Made by a program: the position numbers and the translations under genes | Shown: positions 1 to 64,000 of the stretch, one piece after another | Layout of the letters: each line of letters begins with the position of its first letter | Position numbering within the stretch: the first letter of the stretch is position 1 | Source: Plantactinospora soyae | Lineage (GTDB): Bacteria > Actinomycetota > Actinomycetes > Mycobacteriales > Micromonosporaceae | DNA: 64,000 nt | Direction: 5' to 3' | NCBI RefSeq assembly: GCF_014874095.1 | Contig: NZ_JADBEB010000001.1 | Span: forward strand, 9,548,001 to 9,612,000 | The notes under the pieces: model-generated | Told to the model about the DNA's origin: nothing | Database searches by the model: none | Seen by the model: only the letters and a program-made list of their open reading frames with translations

Positions 1-2850
1 GAACCGGTCCTTGTCGTTCTGCGCCGACGAGTCGCGCGGGGACAGGTCGTCGGCGAACGGGTCCTCGCCGGTGACCAGTACGTGAACGGTGCCGCCGCCG
101 CGATGTTCCGGGGTCAGCGGTGCGGTGAGCACGGTGCTCTGTCCGGCCTGGCCACGGGAACTGGTCAACATGACCCACTTCTTGGCCGCCGGATCCCAGA
201 CCCGCAGTGCCACCACCCGCTTCGGGTCGGCGCTGCCCTCCCAACGCAGGATCGGCGTCTCGGTGGTGGCGCCGAGCTTCACGTCGTACCGCTGGAAGAC
301 CACGTCCCGGCTGGACGGGGTGTCGATGGTCCGGCCGTCGAGCGGGCGCAGCGAGCCGACGTCGACGCCCTTGTCGTGCGCGACGTCGAGCGTGGTCGGC
401 ACGGCGGACGCCTCGCCCTGGTAGCCCGCGGTCGGGATCACCACGTCCGCCTTGGTGAAGGTGGCTGTCAGCGGTAACCCGTCCGCGCTGGGGATCGTGG
501 CCGAGAGCGTGGCCGAGGGCGAGTGCCCGCCGGTGACGGCCGCGCCCAGCCCGGTCGGGACGTCCGGGATGCTCGCACTGGTGAACCGCACCTCGCGGGT
601 GGCCGTGTTGCCGAGCGTGTCGGTCGCCGTCACCGCGATGGTGTGGCTGCCGGCGGGCAGGCCGTGGCCGATCTGGTCGCCCTGGGCGACCGCCTTGCCG
701 TCCAGGGTGATGGCGGGTGTCCCGGCCACCCCGGTGGCGTCGGAGACCTTGATGTCCAGCGCGACGGTCGCGGTCAGCCGCTGGCCCGGCGCCGGAACGC
801 TGCTCTCGACCACCGGCGCGCTGTTGTCGACGGTGAAGTGCCGGGTCGAGGTCTTGTCGCCGACGGTCGCCTTGATCGTGTGCGGGCCGTCCGCGATCGC
901 CGTCGTGTCGACGTCGGCCCGCTTGCCCAGCGCCCGGAGCGCGGAGCCGTCCTCGGCGGTGACGTCGAACAGGACGGTCTTGTCCAGGGCGGCGTTGTGG
1001 CTGCTGCCGCAGGTACCGTCGCCGACGTGGACGGTGACCGGCGAACCCACCGGGTAGCTGGTCGAGCCGATGGTGACGGTGCTACCCGCGATCATCCTGG
1101 TCAGCTGAGTCGCCTTGCCGGCGACCGGGGCGAGCTGGAAGTCGCGCAGGGTGAAGTCGTCGTAGTTGTCGCAGCCACCCGGCTTGTCGCCGCCGTGGTC
1201 GCTGCCGGCGACGAACTCCAGGACGTTGACGCCGGGGACGAGCCACTCGTTCGGGAAGGCGACGTCGGCGGTCTCCTTCTCCCAGACGCCGAGGTCCAGC
1301 GGAATGCCGTTGACCAGTACCTTGTTGTCGAAGCCGTTGTCGGCGCCGTTGCCACCGACGAAGACCTTCAGATGTGCGTCACCGCCGCTGCCCAGGGTGT
1401 CGATGGTACGGGTGGTCGGCGCACCGTCGATGGTGAAGTGGAACTCGGCCTCGGAGTTTGCGCCGCACGTCCCGTCGCCGAGCGCGAGCGACGCGTCGGT
1501 GGTCTCCGCCTTCGTCACCGTCCCGCCGGCGGTGGTGACCAGGTACGTGGTGCCGGGAGTGACGGTCCCCGGTGTGCTCAGCGCCAGGCTCACCGCGCTG
1601 CGGGTGAGCCGGAAGTCGTCGTGGTTCGGGCAGGTCGCGCCGTTGGCGGTGCCGTTGTAGTCGCCGGTCTTGACCTCGACGACGTTGTCCCCGGGCCGGA
1701 GGAACCGGGTCGGGAAATTGAGGCTGACGTTCTCCGCCGCGCTCACGGCGTAGTCGCCGCCGAACTCGACCCGGTTCCCGTTAACCAGTACGTAGTTGTG
1801 GTACTTCGCCTCGACCGAGTTGCCCGCCTCGACGGTCAGGCCGAGGGTCGCGGTTCCGGCGGCGAGCGTCTCCGCGTTCTGGGCGGGCCGGTCGTCGATG
1901 GCCAGCGACTCGACGCTCTCCTCGCTGCCGTTCGGCAGCGCGGCGATCACCGGTCGGGTACCCCGGACGAGCGCGCCGTCGGCCGGAGTCAGCTTCGCCG
2001 CCCCGGGAGCGGCGTTGTTGACCTCGACGGCGATGCTCTGCTTCGCGCCCGACCTGGTGGTCGCGGCGATGGTGTGCCGGCCGTTGCCGAGCTTGGTGGT
2101 GTCGAGGCCGGTGGTCAGCCCGGCCGTGCCGCCGGGCTCACCGGAAACGACGAAGGTGAGACTCTGGGTCAGCAGGTTCCGGCCACTGCCGCAGGTGCCG
2201 TCGCCGAAGTTGTAGCTGAACAGATTCTGCTCACCGTCGGCGACGACGCCGAGCAGGCTGAGGTTGATGCTGCTCAGCGGGAAGTCGTCGTAGTTGGGGC
2301 ACCGGCCGCCCTCACCGAACGGCAGTTGCTCGTAGCCGATCGCGCTGGTGTTGGTCGTGTCGACCCAGGCCGCGCCCGCGTGCACGGTGACGGTGTTCAC
2401 CCCGGAGCGCAGCCGGTCTCCGGGGAAGGCCAGGCTGCCGCTGTTCCCGCCGGGAATGGTGGGAAAGTAGATCCGGTCCGCCTCGGCGGTGTGGTCGTTG
2501 ACCGTGAGGTAGTTGCGGTAGCGGGCCTCGGTGCCGTTGCCGCCCATGTCGAAGCCGAAGCGCGCGGTGCCGGCGGTTGTATCGGCATCGATCGGATCCC
2601 CGTCGACGGTGAGACTCTGTACCGAGTCGTCCTCGCTGGTCGGCTCGGCGGTGACGGTGACGGTGCCCTCGATGGTCTGCCCGTCGCTCAGGTTGAGGAT
2701 CGGTGCTCCGGCCGCGGCCGGCGGCGGGGGCTCCTCCGCCACCGCCGCCGGCGGAACGAGCGCCGGCCCGGTCGCGGCGACGAATGCGACGACGAGTACG
2801 GGCCAGAGCGCGCGCAGGCGTCTGGCGCCCACCCGCGGTTGGTACGTCAT
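1..2850 (-). CDS. Secreted Ig-repeat protein, probable metallophosphoesterase (5' part, cut by window start)
   Basis: The frame is open from an ATG at 2850 to base 1, giving about 950 residues without a stop; the 3' end lies outside the window. AAGGAG stands about 12 bases before the ATG, which fixes the start. The N-terminus has a basic stretch, a hydrophobic core and an Ala/Pro-rich end, so it is a likely exported protein. Three similar modules of roughly 200 residues follow, each carrying a C-x-N-x-D-D-F motif and, later, GDGTCG (codons near 2300, 1650 and 1170). Ig-like segments follow toward base 1, ending with DPFADDLSPRD. I associate that last motif with actinobacterial cell-surface metallophosphoesterases, but the catalytic domain would lie beyond the edge, so the enzymatic call is an inference. 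It starts 14 bases after the nickel transporter gene and is probably co-transcribed with it. Confidence 0.7.
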   Translation of the reverse strand, partial: MTYQPRVGARRLRALWPVLVVAFVAATGPALVPPAAVAEEPPPPAAAGAPILNLSDGQTIEGTVTVTAEPTSEDDSVQSLTVDGDPIDADTTAGTARFGFDMGGNGTEARYRNYLTVNDHTAEADRIYFPTIPGGNSGSLAFPGDRLRSGVNTVTVHAGAAWVDTTNTSAIGYEQLPFGEGGRCPNYDDFPLSSINLSLLGVVADGEQNLFSYNFGDGTCGSGRNLLTQSLTFVVSGEPGGTAGLTTGLDTTKLGNGRHTIAATTRSGAKQSIAVEVNNAAPGAAKLTPADGALVRGTRPVIAALPNGSEESVESLAIDDRPAQNAETLAAGTATLGLTVEAGNSVEAKYHNYVLVNGNRVEFGGDYAVSAAENVSLNFPTRFLRPGDNVVEVKTGDYNGTANGATCPNHDDFRLTRSAVSLALSTPGTVTPGTTYLVTTAGGTVTKAETTDASLALGDGTCGANSEAEFHFTIDGAPTTRTIDTLGSGGDAHLKVFVGGNGADNGFDNKVLVNGIPLDLGVWEKETADVAFPNEWLVPGVNVLEFVAGSDHGGDKPGGCDNYDDFTLRDFQLAPVAGKATQLTRMIAGSTVTIGSTSYPVGSPVTVHVGDGTCGSSHNAALDKTVLFDVTAEDGSALRALGKRADVDTTAIADGPHTIKATVGDKTSTRHFTVDNSAPVVESSVPAPGQRLTATVALDIKVSDATGVAGTPAITLDGKAVAQGDQIGHGLPAGSHTIAVTATDTLGNTATREVRFTSASIPDVPTGLGAAVTGGHSPSATLSATIPSADGLPLTATFTKADVVIPTAGYQGEASAVPTTLDVAHDKGVDVGSLRPLDGRTIDTPSSRDVVFQRYDVKLGATTETPILRWEGSADPKRVVALRVWDPAAKKWVMLTSSRGQAGQSTVLTAPLTPEHRGGGTVHVLVTGEDPFADDLSPRDSSAQNDKDRF

Positions 2851-2864
2851 GACGGGGTTTCTCC

Positions 2865-3680
2865 TTATGTGACAGCGGTGAGGTGGAGCGCCGCGACTGC
2901 GGTGAGACCGACGCCGACCACGGTGATGCCGGCGGCGGCGAGGACGGGGGCCACCCGGGTGGCCTGGCGCAGCAGGGCGTGCGAGCGCGCGCCGCGTACG
3001 ACGACGGAGTTTCCGGCGATCGCGAGCAGGCCGACGCCGAACAGGACCACGGCCATCCCGATGCCGAAGGTCAGCACCAGCAGCAGGGCGAAGCCGGCCC
3101 GCCCGATGAACAGGCCGGTGACCAGGACCAGGAACGCGGCCGGGGACGGCGTGAGCCCGCCGGAGATGCCGAGCAGCAACAGCCCGGGCCGCTTGCCGTG
3201 CTCCTGGCCGTGGCTGTGGCCGTGGTCATGCGGATGAGCGTGGCCGTGGCCGGCCGCATGGGCGTGGTCGTGGGCGTGATCGTGCGAGTGGCGGTGTGCG
3301 GCGCGGAGGTGCCGGCGTACCAGCCAGAGGCCGGTGGCCACCACCAGCAGGCCGGCGACCAGCTCCAACCAGGTGGTGAGCTGCGGCAGCCGGATGACGT
3401 CGGCGAGGGACAGGAACGTCCAGGCCAGGGCGATCACCAGCACCGACAGCGTGTGCATGACCGCCACCGAGCCGCCCAGCCAGGCGGCGTCGCGGATTCT
3501 TCCCCGCGACCCGACGAGGTACGCCGCCGCCAGGCTCTTGCCGTGCCCCGGCGTCACCGCGTGGCCGGCTCCGGCGAGGAACGCGAGCGCGAACGCCAGC
3601 GGCGGCACACCGGGCGCGGAGACCAGACTCTGTAGCTGGTCGGAGATGGCGGCGGCCCCGAGGACGGCGGTCCCGCTCAT
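2865..3680 (-). CDS. Nickel/cobalt transporter (NicO/RcnA-like)
   Basis: 271-residue polytopic membrane protein. It shows the HxxxPGHGK-type motif (GHAVTPGHGKSLAAAY, around residue 40), a long His/Asp-rich cytoplasmic loop (repeats of HSHDHAHDHAH type, around residues 135-170) and about six hydrophobic segments. This is the architecture of the NicO/RcnA family, which moves Ni2+ or Co2+ across the membrane; the His loop is a likely metal sensor or buffer. The ATG at 3680 overlaps the stop of the upstream gene (ATGA), so it is translationally coupled. The same frame is open further upstream but without a credible protein. Whether it imports or exports cannot be read from the sequence. Confidence 0.85.
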   Translation of the reverse strand: MSGTAVLGAAAISDQLQSLVSAPGVPPLAFALAFLAGAGHAVTPGHGKSLAAAYLVGSRGRIRDAAWLGGSVAVMHTLSVLVIALAWTFLSLADVIRLPQLTTWLELVAGLLVVATGLWLVRRHLRAAHRHSHDHAHDHAHAAGHGHAHPHDHGHSHGQEHGKRPGLLLLGISGGLTPSPAAFLVLVTGLFIGRAGFALLLVLTFGIGMAVVLFGVGLLAIAGNSVVVRGARSHALLRQATRVAPVLAAAGITVVGVGLTAVAALHLTAVT

Positions 3681-4513
3681 CCGAGCGGCCCGGGACGCCC
3701 GCTCGGCAGTGCCGTTGCAGCATTGCGTCGTCGGGTCGACCGGCGGAACAGCAGCAGCCCGCCGGCCGCGACCAGCACCACCCCGACGAGTACGCCGCCG
3801 AGCTGAACGGCGGCGCTGCGTCCGAGCTGCTGCTCCGGGACACCGGTCACCGACGCCTCGTCGGGTACGCCGCCCGGCACCGCCGCCTCGCCGAGTACCC
3901 AGTCGTGTGAGTCCTGGCCCGACCCGTACACCGCGCGTGCGCCACGGGGGCCGGTGGCAAGCGTCCGGTACGCCGGGTTCAGGTCGGTCAGGGTGCGGAC
4001 CGCGACGGCGACGGTGCCGACCGGGCCGGGGCAGGTGTAGTCGACGGTGGCCCCGGACCGGCCCAGGTCGTTCGGTGGCTGGACGGAGCCTGGGCACGCC
4101 CGCCCGCCGCTGGTGACCGTGATCTGCTTGGCCAGGTAGGCCGCGAACCGGTCGGACGCGCCGAGCGCCGCAGCGTCCGACTCCTGGTAGAAGACCGCGC
4201 CGTCGAGCATCACCCGGTCCTGCGGCACCAGGCCGAGCGCGATTCCGAGCAGGGTCAGATCGTCGAGGCCGCCGACCTTCCAGCGGACGTGTACGACGTC
4301 GGGCCGGTTCCGGTCGAGCGCGATGGCGACGGTCTGCGGATCCCCGAAGGGGTGCGCCTCGGCCGGGGCGGGCGCGCCGAAAACAGCGACGGCGAACGCC
4401 AACAGCGCGACGGCGCCGACTCGGTTACGGCGCGGCCGACGTCCAGGTGGGGGCAAGGACAACGCTCCGGGGTGACGGTCTGCGGCGCGCTGAAGGCGCG
4501 ATCGGGTAGGCAC
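3677..4513 (-). CDS. Exported membrane-anchored accessory protein of the nickel/cobalt transporter
   Basis: 278 residues. The Arg-rich N-terminus followed by a hydrophobic stretch (GAVALLAFAVAVFGAPAPAEA) is a signal peptide, and a mature HPFGDPQ start is likely. A single C-terminal membrane segment (GGVLVGVVLVAAGGLLLF) precedes an Arg-rich tail, so the middle domain should face outside, anchored to the membrane. Proteins of this shape are commonly found directly before NicO transporters in actinobacteria, and the ATGA overlap with the transporter supports a joint role. I recognise no catalytic motif. The GTG start at 4513 has no good ribosome binding site; a TTG a little downstream (after CCGGAG) is an alternative. 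Confidence 0.65.
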   Translation of the reverse strand: MPTRSRLQRAADRHPGALSLPPPGRRPRRNRVGAVALLAFAVAVFGAPAPAEAHPFGDPQTVAIALDRNRPDVVHVRWKVGGLDDLTLLGIALGLVPQDRVMLDGAVFYQESDAAALGASDRFAAYLAKQITVTSGGRACPGSVQPPNDLGRSGATVDYTCPGPVGTVAVAVRTLTDLNPAYRTLATGPRGARAVYGSGQDSHDWVLGEAAVPGGVPDEASVTGVPEQQLGRSAAVQLGGVLVGVVLVAAGGLLLFRRSTRRRNAATALPSGRPGPLG

Positions 4514-4940
4514 TCTGCCGGGCTTTCACGAACCCGGGGGCCTGACCCAGTGATCAGCGGGCGATGTCGACGTGAACAGTGAGTTGATCAGTCCACTGCC
4601 GACGGAGTGACGAAACCGTCTTTCCGGGCTGTCGGATGTTGCGGTGTGTCTGCGGGACCAACGGCCGGGCCGGGCCAGTTGGCAGGCCGGGTCAGTTGGG
4701 CAGGCGGCGCGCGTCGGGACCGACCGGGATCGTCACCGGGCGGTCATCGGCTTCAGCTGGTCAGATCGAGTACGGTGACGCTGCCCTCGTCGCGGTTGGT
4801 CACGGAGCCGGGCTCGCCGTCACGGTTGACGTGGCTGCCGGGTGTGCTCGTGCGGGTGCGGACGAGGCGATCTACCTGTGGCAACGGATCGAGCGACGTC
4901 GGCCGGTGCCCGGCAGCAGCCGGGCCCGGGCCGGCAACCG
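4514..4940. other. Intergenic, no gene seen
   Basis: 427 bases between the nickel operon start and the stop of the next minus-strand gene. Open frames here look like composition shadows. The only structure I see is a pair of imperfect 17-18 bp direct repeats around 4665-4702 (GGCCGGGCCAGTTGGCAG-like). The promoter of the nickel operon should lie here, but I cannot point to it. Confidence 0.4.
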
Positions 4941-5450
4941 TCAGCCCGCCGTGCCGCTGATCACGGCGAGAATGGCGTCAGCACGTCGCAGGTACGGCTC
5001 CTGCTCGGCGTACGGGGACAGCAGCCAGTCCTGCTCGGCGTCCGAGTCATCCCGGTCGGCCAGGAACAGGTGCCGGGCGAGACATTTCCGAGCGTCCGGG
5101 GCCAGGGTCGGACCGGCGGCGTTCCGCTCGGCCACCAGGGCGTGCCGGACGGCGTACAACATCCCGTTCGTGTCGGCGTTCCCCCGCTTCCAGGCGTCCA
5201 GGGCGGCGCGCTCGGGGCCACTCAGATCTCCCCAGCGCGCGCGACCGATGGTCTGGCCGGAGTTGTCCCCGACCCGCAGCACCTCGGCACCGCTGGCCAG
5301 CGCCTGGTCGACATCCCAGTCTCCCTGGGGCCCACCTCGGGTGGCCCGCCACGCGGCGGTCTGGGACGGATGGTCCTTGATGTAGGTGGTACGGGTACTG
5401 GAGACGACGCTGCCGTCGGGCAGGTCAGCGGCGCGAATCTGGTCGATCAT
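4941..5450 (-). CDS. Hypothetical protein, 169 aa
   Basis: Cytosolic-looking, charged, without signal peptide or membrane segments. I chose the ATG at 5450 (MIDQIRAADLPDGSVV) because AGAAGGAG precedes it by about 7 bases; an in-frame start 18 bases upstream lies before that site. The sequence has Trp-rich, mixed alpha/beta character (TAAWRATRGGPQGDWDVD; ALDAWKRGNADTNGMLYA). I do not recognise the family. It has no co-directional partner nearby, so the context does not suggest a function. Confidence 0.6.
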   Translation of the reverse strand: MIDQIRAADLPDGSVVSSTRTTYIKDHPSQTAAWRATRGGPQGDWDVDQALASGAEVLRVGDNSGQTIGRARWGDLSGPERAALDAWKRGNADTNGMLYAVRHALVAERNAAGPTLAPDARKCLARHLFLADRDDSDAEQDWLLSPYAEQEPYLRRADAILAVISGTAG

Positions 5451-5933
5451 GCACACTCCTTCTCTCACCGGGGACTGCTAGTCTGCGTAACCTCCGCCGC
5501 GCCCGAACTCCCTGCTACGGCAGAGTCGGGCGAACCGGATCGTGCGTCGTACCGTCCACGAGCGCCAGCGGCCGCGCCCGGCAACCTCGATGCTTCGGCC
5601 GGCACGGCGTGGTGCCCGGAGGTCTGGTGGGCAGCGTGGCGCTGCCCACGAGTTCTGGGCCTAACTCGACCAGGCAATGGAGAACGGGGCCCGATGGGTG
5701 CCGGGATCCGGTATGCGCGGGCGCATCTTCACGGCTAGGTGATGAAGTGATCGTGGTGGTCGGACGAAGAACCACCCTTAACGGTACAGGCAGCGACCGG
5801 GTCCTCGGCAAAACGGACAGCGGTAGATCAAGTTGACGCCGCTACCGCAGTGGCCCTCTCGGGGCAGCTTCGGCTAGGCCCGTCCCGATGCCCGGAATCT
5901 GTCGATCTTGCCAGTGTAGATCTACGAAAGACC
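5451..5933. other. Intergenic, no gene seen
   Basis: 483 bases between the hypothetical gene and the tRNA. Overlapping frames on both strands have no credible start or composition. A 10-bp palindrome GTAGATCTAC (5916-5925) lies just downstream of the tRNA 3' end; its role is unknown. Confidence 0.35.
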
Positions 5934-6010
5934 TGGTGGGGCGGGCGGGACTCGAACCCGCGACCGAGGGATTATGAGTCCCCTGCTCTAACCTACTGAG
6001 CTACCGCCCC
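5934..6010 (-). tRNA. tRNA, CAU anticodon (probably Ile2; elongator Met possible)
   Basis: Cloverleaf by hand: acceptor stem GGGGCGG paired with CCGCCCC, D stem GCTC/GAGC, anticodon stem GGGGA/TCCCT with loop CTCATAA, T arm GCGGG-TTCGAGT-CCCGC, discriminator A and an encoded CCA. The anticodon is CAT. The GAGCA...GACTCATAATC...CGGTCGC context resembles bacterial tRNA-Ile2, whose C34 is converted to lysidine, more than elongator tRNA-Met, but I cannot settle this by eye. Confidence 0.93.
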
Positions 6011-6299
6011 CTGCCGGCGCGGGGATATTAACCCGCTGCGTCGCCGACCGGCCACCGACATGCGGTGCCGAGCCACGAAGATCGGGTTCCCCCCACCAGG
6101 CCAGCCGGACCGCGCTCCTGTCAGCAGACGGAGGCGCCCCGGCACGGCGAGAATAGCAACCGGGATCGACATCAGGATGCCGCCAAGCGGCAACCAACCC
6201 GGCAGCCGCACGACCAGGCAGGCCCCCAAGCCAGGCGCGGCCAGGCCGGGTACGCCCGCCCAGACAGCCCAGCCGCCCAACCGCCAGACAGCGCAGGGC
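6011..6299. other. Intergenic with a doubtful hydrophobic open frame
   Basis: A minus-strand frame (about 6358 to 5993) encodes hydrophobic stretches (GWAVWAGVPGLAAPGLGACL; LPLGGILMSIPVAILAVPG). It could be a small membrane protein, but it begins inside the oxidoreductase gene, ends inside the tRNA and has no ribosome binding site I trust. Confidence 0.2.
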
Positions 6300-7607
6300 T
6301 CAGCGGCCCAGATGCCGGAGGACGGCGCCGGCCGCACGCCACCCGCTGGCCAGCGCACCCTGCACCGACGGGCTCGCCCGATGGTCCCCGGCCACGAAGA
6401 CGCCCTCCCCCACCACCACCGGCTTGCGCAGACTGCCCTGCGGCGCCGGTGCGGCCGGCAACGCAGCCGGGACCGTCACGGTCGTCAGATGGTCCCAGTC
6501 CTCGACCGAACAGCCGTACAACCGGGCCAGTTCGGTCCGGACCAGTGGCTCCGGCGGCACTATCGGACCGGCCACCGAGGTGGCGATCAGGTGCCGTCCG
6601 ACCGGGGCGTACGTCGGCGCGGCGCGGCTGACCACCACCGTGTTCGCCACCAGTTCCCGCCGATCCCCGTCCAGCAGCAGGATCGGCTCGTCGAGCGGCG
6701 GCTCGACGGCGGAGTGGTAGTACGTGCTCAGCGTGTGCATGCGTACCCGGCCGAGGGACGGCAACAGGGTGCTCGCCGTGACCGGGTCGGTGGCCACGAG
6801 TACGGCGCGACAGCGGACGTCACCGGCCGAGGTGCGTACCAGTCCGGGGCGGAGCGACGCGGCCGACACGCCCCGCATGGTCAGCGACGCCGGCAGCGGA
6901 TCCGCGACGGCCTGCGGCAGGGCGCCGATCCCGGCCGCCGGCAGTCCGATCCGTCCCCGGGCGAAGGACCGGACGATCATGGCGAAGACGTGGCTGGACG
7001 TGGTCAGCTCCCGCTCGCCGAAGACCCCGGACAGGAACGGCCGGAGCAGTTCCTCGATGATCCGGTCGGAGAGGCCGGCCCGGCGCAGTTCCATCTCGGT
7101 GCTCAGTTCGGGGGCGGCCAGCAGCCGGTCCACCGGGGAGGTCGCGCAGCGGACCGCCAACGCGGCCAGCCGGAGCCGGTCGGTGGCCCGTCCCACGCTG
7201 CTGATCTGCCGTACGCCGGGGACCTGGGCGGCCCGGCCGAGGCCGGCGGCGTCGGCGAGGCCGGTGAGCACCGTACGGCCCGCGCCGAGCGGCTCCCGTA
7301 CCGGATGGACCATCCGGTGCAGCGTCTCGCCCCGGCGCACCAGCGTGCCCTGGGTGAACAGGCCGAGATCTAGTGCGGCGACGTCCACCAGGGCGGTCAG
7401 CCGGGGGTAGGCGGTGTTCACGACCTGGAATCCGCGGTCGAGCAGGTAGCCGTCCACGGCGTCGGTGGCGACCCGGCCACCGAGCCGGTCGGCGGCCTCG
7501 ACCAGCAGCCAGGGCGTACCGGCGCGGTGCAGTCGACGGGCCGCCGCCAGCCCGGCCAGGCCACCACCGACGATCACCACGTCGGTCTCCGCCGGTAGGT
7601 CGGACAC
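6300..7607 (-). CDS. FAD-dependent amine-oxidase/phytoene-desaturase-like oxidoreductase
   Basis: 435 residues. The N-terminal dinucleotide-binding motif is VIVGGGLAGLAAARRL (residues about 11-26), followed by the GG-doublet region (EAADRLGGRVAT), and a C-terminal FAD-closing motif reads GVFVAGDHRASPSVQGALASG. This is the flavin amine oxidase / protoporphyrinogen oxidase / phytoene desaturase superfamily, at typical length. The substrate is not evident. The start is GTG at 7607, four bases after the stop of the MmpL-like gene, so the two are probably one transcript. That may mean the oxidase modifies a lipid or pigment handled by the exporter, which is an inference from context only. Confidence 0.85.
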   Translation of the reverse strand: MSDLPAETDVVIVGGGLAGLAAARRLHRAGTPWLLVEAADRLGGRVATDAVDGYLLDRGFQVVNTAYPRLTALVDVAALDLGLFTQGTLVRRGETLHRMVHPVREPLGAGRTVLTGLADAAGLGRAAQVPGVRQISSVGRATDRLRLAALAVRCATSPVDRLLAAPELSTEMELRRAGLSDRIIEELLRPFLSGVFGERELTTSSHVFAMIVRSFARGRIGLPAAGIGALPQAVADPLPASLTMRGVSAASLRPGLVRTSAGDVRCRAVLVATDPVTASTLLPSLGRVRMHTLSTYYHSAVEPPLDEPILLLDGDRRELVANTVVVSRAAPTYAPVGRHLIATSVAGPIVPPEPLVRTELARLYGCSVEDWDHLTTVTVPAALPAAPAPQGSLRKPVVVGEGVFVAGDHRASPSVQGALASGWRAAGAVLRHLGR

Positions 7608-7611
7608 GATG

Positions 7612-9753
7612 TCAGTCCCGGCCCGGATGGTGCCGCTCGCGGGAGAGCCGGGACGGCCACCAGATCGCGGACCCGATGTCGTAGGTCAGGGCCGGCACCA
7701 GCAGCGACCGTACGATGATGGTGTCCAGCAGCACCCCGAGTGCGACCGCCAGCCCCAGCTCGATCAGGATCACCAGTGGCAGTACGGCGAGTGCCGAGAA
7801 GGTCGCGGCCAGCACGATCCCGGCAGAGGTGATGACGCCACCAGTGACGACGAGCCCGCGCAGCACCCCGGACCGGGTGCCCCGGCGGACAGACTCCTCC
7901 CGCACCCGGCTCATCAGGAAGATGTTGTAGTCGATACCGAGTGCGACCAGGAAGACGAAGGCGAACAGCGGGAACGACGCGTCGACGCCGGGAAACCCGA
8001 AGACGTACTGAAAGAGCAGTGCGCACAGCCCGAGGGTGGCCAGGAACGACAGTACGACGGTGAGGATCAGCACCACCGGCGCGAGCAGTGCCCGGAGCAG
8101 CAGGGCCAGGATCACCGCGATCACCCCGAGTACCGCCGGGATGATGACATTGCGGTCCCGGTCCGACGCGTCGGCGGTGTCCACGCTGATCGCGGTGAAG
8201 CCGCCCACCACCGCGTCCGCGTCCGGCACCGCGTGTACGGCCACCCGCAGCCGCCGTACCGTCTCCTCCGCCTCCTCGCTGTCGGCCGACGTCGTCAGGG
8301 TGGCCTGGAGTTGTACCCGGCCGTCCACCACCTTCGGCTCGGCCGCGGCACCGCCCGGCGCGCCCGGCCCGGTCGATGCTCCCGGATCGGTGCCGTTGGT
8401 GTCCCCGGCCGGCTGCGGGTGCACCTCGGCCACGCCCGGTACGGACCGGGCCGCCTCGGTCACCCGGTCGGCCGTGCCGACCAGGGTGAAGATGGTGACC
8501 GGGCTACCCAACCCGCCGGGATAGTGCCGGTCGATCACCTCCTGGGCGATGACCGAGTCGGTGCGGTTGGTGAACAGCTCCGTCTGGCCGAGCCGGGTGG
8601 CACCCAACTGGGTCAGGCCGAAGCCGAGCCCGATCAGGACCAGGGTGGTGACCACCCAGACCAGGCGGGCCCGCCGGGCGATGAAGTGGGCGATCGGCTT
8701 CCACAGCCGGCCGACCGACGCGGCGTGTTCGGAGTACGGCGAGCGCGGCCAGAACGCCCACCTTCCGCCGATCATCAGTAGCGCGGGCAGGAAGGTGAGC
8801 ATCACGACCAGGGTGGCGCCGATCCCGACGGCGGCGACCGGACCGAGTGCCTGGTTCGAGGTGAGGCTGGACAGCAGCAGGCAGAGCAGGCCGGCGATGA
8901 CGGTGCCGCCGGAGGCGAAGATGGCCGGGGCGGCGCCGCGCCAGGCGGCGAGCATCGCCTGGACGGCGTTCTTGTGATGGCACAGCTCCTCGCGGTAGCG
9001 GGCGATGAACAGCAGGGCGTAGTCGGTGCCGGCGCCGAAGACCAGCACGGTGAGGATGCCCTGGGCCTGCCCGTTCAGCATGATCACTCCGGCCTGGGCC
9101 AGGAAGTAGACGGCCAGCGCGGCGAGGGCGTACGACAGGCCGGCGGCCAGCAGCGGGATGATCCACAGCACCGGGCTGCGGTAGACGACGAGCAGGATCA
9201 CCAGCACCACGACGAGGGTGACCAGCAGCAACGGACCGTCGATCGAGGAGAAGACCTCGATCAGGTCACCGAGCAGGCCGGCGGGGCCGCCGACCACGAC
9301 CATCTGGCCGCCGTCCCGCCCGTGGCCGGCGATCCGGCGCAGCTCCATGACCACGGCCCGGGTCTGGTCGTCCTCGGCGTTGTCCACCGGCACGATGACC
9401 TGCAGCGCCTTGCCGTCCTCGCTGGGTATCGGCGGGGGCAGTGGCCCGACGACGCCCGGTACCGCCGCGAACCGGACGGCGTCGGCGGCCACCTGCTGCC
9501 GGTCGGCGTCGGTGATCCCGCTGTTCCGGGCGTAGACGACGAGGGCGGGGATGGTCTCCCGCTCGACGAACCCGGCGGCGAGTTCTTCGCCCCGGGTGGC
9601 TTCGGCGTCGGCCGGCAGGAACGCCGCGTTGTCGTTGGTGGCGACCTCGCTGAGCCGGCCCGCGTACGGCGCCGATATGACGCCGACCACCAGCCAGCCG
9701 ACCACCAACACGGCGGCGACCAGCAGGGCGACCCGGCTCCGCGATCCAGCCAT
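7612..9753 (-). CDS. MMPL-family RND transporter
   Basis: 713 residues, the usual size for actinobacterial MmpL/YdfJ-like proteins. There is one N-terminal membrane helix (VALLVAAVLVVGWLVVGVI), an extracytoplasmic porter domain, then two MMPL membrane blocks, each with the signature Gly-x-Asp-Tyr element (GAGTDYALLFIARYREEL in the first half; LGIDYNIFLMSRVREE in the second), as expected for proton-driven RND pumps. A Pro/Gly/Thr-rich insert lies in the second porter loop. The ATG at 9753 follows a GGGGTGGGTGGGAG run. The same frame stays open upstream through the tRNA-Asn gene, which cannot be coding. Likely substrates are lipids or lipophilic compounds. It forms a two-gene unit with the FAD oxidoreductase. 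Confidence 0.9.
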   Translation of the reverse strand: MAGSRSRVALLVAAVLVVGWLVVGVISAPYAGRLSEVATNDNAAFLPADAEATRGEELAAGFVERETIPALVVYARNSGITDADRQQVAADAVRFAAVPGVVGPLPPPIPSEDGKALQVIVPVDNAEDDQTRAVVMELRRIAGHGRDGGQMVVVGGPAGLLGDLIEVFSSIDGPLLLVTLVVVLVILLVVYRSPVLWIIPLLAAGLSYALAALAVYFLAQAGVIMLNGQAQGILTVLVFGAGTDYALLFIARYREELCHHKNAVQAMLAAWRGAAPAIFASGGTVIAGLLCLLLSSLTSNQALGPVAAVGIGATLVVMLTFLPALLMIGGRWAFWPRSPYSEHAASVGRLWKPIAHFIARRARLVWVVTTLVLIGLGFGLTQLGATRLGQTELFTNRTDSVIAQEVIDRHYPGGLGSPVTIFTLVGTADRVTEAARSVPGVAEVHPQPAGDTNGTDPGASTGPGAPGGAAAEPKVVDGRVQLQATLTTSADSEEAEETVRRLRVAVHAVPDADAVVGGFTAISVDTADASDRDRNVIIPAVLGVIAVILALLLRALLAPVVLILTVVLSFLATLGLCALLFQYVFGFPGVDASFPLFAFVFLVALGIDYNIFLMSRVREESVRRGTRSGVLRGLVVTGGVITSAGIVLAATFSALAVLPLVILIELGLAVALGVLLDTIIVRSLLVPALTYDIGSAIWWPSRLSRERHHPGRD

Positions 9754-9899
9754 CTCCCACCCACCCCGTTTCTCAGCCGCCGTCGGCGGCCGGTCACATC
9801 CAGGGGGTCGCGTGGCAGCGGACAGGTCACCGCTGGTCGGGCGGACCCCAGATATGACGATGCCCGCCGACGGCGTCGGCGGGCGGGATGTTGGAAAAG

Positions 9900-9972
9900 C
9901 TCCCCCGTTTGGACTCGAACCAAAAACCTGCCGGTTAACAGCCGGCTGCTCTGCCAATTGAGCTACGGAGGA
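9900..9972 (-). tRNA. tRNA-Asn (GUU)
   Basis: Acceptor TCCTCCG pairs with CGGGGGA (one T-G pair), the D arm is GCTCAATTGGCAGAGC, the anticodon loop is CTGTTAA with anticodon GTT, the T loop is GTTCGAGTC, and the discriminator is G73, the Asn identity base. CCA is not encoded; the sequence runs on into TTTTCC. Confidence 0.96.
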
Positions 9973-10245
9973 TCGCGTACTGCCGGCACTGGATCTCTCC
10001 CGCGCCGTGCGACGGAACAAGAATACAGGACAGCCGGGGGTGTCGGGCTACCGGGTTATCGGGCGGCGGGCCCGGGCGACACGACTTACTAGATTACCGG
10101 ACAAATCGCTATGCGGGCCACAACAAGGCATGACATCAGTGAAGGATGGGTAGGGACTTGGGGACAGACAACGCAGGCGCGACACGGTCGCCTACCGGGA
10201 ACACCTGTAGGCACTCGACCGCGTCAGACATGGAAAGGAGCCGTC

Positions 10246-10626
10246 ATGCGCGGAAAGCTGTGGTTCGTCGGCGGGCTGGCTGTGGGCTTCGTCCTGGGCG
10301 CCCGCGCGGGCCGGGAGAGGTACGAGGAGCTGGTTCTCAAGGGCCGCAAGGTCCTCGACCACCCCACGGTGCAGGAAGCGGCCGGGGTGGCTCAGACCCA
10401 GGCCAACCGCCTCTACACCGAGGGCAAGGATCGACTCAGCCACACCCGGCTGGGTGAGAAACTGAGCACGGGCGACGGCGGGTCCGCCGAACTGGGCTCC
10501 GGAACCGGCACCTACGCCGACTCCGGCGTCGGATCGGGTACGAAGACCTCGTCGTCCGGCACGGTGACGGCACCCGCCTCGCGGGCGGCGTCATCCGGGT
10601 CGGGAGCCAACGGCACCACGTTCTGA
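10246..10626 (+). CDS. YtxH-like small membrane-associated protein, 126 aa
   Basis: AAAGGAG precedes the ATG at 10246 by about 6 bases (GGAAAGGAGCCGTC-ATG). The N-terminus MRGKLWFVGGLAVGFVLGARAGRERYEEL has one short membrane segment with a GxxxGxxxG-like spacing followed by a charged amphipathic region, the pattern of YtxH-domain proteins of actinobacteria. The C-terminal 50 residues are Ser/Thr/Gly-rich and probably disordered. The function is unknown; the family is linked to envelope stress in other Gram-positives. It is followed directly by a strong hairpin, so it is a single-gene unit. Confidence 0.8.
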   Translation: MRGKLWFVGGLAVGFVLGARAGRERYEELVLKGRKVLDHPTVQEAAGVAQTQANRLYTEGKDRLSHTRLGEKLSTGDGGSAELGSGTGTYADSGVGSGTKTSSSGTVTAPASRAASSGSGANGTTF

Positions 10627-10655
10627 CCGAAGCACACCCGGTCCCGTGCTGGGTG

Positions 10656-10687
10656 AAGGGGTCGGCCCGATATCGAGCCGACCCCTT
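10656..10687. terminator. Bidirectional hairpin terminator
   Basis: AAGGGGTCGGC (10656-10666) pairs perfectly with GCCGACCCCTT (10677-10687): an 11-bp stem with a 10-base loop between convergent genes. There is no U-tract, as is usual for actinobacteria. Confidence 0.75.
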
Positions 10688-10742
10688 CGGCCGTCCAAAA
10701 CCAGCCGGTCAACCTCGGCCGTCCATCACCAGCCGGTCAACC
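10687..10742. repeat. 28-bp tandem repeat, two copies
   Basis: TCGGCCGTCCA-start units at 10687-10714 and 10715-10742 differ at two positions (AAAACC versus ATCACC). They lie between the terminator and the 25-bp duplication. Confidence 0.85.
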
Positions 10743-10751
10743 TCGGTCAGG

Positions 10752-10801
10752 TTCAGTCCTTGCTGCTGAACGCGGCTTCAGTCCTTGCTGCTGAACGCGG
10801 C
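10752..10801. repeat. Perfect 25-bp tandem duplication spanning a stop codon
   Basis: Units 10752-10776 and 10777-10801 are identical (TTCAGTCCTTGCTGCTGAAC...). On the minus strand the unit holds the last seven codons and the TGA of the isomerase gene, so an untranslated second copy of the gene end follows the real stop. Confidence 0.95.
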
Positions 10802-11785
10802 GTCGAAGGCCGCGCTCGGGGCGTCGAACGCCAGCCGCCGGACGAACTGCAACGCCTCGGGGGCACCGACCAGGCGGTCCATCCCGGCGTCCTCCCACTC
10901 GATCGAGATCGGGCCGTCGTACCCGATCGCGTTCAGCGCCCGGAACGAGTCCTCCCACGGCACGTCGCCGTGCCCGGTGGAGACGAAGTCCCAACCCCGG
11001 CGCAGGTCGGCCCAGGGCAGGTGGGACGAGAGCCGGCCCCGCCGACCGTCCCCGGTACGCACCTTGGCGTCCTTGCAGTCCACGTGGTAGATCCGGTCGG
11101 CGAAGTCGAAGATGAAGTTCACCGGGTCGAGTTCCTGCCACACGAAGTGCGACGGGTCCCAGTTCAGCCCGAACGCCGGGCGGTTCCCGATCGCCTCCAG
11201 GGTCCGCTTGGTGGTCCAGTAGTCGTACGCGATCTCGCTCGGGTGCACCTCGTGCGCGAACCGTACGCCGACCTCGTCGAAGACGTCGAGGATCGGGTTG
11301 AACCGGTTCGCGAAGTCCTCGTAGCCCTTCTCGATCATCGACGGCGGGACCGGCGGGAACATGGCCAGGGTGTGCCAGATCGACGAGCCGGTGAACCCGA
11401 CCACGGTCTTGACCCCGAGCTTCGCCGCCGCCCGGGCGGTGTCCTTGATCTCCTCGGCGGCCCGCTGCCGTACCCCTTCGGGCTCTCCGTCGCCCCAGAT
11501 CCGGGCCGGCAGGATGTCCTGGTGCCGCTCGTCGATCGGGTGGTCGCAGACGGCCTGCCCGACCAGGTGGTTGGAGATCGTCCAGACCTTCAGGTTGTAC
11601 TTGGCCAGCGTCTCCCGCTTGCGCTCGACGTACGACTCGTCGGCGAGCGCCTTGTCGACCTCGAAGTGATCGCCCCAACAGGCGATCTCCAGCCCGTCGT
11701 AGCCCCATTCGGAGGCGAGCCGGCACACCTCCTCGAACGGTAGGTCGGCCCACTGGCCGGTGAAGAGCGTGATGGGTCGCGCCAT
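10778..11785 (-). CDS. Sugar phosphate isomerase/epimerase family protein
   Basis: 335 residues, AP-endonuclease-2 / xylose-isomerase-like TIM barrel. Supporting segments are [20 protein letters not shown] near the start, the strand-end motifs VVGFTGSS and [11 protein letters not shown], and HVDCKDAK (metal-binding His/Asp/Glu positions typical of the family). GGGAG lies 7 bases before the ATG at 11785. It probably acts in cytosolic keto- or epi-sugar metabolism. It follows the ThuA and sorbosone-dehydrogenase-like genes on the same strand, a combination seen with glucoside/trehalose oxidation modules. The last codons lie inside a 25-bp tandem duplication. Confidence 0.85.
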
Positions 11786-12141
11786 GGTCTTTCTCCCTGT
11801 TGATCACGCGGGATTCGCGACTGCGCCGGATGTGACGCCGGTGGACCGGGGCGAGGGTGACCGTCCGGGACGGTGGCGGAACTCCCCCTGCGACGACGCC
11901 GGCACGTGCGTACTCGCACCTTCGCCGGGCAGGTTGCGCCTCCCGCCCGGTCGCCGGCCATCACCGAGGATCGCCAAGACCACTCTAGGCGGTGCCGGGT
12001 GGACCAAGGAAGCCCCGCCCGCCGACCGGGGAGCCGGAGCTGCCTCGGTCGGAAGGCTGGGCGGGAAGCGTGCTCAGAGGGCGGGCGGCGGGGGCGCGCC
12101 TGTGGTGGGGGGTGTGCGCGCCCGGCCGCCGCCCGCTCATC
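11786..12141. other. Intergenic, nothing identified
   Basis: 356 bases between two minus-strand genes. There are no good open frames and no clear hairpin near the ThuA gene stop. The gap is long enough for the isomerase gene to have its own promoter. Confidence 0.35.
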
Positions 12142-14280
12142 TCAGGGCAGGGTCCACTTCTGGCTGGCCACGCCAGCCACACAGTCCCACAGGTGCACGT
12201 TCTGGCCGTCCGCCGAACTGCTGTTCAGCACGTCCAGACACTTGCTCGACGACGCGTTGCGCAGGGTGCCGTCCGACTGCGGAGCCCAGTTCTGCGCCCC
12301 GGTCCCGTTGCAGGTCCAGAGCTGGATCTTCGTGCCGTTCGTCGTACCGGATCCGGAAACGTCCAGGCACTTGCCCAGGGTCCGCAGCGTCTGGCCGGTC
12401 CTGGTCCAGGTCTGCCGGGCCGAACCGCCGACACAGGTCGAGATCTGCGCCTGACTGCCGTCCGCGGTTGCCCCGCCGTCGATCTCCAGGCACTTGCCGG
12501 CCAGCCCGACGACCGGACCGGTGCCGGAGCCGCCGCCCCCGCCCGAGCGCACCAGGGTGAACTCGTCGACGTCGTACAGCCCGGTGCCGGAACCGGCGAC
12601 GGTGAGGTAGAGGTTCTGCGAGCCGGACGGTACCCCGGACAGCGCACCGCTCACTTCGGCGTAGCTCTCCCAGCCGCCGGTGTTCGGCACCGCCAGCGTG
12701 CCGAGCACGGTGCCGGTCGCCGAGCCGGTCCGGACCTGGAGGGTGCCGCCGGTGCCGCCGGAGACGACCCGGGCCCGCAGCGAGGTGACCCCGGTCAGGT
12801 TCTGCCCGTTGTACGCGGCCCAGTCACCCGGGTCGAGGTACCCGATCGTCGAACCGCCGTTGGCGCCGGCCTTGCCGACCACCTGGATCCCGCTCTGCGA
12901 GGTGAACGCCTCGGCCTGGACCGTGGTGTTGGTACCCGGGTCCGGGTCCGGACCAGGGCCGCCACCGAGTTCCTTGATCCGGATGTTCCGGAACGAGGCG
13001 TCGTCGCCGGTGCCGTGGTTCTGGATCCCGATGTGCCCGGCCAGCGAGCGCACCGGGTTGGTGTTGGTGAAGTCGTTGATCAGTACGCCGTTGAGGTAGA
13101 TCCGCAGCCGCTCTCCCTCGACCAGCAGCTCGTAGTTGTTCCACTCCCCCGGCGGGTTGAGCGCGGCGTCCCGGGCGGCGATGTCGGCGGACTTGAAGGT
13201 GTAGACCGCGCCCGTGGTCCGGTCGGCCGCGTCGGTGGCGTCGATCTGGATCTCGTAGCCGTTGTCCACCGCCGACCACGGGTCACTCGACGGCGGGAAG
13301 CCGATGAAGATGCCCGAGTTGTCGTCGCCGGCCAGTCGCCAGTCCAGCTTCAGCGAGTACGAGCCGAACTGCTTCGCGCTGTACCAGTACAGGCCCATTC
13401 CGCCGACCGAGGTCAGCGTGGCGTCGGTGTTGGTGAAGTTCCCCGGACCGGCCTGGGACCAGCCGGTGGTGGAACCGTTGTAGAGGCTGGTGTAGCCGGA
13501 CTCGGGTCGGCAGTCGGCCTTCGACCGGCCGGCCGAGTACCGGATGCCGCCGAGCAGGTGCGCCCGGAAGGCCGGCTCGGCGTACGACGCCTGGGTGTGC
13601 CCGCCGCCGGTGTAGAAGGACCGGCCGCCCTCGTACGTCTTGCACCAGGCGTGCGGGTGGTCCGCGCCCATCCCGCCACCGGAGTACGACGACTCGTCCA
13701 GCGTCGCCAGCACCCGTGCGGTGGACCGGGCGTTGGTCCGGTAGTTGTACCACTCGTCGGTACGGGTCCAGGTCTGCGGCAGGTGGGCGCTGGCCGCGTG
13801 GCCCCGGTCCACCGCCTTCACGTTGGCCTGCTGGATCGCCGGGTGCGAGGCGAAGTACGCCCCGACCAGGTTGCCGTAGAACGGCCAGTCGTACTCGGTG
13901 TCGGCGGCGGCGTGCACTCCGACGTACCCCTTGCCGCTGCGGATGTAGGACTCGAACGCGGTCTGCTGTGCCGCGTTCAGGGCGTCGCCGGTGGTGTTGA
14001 GGAAGACCACCACCTCGTACTGGGCCAGGTTGGCGGTGCTGAACGCGGCCGCGTCCTCGGTGGCGGTCACGGTGAAGCTGTTCGCCGCGCCGAGTTCGCG
14101 GATCGCCTGGGTGCCGGCGGCGATCGAGTCGTGCCGGAACCCGGCGGTCTTGGAGAAGATCAGTACGTCGTACGGGGCGTCGGCGGCGCTGGCCGGCCCG
14201 GCCGGCACGGTGGTGCAGGCCAGTACCGCCAGCGTGGTGGTGGCGACCCCGAGGATCGACCGGAAAAGTCGTCTGCGCAT
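12142..14280 (-). CDS. Secreted ThuA-DUF1080-CBM6-ricin B multidomain protein
   Basis: 712 residues. A signal peptide spans residues 1 to about 33 (RRRLFRSILG...GPASA-ADAP). A ThuA domain covers about 37-255 (VLIFSKTAGFRHDSI, GYVGVHAAADTEYDWPFYG, FYTGGGHT), a glutamine-amidotransferase-like fold linked to trehalose or keto-sugar use. A DUF1080 (3-keto-disaccharide hydrolase, LamG-like) domain covers about 265-440 (GYTSLYNGSTTGW, NSGIFIGFP). A CBM6-like module follows at about 455-570 (VQAEAF, GDWAAYNG), then a Gly-rich linker and a ricin-type beta-trefoil at about 585-712 (three QxW-like repeats). It probably hydrolyses 3-keto-glycosides outside the cell while bound to polysaccharide, pairing with the neighbouring sugar dehydrogenase. 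The ATG at 14280 is preceded by GGGAG. Confidence 0.88.
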   Translation of the reverse strand: MRRRLFRSILGVATTTLAVLACTTVPAGPASAADAPYDVLIFSKTAGFRHDSIAAGTQAIRELGAANSFTVTATEDAAAFSTANLAQYEVVVFLNTTGDALNAAQQTAFESYIRSGKGYVGVHAAADTEYDWPFYGNLVGAYFASHPAIQQANVKAVDRGHAASAHLPQTWTRTDEWYNYRTNARSTARVLATLDESSYSGGGMGADHPHAWCKTYEGGRSFYTGGGHTQASYAEPAFRAHLLGGIRYSAGRSKADCRPESGYTSLYNGSTTGWSQAGPGNFTNTDATLTSVGGMGLYWYSAKQFGSYSLKLDWRLAGDDNSGIFIGFPPSSDPWSAVDNGYEIQIDATDAADRTTGAVYTFKSADIAARDAALNPPGEWNNYELLVEGERLRIYLNGVLINDFTNTNPVRSLAGHIGIQNHGTGDDASFRNIRIKELGGGPGPDPDPGTNTTVQAEAFTSQSGIQVVGKAGANGGSTIGYLDPGDWAAYNGQNLTGVTSLRARVVSGGTGGTLQVRTGSATGTVLGTLAVPNTGGWESYAEVSGALSGVPSGSQNLYLTVAGSGTGLYDVDEFTLVRSGGGGGSGTGPVVGLAGKCLEIDGGATADGSQAQISTCVGGSARQTWTRTGQTLRTLGKCLDVSGSGTTNGTKIQLWTCNGTGAQNWAPQSDGTLRNASSSKCLDVLNSSSADGQNVHLWDCVAGVASQKWTLP

Positions 14281-14306
14281 CTTCGCTCTCCCTTGTGAGG
14301 GGGGTT

Positions 14307-14354
14307 AGGAAGGGCCCCTTCCTATACAAAAAGCGATAGGCGGGGGCCCTTCCT
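14307..14354. terminator. Long intercistronic hairpin with embedded 17-bp palindrome
   Basis: AGGAAGGGCCCC (14307-14318) pairs with GGGGCCCTTCCT (14343-14354). After a TT/CG mismatch, CCTAT (14321-14325) pairs with ATAGG (14336-14340) around a 10-base loop. The left half is itself a palindrome (AGGAAGGGCCCCTTCCT, 14307-14323). It starts five bases after the dehydrogenase stop and lies before the ThuA gene, so it is either a terminator or a processing/stability element. Confidence 0.7.
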
Positions 14355-14358
14355 CACA

Positions 14359-17259
14359 TCAGGGCAGGGTCCACTTTTGGTTGGCGGCGGTGGAGATGCA
14401 GTCCCAGAGGTGCACGTCCTGGCCGTCGGTGGAGCTGTTGTTCGACACGTCGAGGCACTTGGCGGAGGCGGGGTTGCGCAGGGAGCCGTCGGCCTGCGGG
14501 GCCCAGTTCTGGGCGGCGGTGCCGTTGCAGGTCCAGAGCTGGATCTTGGTGCCGTTGACGGTGCCGGCGCCGGAGATGTCCAGGCACTTACCGAGGGTAC
14601 GCAACGTCTGGCCGGTGACCGTCCAGGTCTGTCGTGGCGTACCGGTGCAGGTGGAGATCTGTGCCTGGCTGCCGTCGGCGGTGGCTCCGCCGTCGATCTC
14701 CAGGCACTTGCCGGCCAGGCCGACGATCGGGCCCGTGCCGCCACCACCGCCGCCACCGCCGCCGGTGACGAAGGTGAAGGCGTCGAGGTCGTAGAGCGCG
14801 CCGGTGCCGGTACCGGCGAAGGTCAGGTAGAGCGTGGTGGTCCCGGCCGGCGGGTTCGCGATGCTTCCGGTGACGGTGGTGAAGGTGTCCCAGCTGCCGG
14901 TCACCGGTACGGTCGCCGTGCCGATCACGGTGCCGGTGGCGGAGCCGGTGCGGACCTGGAGGGTGCCGCCGGCTCCGGCCGAGGAGGCCCGGGCGGTGAA
15001 CGAGGTGGCGTTGTTCAGCCGGTACGGCTGGAACGCGATCCAGTCACCGTTGTTGATCTCGCCGACGGTCTGCCCGCCCTCGGCGCCCGCCTTGCTGAAC
15101 TTGGCCACCCCGGACGAGGTGCCGTAGTGCTCGGCCTGCCGGTGCTTCGGCGCCAGGATGTGCTGGGTGTGCGTGGTCAGCCCACCGTTGTCGGTGTACT
15201 CGGCGTCGAAGATCGGGAAGATGTTCGCCGCGTCGTCGTGCTCGCCGTCGACCGGGATGGTGAGGGTGCCGGAGCAGCCGTTGGCCGAGGTGATCTGGTG
15301 GCCGTGGGTGTCGTGGCCGAGGACGTAGGTCATCTTGACCCGGGAGCAGGCGATGGTGCCGTCCTCCGGGTCGGTCACCGTGATCTGGAACGGCACGGCG
15401 TCACCGAAGGCGACCAGTTGGCCGCTGGCCGGCGCGACGATGGTCACCGTCGGGGCGGTGTTGCCGACCCCGACGGTCACGCTGGCGGTGCCGGTGGCGC
15501 CGGCCGGGTCCCGTACGGTCAGCGTCGCGGTGTAGTTGCCGTTCGCGGTGTACGTCTTCGTCGGGTTGGCCGCCGTCGACGTGGTGCCGTCGCCGAACGC
15601 CCAGGAGTACGTCAGGGCGCCGCCGTCGGGGTCGGCGGAGCCGGCCGAGGAGAAGGTGACGGTCAGCGGCGCCGTACCGGAGGTCGGGTTGGCGCTGGCG
15701 ACCGCGATCGGTGCCCGGTTGCCGCCGCCGACGTAGTCGAAGCGGTAGAGGGCGGAGTTGGCGTCGCCGTTGAAGTAGCCGGTGCCGTAGTCGAGCACGT
15801 AGTACGAGCCGTCCGGCCCGAACGCGGAGTCCATCACCTGCTTGCCGACCCAGGGGAAGGTGTCGATCGCGCCCCGGCTGCCGTCGGCGTTGACGTGGAT
15901 GGGCTTGATCCAGCCCCGGCCGAACTCGGTGGCGAAGAACTGGCCGTCGAAGGAGGCCGGGAACTTCGTGGGCGACGGGTTCGAGGCGTTGTACCGGTAG
16001 ACCGGGCCACCCATCGGCGACTCGGAGCCGCCGCCGAACTCGGTCGGGGTGCCGGCGTCACCGGCGTACCGGATCCAGGCCGGCCGGGCGGCGGGCAGGG
16101 TGCCCTGGCCGGTGTTCCGGAACGAGTTGTTGGTCGGTCCGCCGGTGCAGTTGTACTTCGCCGCACCCGGCCCGTCCGGGAAGGTCCACTCGTTGTACGT
16201 CTCGGTGCTGGTGTTCGTGCCGGTGCAGTACGGCCAGCCGTAGTTGCCCGGCGAGGTGATCCGGTTGAACTCGACCTGTCCGCTCGGGCCCCGGTTCGCG
16301 TTGGTGGTGCCGGCGTCCGGCCCGTAGTCGCCGACGTAGACGTGCCCGGTGGCCTTGTCCACGCTCATCCGGAACGGGTTGCGGAAGCCCATCGCGTAGA
16401 TCTCGGGCCGGGTTCCGGCGGTTCCCGGTGCGAACAGGTTGCCGCCCGGGACCGAGTACGTCCCGTTGGCGTTCACCTTGATCCGCAGGATCTTGCCCCG
16501 CAGGTCGTTGGTGTTGCCGGCGGAGCGCTGCGCGTCGTACGCGGGGTAGCGGTTGGTCCGCTCGTCGATCGGTGCGTAGCCGGCCGACTCGAACGGGTTG
16601 CTGTCGTCGCCGGTGGAGAGGTAGAGGTTGCCGGCGGCGTCGAAGTCGATGTCCCCGCCGACGTGGCAGCACATCCCCCGGTCGGCCGGTACGTCGAGCA
16701 CGGTGACCTGGCTGCCCGTGTTGAGGGTGAAGTCGGCGTTCAGGGTGAACCGGGCCAGCCGGTTGACCCCGGCGAACGGGGCGAACTGCGCCGCGGTGCC
16801 GTTCGCCGGCGCGTCACCGCCCGGGGTGGACAGCGGCGGGGCGTAGTAGAGGTAGATCTGCCGGTTGCTGGCGAAGCCGGGGTCGACCCCGACGCCCTGC
16901 AACCCCTCCTCGTCGTGGGTGTAGACCGGGAGGGTGCCGAGCACCGCCGTGTTGCCGGCGGCGTCGGTACGCCGCAGGGTGCCGTTGCGGGCGGTGTGCA
17001 GGACCGACCGGTCCGGCAGCACCGCGATCGTCATCGGCTCGCCCACCTCGGCGACGCCTCGGGCCAGGGTGACCTGCTGGAAGTCGGCGGCGCTGATCGG
17101 GTGCGCAGCGGCCGGGGCGGTGGGGCCGAGCACCGCCGGTACGGCGGTCGCGGTCAGCAGCACCGCGGCACCGGTCGCCCAGCGTCGCCGGCCGAACCAC
17201 CGCCGTCGAGCGGCACCGTGGCCACGGTCGGTCCAATGTGGAACTTCAGTTGAAGACAT
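14359..17259 (-). CDS. Secreted sorbosone/glucose dehydrogenase-like protein with PKD, CBM6 and ricin B domains
   Basis: 966 residues; GGGAG lies 8 bases before the ATG at 17259. The N-terminus has many Arg (RRRWFGRRRW) and a hydrophobic core ending PAAAHPIS, a probable signal peptide. A PQQ-type sugar dehydrogenase beta-propeller covers about 55-510 (DEEGLQGVGVDPGFASN, GGDIDFDAAGNLYLSTGDD, GFRNPFRMSVDKATGHVYVG). A PKD domain covers about 520-600 (GTAPLTVTFSS, YSWAFGDGT), an Ig-like segment follows, then a CBM6-like module (about 715-830), a poly-Gly linker and a ricin B trefoil (about 840-966). It likely oxidises a sugar outside the cell. The CBM6-ricin cassette is nearly the same as in the next gene downstream, which points to module duplication. 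Confidence 0.9.
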   Translation of the reverse strand: MSSTEVPHWTDRGHGAARRRWFGRRRWATGAAVLLTATAVPAVLGPTAPAAAHPISAADFQQVTLARGVAEVGEPMTIAVLPDRSVLHTARNGTLRRTDAAGNTAVLGTLPVYTHDEEGLQGVGVDPGFASNRQIYLYYAPPLSTPGGDAPANGTAAQFAPFAGVNRLARFTLNADFTLNTGSQVTVLDVPADRGMCCHVGGDIDFDAAGNLYLSTGDDSNPFESAGYAPIDERTNRYPAYDAQRSAGNTNDLRGKILRIKVNANGTYSVPGGNLFAPGTAGTRPEIYAMGFRNPFRMSVDKATGHVYVGDYGPDAGTTNANRGPSGQVEFNRITSPGNYGWPYCTGTNTSTETYNEWTFPDGPGAAKYNCTGGPTNNSFRNTGQGTLPAARPAWIRYAGDAGTPTEFGGGSESPMGGPVYRYNASNPSPTKFPASFDGQFFATEFGRGWIKPIHVNADGSRGAIDTFPWVGKQVMDSAFGPDGSYYVLDYGTGYFNGDANSALYRFDYVGGGNRAPIAVASANPTSGTAPLTVTFSSAGSADPDGGALTYSWAFGDGTTSTAANPTKTYTANGNYTATLTVRDPAGATGTASVTVGVGNTAPTVTIVAPASGQLVAFGDAVPFQITVTDPEDGTIACSRVKMTYVLGHDTHGHQITSANGCSGTLTIPVDGEHDDAANIFPIFDAEYTDNGGLTTHTQHILAPKHRQAEHYGTSSGVAKFSKAGAEGGQTVGEINNGDWIAFQPYRLNNATSFTARASSAGAGGTLQVRTGSATGTVIGTATVPVTGSWDTFTTVTGSIANPPAGTTTLYLTFAGTGTGALYDLDAFTFVTGGGGGGGGGTGPIVGLAGKCLEIDGGATADGSQAQISTCTGTPRQTWTVTGQTLRTLGKCLDISGAGTVNGTKIQLWTCNGTAAQNWAPQADGSLRNPASAKCLDVSNNSSTDGQDVHLWDCISTAANQKWTLP

Positions 17260-17567
17260 GTCGTGCACTCCCGTCCTGACCAGTTGCGTGCAGGCAGGGC
17301 GCGCGCCGTCGCGCCAGATGCCGTCGGGGTAGATCCGCCCGGGGGACGCCGTTCCGCCCAAGCTGCGACCGCCGCCGACGCAGGTGCGTCAGTACGGAGG
17401 TCGCCAGTCGATGGGTTAACCGCGCCGTGGTTACCTCGACGTAACAACTCTGTGCTGGGCACGACACTAATTTCTTCGTGTCGATGTGTCTATACTTTCG
17501 CCCCGACTACCCCGAACTTTCGTCCATCACGTGAAAAGTTCCGGTGCCGACGGGACGGAAATCGGCC
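17260..17567 (-). promoter_or_regulatory. Putative promoter and operator region of the secreted sugar-enzyme genes
   Basis: A 308-base A/T-richer gap upstream of the dehydrogenase gene. A TATAGA -10-like box (17494-17489, minus) has TTCGGG 16 bases upstream. Three GAAAGT-type half sites surround it: ACTTTCG at 17494-17500, GAACTTTCG at 17514-17522 and GAAAAGTTC at 17533-17541; the last two form an inverted repeat of 7-bp arms. A second inverted repeat, CGACAC/GTGTCG, is at 17462-17467 and 17478-17483. LacI-type sugar regulators often use GAAA...TTTC operators, so regulation by sugar is plausible but unproven. Confidence 0.4.
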
Positions 17568-18635
17568 CTACCGCTCCCGGTCCACGACCTCGGAGGCCAG
17601 CGCGGCGAGCACCGCGTCGGCCTCCCGGGAGATCGGGGCGTCCGCCAGCGCCGCCAACGCGGTGTCGGTGCGTACCTTGATCATTTGCTCGATCCGGCCC
17701 AGGGCACCGGTCTCGACGATGATCCCGCGCAGGTCGTCGGCGCCGGCCGACTCCAGGTCGGGATTGCCGAACAGGTCCTTCAACCGCAGCGCCTGGGCCC
17801 GGTTGGCACTGCCCCGGGCCAGCGCCATCATCACCGTCGGCTTCCCCTCGCGCAGATCGTCCAGCACCGACTTCCCGGTCAGCGCCGGATCGCCGAAGAC
17901 CCCGAGCACGTCGTCGCGGAGCTGGAACGCGTCACCCAGCGGATCGCCGAACTCGGCCAGCGCGGTCAGCAGCTCCGGCGAACCGGCGGCCAGCGCGGCG
18001 CCGATCTGCAACGGCCGGGTCACCGTGTAACGGGCCGCCTTCATCCGGATCACGGTCAGCGCGCTCGCCACCGACCCGTCCCCCACCCCGGACACCAGAT
18101 CCAGATACTGCCCGGCGATCACCTCGGTACGCATGGTGGCGAAGACGCCGTACCCCCGGTGCACCTCGTCCGGGGTCAGCCCGCACTCGTGGAACATCTG
18201 GTCGGCCCACGCCGCGCAGAGGTCACCGCAGAGCAGCGCGGTGCTGCGCCCGTACGACGCCGGATCGCCGCGCCAGGCCGACCGGGCGTGCAGGTCGGCG
18301 AAGAGCCGGTGCACCGAGGGCTCGCCCCGGCGCCGGTCGCTGCCGTCCATGATGTCGTCGTGGATCAGCGCGAAGGCGTGGAACAGCTCCAGCGCGGCCG
18401 CGGCGGCCACGATGGGCGTACCGTCCACGCCGCCGGCGCCCCGCCAGCCCCAGTAGCAGAACGTCGGCCGCAGCCGCTTGCCGCCGGCCAGTACGAACCG
18501 GTTCAGGGTAGTGAAGACCCCGCGCGGCGCCCCGTCCGGCCAGTCCGGATCCTGCCGGTCGAGGAAGGCGGCGAGCTGTGCGTCGAAGCGCTTCCGTAGC
18601 GCGCCGAGATCGACCTCCGGCACCGTCGCCGTCAT
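17568..18635 (-). CDS. Polyprenyl diphosphate synthase (last gene of ebo-type operon)
   Basis: 355 residues, trans-isoprenyl diphosphate synthase family. It shows GGKRLRP, the first Asp-rich motif DDIMD within FALIHDDIMDGSDRRRG, and a second motif FQLRDDVLGVFGD. The second motif has DDVLG rather than the canonical DDxxD, as in many actinobacterial GGPP-type enzymes. It condenses IPP with an allylic diphosphate; chain length cannot be set by eye. The ATG overlaps the phosphatase stop by ATGA. It presumably feeds the UbiA prenyltransferase (EboC) encoded upstream in the same operon. Confidence 0.88.
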   Translation of the reverse strand: MTATVPEVDLGALRKRFDAQLAAFLDRQDPDWPDGAPRGVFTTLNRFVLAGGKRLRPTFCYWGWRGAGGVDGTPIVAAAAALELFHAFALIHDDIMDGSDRRRGEPSVHRLFADLHARSAWRGDPASYGRSTALLCGDLCAAWADQMFHECGLTPDEVHRGYGVFATMRTEVIAGQYLDLVSGVGDGSVASALTVIRMKAARYTVTRPLQIGAALAAGSPELLTALAEFGDPLGDAFQLRDDVLGVFGDPALTGKSVLDDLREGKPTVMMALARGSANRAQALRLKDLFGNPDLESAGADDLRGIIVETGALGRIEQMIKVRTDTALAALADAPISREADAVLAALASEVVDRER

Positions 18636-20074
18636 GATCGCTCACCGCTGACCTGCGCGTCACGGGCGCCGGACGCTCCGGCGGCAGCTGACCCGGCCAG
18701 CCCGGCCAGGCCCAGCAGCAGCCCCTTGACCTCGGTGCCGGCGTACCGGTCCCGGGCCACCGAGGCGTCCGAGCAGAGCAGCACCGGGGCGTCCGCCGGA
18801 TCGGCGGGCAGCCGGCCGTGCGAGCCACGTACCGCCCGGGCCCCGGCGTCGAGTCCGACCACGCTCATCAGATAGCGCATCCCGAGCTTCTTGCGGGCCA
18901 GCGCCACCCCCGCCCGCCGCTTGGCCGCTCCCGGCGCGGCCGGGTCGAAGAGGAGTTCCGCCGGGTCGTACCCGGGCTTGCGGTGGATCTCCACCAGTCG
19001 GGCGAAGTCCGGCGCCACCGCGTCGTCCAGCCAGTAGTAGTAGGTGAACCAGGCGTCCGGCTCGGCGACCAGCACCAGCTCGCCGGAACGGGGATGGTCC
19101 AGCCCGTGCGCGGCCTTGCCCGCCTCGTCCAGCACCTCGGCCACCCCGGGCAGCCCGGCGCAGAGCTTCGCCACCGCCGGCACGTCGGCCGGGTCCCTGA
19201 CGTAGACGTGCGCGATCTGGTGGTCGGCCACCGCGAACGCCCGGGACGTCCACGGGTCCAGGTACTCCATCTTGTCCTGGGTGTAGACCCGCAACAGCCC
19301 CTCGGAGCGGAGCAGCCGGTTGACGTCGACCGGGCGGGAGGCCTCGGTGATGCCGTACTCGGAGAGCACCACCACCGTCGCGTTCCGGGCGGCGGCCGCG
19401 TCCAGCAGCGGACCCAGCACGGCGTCCAGCTCGACCGCGGCGGCCACCGCCTGCGGCGACGACGGCCCGAAGCGTTGCAGGTCGTAGTCGAGGTGCGGCA
19501 CGTAGACCAGGGTCAGGTCCGGATCGTGGTCGGCCATGATCTGCTGCGCGGCCTTGCAGATCCAGGCCGACGAGGGCAGCCCGGCGCCCGGCCCCCAGTA
19601 GGTGAAGAGCGGGAACCCGCCCAGCTTGCCGGTCAGCTCGTCGTGCAGCTCCGGCGGGTCGGTGTAACAGTCCGGCTCCTTGCGCCCGTCGGCGTAGTAG
19701 ATCGGCCGGGGCGTCACCGTCCAGTTCACGTCCGCGCCCATCGCGTACCACCAGCAGACGTTGGCCACGGTGTAGTCCGGGCGCTCCCGACGGGCCGCCT
19801 GCCACACCTTCTCCCCGCCCATCAGCGCGTGGTGCTGCCGCCAGAGGAACACCTCGCCCAGGTCACGGAAGTACCAGCCGTTGCCGACGATGCCGTGTTC
19901 GGCCGGCAGCGCGCCGGTGAGGAACGTCGCCTGGGCCGAGCAGGTGACCGCCGGCAGCACGGTGCCGAGTTCGGCCTGGCAACCGGCGTCGGCCAGGGCC
20001 CGGAGCCGGGGCATGTGGGCGAGCAGTCGGGGGGTCAGCCCGACCACGTCGATCACGACAAGTGGATTAGCCAT
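18632..20074 (-). CDS. Alkaline phosphatase / nucleotide pyrophosphatase family protein (EboF-like)
   Basis: 480 residues, type I phosphodiesterase/nucleotide pyrophosphatase fold. Metal site elements are VIDVVGLTPRLL, the nucleophile region LPAVTCSAQATFLTG (Thr/Ser after Val), GALPAEHGIVGNGWYFRD, VYVPHLDYDLQRFGP and VVVLSEYGI. There is no signal peptide, so it is cytosolic. It starts at 20074 behind GAGGAGG, overlaps the EboE frame by 8 bases and overlaps the prenyl synthase start by 4. In ebo clusters a protein of this type accompanies EboA, B, C and E. A role in dephosphorylating the cluster's intermediate is inferred from the family. Confidence 0.82.
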   Translation of the reverse strand: MANPLVVIDVVGLTPRLLAHMPRLRALADAGCQAELGTVLPAVTCSAQATFLTGALPAEHGIVGNGWYFRDLGEVFLWRQHHALMGGEKVWQAARRERPDYTVANVCWWYAMGADVNWTVTPRPIYYADGRKEPDCYTDPPELHDELTGKLGGFPLFTYWGPGAGLPSSAWICKAAQQIMADHDPDLTLVYVPHLDYDLQRFGPSSPQAVAAAVELDAVLGPLLDAAAARNATVVVLSEYGITEASRPVDVNRLLRSEGLLRVYTQDKMEYLDPWTSRAFAVADHQIAHVYVRDPADVPAVAKLCAGLPGVAEVLDEAGKAAHGLDHPRSGELVLVAEPDAWFTYYYWLDDAVAPDFARLVEIHRKPGYDPAELLFDPAAPGAAKRRAGVALARKKLGMRYLMSVVGLDAGARAVRGSHGRLPADPADAPVLLCSDASVARDRYAGTEVKGLLLGLAGLAGSAAAGASGARDAQVSGERS

Positions 20075-21296
20075 CTCGCCTCCTCAGCAGCGGCGTGGGT
20101 GCCGTCGGTCCGGCCGGTCCGGCCGGAGCCGGGGCCAACCCCAACGCGGTCAGTTCGTCGCGGGCGAAGGCCAGTTCGGCGGCGATCCCGGCGGCCAGTT
20201 CCTCGTCCGATTCCGGGCGCTGCGCCGCCGGCAGCACCCCCCAGGTGTACGTCTCGACGTCCAGGTGGTCGCAGCCGGCGACCGGCCCGCTGAACAGCTC
20301 CCGCAGCGCGTCCCGCAGCACCGGCACCGTGGACTCCAGCGGCGGGGCGGGCACGGCGTGCAGCGGCACGTGGTAGTGCACCCGCCAGGAACCCGGCAGC
20401 TCCGCGTCCAACGCCTCGTCCAGGTCGTCGGCGGCGTGGGCCGGATCGGCCGGGTCGGCGGCCCCCGCGCAGGCTCGGGCCCGGGTCTGGTGCATGAAGC
20501 GCGGCTCGACGTACCCGCGCAGGGTGTCCACTGCCGCGACCGGATCGGCGGCGGCCAGCGCGGCCGAGACCTGGACCTTCACCACCGGCAACCCGGCGGT
20601 ACGCAGCCGGGCCAGCGCCTCGGCCGGTTCCTCCCAGGCGCAGGCCAGATGGGCCAGGTCCAGGCAGATGCCGAGCCGGTCGGTGTCCACCCGGGACAGC
20701 TGCGCGACCGCCTGTGTGGTGGACTCGACCACGCAGCCCGGCTCCGGCTCGAACCCGACCCGGACCGCCCGGCCGGAGAGCCAGGCGATCTCGGTCAGCC
20801 CGTTGGCCAGCTCGGCCAGCACCCCGGCCGCCCGCCCGGCGCGCCGCTCGTCCCACGGCTCCCGCCAGGCCAGCGGCAGGGTGGAGACCGAGCCCCGGAC
20901 GGCGTCGTCGGGGAGCAGGTCGACCAGGATGGTGGCCAGGTTCAGCGTGTAGACCAGCCGCTCCCGGGTGGTCCAGTCCGGCTCGTACACCGCCTTCTTC
21001 ACCACCGGCGCCTGGAAGGCCTGGTAGGGGAACCCGTTCAGGGTCACCACCTCCAGCCCGCGCGCGTCCAGCTCGGCGCGGAGCCGGCGCCGCGCCCGCG
21101 GGTCGGCGCCCAGCCCGGCCGCGACCGGCGCGGCCAGCCACAACCCCAGTCCGAGTACGTCGGCGTCCAGCCCCTGCCGGATCCGCACCGCGTACGTGTC
21201 GAGCTGTTCGACCACCCCGGCCAGGTCCTCCGCCGGATGCACGTTGGTGCAGTAGCTCAGGTGCACCAGTTGCCCGTCGGCGTGCCGCAGCCGCAT
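20067..21296 (-). CDS. eboE: Metabolite traffic protein EboE
   Basis: 409 residues, TIM-barrel xylose-isomerase-like fold. The N-terminal HLSYCTNVHPAEDL is the family hallmark I know from EboE proteins, followed by LNGFPYQAFQ, VGFEPEPGC and CLDLAHLACAW, which hold the metal-binding Glu/Asp/His positions. The tail is Pro/Ala-rich. The start is coupled to the eboB stop by a TGATG overlap. In cyanobacteria the ebo genes are needed for moving a scytonemin precursor to the periplasm, while the reaction of EboE itself is unknown. Confidence 0.85.
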   Translation of the reverse strand: MRLRHADGQLVHLSYCTNVHPAEDLAGVVEQLDTYAVRIRQGLDADVLGLGLWLAAPVAAGLGADPRARRRLRAELDARGLEVVTLNGFPYQAFQAPVVKKAVYEPDWTTRERLVYTLNLATILVDLLPDDAVRGSVSTLPLAWREPWDERRAGRAAGVLAELANGLTEIAWLSGRAVRVGFEPEPGCVVESTTQAVAQLSRVDTDRLGICLDLAHLACAWEEPAEALARLRTAGLPVVKVQVSAALAAADPVAAVDTLRGYVEPRFMHQTRARACAGAADPADPAHAADDLDEALDAELPGSWRVHYHVPLHAVPAPPLESTVPVLRDALRELFSGPVAGCDHLDVETYTWGVLPAAQRPESDEELAAGIAAELAFARDELTALGLAPAPAGPAGPTAPTPLLRRRDG

Positions 21297-22210
21297 CAGC
21301 TGCCGCCACGCAGGATCGAGTTCCCCTCGAAGCTCGACGCCGGCGCCGACGCCGACGCCGACCCGCCCGTTGGGTCCCCGGACGCCGACCCGCCCGTTGG
21401 GTCCCCGGACGCCTCGTCGCCCAGTTCGAGCCGGCCGGACTGGCCGTAGAACTCGACCGGGTTGCGCCAGAGCACCCGGTCGACATCGTCGTCGTCGAAG
21501 CCGGCCGCCAGCATCGCGTCGGCGGTGACCCGGGTCAGCAGCGGATCCGACCGGCCCCAGTCGGCGGCCGAGTTGACCAGCATCCGCTCGGTCCCGTACG
21601 TCCGCAGCAGCTCGACCATCCGGGGCGGCGACATCTTGGTGTCCGGGTAGATCGAGAAGCCCAGCCAGCAGCCACTGTCCCGGACCAGTGGAACGGTCAC
21701 CTCGTTCAGGTGGTCGATCACCACCCGGCCCGGGTCCAGGCCGGACTCGGCGACCACCGCCAGGCTCCGCTCGGTACCCCGGGCCTTGTCCCGGTGTGGG
21801 GTGTGCACCAGGGCCGGCAGCTCGTACTCGACGGCCAGGGCGAGCTGGGCCGCGAAGACCTCGTCCTCCTCCGGCGTCATCGAGTCGTACCCGACCTCGC
21901 CGACCGCCACCACACCGTCCTTGTCCAGGTAGCGGGGCAGCAGCGCCAACACCTCCCGGCAGCGCGGGTCGTTGGCCTCCTTCGGGTTCAGCGCGATCGT
22001 GGCGTGGTGCCGGATGCCGAACTGGCTGGCCCGGAACGGCTCCCAGCCGACCAGCGAGTCGAAGTAGTCGGCGAACGAGGCGACGCTGGTACGCGGCTGC
22101 CCGAGCCAGAACGCCGGCTCCACCAGGGCGCGTACCCCGGCGGCGGCCATCCGCTCGTAGTCGTCCGTGGTCCGCGAGGTCATGTGGATGTGCGGGTCGA
22201 AGATCCGCAT
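21296..22210 (-). CDS. TatD-family metal-dependent hydrolase (EboB-like)
   Basis: 304 residues, amidohydrolase TIM barrel. It shows the HxH motif in FDPHIHMTSR (residues about 4-13), VVAVGEVGYD, ALVHTPHRDK, VIDHLNEVT and a late Asp in NSAADWGRSD. The C-terminus carries a low-complexity tail with a 9-residue in-frame duplication (ASGDPTGGS twice), produced by a 27-bp DNA repeat and absent from the core fold. Both flanking junctions are TGATG overlaps. By position and fold this is EboB of the ebo set. Confidence 0.85.
   Translation of the reverse strand: MRIFDPHIHMTSRTTDDYERMAAAGVRALVEPAFWLGQPRTSVASFADYFDSLVGWEPFRASQFGIRHHATIALNPKEANDPRCREVLALLPRYLDKDGVVAVGEVGYDSMTPEEDEVFAAQLALAVEYELPALVHTPHRDKARGTERSLAVVAESGLDPGRVVIDHLNEVTVPLVRDSGCWLGFSIYPDTKMSPPRMVELLRTYGTERMLVNSAADWGRSDPLLTRVTADAMLAAGFDDDDVDRVLWRNPVEFYGQSGRLELGDEASGDPTGGSASGDPTGGSASASAPASSFEGNSILRGGS
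21361..21414. repeat. 27-bp tandem repeat inside the eboB-like gene
   Basis: Units 21361-21387 and 21388-21414 differ only at the last base (ACCCGCCCGTTGGGTCCCCG...). They are in frame and add nine residues to the protein tail. A GCCGAC trinucleotide-type run adjoins at 21346-21360. Confidence 0.9.
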
Positions 22211-22869
22211 CAGGCCTCCTTCGTGCTCGGTCGGTCCGGAGTGCTCAGTCGGTCCGGGGTGCTCAGTCGGTCCAGCAGCGCGGTCGCGTCGGCCGGCATC
22301 TCCCGCCCCGCCGCCCGGCGCTCCTGCGCGAGGCCGGCCAGCATGGTCGCCAGTTCACCGTCGGCCCGCTCGTCGAGGCGGTGCACCACGGCGAGCGGTA
22401 TCCCGGTGAAGACGCACTTGAGCACCGCCTGCCGCCAGGCGGCCTGATCGAGCCGGTCGGCGTACGGGCCCAGCGCGGCGGCCACCAGCCGGGTGTCGTT
22501 GGTCCGGATCGCGTCCAGCAGCAGCGGCACCCCGGCCTCCCCGATCGGCAGCAGCGGCAGCGCCCGCAGCACCGCACGCTTCTCGGCCCCGTCGCCGTAC
22601 CGGTAGAGGGCCTCGACCTCGCCGGTCGCCTCGGCCGGTGGCAGCGCGGTGAGCAGCAGTACCCGGGCCGCGTCGTCGGCGGTCCAGTCGGGCAGCTCCG
22701 GCAGTGGTGCCCGGCCGCACCTGCGCCCCGCCGAGGCGAAGAGCCGGCCGATCGCCGCCGGCTCGGCTCCGACCCGGCGCAGCGCCTCGGTCAGCCAGCC
22801 CCGATCGGGCAGTTGCTGGTCCGGCACGGCCTCCAGTGCCGCCCGCAGTCGTTCCGGTTCCGGTTCCAT
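22210..22869 (-). CDS. eboA: EboA-family protein
   Basis: 219 residues, all-alpha, Leu/Ala/Arg-rich. GGGGAGG lies 5 bases before the ATG at 22869. The core reads WLTEALRRVGAEPAAIGRLFASAGR, ALYRYGDGAEKRAVLRALP, DAIRTNDTRLVAAALGPYA, KCVFTGIPL. The EKRAVLRALP and NDTRLVAAALGPYA elements match what I know of EboA. The biochemical role of EboA is unknown. The C-terminus holds a six-residue unit repeated three times (RLSTPD-like) from an 18-bp DNA repeat. Confidence 0.82.
   Translation of the reverse strand: MEPEPERLRAALEAVPDQQLPDRGWLTEALRRVGAEPAAIGRLFASAGRRCGRAPLPELPDWTADDAARVLLLTALPPAEATGEVEALYRYGDGAEKRAVLRALPLLPIGEAGVPLLLDAIRTNDTRLVAAALGPYADRLDQAAWRQAVLKCVFTGIPLAVVHRLDERADGELATMLAGLAQERRAAGREMPADATALLDRLSTPDRLSTPDRPSTKEA
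22223..22276. repeat. 18-bp tandem repeat, three copies, in eboA
   Basis: Units 22223-22240, 22241-22258 and 22259-22276 (GTGCTCAGTCGGTCCGGG type) are nearly identical and in frame, encoding repeats near the C-terminus just before the stop at 22210. Confidence 0.9.
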
Positions 22870-22891
22870 CGGTCCTCCCCAGGCCTGGATG

Positions 22892-23881
22892 TCAGCTCCG
22901 TCGGTGGTCGCGGTCCCCCGTGCCCGCCTGGTCAGCCCGGCGGCCCGGCGGCCCGGCGGCCGCGACCCGGTCCGGTACGGCGCGCGTCGACGTGCGGCCG
23001 GTTCCGTTCGTCGGACCCGGCCCGGCCCGGCCGGCGGCCTCGGCGGCCCGGAGGAACTCGATCGACTCCGCCGCCACCGTCGGCGCGGCGTGCGAGTGCC
23101 GGGGCAGCTCGACGGCGACCAGCCCGGCGTAGCCGGCGTCGGCCAGGGCCCGCAGCACCGGCGGGAAGTCGATCTCCCCCGTGCCGAACTCCAGGTGCTC
23201 GTGTACGCCCCGACGCATGTCGTCGATCTGCACGTTGACCAGGTGCGCGGCGACCTGCTCGACGCAGTCCGGCACCGGCAGCGGCTCCAGGCAGCGACAG
23301 TGTCCGATGTCGAGGGTGATGCCGAAGTGCGGCGGGGCGCCGAGCGCGGCACGCAGCCGCTGCCAGTCGGCGATGTCGGCCACCAGCATGCCCGGCTCCG
23401 GCTCGAACCCGAGCACCGTACCGGCGCCGTCGGCGACGTCGACCAGTTCGGCACAGCCGGCCACCAGCCGGTCCCAGGCGGTCGCCGGATCGATCCCGGC
23501 CGGCCGTACCCCGGACCAGAAGGAGACCGCCTCGGCTCCCAGGTCGGCACCGATCGCGACGGCCCGGCGGAGGAACTCGATCCGCAGCGCGGAGTCGTCG
23601 TGCAGCAGGGTCGGCGCGTGCTTACGCCAGGGGTCGAGCAGGTACCGGGCCCCGGTCTCGATCACCACCCCGAGGTTCAGCTCGGCCAGCCGCCGGCGCA
23701 GCGCCGCCACCCGGGCCGCGAGGTCGGGGCCGAACGGGTCCAGGTGGTCGTGGTCCAGGGTCAGTGCCACCCCCTGGTAGCCGAGATCGGCCAGCACCCG
23801 CAACGCGTCGTCGAGCCGGTGGTTGGCAAAGCCGTTGGTGCCGTACCCGAACCGCAGGCCGGGGCCGGGGGCGGCGGTCAT
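22892..23881 (-). CDS. TIM-barrel sugar phosphate isomerase/epimerase in ebo operon
   Basis: 329 residues. The barrel begins GLRFGYGTNGFANHRLDDAL. Other motifs are GVALTLDHDHLDPFGPD, LGVVIETGARYLLDPWRK, AVSFWSGV, GFEPEPGM, GITLDIGHCRCLE and NVQIDDMRRG, giving the metal-binding Glu/Asp/His set of the AP-endonuclease-2 family. A C-terminal extension of about 45 residues is Gly/Arg/Pro-rich and probably disordered; its DNA holds a 9-bp CGGCGGCCC-type triple repeat near 22940. The start at 23881 overlaps the prenyltransferase stop by ATGA. It is the second TIM-barrel protein of the operon; the substrate is unknown. Confidence 0.85.
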   Translation of the reverse strand: MTAAPGPGLRFGYGTNGFANHRLDDALRVLADLGYQGVALTLDHDHLDPFGPDLAARVAALRRRLAELNLGVVIETGARYLLDPWRKHAPTLLHDDSALRIEFLRRAVAIGADLGAEAVSFWSGVRPAGIDPATAWDRLVAGCAELVDVADGAGTVLGFEPEPGMLVADIADWQRLRAALGAPPHFGITLDIGHCRCLEPLPVPDCVEQVAAHLVNVQIDDMRRGVHEHLEFGTGEIDFPPVLRALADAGYAGLVAVELPRHSHAAPTVAAESIEFLRAAEAAGRAGPGPTNGTGRTSTRAVPDRVAAAGPPGRRADQAGTGDRDHRRS

Positions 23882-24831
23882 GTCGGGGAGACCTTCCGGG
23901 CCAGCCGGCGGCCGAGCGGGGCGGCAGCGGCGACCGCGACCCCGAGCACCGCCGCGCCGGCCCGCGCGACCAGCGCACCCTGGAGGGCCGGCAGTCCGGT
24001 GATGCCGGCGCCGACCGCCGCCCGTACCCGGGACGCCTGTGGATCGGCGGCCACCCGGGCCTGGGCGGCGCCGTACTGCAACCCGTACCAGCCGGCGAGC
24101 ACCGCCGGCACCAGCGCCCGCCAGCCCGGCCCGGCCCGGGAACCGGTCCACCGGTTGGCCCCGTCCGGATGACTCCGGTCGTCCCCGCCGCCGCTGCTGT
24201 CGCCGCCCCGTGCACCGGCCCCGGAACGGCGGCCAGCCATCGCGGCGGCGGCGACCGCGGCCGTTCCGGCCAGGGTGGCGGCCGGCAGCGCGCGGGAGGC
24301 GCCGGAGACCTCGCGCCGGGACAGCTCGGTCACGGTGTACGTGTGCGCGGCCACGGTCAGCGCCGCCGGCACCGCCCGGACGGTACGTCCCTGGCTCGCC
24401 CCGAGCAGCACGTCCAGGCCACGGCAGGCGGCCATCACCGCCGGCCCGGCCGAGGTGTTCTTGGCCACCAGGTCGTACGCCCAGATCGTGCCGGCCAGCG
24501 GCACCGCCACGGCCAGCGCCCGGCGACCACCGGCCAGGCCGGCCAGGGCGACCCCGGCGGCGGTGAGCCCGGCCGAGACACCGAGGGCGAACCCCGGCGA
24601 GACCCGCCCGCTGGGAATCGGCCGCTCCGGCCGCTCCCGGGCGTCCAGCTCGCGGTCCGCCCAGTCGTTGGCGGCCATCCCACCCCAGTAGAGCAGCACC
24701 GACGCCCCGGCCAGCCCCGGCACCCGACGGTCCAGCGCCTGGGCGGCGGCGGCACCCGCCACCACGTCCCCGGGTACGGAGAGCGCGGCGGGCGCCCGGA
24801 CCAACTGGGCCAGATCACGCAGCGACGGCAT
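23878..24831 (-). CDS. eboC: UbiA-like prenyltransferase (EboC)
   Basis: 317 residues, about eight hydrophobic segments. The first Asp-rich motif is intact: NDWADRELDARERPERP followed by IPSGRVSPG. The second cytosolic motif region reads WAYDLVAKNTSAGP. A Gly/Ser/Asp-rich hydrophilic insert lies near residue 210. UbiA enzymes move a prenyl chain from its diphosphate to an acceptor at the membrane. Homologues in actinobacteria are, to my memory, annotated as SCO3242-family prenyltransferases. It overlaps the inositol-phosphate-synthase homologue by 17 bases. Confidence 0.87.
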   Translation of the reverse strand: MPSLRDLAQLVRAPAALSVPGDVVAGAAAAQALDRRVPGLAGASVLLYWGGMAANDWADRELDARERPERPIPSGRVSPGFALGVSAGLTAAGVALAGLAGGRRALAVAVPLAGTIWAYDLVAKNTSAGPAVMAACRGLDVLLGASQGRTVRAVPAALTVAAHTYTVTELSRREVSGASRALPAATLAGTAAVAAAAMAGRRSGAGARGGDSSGGGDDRSHPDGANRWTGSRAGPGWRALVPAVLAGWYGLQYGAAQARVAADPQASRVRAAVGAGITGLPALQGALVARAGAAVLGVAVAAAAPLGRRLARKVSPT

Positions 24832-25984
24832 CCGGGGTTCCCTCCGTACGGTCGGCGTCCAGCCCCCGGGCGAACGCGCAGAGGATGCCCCACTGGTCGG
24901 CGAGCGCGTGCGGCACCTCGCCGAGCGGGTCCTTGAAGAAGAACGCCAGTTCGGGCAGCGGCCCGGTACGGCCGGCCCGGTGCGCCGCGGCGGTCAACCG
25001 GGCCAGGTCGAGCAGCAGCGGTGCGGCGAGCGCGGAGTCGCAGCCGTGCCAGCTGAACTCCATCCGCATCGCGGTGCCGAGGAAGCCCGAGAAGGTCACC
25101 AGGTCCCACGCGGTCTTGAAGTCGCCGATGTCGTCGACGTACTCGATCCGGGTGTTGCCCTGCGGCAGGTAGCCCAGCGTCTCGCCGAGCACCCGTTGCT
25201 TGCTGGCCGACTTGGCCGCGTTCGCCGCCGGATCGGCCAGGTTCGCGCCGTCCCCGCCGCCGAGCAGGTTCAGCCCGGACCAGGTACGCACTTTCAGGTT
25301 CCGCATCGCGAACATCGGCGCCAGCACGGACTTCACCAGCGTCTCGCCGGTCTTGCCGTCGTGCCCGGCGTACGGGACACCCGCCCGGCGGGCCAGTTCG
25401 GCCACTGCGGGCAGCCGGGCACCGGTCGACGGAGTGAAGTCCACGTAGGAACAACCCGCCGTGAAGGCCGCGTACGCGTACGCGGAACTGGGCGGCAGTG
25501 GGCTGCCGACGGCGAGGGCGGCGTCCAGGGCGGCCAGGTCGGCGTGGGCCGGATCGGCCGCCGGGACCGGCTCGGTGGAGGAGACGTTGACCACCACCAC
25601 CCGGTCCAGTCCGTGCCGCTCCCGGAAACCGGTGAGGTCCGCGACGATCTCCTCGATCACCGACGCCTGCCGCTCGCCGGTCGGCGCCGGTCGCAGCTCC
25701 GCCTCGACCGTGGCGAGTTCCTCGGTCAGCGCCGCCACCAGACGGGCCGGCAGCACACCGGCCTCGGCCAGTGCCTCGGCCTTCTTCGTCAGCGGAGTCG
25801 TGACCACGTCATGTCCACCGAAGACCAGGTCGGCGAGGGCCGGCAGGGCCGCGGCACGCAGGGCCGGCAGCTCGGTCACGCAGCCGGTCGGCTCGGCCAG
25901 CCCGGCCCGCAGGGCAAGCGCCCCGACCGTGCTGGTCACCGCCACCGAACCACGCCCGCCCACCAGCCAGACACCCGTACGCAT
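24815..25984 (-). CDS. Inositol-3-phosphate synthase homologue (first gene of ebo-type operon)
   Basis: 389 residues. The NAD-binding motif GVWLVGGRGSVA is at the N-terminus, and the INO1-type core follows: VVNVSSTEP, GCSYVDFTPSTG, GHDGKTGETLVKSVLAP, TWSGLNLLGGGDGANLADP, SKQRVLGETLGY, MEFSWHGCDSALAAPLL. These cover the catalytic Lys regions of myo-inositol-1-phosphate synthases, which convert glucose 6-phosphate to inositol 3-phosphate. GGAGGGAGGAG stands before the start; I chose the ATG at 25984 over an in-frame TTG three bases upstream. Its place at the head of the ebo operon suggests a specialised cyclitol phosphate rather than housekeeping inositol. There is no eboD (dehydroquinate-synthase-like) gene here, so it may fill that slot. 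Confidence 0.87.
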   Translation of the reverse strand: MRTGVWLVGGRGSVAVTSTVGALALRAGLAEPTGCVTELPALRAAALPALADLVFGGHDVVTTPLTKKAEALAEAGVLPARLVAALTEELATVEAELRPAPTGERQASVIEEIVADLTGFRERHGLDRVVVVNVSSTEPVPAADPAHADLAALDAALAVGSPLPPSSAYAYAAFTAGCSYVDFTPSTGARLPAVAELARRAGVPYAGHDGKTGETLVKSVLAPMFAMRNLKVRTWSGLNLLGGGDGANLADPAANAAKSASKQRVLGETLGYLPQGNTRIEYVDDIGDFKTAWDLVTFSGFLGTAMRMEFSWHGCDSALAAPLLLDLARLTAAAHRAGRTGPLPELAFFFKDPLGEVPHALADQWGILCAFARGLDADRTEGTPDAVAA

Positions 25985-26865
25985 CAATGCTCCTCCCTCC
26001 GGTGCCGGGTCGGGGCCTCGTGGGCACCGATCCGGGATCTACGGCGATGAACCGGGCAACTGCCGGAACGCTCGCCGAATCCGCCTATCGGGACATCTTG
26101 CCGTGATCAAGTGAAAAGCGCCCCGTCCGCCCGACCGTCGCGGTGGAACATCCCTTGTAGCAGCGCCGGAGTCGGCGGCAACGACGCTGCCCGGGTCCGT
26201 GACCGGGCGGGCGGACGGGGCTGGTAGGCAGGGCCGGTCGGCGTCTCGGTCCTGCCTCCCCCGTTCTCCACTGGCGACCGGGCAGCCGTACGCTGCCGGC
26301 TCCGGTCGCGAGTTGTCCTTGTTCAGTTGTCCCGGTGCTGTGTAAGGACTGTGGGGCGGTGGTCTACGGGCGGCGGGGCACCCGGCGCGGTGCCCGACGT
26401 TCCCGGCGTCGCGCTGGCGGCCGGCGGGGCCGGCCGGGCGCCGCTCGGGCCGCTCGGGTGGGGGTGGTCTGCGGGGGTGGGGGTGGGGGTGTGTGCGGGG
26501 GTGGGGGCTGCGGTTGGTCGGTCGGGGGTACTCCCCGGCCGGAGTTGCGGCGTCCGGCACGACCGGGGAATCCCGGTCCGGCCGCACCGGACGGCCGCGT
26601 CATCTGCCGTACGCACCACTGCCGGAACGGGCTCCGGCGTGCGGGGCGTACACCCTCCGGAGGGACCTCGATCCGATCGCGGGGCGCAACCGCGGCCGGA
26701 CCCTCGCCGGTCACTCCGGAAAGCTCTCGGGTCGGGGAGGCACCGGCCCGGGTGGGGACCGGTCCACCCCCGACGGGTGGACAGTTGCCTCCGGCGGTGC
26801 CGGCCTCCACACCCGACGGGCGGGAAGCCGGCGTACGCCGGTTCGTTGCGTTCAGGCGATGCGTG
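25985..26865. other. 881-base intergenic gap with G-rich tract
   Basis: I see no credible gene. Open frames on both strands are Pro/Arg/Gly-rich shadows. A run of G-tracts at 26457-26507 (GGGTGGGGG, GGGGGTGGGGGTGGGGG, GGGGGTGGGGG) could form a quadruplex on the plus strand. On the minus strand TTGATC near 26110 could belong to the ebo operon promoter, but no convincing -10 follows. Confidence 0.45.
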
Positions 26866-28083
26866 TCACGCGGAGACCGGCGCGAGCACCGGCTCCACCT
26901 CGGTCCAGGAGGAACCGATCTCCGCCGACCGCGCGACGGCGTCCAGGACCAACTGGACCTGGAGCGCGTCCGCGAACGAGGGGGTCGGATCCGATCCGCT
27001 GGCGAGCGCCGCGAGGAAGTCGCGGAACTCGTGCGTGAACGAGTGCTCGTAGCCGATGATGTGCCCCGGTGGCCACCACGCCGCCATGTACGGGTGGTCG
27101 CCTTCGGTGACCAGGATCCGCCGGAATCCCTGTTCGACACCGGGTTCGGTGGCGTCGAAGAACTCCAGCTCGTTGAGGCGTTCGAGGTCGAACGCCACCG
27201 AGCCGAGCGAACCGTTGATCTCGACCCGGAGGGCGTTGCGCCGGCCGGTCGCGAACCGGGTGGCCTCGTAGGTGGCCAGTCCGCCACCGTCGAGCCGGGC
27301 CACGAAGACCGCCGCGTCGTCGACGGTGACCTGCCCGGTGGCCCCGGCACCGCCGGCGCCGTCGGCCGAGGCGGCCAGTCCGCTCGACTCGGCGGGCAGC
27401 GGACGCTCCTTGACGAACGTCTCGGTGATCGCGCTGACCCCGGTGATCCGCTTGCCGGTCACGAACTGGGTCAGGTCGATGATGTGCGCACCGATGTCGC
27501 CGAGCGCACCGGACCCCGCCTTGTCCTTCTGCAGTCGCCAGACCAGCGGAAACTGCGGATCGGTGATCCAGTCCTGCAGGTAGACCGCGCGGACGTGCCG
27601 GATCGTGCCGAGCCGGCCGGACGCGACCAGCTCCCGCATCAGGCTGACCGCGGGGACCCGGCGGTAGTTGAACCCGCACATGGCCCGTACGCCCACCGTC
27701 TGCGCCTTGGCCGCCGCGGCGACCATGGCCCGAGCCTCATCGACCGTGTTGGCCAGCGGCTTCTCGCACAGTACGTGCTTGCCCGCCTCCAGCGCCGCGA
27801 TCGTGATCTCGGCGTGGCTGTCGCCGGGAGTGCAGACGTCGACGATGTCGATGTCGTCCCGGGCGATCAGTTCACGCCAGTCGGTGGTGTGGCCGTCCCA
27901 GCCGAGCCGAACGGCCGCGTCCGCGACCTTCGACTCGTCCCGGCCACAGATCAGGGCCATCCGGGCGCGTACCGGCAGGTCGAACACGCGGTTCACGGTG
28001 CGCCACGCCTGTGAGTGCGCGGCGCCCATGAACGCGTAGCCGACCATGCCGACCCGCAACTCCGAGTTGTCTACGCTGGACAC
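26866..28083 (-). CDS. Gfo/Idh/MocA-family NAD(P)-dependent oxidoreductase
   Basis: 405 residues; the GTG start at 28083 has AGGAG 9 bases before it. The N-terminal Rossmann domain reads RVGMVGYAFMGAAHSQAW, then DIVDVCTPGDSH and the family motif HVLCEKPLANTVDEA (EKP with catalytic Lys), followed by FNYRRVPA and DIGAHIIDLTQF (the His of the substrate site). These enzymes oxidise or reduce sugars and cyclitols such as inositol and 1,5-anhydro-sugars. It lies 19 bases after the binding-protein gene, so it is probably the catabolic enzyme for the transported sugar. Confidence 0.9.
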   Translation of the reverse strand: MSSVDNSELRVGMVGYAFMGAAHSQAWRTVNRVFDLPVRARMALICGRDESKVADAAVRLGWDGHTTDWRELIARDDIDIVDVCTPGDSHAEITIAALEAGKHVLCEKPLANTVDEARAMVAAAAKAQTVGVRAMCGFNYRRVPAVSLMRELVASGRLGTIRHVRAVYLQDWITDPQFPLVWRLQKDKAGSGALGDIGAHIIDLTQFVTGKRITGVSAITETFVKERPLPAESSGLAASADGAGGAGATGQVTVDDAAVFVARLDGGGLATYEATRFATGRRNALRVEINGSLGSVAFDLERLNELEFFDATEPGVEQGFRRILVTEGDHPYMAAWWPPGHIIGYEHSFTHEFRDFLAALASGSDPTPSFADALQVQLVLDAVARSAEIGSSWTEVEPVLAPVSA

Positions 28084-28102
28084 CGTGGATTACTCCTGTC
28101 GG

Positions 28103-29167
28103 TCAGGATGCGAAGCCGAGCGGCAGGTACGCCTCGACGTTTTCTTTGGTGACGGTTTCCGAGGCGAGAACGATCGTCTTCGGCACCTGGAGTTCGGCGA
28201 GGTCGCCCATCCCGCGCCCCTGCGCGACGAGGCGGGCGATTGCCACCGCTGACGATGCCATCGTCGGGCTGTAGGTGACAGTGGCCTTCAGCGGCGTGTC
28301 GCCCTTCTTGATGGTGTCCATCGCGTTACGGGAACCCGCACCGCCGACCAGGATGAACTCGGACCGGTTGGCCTGCTTCATCGCCGCGAGGGCGCCCAGG
28401 CCCTGGTCGTCGTCGTGGTTCCAGATCGCGTCGATCTTTGGCGCGGACTGCAACAGGTTGGCCGTCACGGACTGGCCCTTGGCGACGGTGAAGTCCGCCC
28501 ACACCTGGTGATTCACCTTGAGGCCGTTTCGGGCCAGGGCATCCTTGAAGCCACGCGACCGGTCCTTGGTCAGCGGCAGGAAGTCGATACCACCGATCTC
28601 GGCGATGACCGGAGCCGTCTTGCCGGCCTTCTTGAGTTCCGCGGCGATGAAGTTCCCCGCCGCCACACCCATTCCGTAGTTGTCTCCCTTGATCAACGTG
28701 CGGTACGCGAAGGGGTTGGTGAACTCGCGGTCGAGGTTGATGATCGGGATGCCGGCTTCCATCGCCTTGAGCGCGGTCGGCTCGAGCTTGTCGCCCTCGT
28801 GCGGCAGGAAGACGATCGCGTCGACCTTCTGCTGGATGAGCGACTCGACCGCGGCCCGCTGGACGGCCGGGTCGTTGCCGCCGGACTCCACCGGCACGAA
28901 CGTCACCTCGGAGAACTTGGCCGCCTGCGCCTTGCCGTTGGTGGTGACGGCGAGGATCCAGCCGTGGTCGCCCGCCGGTACGGAGAAGCCGATCTTCACC
29001 GGCTTCGACGGCTCCGAGTTGGAATTGCCGGCAACGGTCTGCGAATCGCCGCTGCCGTCATCGCCCTTCTCGTTGGAGGTGCAGGCCGTCAGCAGCGTGC
29101 CGGCGCCGATCGCCGCTCCGCCGAAAAGTAGACCCCGGCGGGACAAGTGACCCAAATCCTGGGACAT
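28103..29167 (-). CDS. Sugar ABC transporter substrate-binding lipoprotein (RbsB-like)
   Basis: 354 residues; AGGAGG lies 5 bases before the ATG at 29167. The N-terminus has a twin-Arg pattern (LSRRGLLFGG) and a lipobox LLTAC with Cys at residue 29, so it is a Tat-type lipoprotein signal. The mature part is a periplasmic-binding-protein-like domain of the ribose/galactose class (IGFSVPAGDHGWI, VDAIVFLPHEGDKLEP, IPIINLDREF, DAIWNHDDDQGLGALAAM). It binds a pentose, hexose or inositol-like sugar outside the membrane for the permease and ATPase encoded upstream. Confidence 0.9.
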   Translation of the reverse strand: MSQDLGHLSRRGLLFGGAAIGAGTLLTACTSNEKGDDGSGDSQTVAGNSNSEPSKPVKIGFSVPAGDHGWILAVTTNGKAQAAKFSEVTFVPVESGGNDPAVQRAAVESLIQQKVDAIVFLPHEGDKLEPTALKAMEAGIPIINLDREFTNPFAYRTLIKGDNYGMGVAAGNFIAAELKKAGKTAPVIAEIGGIDFLPLTKDRSRGFKDALARNGLKVNHQVWADFTVAKGQSVTANLLQSAPKIDAIWNHDDDQGLGALAAMKQANRSEFILVGGAGSRNAMDTIKKGDTPLKATVTYSPTMASSAVAIARLVAQGRGMGDLAELQVPKTIVLASETVTKENVEAYLPLGFAS

Positions 29168-29355
29168 AGGGACCTCCTGGTCAAAATGCCTGGTGGTTGG
29201 TAGTGGGGGTGGTGTGACGGTGGCGCGGCTTGCCGGCAGAGCGCTGGCAGGCGAAGACCGTTGTGTTGCGTACACACGGCCGGCCTGATCCAGGCGATGC
29301 GATTACTTGTTGATCGAGGTGTTGCCGGTGGAGCGGCGTACGGTCGTTCGTTGGG

Positions 29356-30465
29356 TCACCCGGAGGCGGGGACGCCCCGGCGTTTTCGCAGGCCACCGAT
29401 GCGGAACTGCTGTACGAGAACGGCACCGATGATGATCGCGCCCTTGACGATGTTCTGGACTTCGATCTGGAGATTGAGCAGGATGAACAGGTTTGTGATC
29501 ATGGCGAACACCAGCACGCCCAGCAGGGTGCCGACGACGGTTCCGCGACCGCCGGCGAGGGAGGTACCGCCGATGATGGCCGCGGCGATCGCGTCCAGTT
29601 CGTAGAACTCGCCGTGGGTCGACGCTCCGGCGTTCGACAACGACACCAGGATGATCGCGGCGATCCCGCAGCAGAGCCCGGAGAGCGCGTAGAGCAGGAG
29701 TGTCTGGCGCTTGACGTTGATGCCGGCCAGACGCGCCGCCTCAAGGTTGCCCCCGACCGCGACCGTACGGCGCCCGAACGTCGTACGGTTGAGCACCACC
29801 CAGGCGATCGCCACGACGGCGGCGAAGACCAGCACCAGCAACGGGATCCCGAGAATGTCGGTCTCGGCCAGGCTGTTGATGCCGCTCACGCTGACGACCT
29901 GGGTCGTCTTGTTGGAGATCTGCGCGGCGAGTCCCCGGGCGGCGACCATCATCGCCAGGGTGGCGATGAAGGCGACCATCCGGCCGTACGCGATGAGCAG
30001 ACCGTTGACCACTCCCGCGAGGGTGCCCACCACGATCGCGGTGAACAGGATGCCCACCATGCCGAACTCCTGGGTGGCCACGGTGGTACACCAGACACTG
30101 GCCAGGCCCACCAACGAACCCACCGACAGGTCGATGCCACCACCGATGATCACGAAAGTCATCCCGATGGCGAGCACGCCGACCGCGGATGCCTGGGTGA
30201 GGATCGTCATGATGTTGCTGATCGCGCGGTCCGGGTCGAGGTAGACGTCGGGCCGGCGATAGGCGGCGAAAACGACAAGCGCCAGCAGGACCACGACGAG
30301 CGCACTGTTGCGTCGTACGGACTCGCCAGCACCGCCGCGCCACCAGCCACCGCTACCCCGCTGGTCCCCCGCGCTCAACCCGCCGTCGCCCGTGGCTGGG
30401 CCGACGTCCGGTTTTTTGTCGACCGGCGCCGCAGCCGTCTCACGCTCGGGAATTATTTCGGTCAC
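29356..30465 (-). CDS. Sugar ABC transporter permease (RbsC-like)
   Basis: 369 residues. A 50-residue hydrophilic N-terminus precedes 8-10 membrane helices. Family motifs are GMTFVIIGGGIDLSVGSLVGL, NGLLIAYGRMVAFIATLAMM, LNRTTFGRRTVAVGGN and IAAAIIGGTSLAGGRG, as in RbsC/XylH/MglC. The start is GTG at 30465, overlapping the ATPase stop (GTGA) with GAGGAGG upstream. A 188-base gap separates it from the binding-protein gene. Confidence 0.92.
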   Translation of the reverse strand: MTEIIPERETAAAPVDKKPDVGPATGDGGLSAGDQRGSGGWWRGGAGESVRRNSALVVVLLALVVFAAYRRPDVYLDPDRAISNIMTILTQASAVGVLAIGMTFVIIGGGIDLSVGSLVGLASVWCTTVATQEFGMVGILFTAIVVGTLAGVVNGLLIAYGRMVAFIATLAMMVAARGLAAQISNKTTQVVSVSGINSLAETDILGIPLLVLVFAAVVAIAWVVLNRTTFGRRTVAVGGNLEAARLAGINVKRQTLLLYALSGLCCGIAAIILVSLSNAGASTHGEFYELDAIAAAIIGGTSLAGGRGTVVGTLLGVLVFAMITNLFILLNLQIEVQNIVKGAIIIGAVLVQQFRIGGLRKRRGVPASG

Positions 30466-32144
30466 GCTGTCACCTCCTCGCTCAGGACATTTGTGGAATG
30501 CGGCCCGCCGTCAAGCAGCGACCCCGCCATGATGAGGTCGAGTACGGCATGCTCGTCGAGTTCCTCGGCCGGCGCCTCGCGAATGATCCGGCCCTCACGC
30601 ATGATCAGCACCCGGTGGGCGAGGCCGAGCACCTCCGGCACTTCGCTGGAGACCAGCAGTACGCCGACCCCACGGTCGGCGAGCTGCCGGATCACCCGGT
30701 ACAACTCGGCGCGTGCGCCGACGTCGACCCCCCGGGTGGGTTCGTCCAGGAGCAACAGTCTGGTGCCACCCAGCAACCACCTGCCGACCACCACTTTCTG
30801 TTGATTGCCACCCGACAGGGTGCCGACGGCACGGCCGACATCACGGGGACGCAACTGCAACTCGTCGGCCATCTCACTGCTCGCCGCCCGCTCCCGGTCG
30901 GCGCGGGTGAAGCCGCCCGCCGCGTAGTGGGCGAAGGTCGCCAGCGTCATGTTGCGGTAGATCGGCTCGCCGAGCAGGAGAGCCTGACTCTTCCGCTCTT
31001 CCGGGGCCATGCCCAGCCCGGCGCGGACCGCCGCGCCGACCCGTCCGGCCGGCAGCGGCTTGCCGTCGACCGACACCTGGCCGGCCTCGGGTCGCCGGGC
31101 ACCGTAGATCGTTTCCAGCAGCTCGGAGCGGCCCGACCCGACCAGCCCGGTGATGCCCACGATCTCTCCGGCGCGGACGTGCAGGGAGACGTCGGCGAAC
31201 TCCCCCGACCGGGACAGGCTCTTCACCTCGAGCAGCGGCACGCCCGTTGGCGTCGGCTGCTCGGCCCGGGGCGGGAAGACGTACTCGATGTTGCGCCCCG
31301 TCGTGTGCCTGACCAGTTCGCTGGTGGGTGTGGTGCGGGCGGGCAGGTTGACCGCAGCCGCCCGGCCGTCCTTGAGGACGGTCACCCGGTCGCCGATCTC
31401 GCGGATCTCCTCCATCCGGTGCGATATGTAGATCACCGCGATGCCCGCGCCGGTCAGCTGTCGAATCATCCGGAACAGGTTCTGCACTTCGTCGTGTGCC
31501 AGGACGGCGCTGGGCTCGTCCATGATGAGCATCCGGGTCTCGTGCGAGAGCGCCCGGCCCATGCTCGCGATCTGCTTCGCGGCCGCCGGCAGCGTCCGCA
31601 CCGGCCGCCCGGGCGGGATCTCCGGATGTCCGAGCCGGGCCAGCAGCTCCCGCGTCCGTTGGCGCATCAGTCCACGCTGGACGAAGCCGAACCGACGCGG
31701 CTCGTGGCCCAGGAAGATGTTCTCCGCCACCGTCATGTCCTCGACAAGGTCGAGTTCCTGGTAGATGGTGGCGATGCCGGCCTTCATGGCGGACTGGGGC
31801 GTATTGAAGGAGATGGGCGCACCGAGCCACTCGATCTCGCCGCTGTCCGGTTGGTGCGCGCCGGACAGCACCTTGATCAGAGTGGACTTGCCGGCGCCGT
31901 TCTGCCCGAGCAGGCAGTGCACCTCGCCCGCGCGGACCTCCAGGTCCACCCCGTCCAGTGCGCGTACTCCGGGGAAGGTCTTCACGACGTCGGTGAGCCG
32001 CAGGACGACTTCGCCCGGGACCACGTCGGCCGGCGCGGCGACCGGCGGCTGCCCCTCGGACCCGGCCCCGTTTGAGGAGCCGGCCGGGTCCGAGGATCCG
32101 GCGCCGTGCTGAGGTCCGGCCGCGCTGCCATGGGTGCTGGTCAC
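30462..32144 (-). CDS. Sugar ABC transporter ATP-binding protein (RbsA-like)
   Basis: 560 residues with two ATPase halves. The first has Walker A GQNGAGKST and Walker B LIMDEPSA, but an atypical signature (LPAAAKQ). The second has a degenerate P-loop (GLVGSGRSE, as usual in RbsA/MglA), signature LSGGNQQKVV and LLLDEPTRGVD. A 45-residue Ser/Gly/Ala-rich tail precedes the first half. The start is GTG at 32144, overlapping the ROK gene stop (GTGA), with GGGGAGG five bases upstream. It drives import through the permease encoded next. Confidence 0.92.
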   Translation of the reverse strand: MTSTHGSAAGPQHGAGSSDPAGSSNGAGSEGQPPVAAPADVVPGEVVLRLTDVVKTFPGVRALDGVDLEVRAGEVHCLLGQNGAGKSTLIKVLSGAHQPDSGEIEWLGAPISFNTPQSAMKAGIATIYQELDLVEDMTVAENIFLGHEPRRFGFVQRGLMRQRTRELLARLGHPEIPPGRPVRTLPAAAKQIASMGRALSHETRMLIMDEPSAVLAHDEVQNLFRMIRQLTGAGIAVIYISHRMEEIREIGDRVTVLKDGRAAAVNLPARTTPTSELVRHTTGRNIEYVFPPRAEQPTPTGVPLLEVKSLSRSGEFADVSLHVRAGEIVGITGLVGSGRSELLETIYGARRPEAGQVSVDGKPLPAGRVGAAVRAGLGMAPEERKSQALLLGEPIYRNMTLATFAHYAAGGFTRADRERAASSEMADELQLRPRDVGRAVGTLSGGNQQKVVVGRWLLGGTRLLLLDEPTRGVDVGARAELYRVIRQLADRGVGVLLVSSEVPEVLGLAHRVLIMREGRIIREAPAEELDEHAVLDLIMAGSLLDGGPHSTNVLSEEVTA

Positions 32145-33319
32145 GACGCCTCCCCGAATGCGACATCGCTGGCGAGTACGGCGGCGCCGGTGACCCCGGC
32201 CCGCGAGCCGAGCTCGGAGAGGACCACCGGCAGGTTGCCGGTGGCCAGCGGTAGTGACCGCCGGTAGACCACGCTTCGGATCTCCGCGAGCAGGATGTGG
32301 CCGAGCTGGGCCAGCCCGCCGCCGATGACGATCATCGACGGGTTGGCGAAGCTGACCAGGCCGGCGAGCACCCCACCGACCCGGCGCCCGCCGTCGCGGA
32401 TCAGCCGGATGCAGGTCACGTCCCCCTCGATCGCGCCCTCCGCGACGTCGAGCGCAGTGACCGCACCGGCGGCCGCGAGCCGTTCGCTGAGGGCGGGCGA
32501 GGCACCGGTACGGGCGGCAACGGTGGCGTCCTTGGCCACTGCGGCACCACTGAACAGGGCCTCCAGACAGCCGACGTTCCCACACGAGCACATCGGCCCG
32601 TGCGAGTCGACCTGGATGTGCCCGATGTCGCCGGCACACCCGTCGGTCCCCCGGTAGACCTCGCCGGCCAGGTAGATGCCGCACCCGATGCCTGTGCCGA
32701 TCTTGACGAACAGGAAGTCGTCCACCGAGTGCGCGACCCCGCCGTGCCGTTCGCCGATAGCCATGATGTTGACGTCGTTGTCCACGACGGCCGGACAACC
32801 GTGCTCGCGGGTCAGCAGCTCGCGGACCGGAAAGCGGTCCCAGCCGGGCATGATCGGCGGCGAGACCGGCACTCCGTCACGGAAGCTCACCGGGCCGGGT
32901 ACGCCGATGCCGACCGCGTGCAGGCGCTCGTACGCCCCGTCCGACCTCGCCTTGTGCAACAGCTCGTTGACCCGGTGCAGGATGACCTTCGGTCCGGAAC
33001 GGATGTCGGTGGCCTCGGCGTACGCGGCGACCGGTTCGAGCCGGCCGTTGACCACCTCGACGTCGATCGAGCTGGCGCCCAGATCGACCGCGGCGAACCG
33101 CAGGTCGGGGTTGAGTTCGACCAGTGTGGAGCGCCGGCCGCCCCGCGAAGCGGCCAGTCCCGCCTCGGCCACGTAGCCGAGGCTGACCAGCCGTTCCAGC
33201 TCTGCGAGCAGCCGTGGCCGGGGCATCTGCAACCGGTCGGCGAGCTCGGCACGGGAAACGGCGCCCTGGTCGCGCAGCAGCCGTAGCAACCGAAGGTGCA
33301 GCGGATCCGCCGTACGCAC
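32141..33319 (-). CDS. ROK-family transcriptional regulator
   Basis: 392 residues. An N-terminal winged helix-turn-helix (HLRLLRLLRDQGAVSRAELADRLQM) is followed by a ROK sugar-kinase-like domain: AAVDLGASSIDVEVV, GIGVPGPVSFRDG, VVDNDVNIMAIGE, GTGIGCGIYL, and an intact zinc motif CSCGNVGCLEAL. The start is GTG at 33319 with GGAGGTGAG about 8 bases upstream; the frame is open further up but through the promoter. It is the first gene of the transporter operon and probably represses it until the sugar binds. A strong palindrome 118-139 bases upstream is the likely operator. Confidence 0.88.
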   Translation of the reverse strand: MRTADPLHLRLLRLLRDQGAVSRAELADRLQMPRPRLLAELERLVSLGYVAEAGLAASRGGRRSTLVELNPDLRFAAVDLGASSIDVEVVNGRLEPVAAYAEATDIRSGPKVILHRVNELLHKARSDGAYERLHAVGIGVPGPVSFRDGVPVSPPIMPGWDRFPVRELLTREHGCPAVVDNDVNIMAIGERHGGVAHSVDDFLFVKIGTGIGCGIYLAGEVYRGTDGCAGDIGHIQVDSHGPMCSCGNVGCLEALFSGAAVAKDATVAARTGASPALSERLAAAGAVTALDVAEGAIEGDVTCIRLIRDGGRRVGGVLAGLVSFANPSMIVIGGGLAQLGHILLAEIRSVVYRRSLPLATGNLPVVLSELGSRAGVTGAAVLASDVAFGEAS

Positions 33320-33436
33320 TTGGGACTCACCTCCGTCGGCCTCACGTTCACGCCGACGCAATGCCCGCGTGTTATGTCCGACACAGTAAGAGCCTTCCGC
33401 ACCAGCTGTCCAGAGCTTCATCCGATCTGACGCTAA

Positions 33437-33458
33437 CTTTTGTCCGAACAGACAAAAG
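33437..33458. promoter_or_regulatory. Palindromic operator candidate for the ROK regulator
   Basis: CTTTTGTC (33437-33444), six bases CGAACA, then GACAAAAG (33451-33458): perfect 8-bp arms, A/T-rich at the outer ends. It lies upstream of the ROK operon start at 33319. Confidence 0.65.
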
Positions 33459-33646
33459 CTAGATGTGGATCTAGGAAAGCGACCAGTGACCCTCCGTGAA
33501 CGGGCCCTTCTTGACCTCGCGATCGCCCTGAGCTGGACGAACAGCTCCGGTATCGCCGGGTACCCGGGCAGTGGCGGCCCGGTCACGCGCCAACTCCAGG
33601 TCCCAATCGGCACCGGACGCGGTGGCGGATCTGACGGCCAGCCGAC

Positions 33647-33733
33647 GTTGCTCCAGGCGGCGGAGGTCAGGGGCCGTTGCTCCAGGCGGCGGAGGTCAGC
33701 AGCCGTTGCTCCAGGCGGCGGAGGTCAGCAGCC
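33647..33733. repeat. 29-bp tandem repeat, three copies
   Basis: Units start at 33647, 33676 and 33705 (GTTGCTCCAGGCGGCGGAGG...). They are identical except for GGGGCC versus GCAGCC at the end of the first unit. The period is not a multiple of three and no gene crosses it. Confidence 0.92.
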
Positions 33734-33905
33734 GAACCGGCACCGTGGACCGACTAGCTCCCTGGGCAGGCCCAGCGGAATCGTCGCCGAGCGCCGCGTT
33801 CAACGGCCGGGCCATGGACTGGGAGATTCCGAGTTCCATCCGAACCCGGGAGCAGTCCGACTGGTCATCGTCGCGCCGAGGCTGCCGGCTGCCGAGTTGC
33901 CGATG

Positions 33906-34661
33906 TCACCGCCGGCTGGCGGCCGAACACCCGATGAGCTGGTCGTGGAGGCGGAGGATGTCGGCGCTCGGGACCACACCCAACTCCTCCGCCAGGTGCC
34001 GGCACAGTTGCCGGTACACGAGGATCGCGTCCACCTGTCTGCCGCTGCGGTGTAGTGCGAGCATGAGCTGGCCCTGAATCCGCTCCCTGGCGGGGAACTC
34101 CGCACACATCTTGATCAGGTCGCCGACGATCCGCTCGTGCCGACCGCACTCCAGTTCAAGGTCGAAGAATTCCTCGGACGCGGTGAGTTGCAGTTCGGTC
34201 AGCCAGGCGGCGCTGGCGGCGACGGCCTGACTGTCAAGGTCGTCGAGCACCGGCCCGCGCCACATACCCAGGGCCGACCGGTAGTGCGCGGTGGCCTCCT
34301 CGAAGCGGCCCGCCGCCGCGGACTCACGCGCCGCCGAGACCCGGCCGACGAAGACCCGGGCGTCCAGGTCCTCGGGTCGGACGTTGAGCTGGTAGCCGCT
34401 CGGTCTGGTCTCGAGCAGCGTGTCCGGCGCACCGGCTCGCACGAGACGACCGCGCAGCGCCGCTACGCAGTTCTGCACCTGTTTCCGGGCCGTCGACGGC
34501 GGATACACATCCCAGACAGCGGCGACCAGCCGGTCGATCGAACTCCTGCCCTCAACCGCCAGCAGGAGCGCACCGAGGATCTTCCGTTGTCTGTCCCCAG
34601 TTAGATCGACGCGTCGGCCTGCCACCGTGATCTCCAGCGGGCCGAGGATAGCGAACTCCAC
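33906..34661 (-). CDS. SARP-family transcriptional activator
   Basis: 251 residues. An OmpR-type winged helix (MEFAILGPLEITVAGRRVDL, RQRKILGALLLA, ALRGRLVRAG, GYQLNV) covers residues 1 to about 95. A bacterial transcriptional activation domain, alpha-helical TPR-like, covers about 96-245 (AAWLTELQLTASEEFFDLELECGRHE, HRSGRQVDAILVYRQLCRHLAEELGV). There is no ATPase or sensor domain, so it is a short DnrI/RedD-type SARP. The start is GTG at 34661. It faces the MauE-like cluster across about 208 bases containing direct repeats, the DNA form SARPs bind, so it probably activates that cluster. Confidence 0.9.
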   Translation of the reverse strand: MEFAILGPLEITVAGRRVDLTGDRQRKILGALLLAVEGRSSIDRLVAAVWDVYPPSTARKQVQNCVAALRGRLVRAGAPDTLLETRPSGYQLNVRPEDLDARVFVGRVSAARESAAAGRFEEATAHYRSALGMWRGPVLDDLDSQAVAASAAWLTELQLTASEEFFDLELECGRHERIVGDLIKMCAEFPARERIQGQLMLALHRSGRQVDAILVYRQLCRHLAEELGVVPSADILRLHDQLIGCSAASRR

Positions 34662-34742
34662 GAACCTGCCCCCTCCGGGGCCACAGTGGAGCCAGCTGAA
34701 CTTGCCAGGCCCCCCGTGACCACCCTCAGAAGCCGATCCTCC

Positions 34743-34797
34743 TCGATCGACTTGCTGCCGTCAACCTCGATCCACTTGCTGCCGTCAACCTCGATCG
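34743..34797. promoter_or_regulatory. Direct repeats with TCGATC heptamers, possible SARP binding site
   Basis: Two 24-bp units (34743-34766, 34767-34790) of the form TCGATCGACTTGCTGCCGTC... differ by one base, and a third TCGATCG starts at 34791. SARPs bind direct heptamer repeats (TCGAG-like) on one helix face upstream of the -10. The 24-bp spacing is slightly longer than the usual 22. Confidence 0.55.
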
Positions 34798-34799
34798 GC

Positions 34800-34821
34800 G
34801 ATGACAAAACGATGACAAAGC
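34800..34821. repeat. 11-bp direct repeat GATGACAAA(A/G)C
   Basis: GATGACAAAAC (34800-34810) is followed at once by GATGACAAAGC (34811-34821): one helical turn apart, in the leader just before the MauE-like gene. This could be part of the activator site or the -10 region. Confidence 0.5.
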
Positions 34822-34869
34822 CATGCAATGCTTGCCGGCGAATGTTGCTGGTACAGGAAGGACTCGCCA

Positions 34870-35397
34870 ATGGCGTCGATGCATGACGTGGTGTTGGTGG
34901 TGGTCAACAGCGTTGCGGCCGCCATCCTGGTGCAGGCTGCGCTCAGCAAGATCGCGGCGCCATCCCATCTACGCCAGGCTCTGTCCGAAGTCGACGTACC
35001 AGACGCTCTGACGACGACCAACGCCGTCCGGCTCTATGCCGGCATCGAGTGCCTCGCCGGCATAGCGTTGCTGTTCTCGGCGACCCGTTCGGTCGGCGCC
35101 GTTCTCGTCGCCGCGCTCGGCCTGGTGTTCATCGGCCTCGGTGGGCTGGGTATGGCGCGGGGCAGTGTCGAGCCGTGTGGGTGCTTCGGTAATCCGGCCG
35201 GACGACCGCTCGGCATCACCAACGTCGCGCTCGGTGCGGCGCTGGTGGCGGCGGGGGCGACGAACCTTTTGACGCGATCGCCGACCGGCTCGGCCGCCCT
35301 GCTCGGCACGGCGCTCGCCCTGCTCGTCCTGTGCCTGTACGTCAACCGGGCCTGGGCCTGGCCGTTGATCCGTCCACGGAGGGGAACCTCATTGTGA
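34870..35397 (+). CDS. MauE/DoxX-like membrane redox protein
   Basis: 175 residues, four membrane helices. MHDVVLVVVNSVAAAILVQAALSKIA is the characteristic first helix, then RLYAGIECLAGIALLFSA, and a Cys pair in VEPCGCFGNPAG between helices 3 and 4. MauE-type proteins help make disulfides in the small subunit of methylamine dehydrogenase, acting with MauD. I placed the start at the ATG 34870 with GGAAGG about 9 bases upstream; an ATG three codons later is possible. The GTGA overlap with the next gene shows coupling. This is the first gene of the island facing the SARP. Confidence 0.83.
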   Translation: MASMHDVVLVVVNSVAAAILVQAALSKIAAPSHLRQALSEVDVPDALTTTNAVRLYAGIECLAGIALLFSATRSVGAVLVAALGLVFIGLGGLGMARGSVEPCGCFGNPAGRPLGITNVALGAALVAAGATNLLTRSPTGSAALLGTALALLVLCLYVNRAWAWPLIRPRRGTSL

Positions 35398-35939
35398 TCC
35401 TTTTTCTGAGCATCGTTGTCCTCATCCTCGCCGGCGCCATCGTCATGGTGTTCGCGATGCTCGGGGAGTTGTCGTCCCGGGTACCCGCCTCCAACGAGGA
35501 GTCGCTGCGCCGGATCGAGGCGATCGACACGGCGCGGACCGGGCACAGTCCATCCCACTGGCCGGCCGAGCTCGCGCACGTCGCCGAGCAGGAGTACTCA
35601 CTCGTGCTCATCCTCAGTTCCACCTGCGTGAGCTGCGAGAAGATCGCCGGTCAGGTGTCGAAGATGCTCGACCGTGGCCCCGCGAACCTCGGCCTCGTCG
35701 TGGCGTGCCCGGCCCGGGAACGGGGTGAGCATTTCGCCGCCACGCACGGCATCGACCGCGGAACGCTCTACATCGACGAGGACGGCGCCTGGACCAAGGG
35801 CGAGTTCTCCGTTGAAACCAGCCCCGCCGCGCTGCTGTTCCGAAATGGACGGTTGCAGTCGGCGTTGCTGTTCTGGGATTTGCCCGCCGTACTGACTGCG
35901 GTGGGTTCGATGAGTGCAAACGACCAGGAGGTGGCGTGA
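35394..35939 (+). CDS. MauD-like membrane-anchored thioredoxin-fold protein
   Basis: 181 residues. The N-terminal membrane anchor reads MILFLSIVVLILAGAIVMVFAMLGEL. A short linker is followed by a thioredoxin-like domain facing outward with a CxxC site in LILSSTCVSCEKIA. It then shows FAATHGIDRGTLYIDEDG and a cis-Pro region in ETSPAALLFRNGRL. MauD proteins have this form and act with MauE on disulfides of exported proteins. The start is GTG at 35394 with GGAGGGG upstream, and the gene ends in a GTGA overlap with the Cys-rich gene. Confidence 0.8.
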   Translation: MILFLSIVVLILAGAIVMVFAMLGELSSRVPASNEESLRRIEAIDTARTGHSPSHWPAELAHVAEQEYSLVLILSSTCVSCEKIAGQVSKMLDRGPANLGLVVACPARERGEHFAATHGIDRGTLYIDEDGAWTKGEFSVETSPAALLFRNGRLQSALLFWDLPAVLTAVGSMSANDQEVA

Positions 35940-36256
35940 AAACCCAGGTGAGCAAGATGACGACCGGTCGGCGGAAGGTACTGGCCGGCGTCGGGGCGAG
36001 CGGGCTGGCCATGGCGGCCGCGGTGTTCGGCCGCAGCACCCCGGCACAGGCAGCGAACCACGCGTGCTGCACGCTGGTGTTCGTACCGCCGAACGTGTCC
36101 TACGCCAGCTGCACCAGTGGCCGGCACTACGTCTGGCAGTGCACGTTCGGCACGGTCGGACCGGTGTACCGGTACAACTGCTGCGAGAAGATGAACTCCG
36201 CGGGCAAGACCATCGGCTCCGCCACGCGGTACACCTGCATCTCGAACTGCGGCTAG
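35936..36256 (+). CDS. Tat-exported cysteine-rich small protein (possible amine-dehydrogenase light-chain relative)
   Basis: 106 residues. The Tat signal reads TTGRRKVLAGVGASGLAMAA and ends APAQA-like (STPAQA-ANHACC). The mature part is about 67 residues with eight Cys: two CC pairs (HACC, YNCCE) and four singles (YASC, VWQC, RYTC, SNCG). It is rich in Tyr but has one Trp only. The spacing Y-x-x-C...C...YxYNCC recalls the beta subunit of methylamine dehydrogenase, but a tryptophan-tryptophylquinone cofactor needs two Trp. The GTG start follows AGGAGGTGGC. Co-location with MauE and MauD proteins strongly suggests that these form its four disulfides. The function is unknown; it may be an enzyme subunit or a modified peptide. 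Confidence 0.75.
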   Translation: MKTQVSKMTTGRRKVLAGVGASGLAMAAAVFGRSTPAQAANHACCTLVFVPPNVSYASCTSGRHYVWQCTFGTVGPVYRYNCCEKMNSAGKTIGSATRYTCISNCG

Positions 36257-36260
36257 TTCA

Positions 36261-36320
36261 ATGACCGTCGTCGTCGGGATCGCGCTGCTCGGCGCGATCC
36301 TCCAGATGCAGAGCCCTTGA
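36261..36320 (+). CDS. Possible 19-residue hydrophobic peptide
   Basis: ATG at 36261, stop TGA at 36318: MTVVVGIALLGAILQMQSP. It begins four bases after the stop of the Cys-rich gene and ends ten bases before the next start. There is no clear ribosome binding site, so it would rely on reinitiation. It may be chance. Confidence 0.25.
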   Translation: MTVVVGIALLGAILQMQSP

Positions 36321-36329
36321 GGCACGTCC

Positions 36330-36908
36330 ATGGCCGGGGTCGCCGGCCCAATGCTGAGGCATGACCGGGCCGGTGCCATCCGGTTCCTGCTCGGACTCCT
36401 GATCGGCGGACTCGCCGGATCGGTCGTCCTGGCGGTGCCTTTCTACGTGCTGGGCCGGCTGACCGAGGCGCTGCTGACGGAGCAGGTGCGGTGGGTGGTC
36501 TTCGGGGTGGTCGTCGTCGTAGCCGGCGTCGTCGACCTGACGTTGCGCACGCCGCACGTTCAACGCCAGGTGCCACAACGTCTGGTACGGACCTTGAAGC
36601 CGGGCCCGCTCGGCCTGGTCTGGGGCGTTGACCTCGCGATGCTGTTCACCACGCAGAAGACGACGTCGCTGCTCTGGGTGGCGTTGGCGGGGCTGGTACT
36701 CGTCGCGCCGGGGCTCGCACCAGCCCTCCTCGCCGCGTCGTGGGCGGTGGCATGGCTGGCGATGGTCTATCTGAGCGTACGCAGACCGACACTGATTCCG
36801 ATCGGTGAGGAGCGGTTGACATGGCAGGACCTGGTAAAGATTCTCCGGCGCGTGTCCGGAACGATCTTGCTGGGGACGGCGGTGATCGGAGCGTTCATGC
36901 TGAGCTGA
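36330..36908 (+). CDS. Membrane protein of the SARP/Mau-like island
   Basis: 192 residues with about six hydrophobic segments (AIRFLLGLLIGGLAGSVVLA, WVVFGVVVVVAGVVDL, LLWVALAGLVLVAPGL, GTILLGTAVIGAFML). GAGG lies 7 bases before the ATG. A cytosolic loop VDLAMLFTTQKTTSL lies in the middle. The layout resembles CcdA/DsbD-type or methylamine-utilisation membrane proteins in size, but it lacks the Cys pair needed for CcdA electron transfer, so I do not assign a function. Confidence 0.7.
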   Translation: MAGVAGPMLRHDRAGAIRFLLGLLIGGLAGSVVLAVPFYVLGRLTEALLTEQVRWVVFGVVVVVAGVVDLTLRTPHVQRQVPQRLVRTLKPGPLGLVWGVDLAMLFTTQKTTSLLWVALAGLVLVAPGLAPALLAASWAVAWLAMVYLSVRRPTLIPIGEERLTWQDLVKILRRVSGTILLGTAVIGAFMLS

Positions 36909-37300
36909 ACCCCGATCGCGTCCTCACGCCCGACCCGACCGGCGGTCAGGTCATCATCACCCGCTTCGAGTGCCCGAACCTGCGGGTACTGCTGTACCTG
37001 CTGGCGCTGCACGTCCGGATCAAGCGGGACGTACAGCGCAACGTACCGGGGTTGATCGCGAGCCGTGTCGTCGTGCACTGGCGGCAGCGGACGATGCTCA
37101 GCATCACGCTGTGGCCGGATCTCGAAAGCGTCTACGACATGGGCTCGGTGCCGCGACACGTGAGCGGATCCCGGCTCCCGGGGCGACTGGGTGTCGCGAC
37201 GAGCAGCGGAGTCTTCACCTTCACCGGCGACTGGCGGCGGGTGATGTTCGGATCGCCGGCCAAGGCACGGTCACCGCTGCGGCCCCTGAAAACACAATGA
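36821..37300 (+). CDS. Hypothetical protein, ABM/DUF3291-like alpha/beta
   Basis: 159 residues. GGTGAGGAGC stands 7 bases before the ATG at 36821, an excellent site, so the gene begins 88 bases inside the membrane-protein gene in another frame. From about residue 43 it reads GGQVIITRFECPNLRVLLYL, IASRVVVHWRQRTMLSITLWPDLESVYDMG, GVFTFTGDWRRVMF, a ferredoxin-like alpha/beta pattern seen in antibiotic-monooxygenase and DUF3291-type proteins. I see no catalytic signature. The N-terminal 40 residues are polar and probably disordered. Confidence 0.65.
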   Translation: MAGPGKDSPARVRNDLAGDGGDRSVHAELNPDRVLTPDPTGGQVIITRFECPNLRVLLYLLALHVRIKRDVQRNVPGLIASRVVVHWRQRTMLSITLWPDLESVYDMGSVPRHVSGSRLPGRLGVATSSGVFTFTGDWRRVMFGSPAKARSPLRPLKTQ

Positions 37301-37322
37301 CAAGCAAGTCGAAGGGAGCATC

Positions 37323-37601
37323 ATGGCAATACCAACCGATCGCGGTCACGTAATCCTGACGGAGGACGCCGCGGGCCAGACCACCGTCATGGTCGGTACC
37401 GGCTTGACCGACGGCGCGGTGCAGAACGTCTACGCCAAGCACGTCGGGGCGGCGGAGGTCAAGGTGCACCCCGGGGTGCGCCTGGCCAACGGTAGCCACG
37501 GCCGGCACAGCCTCGATGTCGTCGAGGTCTACGTCGGTGGCGACGACGTCGTCAACATCCGCCGGCTCGAAGCGAGCGGCGATCTGCGGGCGCAGGCGTA
37601 G
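37323..37601 (+). CDS. Hypothetical small protein, 92 aa
   Basis: AAGGGAGC lies just before the ATG at 37323. It is beta-rich with short repeats of Val/Gly/Asp (GHVILTEDAAGQTTVMVGTG, LDVVEVYVGGDDVVNIRRLE) and has no signal peptide, membrane segment or Cys. It is the last gene of the island, 22 bases after the previous one and followed by a strong hairpin. I do not recognise the family. Confidence 0.7.
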   Translation: MAIPTDRGHVILTEDAAGQTTVMVGTGLTDGAVQNVYAKHVGAAEVKVHPGVRLANGSHGRHSLDVVEVYVGGDDVVNIRRLEASGDLRAQA

Positions 37602-37609
37602 GTAATCGG

Positions 37610-37656
37610 GCCACAGCCCGGTCGGTGGTCCTGGTGATCAGCGACCGGGCTGTGGC
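37610..37656. terminator. Bidirectional terminator, 15-bp stem
   Basis: GCCACAGCCCGGTCG (37610-37624) pairs perfectly with CGACCGGGCTGTGGC (37642-37656), with a 17-base loop. It separates the plus-strand island from the minus-strand ABC exporter genes. Confidence 0.85.
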
Positions 37657-37715
37657 ACCGTGCTGTTACGGGCACGACAGGCAGGCCCGGAACGGCCGAG
37701 CGGCCACCGGCGGCG

Positions 37716-38525
37716 TCACTTGCAGAGCAGTCGACCCATTCGCCGGCCCGCGACGACCAGCCCCAGCACCGTGATCCCGACCAGGTAGAGCACGTCCACG
37801 AGTTGGCCCCATCCGCCGCCGGAGACGGAGATGCCCCGGATCAGTTCGACCGACCGGTAGAGCGGGGTCACCTCGACCACCCAGCGCAGCACCGACGGGT
37901 ACGCCTCGGCCGGTACGAACGTGCCGGAGAACAGGAACAGGGTGAACTGGGCCGAGCCCATCAGGTCGAAGTCCTGCCAACTGCGCATGAAAGTGGAGAG
38001 CGCCATCCCGAGCGCCCCGAACGCGAACCCGACCAGTACGGCGGCCGGAAAGGCGACCAGCGCCCGGACCGCGCTGGTCAGGTCCAGCGCCACCATGATG
38101 GCCAGGAACGCCGCCGAGTAGGCGGTGCCGCGCAGCATCGCCCAACCCAGCTCACCGAGCGCTATCTCGAACGGCTTGACCGGGGTGGCCAGGATGCCGT
38201 CGTACAGCTTCATGTACTTCATCTTGCCGAAGAAATTGAATGTCGTTTCGGCCAGCGCACCGCTCATCGCCGACGAGGCGAGCATCGCGGGTGCCACGAA
38301 CGCCGCGTAGGTGACCACCTCGCCGCCGGGCAACGTCAGGTCGCCGACCAGCGCCCCCACCCCGACGCCGATGGAGAGCAGATAGAGCAGCGGCTCGAAG
38401 AAACCCGAGATCAGCACGACCCAGTACGCCGACCGCAGCGCCGCGACGTTCCGCTCGGCCACCGAGACGGAACGGCGGGCCGCTCCCTCGAAACTGATCA
38501 GTCGAGGCAGGACGATGCTGACCAC
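37716..38525 (-). CDS. ABC-2 type permease (NodJ/DrrB-like), second of two
   Basis: 269 residues, six membrane helices. It has ABC-2 features: an N-terminal cytosolic part RNVAALRSAYWVVLISGFFEPLLYLL, ATPVKPFEIALGELGW, FAFGALGMALSTF, and the late motif FLFSGTFVPAEAYPSVLRWVVEVTPLYRSVELIR. The start is GTG at 38525 after GGAGG. It lies 77 bases after the other permease gene and is about as long, so the two probably form a heterodimer with the ATPase. Confidence 0.88.
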   Translation of the reverse strand: MVSIVLPRLISFEGAARRSVSVAERNVAALRSAYWVVLISGFFEPLLYLLSIGVGVGALVGDLTLPGGEVVTYAAFVAPAMLASSAMSGALAETTFNFFGKMKYMKLYDGILATPVKPFEIALGELGWAMLRGTAYSAAFLAIMVALDLTSAVRALVAFPAAVLVGFAFGALGMALSTFMRSWQDFDLMGSAQFTLFLFSGTFVPAEAYPSVLRWVVEVTPLYRSVELIRGISVSGGGWGQLVDVLYLVGITVLGLVVAGRRMGRLLCK

Positions 38526-38602
38526 GAACCTTCCTCCTTCGGTCGGGGACGGCGGAACACGTCCCGGGTGGGGCTGGTCACGGGCGGGGCGGACGGCGGC
38601 GG

Positions 38603-39415
38603 TCAGATCACCAACCGGCGGCGGAACCGCGACACGGCCAGTAGCCAGCCGACGCCGCCCCACGCGGCGAGATAGAGCAGATGGCCCGGTACCGACCAGG
38701 CCGGCGCGACGCCGAGGGTGGCGGCCCGGCACAGGTCGACGCCGTGCCACAGCGGCGACACGTACGCCAGCCAGCGCAGCACGGCCGGCAGCGACTCGAC
38801 CGGAAAGAAGACCCCGGCGAAGAGGGTCATCGGGATGACCGCGAACCGGAACAGCATCGCCAGATAGCTGTCGCTGCGGATCGACGAGGTGTACGCGAAG
38901 ACCGGGGTGGCGACCGAGAAGCCGATCAGCAGTACCAGCAGCGGCGTGGCCAGCGCCCAGGCCGAGTGCAGCGTGCCGAACAGCGCGGCGACGAGGAGGA
39001 ACGCCAGGCTGCTGGTGAGCACCCGGAACAGCACGAAGGCGAGGTGCCCGCCGACGATGTCGACCACCCGCAGCGGCGTCGATGCCTGGGCGAAGTAGAT
39101 CTTGATCCACTCGAAGTTGCCCAGCACCGGCCAGCTCGACTCCGCCACCCCCACCTGCAACGCGGTCGAGGCGATCAGTCCCGGCACGATGAAGTCGAGG
39201 TAGGCCACGCCTCCCACCCCGGCGTCGACGTAGGCGCCCACCCCCACTCCGAAGCCGACCACGGTGAGCAGCGGCAGCAGGAACGACGAGAACACTCCGG
39301 CCCGCCAGGTACGGCGGTACGCGACGAGGTGGTACTCCAGCACCGCCAGGGCGGGAAGCCGGCCGACCAGCCCGGTCGTCGGGCGGGTCGGCGCGGCGGC
39401 GTCCGCGAGCGACAT
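38603..39415 (-). CDS. ABC-2 type permease (NodJ/DrrB-like), first of two
   Basis: 270 residues, six helices. LEYHLVAYRRTWRAGVFSSFLLPLL, IKIYFAQASTPLRVVDIVGGHLAF and FAGVFFPVESLPAVLRWLAYVSPLWHGVDLCR are the standard ABC-2 elements. The ATG at 39415 comes two bases after the stop of the ATPase gene. It exports a small lipophilic compound or a glycolipid, by family; the substrate is unknown. Confidence 0.88.
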   Translation of the reverse strand: MSLADAAAPTRPTTGLVGRLPALAVLEYHLVAYRRTWRAGVFSSFLLPLLTVVGFGVGVGAYVDAGVGGVAYLDFIVPGLIASTALQVGVAESSWPVLGNFEWIKIYFAQASTPLRVVDIVGGHLAFVLFRVLTSSLAFLLVAALFGTLHSAWALATPLLVLLIGFSVATPVFAYTSSIRSDSYLAMLFRFAVIPMTLFAGVFFPVESLPAVLRWLAYVSPLWHGVDLCRAATLGVAPAWSVPGHLLYLAAWGGVGWLLAVSRFRRRLVI

Positions 39416-39416
39416 C

Positions 39417-40385
39417 TCAGTCCACCAACGTCCGGCCGGTGAGGTGCAGGAAGACGTCCTCCAGGCTGCTCCGCCGGACCAGCACGCTGGCCGGGGTCAA
39501 CGCCCGGTCGTGCACGCCGGCCACCGCCGCGTCGCCGTCGGTGACGTAGAGCAGGATCCGGTCCGGCAGCACCTCGATCCGCTCGCCGATACCGGCCAGC
39601 TTGCCGGCGAAGTCCTCCTGGGCGTCGGTGGGAAAGCGCAGTTCGACCACCTCACGGGTGGAGTACCGCTCGATCAGCGTCCGGGGTGACCCCTCGGCCA
39701 CGATCCGACCGCCGTCCATCACCACCAGCCGATCGCAGAGCTGCTCGGCCTCGTCCATGTAATGGGTGGTCAGCACCAGCGTCACGCCCTGCTGCTTGAG
39801 CCGGAACAGTCGTTCCCAGACCAGGTGTCGGGCCTGCGGGTCCAGCCCGGTGGTCGGCTCGTCGAGCAGCACGATGTCGGGCTCGTTGACCAGCGCGCGG
39901 GCGATGGTCAACCGGCGCTTCATGCCGCCGGAGAGCGGCTCCACCTTGCTGTTGGCCCGCTCGGCGAGCTGCACGAAGTCGAGCAGTTCGTCGGCCCGCT
40001 CCCGGGCCACCCGGCGCGGGATACCGAAGTAGCGCGCGTACGTCGTCAGGTTCTCCCGGACGGTCAGCTCGGGATCGAGGTTGTCCAGCTGTGGACAGAC
40101 CCCGAGGCGCGCCCGGATCGCCGGCCCGTCCCGGCCGGGATCCATGTCCATGATCCGTAACTCGCCGCCGGTCGGGGGTGAGACACAGCCGATCATCCGC
40201 ATCGTCGAACTCTTGCCGGCGCCGTTGGGCCCGAGGAACCCGAACGCCTCCCCGGCCCGCACGTCGACGTCGATCCCATCGACGGCGGTGAAGTCGCCGA
40301 ACCGTTTGACCAGCCCTCGGGCCTGGATGAGAACACCGTCGCTCGCCACGGCGTCGACCCTAACCGCCTGGTCCGACACGTCCAC
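39417..40385 (-). CDS. ABC transporter ATP-binding protein (NodI/DrrA-like)
   Basis: 322 residues. Walker A GPNGAGKSS, signature LSGGMKRRLT, Walker B IVLLDEPTTGLD, switch His in LVLTTHYMDEAEQLCDR, and a C-terminal domain of about 90 residues (VVELRFPTDAQEDF...SLEDVFLHLTGRTL) as in DrrA/NodI. The start is GTG at 40385. With the two permease genes immediately after it, this is a complete ABC-2 exporter. Such sets give self-resistance to antibiotics in some producers. Confidence 0.92.
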   Translation of the reverse strand: MDVSDQAVRVDAVASDGVLIQARGLVKRFGDFTAVDGIDVDVRAGEAFGFLGPNGAGKSSTMRMIGCVSPPTGGELRIMDMDPGRDGPAIRARLGVCPQLDNLDPELTVRENLTTYARYFGIPRRVARERADELLDFVQLAERANSKVEPLSGGMKRRLTIARALVNEPDIVLLDEPTTGLDPQARHLVWERLFRLKQQGVTLVLTTHYMDEAEQLCDRLVVMDGGRIVAEGSPRTLIERYSTREVVELRFPTDAQEDFAGKLAGIGERIEVLPDRILLYVTDGDAAVAGVHDRALTPASVLVRRSSLEDVFLHLTGRTLVD

Positions 40386-40487
40386 CGAGTTTCCGCCCCC
40401 GCCGGCCCCACCTGGCCGGGGCCCGGAAACGGCCCGGGACCGGAAACGACCCGGAACCAGAAACGGGCCGGGATCAGGAAACCGGGA

Positions 40488-41027
40488 TCACAGGTCCGGA
40501 TCGGTACCGGCGCGGGCCGCCGCCACCAGCGCGTCGGTCTCCTCGACCACCGCGCCGTCGCCGGTCGGCGTACCGGGGTCGTAGCGGACCGTCCAGGTCA
40601 GGCCGTCGATGCCGCGTACCCGACGGGCCGCGATCCGGACGCCGCCGCCGGGCAGCCGGTGATGGGCGGTGTAGGCGACCGAGCGGGTAACCCGGGCCCG
40701 CACCTGGTGCGGCACGTCGCCCGGATCGACGAGCAGGTACGTCCGGACCGCCCCGTCGCTGACCACCCGGTAGTCGGTCCGCTCCTCGACCAGGTCGGCG
40801 CGGGTGACCGCCAGATCCCGGCCCGACCAGACCGCCTTGTGGATGTCGTGCCAGCCGATCCGTGCGGCGTCGCCCGGCAGCCACAGCCCCCGGTCGGTGA
40901 CCACCACGATCTCGTCGCCGTCGGCCACCTTGGCCCAGTCGAGCACCCGCTCGTCCCGGTCCAGCCCCGCCGGACGGCGGGCGGCCGGCAGCCGCCGCCC
41001 CCGGGAGAAGAGGTTGAACAGCGCCAC
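40488..41027 (-). CDS. Hypothetical protein downstream of dnaG
   Basis: 179 residues, cytosolic. The GTG start at 41027 is two bases after the dnaG stop with GAGGTC upstream. It reads ALFNLFSRGRRLP, RDERVLDWAKVADGDEIVVVTDRGLWLPG, IGWHDIHKAVWSGRDLAV: a PH-like beta-rich pattern. To my knowledge a gene of this kind often follows dnaG in actinobacteria, but its function is not established. Confidence 0.75.
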   Translation of the reverse strand: MALFNLFSRGRRLPAARRPAGLDRDERVLDWAKVADGDEIVVVTDRGLWLPGDAARIGWHDIHKAVWSGRDLAVTRADLVEERTDYRVVSDGAVRTYLLVDPGDVPHQVRARVTRSVAYTAHHRLPGGGVRIAARRVRGIDGLTWTVRYDPGTPTGDGAVVEETDALVAAARAGTDPDL

Positions 41028-41029
41028 GG

Positions 41030-42907
41030 CTACAGACCTCCCATCGCCTGCTCGCGCAGGGCTCGGGCGTGCTGCTCCAGCGAGAGCAGCTCCCCGAAGA
41101 GCGTGAAGTACTCGTCCTTGTTGGCCGCCGGATTGACCCGCTGGACCTTCGACTTCAGGTCCCGGATCCGGGTGGTGACCGCACCCCACTCCAGCCGGGC
41201 CAGGGTGATCGAGACGTACCGGGGGTCGGGCTCGGCGTCGATCCGCAGCGGCTCGACGGCGAGCTCGCCGACCAGCGCGGCGGCGCCGAGGTCCCCGCAG
41301 GCGTCCCGTACCCGTTCGATCCAGACCGCACCGGCGGTCGCCGACGCCGCGCCGCCGGCCGCCTCGATCCCCGCCCGGACCGCCTGGTGTACGGGGTTCA
41401 GGTACGACTCCGGCGCGAGCGCGTCGAACATCGGCCCGGCCAGCACCGGCACCTGGAGGGCGAGCTTCAGCGCCTCCCGCTCCACCATCGACTGCGGGTT
41501 GTCCACCACCGGCACGGGTCGACCGGGCCGGGCGGGTTCGGCGGCCGCTCCCCGACGCGTCGTCCCGGTGGCGGGCTGCGCGGCGGCGTGCAGCACCGCC
41601 CGCTGCACCGGCTCGATCTCCATGCCGAGGTCGCCGGCCAGCTTGCGGACGTACTCGGGGCGCTTTTCCCGGTCCTTGAGCTTGGCCACCAGCGGCGCCG
41701 CCTGGCGCATCGCCTCGACCCGGCCGTCGACGGTGTCCAGGTCGAACCGGTTGAGTATGTGACGCAGCGCGAAGTCGACCAGCGGCTCCCGCCGGGCGAC
41801 CAGGTCACGCACCGCCAGGTCGCCCTTTGCCAGCCGCAGGTCGCACGGGTCCATGTTGTCCGGGCTGACCGCGATGAAGGTACGTCCGACGAACCGCTGG
41901 TCGTCCTCGAAGGCGCGCAGCGCCGCCTTCTGCCCGGCGGCGTCCCCGTCGAAGGTGAAGATGATCTCGCCGGCCACCGCGTCGGTGTCCATCAACAGCC
42001 GGCGCAGCACGGTGATGTGGTCGGTGCCGAACGCCGTGCCGCAGGTCGCCACCGCGGTCGGTACGCCGGCCAGATGACAGGCCATCACGTCGGTGTAGCC
42101 CTCGACGATCACCGCCCGCCCCTGCCGGGCGATCTCCCGCTTGGCCTGCGAGATGCCGTAGAGCACGTGCGACTTCTTGTAGATCGGCGTCTCGGGGGTG
42201 TTCAGGTACTTCGGGCCGTCGTCGGCGTCGAGCAGCTTGCGTGCCCCGAAGCCGATCACGTCGCCCGTCAGATCCTTGATCGGCCAGAGCAGCCGGCCCC
42301 GGAACCGGTCGATCAGCGAGCCGGACCGCGCCTCGCGGGACAGGCCGGCGGTGACCAGTTCCGGCCCGGTGAAGCCCTTCTGCCGCAGGTGCTTGGTCAG
42401 CGGGTCCCAGGCGTCCGGCGCGAATCCGCAGCCGTACGTCTGGGCGGCGGTCCGGTCGAAACCGCGCTGGGCGAGGAACTCGCGGGCCGGCCGGGCACCG
42501 GCGGTGCCGAGTTGCCCGGCGTAGAACTCGGCGGCGGCGGCGTGCGCGGCGACCAGGCGCTGCTTCTGGCCCTGCTGCTGCCGGACCGGCGCCGGTCCGG
42601 CCTCCATGTACCGGAGCTGGATGTTGGCCCGGTCGGCGAGCCGTTCGACCGACTCGACGAAGGTCAGGTGCTCGGCGTCCATCAGGAACTTGATCGCGTC
42701 CCCGCCGGCACCACACCCGTGACAGAAATAGACGTTCCGGGCGGGAGCCACCGTGAAGGACGGGGTCTTCTCGTCGTGGAACGGGCAGAGCCCCTTGAGG
42801 TTGCCACCGCCGGCGGACCTGAGCGTGACGGTTTCGGAGATGATGTCGGCGATCGAGGTGCGCTCCCGCACCACCGTGATGTCCTCGTCCCGGATCCGAC
42901 CAGCCAT
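41030..42907 (-). CDS. dnaG: DNA primase DnaG
   Basis: 625 residues, normal length. The CHC2 zinc finger is CPFHDEKTPSF...YFCHGCGAGGD (residues about 41-68). The RNA polymerase/TOPRIM core has AVIVEGYTDVMACHLAG, GTAFGTDHI and FDGDAAGQKAA with the acidic metal triad. A helicase-binding C-terminus follows after an Ala/Pro/Arg linker near residue 440. It synthesises RNA primers for replication. The start ATG is at 42907. Downstream is the small hypothetical gene, possibly co-transcribed. Confidence 0.96.
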   Translation of the reverse strand: MAGRIRDEDITVVRERTSIADIISETVTLRSAGGGNLKGLCPFHDEKTPSFTVAPARNVYFCHGCGAGGDAIKFLMDAEHLTFVESVERLADRANIQLRYMEAGPAPVRQQQGQKQRLVAAHAAAAEFYAGQLGTAGARPAREFLAQRGFDRTAAQTYGCGFAPDAWDPLTKHLRQKGFTGPELVTAGLSREARSGSLIDRFRGRLLWPIKDLTGDVIGFGARKLLDADDGPKYLNTPETPIYKKSHVLYGISQAKREIARQGRAVIVEGYTDVMACHLAGVPTAVATCGTAFGTDHITVLRRLLMDTDAVAGEIIFTFDGDAAGQKAALRAFEDDQRFVGRTFIAVSPDNMDPCDLRLAKGDLAVRDLVARREPLVDFALRHILNRFDLDTVDGRVEAMRQAAPLVAKLKDREKRPEYVRKLAGDLGMEIEPVQRAVLHAAAQPATGTTRRGAAAEPARPGRPVPVVDNPQSMVEREALKLALQVPVLAGPMFDALAPESYLNPVHQAVRAGIEAAGGAASATAGAVWIERVRDACGDLGAAALVGELAVEPLRIDAEPDPRYVSITLARLEWGAVTTRIRDLKSKVQRVNPAANKDEYFTLFGELLSLEQHARALREQAMGGL

Positions 42908-43010
42908 CCGTCACCCCCTCCGGCGTACATCCTGCCCTGCCGGACTGATTCGCCCGGCGAAGGGGGTACGCCGACGGGCCCGGGTTCCCGGCCGGGTGGC
43001 GCGGCGCGGC

Positions 43011-43853
43011 TCAGCGAACCGCCGCGGCCGTCTCCTCAGCCTCGACGAGCCGGTTCCACTCGGCCTTGGACGAGCGCCAGCTCTCGTCGTCGTCACCCCG
43101 GCGCCAGTAGCCGGAGATGGAGAGCCGCTCCGGAGGTACCCGCAGTTCCACCCGGAGCATCCGGCGCAGTTCCCGGACGAAGTTCGCCTCCCCGTGCACG
43201 AAGGCGTGCACGGCACCGGGCGGGAAGGTGAGCGCCCGTACCGCCTCGACCAGGGCCTCGCCGACGACCCGGCCGGCGCGGTGCACCCAGACGATCTCGG
43301 CGGTTCCGGTGCTGGTCAGTAGCTGCTCCTCCGCCGCCCCGGCCACCTCGATGAAGACCCGGGCCGGAGCGCCGTACGGCAGCCGCTCCAGCGCCACGCC
43401 GATCGCCGGCAGGGCGCTCTCGTCACCCACCAGCAGGTGCCAGTCGGCCGCCGGGCTCGGGGCGTACCCGCCGCCGGGGCCGCGGAACATGATCTGGTCG
43501 CCGGGACTTGTGTGGGCGGCCCAGGGACCGGCCAGCCCCTCGTCGCCGTGGTAGACGAAGTCGAGGGTCAGCTCCCCGGTCGCCGCGTCCCAGGCCCGGA
43601 CGGTGTACGTCCGCATCCGTGGCCAGTGCTCGCGCGGCATCTCGCGGCGGATCGCGTCGAGGTCGCAGGGCACCGGATAGTCGACGCCGGGCGGCGGGAA
43701 GATCAGCTTCACGTAGTGGTCGGCGTACGCGTCCGCGGTGAAGCCGGCCAACCCGTCCCCGCCGAGCACCACCCGGATCATGTGCGGGGTGATCCACCGC
43801 TTGCGCAGCACGGTGGCGTGCCTGACCCCGGTCCCGTTCTTACCATCCGCCAT
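43011..43853 (-). CDS. Siderophore-interacting protein (FAD-dependent ferric-siderophore reductase)
   Basis: 280 residues. An N-terminal FAD-binding beta barrel (KRWITPHMIRVVLGG, RMRTYTVRAWD with the RxYT flavin motif, DFVYHGDEGLAGPWAAHTSPGD) is followed by a C-terminal NAD(P)H-binding domain (LLVGDESALPAIGVALERLP, AFVHGEANFVRELRRML, SGYWRRGDDDESWR). It releases iron from ferric siderophores in the cytosol. The ATG at 43853 abuts an iron box on its upstream side, so the transcript is probably leaderless and repressed by an IdeR/DmdR protein with Fe2+. Confidence 0.93.
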   Translation of the reverse strand: MADGKNGTGVRHATVLRKRWITPHMIRVVLGGDGLAGFTADAYADHYVKLIFPPPGVDYPVPCDLDAIRREMPREHWPRMRTYTVRAWDAATGELTLDFVYHGDEGLAGPWAAHTSPGDQIMFRGPGGGYAPSPAADWHLLVGDESALPAIGVALERLPYGAPARVFIEVAGAAEEQLLTSTGTAEIVWVHRAGRVVGEALVEAVRALTFPPGAVHAFVHGEANFVRELRRMLRVELRVPPERLSISGYWRRGDDDESWRSSKAEWNRLVEAEETAAAVR

Positions 43854-43871
43854 TAGATTAGGCTAGCCTAA
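43853..43871 (-). promoter_or_regulatory. IdeR/DmdR-type iron box at a start codon
   Basis: TTAGATTAGGCTAGCCTAA matches the 19-bp DtxR/IdeR consensus (TTAGGTTAGGCTAACCTAA) at 17 of 19 positions, and its inner 14 bases form a perfect palindrome. It ends at the first base of the start codon. Confidence 0.85.
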
Positions 43872-44006
43872 CTCGTCAAGATCCGGCGACCCGACCCCCG
43901 CTTTCCCGCCCCACGGCGACGTAGGCTGACTGCCACGAACCACCGCCGCCGATCGGCGCACCGGTCGATTCGTCCGTGAAGCGGTCATTTCACTGGGGAG
44001 AAGGTC

Positions 44007-44231
44007 ATGGGGCAGGGCGTACACGTGCAGGAGCTGCCGGGCATCGGCAAGCGGTATGACATCGATCTCGGACACGGCGGCGACCGCGTCTCGGTGGTGG
44101 TACGCCGCGACGGCACCCGTGACCTCTACGTCTTCAACTCCCGCTCCGACGAACCGGCCGCGGTCATCGAACTGAGCGAGGAACAGTCCCGCAAGGTCGG
44201 CGCGGTACTCTCCGGCACCTTCTTCGCCTGA
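44007..44231 (+). CDS. Cation:proton antiporter regulatory subunit (short, N-terminal domain only)
   Basis: 74 residues; GGAGAAGG stands before the ATG at 44007. The sequence VQELPGIGKRYDIDLGHGGDRVSVVVRRDGTRDLYVF...DEPAAVIELSEEQ is the N-terminal domain of KhtT-type regulatory subunits. The usual TrkA-C ligand-binding domain (about 85 further residues) is missing, and the gene ends cleanly in a stop. The antiporter gene follows 228 bases later. Confidence 0.75.
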   Translation: MGQGVHVQELPGIGKRYDIDLGHGGDRVSVVVRRDGTRDLYVFNSRSDEPAAVIELSEEQSRKVGAVLSGTFFA

Positions 44232-44459
44232 GGTCACCGGCTCCGCCGATCCGCTTCACCATCCCGTCCGACGCCGGGCATCCGCCTGGCCCGACGCCGC
44301 CCCCGACCCGGCACCGCCCCTTGCACCGCCCCTTGCCTTCCGGCACCGCCCCTCGACCCCCCGGCACCGCCGCGCCCACGTCCCGGCGGTGCCCCCGACG
44401 CCGCCGAACCCGGGCCCGGTACGCCAGGCCGCCCGGCACGACACCTGGTGGGAGACGTC

Positions 44460-45947
44460 ATGCACGCTGATCTGATCGGGTTCGGTGCCATAGTCCTGAT
44501 CGCCGGGCTGGTGGCCCGCGCGGGGCGCCGGATGGGGCTGCCCAGCATCCCGTTCTACATGCTCACCGGAATCGTGCTCGGGCCGGCCACGCCCGGTCCG
44601 GTGCTGATCGAACATCCCGAGGACCTGGCCCTGCTGGCCTCCATCGGCCTGGTGCTGCTGCTGTTCAACCTCGGGGTCGAATTCCCGGTCCAGCAGGTGT
44701 TCGGCAGCGGGAAGCGGCTCTTCATCGCCGCCGGCTGCTCCATCGGTCTGAACGTCGGCGCCGGCCTGGCCTTCGGGTTCAGCCTCGGCTGGGGCACCTC
44801 GGAAGCCTTCGTGATCGCCGGCGCGCTCGGCATCTCGTCGTCGGCGATCGCCACCAAGCTGCTCATCGAACTGCGCCGGCTGGCCAACGCCGAGACCCCG
44901 ATCATCCTCGGCATCATCGTGATCGAGGACCTGTTCCTCGCCTTCTACCTGGCCCTGCTCTCCCCGATCCTGGCCGGCGCCAGCTCGCCGGCGGAGATCG
45001 CCATGCACATCGGGATGAGCTTCGGCTACCTGCTGTTGCTGGTGCTGGTGGCCAGGTGGGGTGCCCGGGCCGTCGGCTGGCTGATCGGCAGCCACGAGGA
45101 CGAACTGCTCGCGATTCTGATGGTCGGCCTGGTGGTGCTGGTGGCCGGGCTGTCGGCCGAGGTCGGCGTCTCCGACGCGATCGGCGCACTGATGATCGGC
45201 CTCGTCGTCGCCCGGACCGCCGTACGGGAACGGGTGGAACGACTGGTACTGCCGCTCCGGGACGTCTTCGCCGCGATCTTCTTCGTGGCCTTCGGGCTCA
45301 GTATCGACGTCGGCGCGTTCGGGTCGGTGGCGGTGCCGGTGGCGATCGCCGTGCTGATCACCATCGTCGTCAACATCGCCTCCGGGCTCGTCACCGGCTC
45401 GCTCTTCGGCTTCAACCAGCGGGGGGCGAGCAACGTCGGGCTGACCGTACTCGGCCGGGGCGAGTTCTCGCTGATCCTGGCCTCCCTGGCGCTGGCCGCC
45501 GGGCTGAACCCCCGGATCGGGCCGTTCGTCGCGCTGTACGTGCTGATCCTGGCGGTGCTCAGCCCGATGTTCGCGGCCCAGTCCCGCTACCTCGCCCGGG
45601 TGATCCCGGACCAGCTCCTCCGGTCCCGCTGGCGGTACGTCCGCGAGGAGACGATGAGCACCGCCTGCTCGCACGGCGACCGGATCCACATCACCGAGAC
45701 CGACACCGAGAACTGCGCGCAGTGCGTGGAGGCCGGCGAGGGCTGGGAACACCTCCGCCTCTGCCTGACCTGCGGCGCGGTCGGCTGCTGCGACGACTCC
45801 GCCAACAAGCACGCGACGGCCCACTTCGAGGAGACCGGGCACCCGCTGATCCGGTCGATCGAACCGCGCGAGGACTGGCGGTACTGCTACGTCGACGGAA
45901 CGCTGGTCCGCGAGCCGATCGGCCCCCGCCCGAGCGCCGAGTCCTGA
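44460..45947 (+). CDS. CPA2-family cation:proton antiporter with C-terminal UBP zinc finger
   Basis: 495 residues. A Kef/KhtU-type membrane domain of 12-13 helices covers residues 1 to about 385 (GIVLGPATPGP, LLLFNLGVEFP, GALGISSSAIATKLL, IIVIEDLFLAFYLALL with the acidic site, GRGEFSLILASLA). A UBP-type zinc finger covers about 400-490 (CSHGDRIHITETDTENCAQC, RLCLTCGAVGCCDDSANKHATAHFEETGHPLI, YCYVDG), with Cys/His ligands intact. It exchanges K+ or Na+ for H+. I chose the ATG at 44460 (GGGAG five bases upstream) over a GTG at 44448. The zinc finger replaces the usual RCK/TrkA tail. Confidence 0.85.
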   Translation: MHADLIGFGAIVLIAGLVARAGRRMGLPSIPFYMLTGIVLGPATPGPVLIEHPEDLALLASIGLVLLLFNLGVEFPVQQVFGSGKRLFIAAGCSIGLNVGAGLAFGFSLGWGTSEAFVIAGALGISSSAIATKLLIELRRLANAETPIILGIIVIEDLFLAFYLALLSPILAGASSPAEIAMHIGMSFGYLLLLVLVARWGARAVGWLIGSHEDELLAILMVGLVVLVAGLSAEVGVSDAIGALMIGLVVARTAVRERVERLVLPLRDVFAAIFFVAFGLSIDVGAFGSVAVPVAIAVLITIVVNIASGLVTGSLFGFNQRGASNVGLTVLGRGEFSLILASLALAAGLNPRIGPFVALYVLILAVLSPMFAAQSRYLARVIPDQLLRSRWRYVREETMSTACSHGDRIHITETDTENCAQCVEAGEGWEHLRLCLTCGAVGCCDDSANKHATAHFEETGHPLIRSIEPREDWRYCYVDGTLVREPIGPRPSAES

Positions 45948-45981
45948 CCCCGGGCCACGGGTCGGCCCCGGCCGGCGACGA

Positions 45982-47589
45982 CTACGGGTTGGCCTCGGCC
46001 GGCAGCAGGTGGCTGACCTGCGGTACCCCGTCGGCATGGGCCAGTGCGCGCAACTCGGCCGCCTGGTCGGCCTTGGTCAACCGGCCACCGTGCTGCCGCA
46101 GGTGCTCGTCCCAGGAGGGCAGTTCGTAGACCTCGACGAAGAGGTCCGCCGACTCGCCCTCCCGGAACAGGCCCCAACGCATCGCCCCGGTGCGCTGCCG
46201 GGCGGCCCGGACCTCCTCCATGGCCGTCACGAACCGCTCCCGATGCTCCTCCCGGACGGTGTAGGTCATGATGACCATCACCGGCCCGACACTCGGATCG
46301 GGTTCGTGCACCAGGTCGAGATCCGGCCAGTGCGTCGCCGGATCCCGCTCGACGGCGCGGAGGTCCGGCAGCGGCCACATCCGTACGGTCAACGCACCTC
46401 CGATCATCAGCACGGCGGCGGCCAGATGGGCGACGACCAGGCTCGACGCGTCCGCGACGATGCCCCAGGCCAGTGCGCCGAGCGCCTGCCCGCCGGCGAA
46501 GCACACCTGGTAGACGGCCAGCCCCCGGGCGCGTACCCAGCCGGGGAGGAAGAGCTGGATCTCGGCGTTGACGTTGGACAGCACCGTCACCCAGGCCAGA
46601 CCGGCCGGCACCAGGGCGATCAGCACCACCGCCTCGATCTTGACCAGCGCCACCACGAGCATGGCCAGCCCGTACGCCATCCCGGCGATCAGCAGGAACT
46701 GGTTCGGCGAGAGCCGGGACCGTACCCAGGGCAGCACCAGCCCGCCCGCGACCGCACCGACGCCGAGGGCGGCCAGCAGTACGCCGTACCCGCCGGAGGA
46801 GAGCCCGAGTTGCCGGCTGGCGACCAGCGGCAGCAGCGCCCACAACGCACTGCCGGGTACCAGGAAGAGCAGGGCCCGCAGCAGCAGCCGCTGCACGATC
46901 GGCGAGTGCCGGACGTACCGGCCGCCGGCCCGTAGCGCGGCGGTGAACCGCTCCGGCACCTCGACCGAGCGGGCGTTACCCGGTCGCCAGCGGATCAGGA
47001 CGAACGCGAAGAACAGGAAGGCCAGGGTGTTGAGCGCGAAGACCAGCGGTACCCCGGTCCAGGCGATCAGCAGGCCGGCCAGCGCCGGGCCGACCGACCG
47101 GGCCACGTTGACACTGATCGAGCCGAGTCCGGAGGCGGACTGCAACAGGTTGCGCGGCACCAGGTCGGGAATGACCGCCGCCCACGCCGGCAGGGTGAGC
47201 GCCTGGCCGACCCCGAAGGCGAAGGTCAGGGTGAGCAGCAGCGCCGGGGGCATCCGCCCGGTCGCGGTGAGCAACGTCAGTGCCACACCCACCCCGACGA
47301 TGAAGAACTGTACGGCGATCAGCAGCCGCCGCCGGTCGAGCGTGTCCGCCAGGGCGCCGGAGGGCAACGCGAGCAGCAGGATCGGCAGCATGCTGGCGGT
47401 CTGCACCAGGGAGACCAGGGTGGAGGCGTTCCGTTCGTCGATCAGCAGCCACTGGGCACCGACGGTCTGCATCCAGGTACCGATGTTGGCGACCAGCATC
47501 GCCACCCAGAGGTTGCGGTAGGTCGCCACCCGCAGCGGCGCCCACGCCGAGGGTGGTGGCTCGGCGGAAGCCGGCCCGGCGCTGACCAT
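45982..47589 (-). CDS. MFS transporter (TMS3-type) with C-terminal ABM-like domain
   Basis: 535 residues. The membrane part covers residues 1 to about 410, with 10-12 helices (RNLWVAMLVANIGTWMQTVGAQWLL, GALADTLDRRRLL, VPRNLLQSASGLGSISVNVARSVGPALAG). The C-terminal 110 residues form a ferredoxin-like domain (VMVIMTYTVREEHRERFVTAMEEVRAARQRTGAMRWGLF, FVEVYELPSWDEHLRQHGG) like antibiotic-biosynthesis-monooxygenase domains. The pairing is known in the MFS_3 family. The substrate is unknown. It lies nine bases after an SDR gene. Confidence 0.87.
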   Translation of the reverse strand: MVSAGPASAEPPPSAWAPLRVATYRNLWVAMLVANIGTWMQTVGAQWLLIDERNASTLVSLVQTASMLPILLLALPSGALADTLDRRRLLIAVQFFIVGVGVALTLLTATGRMPPALLLTLTFAFGVGQALTLPAWAAVIPDLVPRNLLQSASGLGSISVNVARSVGPALAGLLIAWTGVPLVFALNTLAFLFFAFVLIRWRPGNARSVEVPERFTAALRAGGRYVRHSPIVQRLLLRALLFLVPGSALWALLPLVASRQLGLSSGGYGVLLAALGVGAVAGGLVLPWVRSRLSPNQFLLIAGMAYGLAMLVVALVKIEAVVLIALVPAGLAWVTVLSNVNAEIQLFLPGWVRARGLAVYQVCFAGGQALGALAWGIVADASSLVVAHLAAAVLMIGGALTVRMWPLPDLRAVERDPATHWPDLDLVHEPDPSVGPVMVIMTYTVREEHRERFVTAMEEVRAARQRTGAMRWGLFREGESADLFVEVYELPSWDEHLRQHGGRLTKADQAAELRALAHADGVPQVSHLLPAEANP

Positions 47590-47598
47590 CGGAGCCGG

Positions 47599-48294
47599 TT
47601 ACCAACGTCCGTCGGCGCGTAGCACCTTCTGCCCCGAGACGTAGAGATCGTCGGCCCCGAGCAGCAACAGCCGGACCACCTCGGTCGCCACCTGCTCGGG
47701 CAGCGCGAAGATCGTGTCGAGGAAGTCGGCACCGACCCGTTCCTGGAGCTTGGTGTGCATCGGGCCGGGATGGATCTCCATCACCTTGATGCTGTTCGTC
47801 CCCTGCGCCTCGGCCAACGACTCGACCAGGCTGGTGCCGAAGCTCTTCGTGGCCCGGTAGAGCGGGATGCCGGGCCGGGGCACGTCGGTCGCCAGCGCGC
47901 TGACGTAGACGATGTTGCCGTACCCCTGTTCCCGCATCCGGATCAGCGCCTCGTGGAACAGGAACGCGGTGCCGAGCACGTTCACCTCGACCGCCTGGCG
48001 GATCATCTCCGGGGAGAGTTCCTCCAACCGGCCGCCGGCCCACATCGCGGCGCAGTGGGCCAGGCCGTCGATCGGGCCGTACCGGACGACGACCTCGGCC
48101 AGGGTGTCCCGGACCTGCTCGCTGCGGGACACGTCGCAGACGATGCCGTCGCAGCCCAACTCGTCCCGGGCCCGGGACACCTCGTCCGGCAGGTTGCCGA
48201 GAACGACCACCCGGTGCTCGGGGGCGAGGATCCGGGCCACCTCCATCCCGAGCCCGCTGGTGCCGCCGTCCACCACGAATGTCCTGGGGTTCAT
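47599..48294 (-). CDS. Short-chain dehydrogenase/reductase
   Basis: 231 residues. The cofactor motif is FVVDGGTSGLGMEVARIL (GGTSGLG, a variant of TGxxxGxG), with DIxD-like CDVSRSEQ and HCAAMWAGG in the NNAG position. The active site has Ser in IVYVSALATD and YRATK as the YxxxK pair. GGAG is seven bases before the ATG at 48294. The substrate is unknown. It is co-transcribed with the MFS gene. Confidence 0.85.
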   Translation of the reverse strand: MNPRTFVVDGGTSGLGMEVARILAPEHRVVVLGNLPDEVSRARDELGCDGIVCDVSRSEQVRDTLAEVVVRYGPIDGLAHCAAMWAGGRLEELSPEMIRQAVEVNVLGTAFLFHEALIRMREQGYGNIVYVSALATDVPRPGIPLYRATKSFGTSLVESLAEAQGTNSIKVMEIHPGPMHTKLQERVGADFLDTIFALPEQVATEVVRLLLLGADDLYVSGQKVLRADGRW

Positions 48295-48453
48295 AGGCCC
48301 ACTCCAGTTCCTGTCCGCGGCTCCCGGCCAACCACACCCGTCCTAGCAAGGAGGTTTCCACCTCGCGCCGGGACGTGCGGCAGGATCGGGCAATCGCGGT
48401 ACCCGATCCTGATCGCCGGGTGGGGTGTTTCCGCAGGAGTGGGCCCGACCGGC

Positions 48454-48492
48454 CGCCCTGACCGGATCAGCGTCGCCCTGACCGGATCAGCG
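48454..48492. repeat. 20-bp-period tandem duplication at a stop codon
   Basis: CGCCCTGACCGGATCAGCG occurs at 48454-48472 and 48474-48492. The second copy holds the TGA (48487-48489) of the ferredoxin reductase gene read on the minus strand. Confidence 0.9.
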
Positions 48493-49761
48493 CAGCAGGT
48501 CGGTCAGCGGCACCTCGGGATCGGCCAACCGGTCCGGGTCGACGGACCTGCCCTGGTGGCCGGCCCGGACCAGCGCCTCCAGCGGCTCGCCGTCGTCCCA
48601 GCGGTTCACGTTCATCGCGGCCAGCACCCGGCCGGCACGCAGCCAGAACGCGACGAACTCCGGATCGGCCGTCGGGCGGATCGACGGATCACCCCGGAAC
48701 ACCACCCGGTCGTAACCGTCCGGCCCGACGTGGCCCCGGTACTCCATGCCGAGCGACGGGGTGTCGGTGTACTGGTCGGTGAAGAAGTACGGGATGCGGT
48801 CGTACTCGACCGGCTGGCCGAGCATCGACCGGGCCGCGGCCGGGCCACCGTTGCGGGCGTTCGACCAGTGCTCGACCCGCAACCGGGCCGCCAGCAGCGG
48901 ATGGTACGCGGCGGCGACGTCACCGCAGGCGTAGATGTCGGGATCGGCGGTCCGCAGCGCGGCGTCGACCACGATCCCGTCGTCCACCTCCAGCTTGGCC
49001 GCCTCGGCCAGCTCGGTGGCCGGCCGGATGCCCACCCCGACCAGCACCAGATCGGCGGGGAGTTCCGTTCCGTCGTCCAGCACCACACCGGTCAGCCGGC
49101 CGCCCCGCGCACCGAACTCGCGTACCCCGGCGCCGAACCGGAAGTCCACCCCGTGGGCCAGGTGCAGGTCGCGGTAGATCGCCGCCACCTCCGCACCGAG
49201 AACCTGGCGCAGCGGAAGCTCGTCCTTCTCCACCACGGTGACCGGGCAGCCGTGCGTACGGGCGGCGGCAGCCACCTCCAGGCCGATCCAGCCGGCGCCG
49301 ACGACCACCACCGGCCCGCCGGAGCGCAGCGCGGCGCCCAGCTCGTCCGAGTGCTCGATCCCGCGCAGGTAACGGACCTCGGGCAGGTCGGCACCGGGTA
49401 CGTCGAGGGTCCGGACCCGGGAACCGGTGGCGAGCAGCAGCTTGTCGTAGCGCAGCGGCTCGGAGCCGTCCAGGGTGAGCGTCCGGGACTCCGGATCGAG
49501 GTCGGTGGCCCGACGCCCCAGCAGCAGTTCGACCCGCTGCTGGCCGTACCAGTCCGCGTCGTGCACGAAGGCCTTCTCCCTCGGCTCCGTCCCGAGCAGA
49601 TGGCCCTTGGACAGCGGCGGTCGTTCGTACGGTCGCTCGATCTCCTCACCGACCAGCACGATCCGGCCGACGAAGCCCTCCGCGCGAAGTGTCTCGGCGG
49701 CCTTCGCTCCGGCCAGCGAGGCACCGACGATCACGAAGGTAAGTCCACTCGGTTGCGTCAT
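48487..49761 (-). CDS. Ferredoxin reductase-type FAD/NAD(P)-dependent oxidoreductase
   Basis: 424 residues. The FAD motif is FVIVGASLAGAKAAETLRAEGF (residues about 9-30), then ERPYERPPLSKGHLLG, the NAD(P) motif VVVVGAGWIGLEVAAAAR (about 155-172), and IYACGDVAAAYHP near 300, followed by a reductase C-terminal domain (FAFWLRAGRVLAAMNVNRW-like). This is the rubredoxin/ferredoxin reductase family that supplies electrons to P450s or dioxygenases. No partner gene is adjacent. The ATG at 49761 has only a weak AGGG site. Confidence 0.9.
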   Translation of the reverse strand: MTQPSGLTFVIVGASLAGAKAAETLRAEGFVGRIVLVGEEIERPYERPPLSKGHLLGTEPREKAFVHDADWYGQQRVELLLGRRATDLDPESRTLTLDGSEPLRYDKLLLATGSRVRTLDVPGADLPEVRYLRGIEHSDELGAALRSGGPVVVVGAGWIGLEVAAAARTHGCPVTVVEKDELPLRQVLGAEVAAIYRDLHLAHGVDFRFGAGVREFGARGGRLTGVVLDDGTELPADLVLVGVGIRPATELAEAAKLEVDDGIVVDAALRTADPDIYACGDVAAAYHPLLAARLRVEHWSNARNGGPAAARSMLGQPVEYDRIPYFFTDQYTDTPSLGMEYRGHVGPDGYDRVVFRGDPSIRPTADPEFVAFWLRAGRVLAAMNVNRWDDGEPLEALVRAGHQGRSVDPDRLADPEVPLTDLLR

Positions 49762-49972
49762 GCTCGTCAGCTTGCCCTGTCGACCCTCTTGATCACACCT
49801 GGTCGATCCCGCCGATCGGTCCACCTGCGGCGCGAAGGTGAGTCGGCCTCGCACCGCCGACCGGGACCGGGACCGCCGGCCATCCGCTCGCCTCGATGCG
49901 ACACCCCGGCGTCATCAGGGGTTCCACGTCGATGCTTGCCCCGTTAAGAGTGGCCCTCCAAGGTTACCGCCC

Positions 49973-51499
49973 ATGAGGAAGATCAATCGCCGCATCTTCG
50001 TCCTGGGTGGACTCGGGGCCGTCGGTGCCGTGGCGGTCCCGATGAAGAGCGCCCTGGCCGCGGCCCCCTACCCATTCAAGCTGGGCGTGGCCTCCGGTGA
50101 ACCAGCACCGGACAGCGTCGTCCTGTGGACCCGGCTCGCCCCGTCGCCGCTGAACGCCGACGGGCAGGGCGGGATGGCCAACGCCGACGTGACCGTCGAG
50201 TGGCAGGTCTCGGCCAACGAACGGTTCAGCACGCTGGTCGCCTCGGGTTCGGTCGCGGCCCGGTTCGCCGACGCGCACTCGGTGCACGTGATCGCCGGTG
50301 GGCTCGCTCCGGACGCCGACTACTTCTACCGGTTCCGGGCCCAGGGGCACGTCTCGCCGGTCGGACGTACCCGGACCGCACCGGCGACCGGCAGCTTCGG
50401 CCGGGACCTGGTGATGGCCTTCGCCTCCTGCGCGCACTACGAGTCGGGCTACTACACGGCGTACCGCCGGTTGGCCGAGGACAACCCCGGCCTCGTCCTG
50501 CACCTCGGCGACTACCTCTACGAGGACGCCACCTCCGCCGGCTCGGTACGCGAACACGCCGGCGCCGAGATCGTCTCGCTGGCCGACTACCGCCGCCGGT
50601 ACGCCCAGTACAAGTCCGACCCGGACCTCCAGGCGGCACACGCGGCGGCACCCTGGCTGCTGGTCCCGGACGACCACGAGGTGGAGAACAACTACGCCGG
50701 CACGGTACGGGAGAACAACACCCCATCGCTGACCGCCGCACAGTGGACCGCCCGGCGTACGGCGGCGTACCGGGCGTACTACGAGAACCTGCCGCTGCGG
50801 CCGAGTTCGGCACCGGTCGGCAACAGCATCTCGCTGTACCGCCGGATCCGCTGGGGCCAGCTCGCCACCTTCCACATGCTCGACACCCGGCAGTTCCGCG
50901 ACGACCAGGCCTGTGGGGACGGGCGGAAGGTCTGCGCCGACGCGGACCTGCCGAGCCGTAGCCTGACCGGTGCCGCCCAGGAGGCGTGGCTGCTCGACGG
51001 CCTGGCCCAGCACTACGGCACCTGGGACATCATGGGTCAGCAGGTCTTCTTCGCCCGGCAGCTCGACGCGGCCGGGGCGGCCAGCATGGACTCCTGGGAC
51101 GGCTACCGCGCCTCCCGGTCCCGGGTGCAGCAGGGGTGGACCCAGCGCGCCGTCCGCAACCCGGTGGTGCTGACCGGCGACGTCCACCAGGCCTGGGCGA
51201 ACAACCTGAAGGCCGACTACGCCAACCCGGCGTCGGCGACCATCGGCACCGAGCTGGTGTGCACCTCGATCTCCTCCGGCGGCAACGGGTCCGCCGACAC
51301 GGCGATCCCGAACGGCAGCGTCAACCCGCACATCCGGTTCTTCTCCAACCGGCGTGGCTATGTGCGTACCACGATCGGCCGGACCCAGCTCCGGGCCGAC
51401 TTCCGGGCGGTGGCCAGTGTCACCGAGCACGGCGCCCCGGTTTCCACGGTCGGTTCGTTCGTCATCGCCGATGGCCAGCCCGGCCTCCAGTCCGTCTGA
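49973..51499 (+). CDS. PhoD-type alkaline phosphatase, Tat-exported
   Basis: 508 residues. The Tat signal is INRRIFVLGGLGAVGAVAVP. An N-terminal beta domain (KLGVASGEPAPDSVVLWTRLAP) is followed by the PhoD metallophosphatase core: AFASCAHYESGYYTAY, LVLHLGDYLYED, LLVPDDHEVENNYAG, MLDTRQFRDDQACG, VVLTGDVHQAWA. Metal-binding Cys/Asp/His positions are present. It hydrolyses phosphomono- or diesters outside the cell. The ATG at 49973 has a weak AAGG site; GTT-x repeats upstream do not make a convincing PHO box. Confidence 0.92.
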   Translation: MRKINRRIFVLGGLGAVGAVAVPMKSALAAAPYPFKLGVASGEPAPDSVVLWTRLAPSPLNADGQGGMANADVTVEWQVSANERFSTLVASGSVAARFADAHSVHVIAGGLAPDADYFYRFRAQGHVSPVGRTRTAPATGSFGRDLVMAFASCAHYESGYYTAYRRLAEDNPGLVLHLGDYLYEDATSAGSVREHAGAEIVSLADYRRRYAQYKSDPDLQAAHAAAPWLLVPDDHEVENNYAGTVRENNTPSLTAAQWTARRTAAYRAYYENLPLRPSSAPVGNSISLYRRIRWGQLATFHMLDTRQFRDDQACGDGRKVCADADLPSRSLTGAAQEAWLLDGLAQHYGTWDIMGQQVFFARQLDAAGAASMDSWDGYRASRSRVQQGWTQRAVRNPVVLTGDVHQAWANNLKADYANPASATIGTELVCTSISSGGNGSADTAIPNGSVNPHIRFFSNRRGYVRTTIGRTQLRADFRAVASVTEHGAPVSTVGSFVIADGQPGLQSV

Positions 51500-51514
51500 A
51501 ACAGGAGTGCCCGG

Positions 51515-52984
51515 ATGACCGCCATCACCTCGCTGCTCGTCACGTCCCTACTCGCGATCTCCCTGCCGGCCGGCCCGGCGACCCCGGTTCCCGCCACCCC
51601 GGCGGTTCCGCCGACCACCAGCCCGGTTCCCACCAGCCCGGTCCCGGTCACCCCGATCCCCACCCCCGCCACCCCCACGACTCCGGCCGGCACCGGCCCG
51701 GCGACGTCCGCGCCCACCAGCCCGGCGCCCACCAGCCCGGCGACTCCGCCGATGCCGGGTCGTCCGGCGGTTCCGCCGCCCGCCGGCCTGGTCGCGGCGG
51801 CCGTACCGGTCACCTGGACCACCGCCAACAGCGTCGCCACCGGGGACCAGGACGTACCGGCGATCGCCGCCAACCGCAACGGCCGGGTCGCCGTCGTCTG
51901 GGAGGACGACCGCGACGCGACCGCCCCGGAGGACGACCTCCACTCGGAGGTCTACCTGCGGGTCTTCAACAACGGCACCCCGGTGTACGAGCTGAAGCTC
52001 TCCGCCGGTGGCACCGCCGGAACCAACTGGAAGCACGTCACCCCGGACGTCGGGATCGACGACCGGGGCAACGTCGTGGTCGTCTGGTCGGACGACCCGG
52101 ACGGCAACGGCTTCTACAACGTGCCATACCGGGTGGTGTCGCCGACCGGCAGCGTGCTCGCCTCGGGCCGGGCCAACGCCGCCGCCGACGGCCAACAGCT
52201 CTGGCCGAAGGTGTCGGTCGACCCGGACGGTGTGCCGAACAGCACCACCGCGGTCGGGTTCACCGTGGTCTGGGAGGACGTCCAGGGCACCCTGCCGCCC
52301 TCGGTCCGGGCCGCCGGCTACACCGGCAACACCACGAAGGCGTACGAGGTGCTGGTCAGCCAGGCGACCGGCTCGCATCACCGCCCGGACGTGGCGGTGT
52401 CGGCCTCCGGTGACGCGATCGTCGTCTGGGACGAGGACTCCGACGCCAACGCCAGCTTCAACATCGGCCTCGCCCGGTTCGCCCGGTCCAACGGCGCGGT
52501 GAACCTGTCCCGGCGGGTGGCCAACTCGGCGTCCGGCGGCCAGCAGCGGCGCCCGGCGGTGGCGGCCAACTTCACCGGCGACTTCAGCGTCGCCTGGGAG
52601 TCCGACCACACCGGAACTCCGGGTGTCTGGACCCGGTCGTTCAGCGGTACCGGCGCCGCCCGGCACGACGACGTCGAGGCGTCCACCGGCACGGGTGCCG
52701 TCGCTCCCACGGTCGGCATCGACGACCAGGCCAACGCGGTGGTCGGCTGGACGGTGCAGATGGCCAGCCAGGACGTCGCGGCCCGGGGCTTCAACCGGGA
52801 CGGTACGGGCACCGGCCGGCTGCCCGGTCAGGTGCTCGGCCAGACGACGACGGGTCGACAGGAGCAGATCGCGCTCACCTCCTCCCCCTGGGGTGAGGTC
52901 AGCGTCTGCTACACCGACGACAACGACGGCAACCTGTTCGACCAGATCATCCTGGGGGTGGACGGCTCGAACTCCGACTGGTAA
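51515..52984 (+). CDS. Secreted beta-propeller-like protein with Pro/Thr linker
   Basis: 489 residues; AGGAG eight bases before the ATG, 15 bases after the PhoD stop. A signal peptide covers residues 1 to about 20, then about 75 residues of Pro/Thr/Ala repeats (TSPVPVTPIPTPATP type) form a long linker. The globular part shows five or six repeats ending in VVWEDD, VVVWSDDPDG, FTVVWEDVQG, IVVWDEDSDA, VAWESDHTG, separated by about 50-60 residues, which suggests a beta-propeller. It ends at NSDW with no anchor. I assign no enzymatic role. Co-transcription with phoD suggests a phosphate-related or surface function. Confidence 0.8.
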   Translation: MTAITSLLVTSLLAISLPAGPATPVPATPAVPPTTSPVPTSPVPVTPIPTPATPTTPAGTGPATSAPTSPAPTSPATPPMPGRPAVPPPAGLVAAAVPVTWTTANSVATGDQDVPAIAANRNGRVAVVWEDDRDATAPEDDLHSEVYLRVFNNGTPVYELKLSAGGTAGTNWKHVTPDVGIDDRGNVVVVWSDDPDGNGFYNVPYRVVSPTGSVLASGRANAAADGQQLWPKVSVDPDGVPNSTTAVGFTVVWEDVQGTLPPSVRAAGYTGNTTKAYEVLVSQATGSHHRPDVAVSASGDAIVVWDEDSDANASFNIGLARFARSNGAVNLSRRVANSASGGQQRRPAVAANFTGDFSVAWESDHTGTPGVWTRSFSGTGAARHDDVEASTGTGAVAPTVGIDDQANAVVGWTVQMASQDVAARGFNRDGTGTGRLPGQVLGQTTTGRQEQIALTSSPWGEVSVCYTDDNDGNLFDQIILGVDGSNSDW

Positions 52985-52994
52985 CCCGAAATGG

Positions 52995-53048
52995 CTCCGG
53001 CCGCCGGTCGCCGCACCCCCGACGGTGTGCGTCGCCCGGCGGCCGGAG
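52995..53048. terminator. Bidirectional terminator, 13-bp stem
   Basis: CTCCGGCCGCCGG (52995-53007) pairs perfectly with CCGGCGGCCGGAG (53036-53048) between convergent genes. The 28-base loop is partly self-complementary. Confidence 0.8.
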
Positions 53049-53062
53049 TTTCCGTCGCGGTG

Positions 53063-54103
53063 TCATCCGCCGCCGTGTTCGCGCTGTCCCGGGGGCACCG
53101 CCCCGGGGCCCTCGCCGCACGAGGCCCGGGCCACCAGTGTCGGCGCGAGGATCAGGGTGACCGGCTCGTCGGGGCGTTCGACGACGAGTTCGGCCGCCCG
53201 CCGGCCCATCTGGTACGACGGCTGGGCGATCACGCTGATCCCGAGCGCGGGAGCCCAGGCGAAGTCGTCCATCGTCAGGAACGCGACGTCGTCGGGGATC
53301 GCGACGCCCCGGCCGGTCAGCGCCGAGTGGACGGCGACGGTGAGCCGGCCGGTGGTGCAGACGACCGCGTCCAGCGGCCGGTCGCGGCTCCGGGCCCACG
53401 CGAGCAGCGAGCCCACGGCATCGCCCACCTCCGTCTCGCTCTCCGCGACGGTCACCGCCTCCTCGGGCAGCGGCAGACCGAGTTCGGCGAGCGCCTGCCG
53501 CAGTCCCGCCGTGCGTTCGAGCTGGGAGGGCCGGCGCCCGGCGGTGACGACCCCGACCGACGTCCGGCCGTGCCCGGTCAGGTGCGTGGCCATCAGCCGA
53601 CCGGCCGCGACGTTGTCCAGGCTGACCGAGTGCACCCCGGGCGGCGGGTCCGGCACGGTACGCGCGACGACCACGCACGGCGCGCCGCTCTCGGCCATCC
53701 GCCGGGTACGACTGTCGGCCGTCTCGCCGGTCGTCATGATCAGCCCCCGGACCCGCTGCTCGTCCATCGCCCGTACCTGGGCGACCTCCCGGTCGACCTG
53801 GCGGAACGTGTTGGTGAACAGCACGAGACTGTCGTTGGCGGCGGCGACCTCGTCGATGCCACGGATCAGATCGAGGTAGAAGGGGCTGGTCAGGTCCCGG
53901 ATGACGACTCCGATCGTGCTGGAGTGCCCGGCGAAGATGCTCCGGGTGAGCGCATTGGGGGTGTACGCCAGCCGGGCGACCGCCTCCCGTACCCGCCCGG
54001 CCGTCGGTTCGGCGACCGCGCCACCGTTGAGTACCCGGGAGACCGTGGCCGTGGAGACGCCGGCGTACGTGGCGACGTCGCCGATGGTCGCTCGCCTCAC
54101 CAT
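53063..54103 (-). CDS. LacI-family transcriptional regulator
   Basis: 346 residues. The HTH is ATIGDVATYAGVSTATVSRVLNG (residues about 5-27) with hinge TPNALTRSIFAGHSSTIGVVI. A periplasmic-binding-type effector domain follows (DLTSPFYLDLIRGIDEVAA, GLIMTTGE, VSLDNVAAGRLMATHLTGHG, DDVAFLTMDDFAWAPALGISVIAQPSYQMG). The effector is unknown, presumably a sugar or amino-sugar. The ATG at 54103 has no strong ribosome binding site. It lies 79 bases downstream of the dadA-like gene and may control it. Confidence 0.9.
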   Translation of the reverse strand: MVRRATIGDVATYAGVSTATVSRVLNGGAVAEPTAGRVREAVARLAYTPNALTRSIFAGHSSTIGVVIRDLTSPFYLDLIRGIDEVAAANDSLVLFTNTFRQVDREVAQVRAMDEQRVRGLIMTTGETADSRTRRMAESGAPCVVVARTVPDPPPGVHSVSLDNVAAGRLMATHLTGHGRTSVGVVTAGRRPSQLERTAGLRQALAELGLPLPEEAVTVAESETEVGDAVGSLLAWARSRDRPLDAVVCTTGRLTVAVHSALTGRGVAIPDDVAFLTMDDFAWAPALGISVIAQPSYQMGRRAAELVVERPDEPVTLILAPTLVARASCGEGPGAVPPGQREHGGG

Positions 54104-54182
54104 GGTCCGCGCCCGCCGTTCCGGACGACGATCTCGCCACTGAACAGCACGGTCCGTACCCGGTGCAGTTGTGCCGGATCCG

Positions 54183-55307
54183 TCACCGGGCCGCCGGGCC
54201 GAGCCGCTCGAACCGGAACGCGGCCAGGGCGTCGGCGTGGTCGGCGCCGAGCACCTCGGCCGCGACCAGGTCACCGGCGTGCACGCTCAGGGTCGCGCCG
54301 CTGTGCGAGACGGCGAAGTGGAAGTTGGGCAGCTCGACCGCCCGGCCCAGGACCGGGAGGCCGTCGCCGGGGATGGGCCGCTCCCCCACCCGGACGCTCT
54401 CCACGGTGGCGGCCCGGATCCCCGGGTAGAGCGCCCGGCCCGCCTCGACCACCTGCTCGACCGCCGACGGCTCGACCTCGACCGTCCCGCCGGCGGACCG
54501 GTACGTCGCACCGTCGATCTCCTCGCTGTGCAGCAGCAGCCGTCCGGCGCCGTCGGGACGCAGGTGGACCAGTGGGGCGTGGACGACCCGGGACACCGAA
54601 ACCGCGACCGGCGAGGTGTAGACGAGCACGCCCCGGGTGTTGCGCATCGGCAGGGCCAGTCCGGCGAGGGCGGCGATCCGGTCGGCCCGTGGCCCCGCAC
54701 AGTTGACGACGGCATCCGTGCCGAGCCGCCGCCCGGAGGCGAGCCGGACCGCGCGTACCGTCCCGGCGGTCACCTCCAGGCCGGTCACGGCGTCGTTCCG
54801 GACGAGTTCGGCGCCCCGGGCGACCGCGTTCGAGAGCAGGTGGGCGATCAGGCGGGTCGGCTCGATCCAGCCCTCGCGCGGAAAGTAGGCGATCTCGTAC
54901 GCCGGAAGCGCGGCCGGGTCGATGTCGGGTTCGAGGCGTACGGCCTCGGCGCGGTCGAGCCAACGTGCCTCGTACCCGTAGTCGAGGACGCCGTCGACCT
55001 TCTCGCGCAGCTTCGCCCGCCCGGCGTCGTCGGCGGCCCACTCCAGGTTGCCGCCCTCGTGGTACCAGTCGCCGTGCGGCACCTCGGCCGCCAGTTTCCG
55101 GTGTGCCGCCATGCTCGCCACGCTGAGGTCGTGGTAGGTCCGGGGCTGCTTGCCGCAGGAGTTGGTCCAGGAGAATGTCGCGCCGGAGGTGCCGCTTCCC
55201 GGCGCACCGGCGTCCACGACGGTGACCCTGGCCCCCCGCCGGGTCAGCGAGGCGGTCACCGCCGCCCCGTAGACCCCGGCACCGATCACCACCACGTGCT
55301 CGACCAT
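54183..55307 (-). CDS. FAD-dependent amino-acid oxidase/dehydrogenase (DadA/DAO family)
   Basis: 374 residues. VVVIGAGVYGAAVTASLTRRGARVTVVDAG is the FAD-binding N-terminus. The DAO core has SGATFSWTNSC, WIEPTRLIAHLLSNAV, AVVNCAGPRADRIAALAG, and the C-terminal GDGLPVLGRAVELPNFHFAVSHSGATLSVHAGDLVA. It oxidises a D-amino acid, glycine derivative or similar amine; the substrate is unknown. GGGAGG is about 9 bases before the ATG at 55307. A 14-bp palindrome 62-75 bases upstream is a likely operator. Confidence 0.88.
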   Translation of the reverse strand: MVEHVVVIGAGVYGAAVTASLTRRGARVTVVDAGAPGSGTSGATFSWTNSCGKQPRTYHDLSVASMAAHRKLAAEVPHGDWYHEGGNLEWAADDAGRAKLREKVDGVLDYGYEARWLDRAEAVRLEPDIDPAALPAYEIAYFPREGWIEPTRLIAHLLSNAVARGAELVRNDAVTGLEVTAGTVRAVRLASGRRLGTDAVVNCAGPRADRIAALAGLALPMRNTRGVLVYTSPVAVSVSRVVHAPLVHLRPDGAGRLLLHSEEIDGATYRSAGGTVEVEPSAVEQVVEAGRALYPGIRAATVESVRVGERPIPGDGLPVLGRAVELPNFHFAVSHSGATLSVHAGDLVAAEVLGADHADALAAFRFERLGPAAR

Positions 55308-55368
55308 GCCGAGCCACCTCCCGTCCGCTCGCTGAGGTCGGTATCCCGCAGATGTTCGTCCCCGTCGA

Positions 55369-55382
55369 TGTAACTAGTTACA
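55369..55382. promoter_or_regulatory. 14-bp palindrome upstream of the dadA-like gene
   Basis: TGTAACTAGTTACA is perfectly self-complementary. It lies between the DadA-like start and the end of the dGTPase gene. A TA centre is unlike typical LacI sites (CG centre), so a GntR- or MarR-type protein may be the binder. Confidence 0.6.
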
Positions 55383-55433
55383 CGCTAGGGACCCGGTCCG
55401 GCACGGTCAACCGTTCCGAGTTCCCGGCGGGCG

Positions 55434-56699
55434 TCAGCCGGCGGCGGTGAGGCGCCGGTGCCAGGCCGTCGCCGCCGGGTCGGTCAGCGAGGCCACCTGG
55501 TCGATCACCACCCGCAGCCGGGCGGCGTCGTCGGGCGCGGCCTTCCACAGCGGCGCGAAGACCGGGTCCAGTGGTTCCGGCGCCCGTGCCACCAGCACCT
55601 CCACCAGTTCGGTCAGGATCTCCCGCTGGCGCTCGTACCAGCCCTGGGCGCCGGGGCGACGCATCACGTACCGCAGCGCCATCCCCTTGAGCAGGGCGCA
55701 CTCCGCCCGGATCCGCCGGGGTACGACGAGGTCTGCGGCGTACCGGCGCAGCGGGCCGCCGCCGAACCGGTCCTGGGTCGCCCCTACCGCCGCCGCGACG
55801 AAGCGCCCGGTCAACACGCTGGTGGTGGCCTTGAGCGCGGCCAGCGCCCGGTGGCTGCCGTCGTAGTCGACCAGTGGCGCCAGCACCGGATCGGCCAGCA
55901 GTTCCACCAGCACCTCGGCCAGCGCGCCGGCCGACTCCGTCGAGTACCGCCCGGCGACGTCGGCGCAGAGCGCGGCCCGCTCGTCGGGGTCGGTACGCAA
56001 CGGCGGCAGCCGTAACCGCAGATAGCCGCCGTGGATGCCGTCCTCGACGTCGTGCACCGAGTACGCGACGTCGTCCGCCCAGTCCATCACCTGGGCCTCC
56101 AGGCAGCGCGTGTCGTCGCCCGGGCCACCCCGGCGCAGCCAGGCGAAGGTGTCGGCGTCGTCGGCGTACACCCCGAACTTGGGCTGTCCGGGCCGACGCG
56201 GCCATGGGTACTTGCAGGTCGCGTCGAGCGATGCCCGGGTCAGGTTGAGACCGGCCGACCCGCCGTCCGGGCGGAGTACCTTGGCCTCCAGCCGGGTCAG
56301 TACGCGCAGCGTCTGGGCGTTCCCCTCGAAGCCGCCGCAGCCCTGCGCGAGAACGTCCAGGGCGTCCTCGCCGTTGTGCCCGAACGGCGGATGACCGAGG
56401 TCGTGCGCGAGCCCGGCGACGTCCACGATGTCGGGGTCGCAGCCGAGCCGGCCACCCATCTCCCGGGCGATCTGGGCGACCTCCAGGGAGTGGGTCAGCC
56501 GGGTCCGGAGGAAGTCGTCGGTGCCCGCGGTGTGCACCTGGGTCTTCGCGGCCAACCGCCGGAAGCCCGCCGAGTGCAGCACCCGGGCCCGGTCCCGCTG
56601 GTAGGGGCTCCGCCCGTAGCCGCTGTCCTTCGCCGGCTCGGCCACCATCCGCTCCGCGTCGGGCTCGCCGACCACGTCGCCGGTGCCCACCCCTGGCAT
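55434..56699 (-). CDS. Deoxyguanosinetriphosphate triphosphohydrolase-like protein (HD family)
   Basis: 421 residues. Conserved blocks are ARVLHSAGFRRLAAKTQVHTAG, RTRLTHSLEVAQIAREMG, VAGLAHDLGHPPFGHNGEDAL (the HD metal site) and EAQVMDWADDVAYSVHDVEDG. It converts dGTP or other dNTPs to nucleosides and triphosphate, controlling pools for replication. The ATG at 56699 overlaps the VOC gene stop (TGATG), which decides the start; homology begins near residue 15. Confidence 0.92.
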   Translation of the reverse strand: MPGVGTGDVVGEPDAERMVAEPAKDSGYGRSPYQRDRARVLHSAGFRRLAAKTQVHTAGTDDFLRTRLTHSLEVAQIAREMGGRLGCDPDIVDVAGLAHDLGHPPFGHNGEDALDVLAQGCGGFEGNAQTLRVLTRLEAKVLRPDGGSAGLNLTRASLDATCKYPWPRRPGQPKFGVYADDADTFAWLRRGGPGDDTRCLEAQVMDWADDVAYSVHDVEDGIHGGYLRLRLPPLRTDPDERAALCADVAGRYSTESAGALAEVLVELLADPVLAPLVDYDGSHRALAALKATTSVLTGRFVAAAVGATQDRFGGGPLRRYAADLVVPRRIRAECALLKGMALRYVMRRPGAQGWYERQREILTELVEVLVARAPEPLDPVFAPLWKAAPDDAARLRVVIDQVASLTDPAATAWHRRLTAAG

Positions 56700-57052
56700 C
56701 AACTCCGCTGGGCGAGAACGCAGAATTCGTTGCCCTCCGGGTCGGCCAGGACCGTCCAGGTGTCGTCCGGGGACTGCCCGACGTCGACGTGCCGGGCGCC
56801 CATGTTGACCAGTCGCTCGATCTCGGCCTCCTGGTCGGCGGGGCGGAGATCGATGTGCAGGCGGTTCTTTGTCTCCTTGCCGCCCGGTACCGGTACGAAG
56901 ACCAGGCCCGGCAGCACGTCCGGGGACCGGCGGATCTCCACCTCGTCCGGCAACTCGTTGACGATCTGGTAGCCGAGCGCCTCCGCCCACCACCGCGCCA
57001 ACCGTGCCGGATCGGTGGCGTCGACCACCAGGTTCTCCCACACGCTGCCCAT
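56699..57052 (-). CDS. VOC-family (glyoxalase-like) protein
   Basis: 117 residues. WENLVVDATDPARLARWWAEALGYQ and RLHIDLRPADQEAEIERLVNMGAR, then TVLADPEGNEFCVLAQR, form the paired beta-alpha-beta-beta-beta motif of VOC proteins (actinobacterial glyoxalase-like subfamily). I placed the start at the ATG 57052, six bases after GGAGGTG; an upstream in-frame GTG falls inside that site. The function is unknown. It is coupled to the dGTPase gene. Confidence 0.85.
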   Translation of the reverse strand: MGSVWENLVVDATDPARLARWWAEALGYQIVNELPDEVEIRRSPDVLPGLVFVPVPGGKETKNRLHIDLRPADQEAEIERLVNMGARHVDVGQSPDDTWTVLADPEGNEFCVLAQRS

Positions 57053-57504
57053 GGGCCACACCTCCGTTACGAGGGAAACGAAGTTCGCGTGTCGACCAGG
57101 TTACGCCCGGGTTCCCGAGGCGGCGCGTCAACAAACGCCCGACACTTTACGCGATTGATCCCCGCCGCCAGGCACAACAGCCAAACAGCCGAGAGTTGCC
57201 GGACGATCGCCGATGGTCATGGGGCCGCGCCTCGACATGGCTCGGTGTAGCGTGCCGGAGGCGGATGGTTACCAGGGCGGGCGCGGCGTCCTGGCGACCA
57301 GGACCGACGCCAGGCGGCATGGCGCAACGGTGCGCGCGACGCAACGCCCGACGACGTGAAGACAATCCAGACGGCGTGCAGAGACCCCGAGCCAGTGGCG
57401 ACGACCCGGACGGCGCGGCGCGACGACGCGGCGCGGGTACCTGCACGGAGCAACGGGGTGAAGCAACGCCAAGCGGCACGGACCGATGCTAAGGAGAGAC
57501 ACCA
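57053..57504. other. Intergenic between VOC and roadblock genes
   Basis: 452 bases between divergent genes. I see no credible gene or clear promoter. The stretch 57260-57480 is rich in CGACG/GGCGC short repeats, which makes misleading open frames. Confidence 0.35.
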
Positions 57505-58011
57505 GTGGATACTGATGCCGCCCTGCTGGCCGAACTGCACCGGCTGCGGCGAGCGGTGCCGGACGTATCGGGCGCCCTGCTGGCCGCGGTCGACGGGCTG
57601 CTGGTCGCCAGCGACCTGCCGGGCGCCGATCCACATCACATCGCCGCGCTCTCCGCGGCGAGCGTCGGCATCGGCGACCGCTTCACCCAGTCCGTCGGAC
57701 ACGGCCCGTTGCGGGAGTTCGTCGTCCGGGGCGCCGAGGGCTGGGTGGTCAGCTATCCGGCCGGCGACGACGCGATCCTGACCGTGGTGGTGGCCCCGGG
57801 CACCGACCTGGACCGGCTGCACACCGAGGCCCGGCCGGTCGCCCACCGGCTCGGCGCCCTCTGGGTCGCGATCCGGCAGCCGACGGTGGCCACCGCGATT
57901 CCGCCGACCACCGATCCGGACGCGCCGCTGGCCACCCGTACGCCGATGGCCGCCCTGCCGGCCGGGTTCTGGTCGGAGTCGGGCGGATGGCGGTCCCCCG
58001 GCCGCCCGTGA
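57505..58011 (+). CDS. Roadblock/LC7-domain protein
   Basis: 168 residues. AAGGAGAG stands six bases before the GTG at 57505. Residues 1 to about 125 form a roadblock fold (LHRLRRAVPDVSGALLAAVDGLLVASDLP, ISALSAASVGIGD-like, AILTVVVAPGTDLDRLHTEAR). Such proteins act with small GTPases and sensor kinases in actinomycete conservons, but none of these partners is adjacent, so this is a lone copy. The C-terminal 40 residues are Pro/Thr-rich. Confidence 0.85.
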   Translation: MDTDAALLAELHRLRRAVPDVSGALLAAVDGLLVASDLPGADPHHIAALSAASVGIGDRFTQSVGHGPLREFVVRGAEGWVVSYPAGDDAILTVVVAPGTDLDRLHTEARPVAHRLGALWVAIRQPTVATAIPPTTDPDAPLATRTPMAALPAGFWSESGGWRSPGRP

Positions 58012-58047
58012 GCACCGTCGACCGGACCCGGAGATGTGCCGTGCCGA

Positions 58048-58086
58048 GCAGCCGGCCGGGCGCCCGGAGGCGTACCGGCCGGCTGC
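58048..58086. terminator. Bidirectional terminator, 12-bp stem
   Basis: GCAGCCGGCCGG (58048-58059) pairs with CCGGCCGGCTGC (58075-58086), 15-base loop, between the convergent roadblock and ppdK genes. Confidence 0.8.
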
Positions 58087-58095
58087 GGCGGTGGG

Positions 58096-60804
58096 TCAGC
58101 GGCTGTCGGAGCCGGTCGTCTCGATAACCGCCCGGCCGGCCTCCAGCCGGGCCACCGGAACCCGGAACGGCGAGCAGGAGACGTAGTCCAACCCGACCTC
58201 GTGGAAGAAGTGCACCGAGTCGGGGTCACCGCCGTGCTCGCCGCAGACTCCGAGCTTGAGCCCGGGGCGGGCCGCCCGGCCCTCCTCGGCGGCGATCCGG
58301 ACCAGCCGGCCGACCCCGTCGCGGTCGATCGACTCGAACGGCGAGATGCCGAAGATGCCCAACTCCAGGTAGCGCCAGAAGAAGGCACCCTCCACGTCGT
58401 CCCGGGAGAAGCCCCAGGCCATCTGGGTCAGGTCGTTGGTGCCGAAGGAGAAGAACTCGGCCGCCTCGGCGATCTGACCGGAGGTCAGCGCGGCCCGGGG
58501 TACCTCGATCATCGTGCCGATCAGCACCTCGACGGCCTGATCCCGGGTCACCTCGGCAATGATCTTCTCGGCTTCGGTGCGTACCGTCTCCAGTTCCTGC
58601 ACCGCGCCGACCAGCGGCACCATGATCTCCGGCTGGGGATCGCCGCCGTCCCGGGCGCACTCCACCGCCGCCTCGACGATCGCCCGCACCTGCATGGCGA
58701 ACAGGCCGGGGATGACCAGCCCCAGCCGGACCCCGCGCAGGCCCAGCATCGGGTTCTGCTCGTGCATCCGGCGTACCGCGTCCAGCATGGCCTCGTCCTT
58801 GGCCGCCGGCTCACCGCGCTCCTGGGCGACCGCGACGTGCACCGCCAACTCCTCGAGCGAGGGCAGGAACTCGTGCAGCGGCGGGTCGATCAGCCGTACC
58901 GTGACCGGCAGCCCGTCCATCTCCCGGAAGATCTCCACGAAGTCCGCCCGCTGCAACGGCAGCAGGTCGGCCAGCGCGGCCTTCCGTTCGTCGTCCGACC
59001 GGGCCAGGATCAGCCGCTCGACCAGCTCACGCCGGTCGCCGAGGAACATGTGCTCGGTCCGGCACAGCCCGATTCCCTCGGCACCGAACCGCCGGGCCCG
59101 CGCGGCGTCCGGACCGGTGTCGGCGTTCGTCCGGACCCGCAGCCGCCGCTGTCCGTCCGCGTGCGTCATGATCCGGTGTACGGCGGCCACCAGCGCGTCC
59201 TCCGACTCGTCCGGCCCGACGCTGCCCTCGAAGTACCGGACCACCTCGGACGGCCACACCGGCACCTCGCCGAGGTAGATCCTGCCGGTCGTGCCGTCGA
59301 TCGAGACCACGTCGCCCTCGCGGATGGTCTGGCCGTGGACGGTGAACCGCCGCTCGCGGACGTCGACGTCCAGCGCGTCGGCGCCGCAGACACAGGTCTT
59401 GCCCATCCCCCGGGCCACCACCGCTGCGTGGCTGGTCTTGCCACCCCGCGAGGTGAGGATGCCCTGCGAGGCGATCATGCCGGGCAGGTCGTCCGGGTTG
59501 GTCTCCCGGCGGACCAGGATGACGTCCTCACCGGCGTCGGCCAGCTCGACCGCCCGCTTCCCCTCGAAGACCACCTTGCCGACCGCCGCACCCGGCGAGG
59601 CGCCGATGCCCTGGGCGAGCGGCGTCAGGTCGGGGCCGAGCTTGAACCGGGGGAACATCAGTTGGGCGAGCTGCGCGCCGTTCACCCGGTGCAGCGCCTC
59701 GTCCAGGTCGATCAGTCCCTCGTCGACCAGTTGGGCGGCGATCACGAACGCGGCGGCGGCGGTCCGCTTGCCGACCCGGGTCTGCAACATCCACAGTTTG
59801 CCGCGCTCGATGGTGAACTCGATGTCGCACAGGTCCCGGTAGTGCTCCTCCAGCCGGGCCATGATGGCCACCAGTTCGTCGTACGCCGGCTTGTTCAGCT
59901 CTTCGAGTTGTTGCAGCGGGACGGTGTTGCGGATCCCGGCCACCACGTCCTCGCCCTGGGCGTTGGCCAGGTAGTCGCCGTAGATGCCCTGCGCGCCGCT
60001 GGCCGGGTCGCGGGTGAAGGCGACCCCGGTACCGGAGTCCCCGCCGAGGTTGCCGAAGACCATCGCGACGACGTTGACCGCCGTGCCGAGGTCGGTCGGA
60101 ATCCGTTCCTGCCGGCGGTAGAGCACGGCCCGGTCGGCGTTCCAGGACCCGAAGACCGCGTTGATGGCGAGTTCGAGCTGTTCCCGGGGCGCCTGCGGAA
60201 ACTCCCGGCCGGTGTGCTTGGTGAAAATCGTCTTGTACGCGTCGACCAGCGCCCGCAGGTCGTCCGCGTCGAGGTCCAGGTCGTCGGTCGTCCCCTTGGC
60301 CTGCTTGGCGCGCTCGAGCGCGTGCTCGAACTCCTCGCCCGGTACGTCGCAGACCGTCTTGCCGAACATCTGGATCAGCCGGCGGTACGAGTCCCAGGCG
60401 AACCGGTCGTTGCCACCGGCCTGGGCGGCGAGCCCCTCGACACTCGCGTCGTTGAGCCCGACGTTCAGCACCGTCTCCATCATGCCCGGCATGGAGAACT
60501 TGGCACCGGAGCGGACCGAGACCAGCAGCGGATCGGCCGGCTCGCCGAGGCGCTTGCCCATCGCGTCCTCCAGTGCGGACAGGTGCGCGCCGATCTCCTC
60601 GGCCAGGCCGTCCGGCTGCGCCCCGGTGCTCAGGTACGCCTTGCACGCCTCGGTGCTGATGGTGAATCCGGGGGGTACGGGCAGCCCCAGGTTGGTCATC
60701 TCGGCCAGGTTCGCGCCCTTGCCGCCGAGCAGGTCCTTCAGGTCCTTGTTGCCCTCGGTGAAGTCGTAGACGTACTTGTGATCCGACGTCTGCTGCGATG
60801 CCAC
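58096..60804 (-). CDS. ppdK: Pyruvate, phosphate dikinase
   Basis: 902 residues, normal length. The N-terminal ATP-grasp domain has LLGGKGANLAEMTNLGLPVPPGFT and SVRSGAKFSMPGMMETVLNVG. The central phosphohistidine domain has GGKTSHAAVVARGMGKTCVCG (catalytic His). The C-terminal PEP/pyruvate barrel has GIGLCRTEHMF, FGTNDLTQMAWGFSRDD and GVCGEHGGDP (catalytic Cys). It interconverts pyruvate, ATP and Pi with PEP, AMP and PPi. I chose the second GTG (60804), behind GGGAGG; a GTG 12 bases upstream overlaps that site. The leader holds an inverted repeat CGTTCA/TGAACG at 60823-60838. Confidence 0.96.
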   Translation of the reverse strand: MASQQTSDHKYVYDFTEGNKDLKDLLGGKGANLAEMTNLGLPVPPGFTISTEACKAYLSTGAQPDGLAEEIGAHLSALEDAMGKRLGEPADPLLVSVRSGAKFSMPGMMETVLNVGLNDASVEGLAAQAGGNDRFAWDSYRRLIQMFGKTVCDVPGEEFEHALERAKQAKGTTDDLDLDADDLRALVDAYKTIFTKHTGREFPQAPREQLELAINAVFGSWNADRAVLYRRQERIPTDLGTAVNVVAMVFGNLGGDSGTGVAFTRDPASGAQGIYGDYLANAQGEDVVAGIRNTVPLQQLEELNKPAYDELVAIMARLEEHYRDLCDIEFTIERGKLWMLQTRVGKRTAAAAFVIAAQLVDEGLIDLDEALHRVNGAQLAQLMFPRFKLGPDLTPLAQGIGASPGAAVGKVVFEGKRAVELADAGEDVILVRRETNPDDLPGMIASQGILTSRGGKTSHAAVVARGMGKTCVCGADALDVDVRERRFTVHGQTIREGDVVSIDGTTGRIYLGEVPVWPSEVVRYFEGSVGPDESEDALVAAVHRIMTHADGQRRLRVRTNADTGPDAARARRFGAEGIGLCRTEHMFLGDRRELVERLILARSDDERKAALADLLPLQRADFVEIFREMDGLPVTVRLIDPPLHEFLPSLEELAVHVAVAQERGEPAAKDEAMLDAVRRMHEQNPMLGLRGVRLGLVIPGLFAMQVRAIVEAAVECARDGGDPQPEIMVPLVGAVQELETVRTEAEKIIAEVTRDQAVEVLIGTMIEVPRAALTSGQIAEAAEFFSFGTNDLTQMAWGFSRDDVEGAFFWRYLELGIFGISPFESIDRDGVGRLVRIAAEEGRAARPGLKLGVCGEHGGDPDSVHFFHEVGLDYVSCSPFRVPVARLEAGRAVIETTGSDSR

Positions 60805-60996
60805 GGAGCCTCCCACGCGCGCCGTTCAACACTGAACGAAGGTTTAGCCGTCCTAGTACCTACCCAGGGGACGGTTTCTCGTACCAGGGAAAACCGCTGC
60901 TACTGGTGGGCGAAGGCTAAGCGACCCACGTACGCCTTGGGACCATTCGGTGACAATGTGCACAGCCGTGAACCCTGTACGTGTTCGTGAGGTTTT

Positions 60997-61012
60997 GTGG
61001 GAGCGATCCCAC
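60997..61012. promoter_or_regulatory. LacI/CebR-like operator
   Basis: GTGGGAGCGATCCCAC: 6-bp arms around GCGA. It matches the CebR operator known from Streptomyces (TGGGAGCGCTCCCA) at 13 of 14 positions. Confidence 0.7.
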
Positions 61013-61159
61013 GAACATGATCAATCACCCCGCACACGCCGAGCCTGCGAATAGTGACGTTCACCACTGGCTGACCGACGACACCGGAATAACGTCGGTC
61101 CCGACCAGGGTTGACCACCCCGAGGCTCGGGATCGGTCGTACCACAGGGTGACCAACCC

Positions 61160-61188
61160 TTGACACCGGGCCATTTCGAACGTACGTT
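61160..61188 (+). promoter_or_regulatory. Vegetative-type promoter of the GH20 gene
   Basis: TTGACA (61160-61165), 17-base spacer, TACGTT (61183-61188). The expected transcription start is near 61195, inside the first possible ATG codon region, which argues for the downstream GTG start. Confidence 0.7.
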
Positions 61189-61238
61189 TCATGAAATTTG
61201 CCCGGAATCACCTGCGGCTCCCCCCGGAGAGATCTGCC

Positions 61239-62945
61239 GTGCGAAATGCCACGTTCCAGCCCCGGTCCGCCCGCGCCTCCACCGGCGGCGACACCCCACC
61301 CCAACTCACCGACGTGCTGCCCGCCCCGGTACGGGTCGAGCCGGCCACCGGCGTCGAGTTCATCCTGACCCCCGGCACGACGATCCGGACCACGGCCGGT
61401 CCGGCCGCCGCCGCCGTCGGCCGCTACCTGGCCGACCTGCTGCGCCGCCCCACCGGCTATCCGCTGCCGATCGTTCCTGCCGGCCCGGCCGACGCACCGG
61501 GCGGAATCTCCCTCCTGTTGACCGGGACCGACCACGGGCCGGCCGGAGAGCGGCGAGCCCGGAACGGATCGCCGGCCGAGGGCTACCGGCTGGACGTCGG
61601 CGCCACCGGCGTGGTGGTCCGGGCGCGCACCGCCGCCGGGCTCTTCTACGGCGTACAGACGCTGCGTCAGCTGCTGCCCCCGAAGATCGAGGCCGGGCGG
61701 CGCCAACCCGGACCGTGGGCGATTCCCGGCGGCGTGATCGAGGACCACCCCCGGTTCGGCTACCGGGGCGCGATGCTCGACGTGGCCCGGCACTTCTTCG
61801 CCGTACCGGACGTGCTGCGGTTCATCGACCACCTGGCCCGGTACAAGCTCAACCACCTGCACCTGCACCTCACCGACGACCAGGGCTGGCGGATCGCGGT
61901 GGACTCCTGGCCCCGGCTGACCAGCGTCGGCGGCAGCACCGAGGTGGACGGCGGTCCCGGCGGCTACTACCGCCGCGAGGAGTACGCCGAGATCGTCGCG
62001 TACGCCGCCGCCCGGCACATCACCGTCGTACCCGAGATCGACCTGCCCGGACACACCAACGCGGCACTGAACGCGTACGGCGAACTCGCCCCGGACGGCG
62101 AGGCGCCACCGGAGTACACCGGCACCGACGTGGGATTCAGCGCGGTGGACGTCGACAACGAGCGGACGTACCAGTTCGTCGACGACGTACTCGGCGAGGT
62201 GGCCGCGCTGACCCCCGGCCCGTACCTGCACGTCGGCGGGGACGAGGCGTTCACCCTGGGCTCGGCCGACTACACGCGCTTCATGGACCGGGTCCAGCGG
62301 ATCGTCACCGGGCACGGCAAGCGCGTCCTGGGCTGGCACCAGCTCGCGGTGGCCGAGCACAGCCCCGGACGGGTCATCCAGTACTGGGGCACGTCGACCG
62401 AGGACCCGGTGGTCACCGCCGCCGTGCGGGGCGGCGCGAAACTCGTGCTCTCCCCTGGCAACCGGACCTACCTCGACATGAAGTACACCGACGCGACCCC
62501 GCTCGGCAAGGACTGGGCCGGACTGGTCGAGGTCCGGGCCGCGTACGACTGGGATCCCGGCAGCTATCTGACCGGGGTACCCGCCGGGGCGGTCCTGGGC
62601 GTCGAGGCGCCACTGTGGACGGAGACGATCCGGACGGTCAGCGACGTCGAGTTCATGACGTTTCCCCGGCTGCCGGCCATCGCCGAACTCGGCTGGTCAC
62701 CTGCGTCGACCCACGACTGGGCGGACTTCCGGGTCAGGCTGGCCGGCCAGGGCGCCCGGTGGAGCACGGCGGGGATCACCTTCCACCGCTCGCCCGAGGT
62801 GCCGTGGGCGGGGGCGCCGGTCGTACCCGAGCCCCGGCCCGCCGTCGCGGCGACGACCGTCCCCGCTACGCCGCCGGCCGACGCACCGCCGGCCACCACA
62901 CCGGACAGCCCACCCGGCGACGACCAGCCGCTCGCCATCACCTGA
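61239..62945 (+). CDS. Beta-N-acetylhexosaminidase (GH20)
   Basis: 568 residues. A GH20b-like N-terminal domain (PAPVRVEPATGVEFILTPGT, AEGYRLDVGATGVVVRARTAAGLFYGVQTLRQLLP) precedes the catalytic barrel: FGYRGAMLDVARHFF, KLNHLHLHLTDDQGWRI, VVPEIDLPGHTNAAL, YLHVGGDEAF (catalytic Asp-Glu), VIQYWGT, GVEAPLWTE. It removes terminal GlcNAc/GalNAc from chitin or peptidoglycan fragments. There is no signal peptide, so it is cytosolic or leaves by another route. A Pro/Ala/Thr-rich tail follows. I chose the GTG at 61239 (GGAGAG upstream) over the ATG at 61191, which lies at the predicted transcription start. Confidence 0.92.
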   Translation: MRNATFQPRSARASTGGDTPPQLTDVLPAPVRVEPATGVEFILTPGTTIRTTAGPAAAAVGRYLADLLRRPTGYPLPIVPAGPADAPGGISLLLTGTDHGPAGERRARNGSPAEGYRLDVGATGVVVRARTAAGLFYGVQTLRQLLPPKIEAGRRQPGPWAIPGGVIEDHPRFGYRGAMLDVARHFFAVPDVLRFIDHLARYKLNHLHLHLTDDQGWRIAVDSWPRLTSVGGSTEVDGGPGGYYRREEYAEIVAYAAARHITVVPEIDLPGHTNAALNAYGELAPDGEAPPEYTGTDVGFSAVDVDNERTYQFVDDVLGEVAALTPGPYLHVGGDEAFTLGSADYTRFMDRVQRIVTGHGKRVLGWHQLAVAEHSPGRVIQYWGTSTEDPVVTAAVRGGAKLVLSPGNRTYLDMKYTDATPLGKDWAGLVEVRAAYDWDPGSYLTGVPAGAVLGVEAPLWTETIRTVSDVEFMTFPRLPAIAELGWSPASTHDWADFRVRLAGQGARWSTAGITFHRSPEVPWAGAPVVPEPRPAVAATTVPATPPADAPPATTPDSPPGDDQPLAIT

Positions 62946-62977
62946 TCAGTCGACCCTTCAGCCGATCCGACTCAGCG

Positions 62978-63068
62978 GCCCGGGACTCGGCCACGCCTCG
63001 GCCGCCCGGGACTCGGCCACGCGTCAGCCGCCCGGTAGTCGGCCACGCGTCAGCCGCCGGAGTCGGCC
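62978..63068. repeat. 26-bp tandem repeat, three copies plus a partial, spanning a stop codon
   Basis: Units of the type CGGGACTCGGCCACGC...CCGC start at 62981, 63007 and 63033, with a degenerate fourth at 63058. The last ones include the stop (63050) and final codons of the dihydrouridine synthase gene on the minus strand. Confidence 0.85.
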
Positions 63069-64000
63069 AGTTCGGCGCCGGCCGGCACCTCGTCGCTGTC
63101 CCGGTCCGCCAGCCAGCCCTCCGGCAGGTGGACCTTGCCGGGCGAGTTCGTCCGCCCCCGGGGCTGGCCGAGCGTCTCGACCGGAAACGGCTCGGCCGGA
63201 TCGAGCTTGCCCAGCAGATCGTCCAGTTCGGTCAGACCGCTCACCATCGCCAGCGCCCGGCGCAGCTCACCGCCGACCGGGAAGCCCTTCAGGTACCAGG
63301 CCACGTGCTTACGGAAGTCCACACATCCGTCCCGCTCGGCGGTGTCCGGCCGGTCCCCTCCGGCGAACCATTCGACCAGCAGCTCGGCGTGCCGGCGCAT
63401 CGTCACCGCGACCTCGCCGAGGGCCGGCAACTTGCGTACGTCCCGGCCGTCGAAGGCCGCCGCCAGATCCGCGAAGAGCCACGGCCGGCCCAGGCAGCCA
63501 CGGCCGACGACGACGCCGTCGACCCCGGTGTGCGCCACCATCCGGAGCGCGTCGTCTGCCTCCCAGATGTCCCCGTTGCCCAGCACCGGTACGTCGAGCG
63601 CCTGCTTCAGCGTGCCGATGGCGTCCCAGTCCGCGGTGCCGGAGTACCGCTGCGCGGCCGTACGCCCGTGCAGGGCCACCACCGCCGCACCGGCGTCCTG
63701 CGCGGCGAGCCCGGCCTCGACGTACGTCAGATGGTCGTCGTCGATGCCCTTGCGCATCTTCACCGTCACCGGCACCCCGGCCGGCGCGGCCGCCTGCACC
63801 GCCGCCCGGACGAGCCGGGCGAACAGCCGGCGGCGCCACGGCAACGCCGCCCCACCGCCCTTGCGGGTGACCTTCGGCACCGGGCAGCCGAAGTTCAGGT
63901 CGATGTGATCGGCCAGGTTCTCCTCGACCACCATCCGCACCGCCGCCGCCGTCACCGCCGGATCGGTCCCGTAGAGCTGGAGGCTGCGCGGCCGCTCGTC
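63050..64000 (-). CDS. tRNA-dihydrouridine synthase (3' part, cut by window end)
   Basis: The frame enters at base 64000 (DERPRSLQLYGTDP) and runs 316 codons to a stop at 63050; about 60-70 N-terminal residues with the start are outside. Motifs of the DUS family are IDLNFGCPVPKVTRKGGGAAL (the catalytic Cys), VTVKMRKGIDD, VVALHGRTAAQRYSG, VPVLGNGDIWE and GVVVGRGCLGRPWLF. It is an FMN enzyme that reduces uridine in the tRNA D-loop, DusB-like. The last codons fall in a tandem repeat. Confidence 0.93.
   Translation of the reverse strand, partial: DERPRSLQLYGTDPAVTAAAVRMVVEENLADHIDLNFGCPVPKVTRKGGGAALPWRRRLFARLVRAAVQAAAPAGVPVTVKMRKGIDDDHLTYVEAGLAAQDAGAAVVALHGRTAAQRYSGTADWDAIGTLKQALDVPVLGNGDIWEADDALRMVAHTGVDGVVVGRGCLGRPWLFADLAAAFDGRDVRKLPALGEVAVTMRRHAELLVEWFAGGDRPDTAERDGCVDFRKHVAWYLKGFPVGGELRRALAMVSGLTELDDLLGKLDPAEPFPVETLGQPRGRTNSPGKVHLPEGWLADRDSDEVPAGAELADSGG

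Follow-up and report, generated by a model that had tools for sequence, protein, structure and literature searches.

What does a set of genes related to the maturation system of methylamine dehydrogenase do in a genome in which no such dehydrogenase is recognised? MauE, MauD and MauF are maturation proteins of methylamine dehydrogenase, and relatives of all three surround one predicted Tat-type substrate with eight cysteines in the 64 kb window studied here (the whole stretch of Plantactinospora soyae DNA that was analysed, 64,000 nucleotides). Our reading is that this cassette makes one small secreted protein, the client, and carries dedicated folding machinery for it; we give this a probability of roughly 0.7. 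The locus has the following features:

33906..34661, minus strand: short SARP-type regulator gene, divergent from the cassette (BTAD domain, PF03704, 1e-40, above cut-off)
34870..35397, plus strand: MauE-family membrane protein with a PCGCFG motif (PF07291, 4.9e-18, above cut-off)
35394..35939, plus strand: MauD-like thioredoxin-like protein with a hydrophobic N-terminal segment and a CxxC motif, C78/C81 (family profile against authentic MauD)
35936..36256, plus strand: client, a predicted Tat-type signal (residues 1-39) followed by a 67-residue part with eight Cys (sequence and AlphaFold2 model)
36330..36908, plus strand: MauF-like membrane protein (profile-profile comparison with authentic MauF)
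36821..37300, plus strand: protein with a predicted ABM fold (dimeric alpha+beta barrel type), start codon uncertain
37323..37601, plus strand: 92-residue protein, no convincing relative in Pfam or PDB
37610..37656, plus strand: strong 3' hairpin without a T-tract, probable terminator (arms 37610-37630 and 37636-37656)

All seven open reading frames were found where a first-pass annotation of the sequence had placed them. The same is true of the GTGA overlaps at the MauE/MauD (35394) and MauD/client (35936) junctions, the CxxC of the MauD-like protein, the CGCF of MauE and the eight Cys of the client. With its listed start, the ABM-like reading frame shares 88 bases with the MauF-like gene, and its start codon is therefore uncertain; the conserved part of the protein begins at about residue 41. 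The unit had also been described as ending in a terminator. The hairpin at this position is indeed very stable (-49.3 kcal/mol, z -7.0; 0 of 200 shuffles were equally stable), but it has no T-tract and a terminator scan found none there.

The relationship to the mau system was examined by profile-profile comparison with hhalign. The MauE profile of the cassette matched seven authentic MauE proteins with E 4.3e-16. The MauD-like protein of the window gave only sub-threshold matches in Pfam and NCBIfam; the profile of the family matched seven authentic MauD proteins with E 3e-8, and both Cys of its C78-V-S-C81 motif are invariant (10/10 aligned). The gene at 36330 had been annotated as coding for a membrane protein, which it does, but its relatedness to MauF had been missed. 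Compared with authentic MauF of P. denitrificans, Methylobacterium sp. DM1 and Indioceanicola profundi (three proteins), the MauF-like profiles reached E 1.5e-5 (core members), 1.4e-7 (distant members) and 2.2e-8 (core and distant members together), and E 0.04-0.5 against the control sets of authentic MauE, authentic MauD and cassette MauE. The relatedness of all three maturation proteins to the mau system was thus found with controls. One of ten members of the MauF-like family matches PF11139 (0.0018), and the family may therefore belong to a wider transporter-like group.

No part of the dehydrogenase itself was recognised. In the genome of the window, the heavy chain model (MauB, PF06433) gave 0 matches but reached 701.7 bits when run on P. 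denitrificans as a control; the light chain model (MauA, PF02975) gave no match, with positive controls in two plasmids; and the MauG-type model (PF03150) gave 0 matches, with 2 of 14 control genomes positive. The first-pass annotation had noted that a large dehydrogenase subunit and MauG are lacking, and the genome-wide absence of PF06433 and PF03150 matches agrees with this. A full mau cluster elsewhere in the genome, which could have explained these genes, left no match to any of the three models. The idea that the MauE/MauD-type proteins go here with another small protein, predicted to be exported, is supported.

In P. denitrificans, the mau genes have the order F, B, E, D, A. The cassette resembles this cluster in its relatives of MauE, MauD and MauF, in the E-D-A order and in the position of the gene for a predicted Tat-type Cys-rich small protein straight after MauD. 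It differs in that the window genome has no match to MauB, the PF02975 light chain or MauG, and in its two additional genes, which code for the ABM-fold and the 92-residue protein. The mature client has 67 residues, the mau light chain 131, and homology between them is not detectable: the profile comparison was not above column shuffles, which reached the real light-chain score in 44/99 cases for the window type of client, in 5/99 for a second type and in 25/99 for both together. Thus the analogy with the mau system rests on gene context. True light-chain relatives do occur in such a context. A plasmid of Thermomicrobium roseum has five matches to PF02975 and, alongside them, MauE-, MauD- and MauF-like genes, and the MauF-like gene beside these copies ties the MauF-like family to them.

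The client has RR at residues 12-13 and AQA at 37-39, followed by eight Cys in 67 residues (44, 45, 59, 69, 82, 83, 101 and 105), with a CCE motif. R12 and R13 are invariant in 11/11 clients. With the formal Tat model TIGR01409 the window client gave 0.71, under the cut-off, and the related client of locus L067 was above it. In 26 aligned clients, C44, C45, L47, C59, W67, C69 and C83 are invariant; mean identity is 0.61 in the signal region versus 0.44 in the mature part (9 sequences). An AlphaFold2 model of residues 39-106 had a mean pLDDT of 88.5 and a pTM of 0.73, and showed no clear relative among solved structures. The Cys total is even in all 24 distinct window-type mature clients (8, 10, 12 or 14), which argues for complete disulfide pairing. 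It is also even in 10/12 light-chain sequences and in 11/11 sequences of two other client types. In the second client type, however, it is odd in 7/7, so that a pairing of all Cys is not general.

The six genes recur together, a point that the first-pass annotation had suggested checking. Besides the window, MauE, MauD, client, MauF-like, ABM-fold and 92-residue genes are all present in 20 of the 21 core loci that were fetched; the loci are related to one another, so these counts are not independent. The remaining locus (L015) is a fragment beside a run of N and holds the client, the 92-residue gene and partial MauF-like and MauE genes. The core loci stem from a protein search in 61 related genomes (8 client matches in 7 genomes, window included), a contig scan that found the client in Micromonospora qiuiae, Dactylosporangium sp. 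AC04546 and Virgisporangium aurantiacum (each counted once, not twice), a MauF-like search of 350 genomes of the family and a client match in another family. Gene order differs in L017, L060, L062 and L066, and in these as well as in L015 the 92-residue gene adjoins the client. Two clients each are present in L063 and L065, two MauD-like genes each in L060, L062 and L066.

Presence and absence were compared in Micromonosporaceae. The MauF-like profile matched 17 of 350 genomes at E <= 1e-60. The mature-client profile, applied to a draw of the same size with coinciding genome labels, matched the same 17, which thus have strong matches to both proteins, and additionally G581 and G650 (E < 1e-11), where a distant MauF-like gene adjoins the client. 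Many loci match by construction because they supplied profile rows; the four weaker loci outside the alignment (L156, L157, L160 and L161) all have MauE, MauD, client and MauF-like genes in a row. In total, the mature-client search gave 26 client places, and the module lies alongside in 26/26. Clients without MauD/MauE-like neighbours, which the first-pass annotation had named as evidence against its reading, were not seen; every place adjoins MauE/MauD/MauF-type genes. G458 has a MauF-like gene and no window-type client, with a different Cys-rich Tat-type reading frame instead.

The two additional proteins are less easily placed. In its model, the ABM-like protein has a predicted ABM fold. 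Foldseek gave the cofactor-independent oxygenase SnoaB as the top match, with ActVA-Orf6 among the best; Pfam support was weak (PF13826, 0.014 in 3/21; PF03992, 0.067 in 1/21). SnoaB and ActVA-Orf6 differ from the cassette protein in operon context and share 14-18% identity with it. Neither the ABM-fold nor the 92-residue protein has an evident signal, and by eye no membrane segment was seen in the latter.

From these data the following course can be proposed. The 106-residue precursor would be exported by the Tat system and cleaved after residue 39, as its RR/AQA signal suggests. Outside the membrane, the MauD-like thioredoxin would oxidise the eight Cys and sort them into four disulfides, with MauE serving the MauD-like protein and the MauF-like protein joining them as the third component in the membrane; this step is modelled on the relatedness of the three to the methylamine dehydrogenase maturation proteins. 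The third step is the weakest: the ABM-fold and 92-residue proteins may work on the precursor prior to its export, the former possibly as an oxygenase or partner, the latter as a chaperone or partner, since its gene adjoins the client gene in rearranged loci. As to the mature protein, a specialised product that would be secreted for antagonism or signalling is the likeliest reading, in preference to a dehydrogenase subunit. Such a product is suggested by the proximity of SARP genes (8/20), the patchy distribution and the duplication of the client.

The regulator itself deserves some caution. Next to its BTAD domain, the match to an N-terminal winged-helix DNA-binding domain (Trans_reg_C) scored 0.0012 and 19.3 bits, under the cut-off of 26.2. 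The first-pass annotation had taken SARP control as a defining feature of the locus. A SARP-like reading frame (phmmer E <= 1e-5, within the fetched stretch) is present in just 8 of the 20 complete loci and missing from the fetched stretch of the other 12; control by a SARP is therefore no general feature of the cassette.

In one concrete form, the specialised product would be a bacteriocin-like antimicrobial stabilised by disulfides, and the 92-residue protein would be its immunity protein or chaperone. This is a possibility that we hold tentatively, at somewhat less than even odds. The product is small, predicted to be exported and framed by Cys with variable loops; the client is doubled in L063 and L065, the distribution is patchy (17/350 genomes) and a SARP-like neighbour is present in 8/20 complete loci. 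Yet the 92-residue protein lacks a visible membrane segment, and Leu, Trp and Glu positions of the client are conserved beyond the needs of a pure scaffold. ABC-type ATPase reading frames, all subtypes counted as one class, recur in 9/16 stretches; apart from these, no dedicated exporter or protease, nor an immunity gene, was recognised among the recurrent neighbours.

The similarity of the ABM-fold protein to SnoaB and ActVA-Orf6 would fit a different product. These two enzymes form quinones, and W-x-C is invariant in 26/26 aligned clients. The ABM-fold protein could oxygenate the invariant Trp of the client, giving a free-standing redox carrier of the tryptophylquinone type without MauG. The Mau-type gene context fits, and one hhalign run placed W67 on a light-chain Trp which we take to be the quinone Trp. 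We nevertheless consider this unlikely. The alignment of W67 is a lead only, as it is not significant (E 0.035; shuffles); W67 is the sole conserved Trp (the mature part has one Trp in the window and 1 to 3 in other clients), so that a conserved Trp partner is lacking; with their even number of Cys, clients of the window type have none to spare; and ABM folds serve many functions. The more specific sequence of events, in which a cofactor-free ABM oxygenase in the cytoplasm would oxidise the one invariant Trp of the four-disulfide protein before Tat export and proteins of the MauE/MauD/MauF type would fold it outside to yield a secreted tryptophan-quinone protein, appears quite improbable to us. 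If true, it would be a new route to a protein-derived quinone that needs neither MauG nor a catalytic partner subunit. That the client is the small subunit of an unrecognised dehydrogenase with a large subunit encoded elsewhere is very improbable, since for all its Mau-type gene context and the Thermomicrobium PF02975 copies, which lie among proteins of about 400 residues annotated as hypothetical, PF06433 had no match genome-wide with a positive control, and by eye nothing resembling a large secreted subunit was present among the recurrent neighbours.

Of these readings, a secreted protein with its own folding machinery is the best supported, and a related idea has been published. In the decRiPPter study of Streptomyces (PMC7794033), candidate RiPP families with mauE, one of them also with mauD, have predicted precursors with at least 8 Cys beside the mauE/mauD homologues, for which the authors proposed a role in modifying the precursors. 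The likeness to our cassette, judged from the description of these candidates, lies in MauE/MauD-type genes adjoining a short Cys-rich precursor. This link is thus already published, and the "modified-peptide system" that the first-pass annotation had considered resembles it, whereas the new exported redox enzyme that it had also considered is a conjecture; in the part of the paper available to us "MauF" and "Tat signal" have 0 mentions each (PMC7794033). Added here are MauF, the predicted Tat-type export and the six-gene cassette with its putative ABM-fold protein, as well as the presence/absence test, the blind scan described below and the Cys parity.

With a broader MauF-like profile, the search was extended to other families of actinomycetes and gave new places, 11 of 16 of which were fetched. 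The surroundings of 19 distant MauF-like genes were scanned blindly for a reading frame that combines a twin-arginine, a hydrophobic segment and AxA with a tail of 40-190 residues holding at least 6 Cys. Such a reading frame, on the same strand and within 1.5 kb, accompanies 17 of 19 distant MauF-like genes, 4 of which had originally been found via their client; genes found via MauF alone give 13/15, and 14/17 together with L051 (client present) and L071/L053 (runs of N, none found). In the 64 kb window the sole match was the reading frame of the client, and the sequence flanking the 20 core loci (262,790 bases) gave 1 match as scripted or 3 when two opposite-strand ones near cassettes are counted. 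By eye, the clients beside the distant MauF-like genes are of several types that share Cys/Trp patterns and little else. None of five scanned clients matched an NCBIfam product model, and the scanned clients gave no match to any named Pfam or NCBIfam product family. That the same kind of module adjoins several other Tat-type Cys-rich families had not been part of the first-pass annotation.

In actinomycetes, a MauF-like gene thus signals, a few exceptions aside, that a Tat-type Cys-rich protein is encoded nearby. As a MauF-like gene also adjoins the light-chain relatives of Thermomicrobium, this suggests that MauE, MauD and MauF form a portable kit with which exported proteins rich in disulfides are folded, methylamine dehydrogenase being one of several clients. 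To our knowledge, MauF has no clear role in methylamine dehydrogenase assembly, and the cassette is a small system for a genetic test of its role. MauF-like genes also provide a simple rule for locating new families of secreted disulfide-rich peptides.

The short SARP regulator gene, which is divergent from the six-gene cassette, is preceded in the window by the following genes:

30462-33613, on the upstream side: genes for a repressor of the ROK type and for ABC proteins of the sugar-importer type, both identified by eye.

Relatives of these genes adjoin the cassette in four fetched loci (L056, L058, L060 and L061). Thus the cassette insertion site may be common to these loci and the window. 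Within the cassette, the listed ABM-like ORF and the MauF-like gene share 88 bases (36821-36908). Because the initial 40 residues of the ABM-like protein are poorly conserved, its true start may differ from the listed one.

Further Cys-rich or light-chain-like proteins were found at these places:

L125, 5887-6315, minus strand, window's own genome: 143-codon ORF, very Cys-rich.
Thermomicrobium roseum NC_011961.1, about 478000-493000 (L073, L089): five PF02975-type proteins that resemble the methylamine dehydrogenase light chain.
L115, L118, L119, L122-L124, L069: first additional Tat-type Cys-rich group, motif NAW.W...RCSD.
L116, L120, L121: second additional group, motif GWLW...CG.C...RCHDGW.

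The ORF of L125 lies close to a MauE paralogue; no MauF-like or MauD-like match was present in the fetched stretch. On the T. roseum plasmid, the PF02975-type proteins, at least some of them unannotated, are interspersed with proteins of about 400 residues annotated as hypothetical, and MauE-, MauD- and MauF-like genes lie at one end of the array. The whole plasmid gave no match to the heavy chain (PF06433). Both additional Tat-type groups are encoded beside MauF-like genes, and all 11 of their sequences have an even Cys total.

A second type of client, i.e. the small Tat-type Cys-rich protein encoded beside MauE/MauD/MauF-type genes, occurs in L067, L068, L070, L156, L157, L160 and L161. It is marked by SPCC at the start, WxC in mid-sequence and then C-x-E-C. 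Single Cys positions were gained or lost among these clients, yet the total stays odd (11 or 13 in 7 of 7 sequences). Judged by these sequences, one Cys seems to be kept unpaired or cross-linked.
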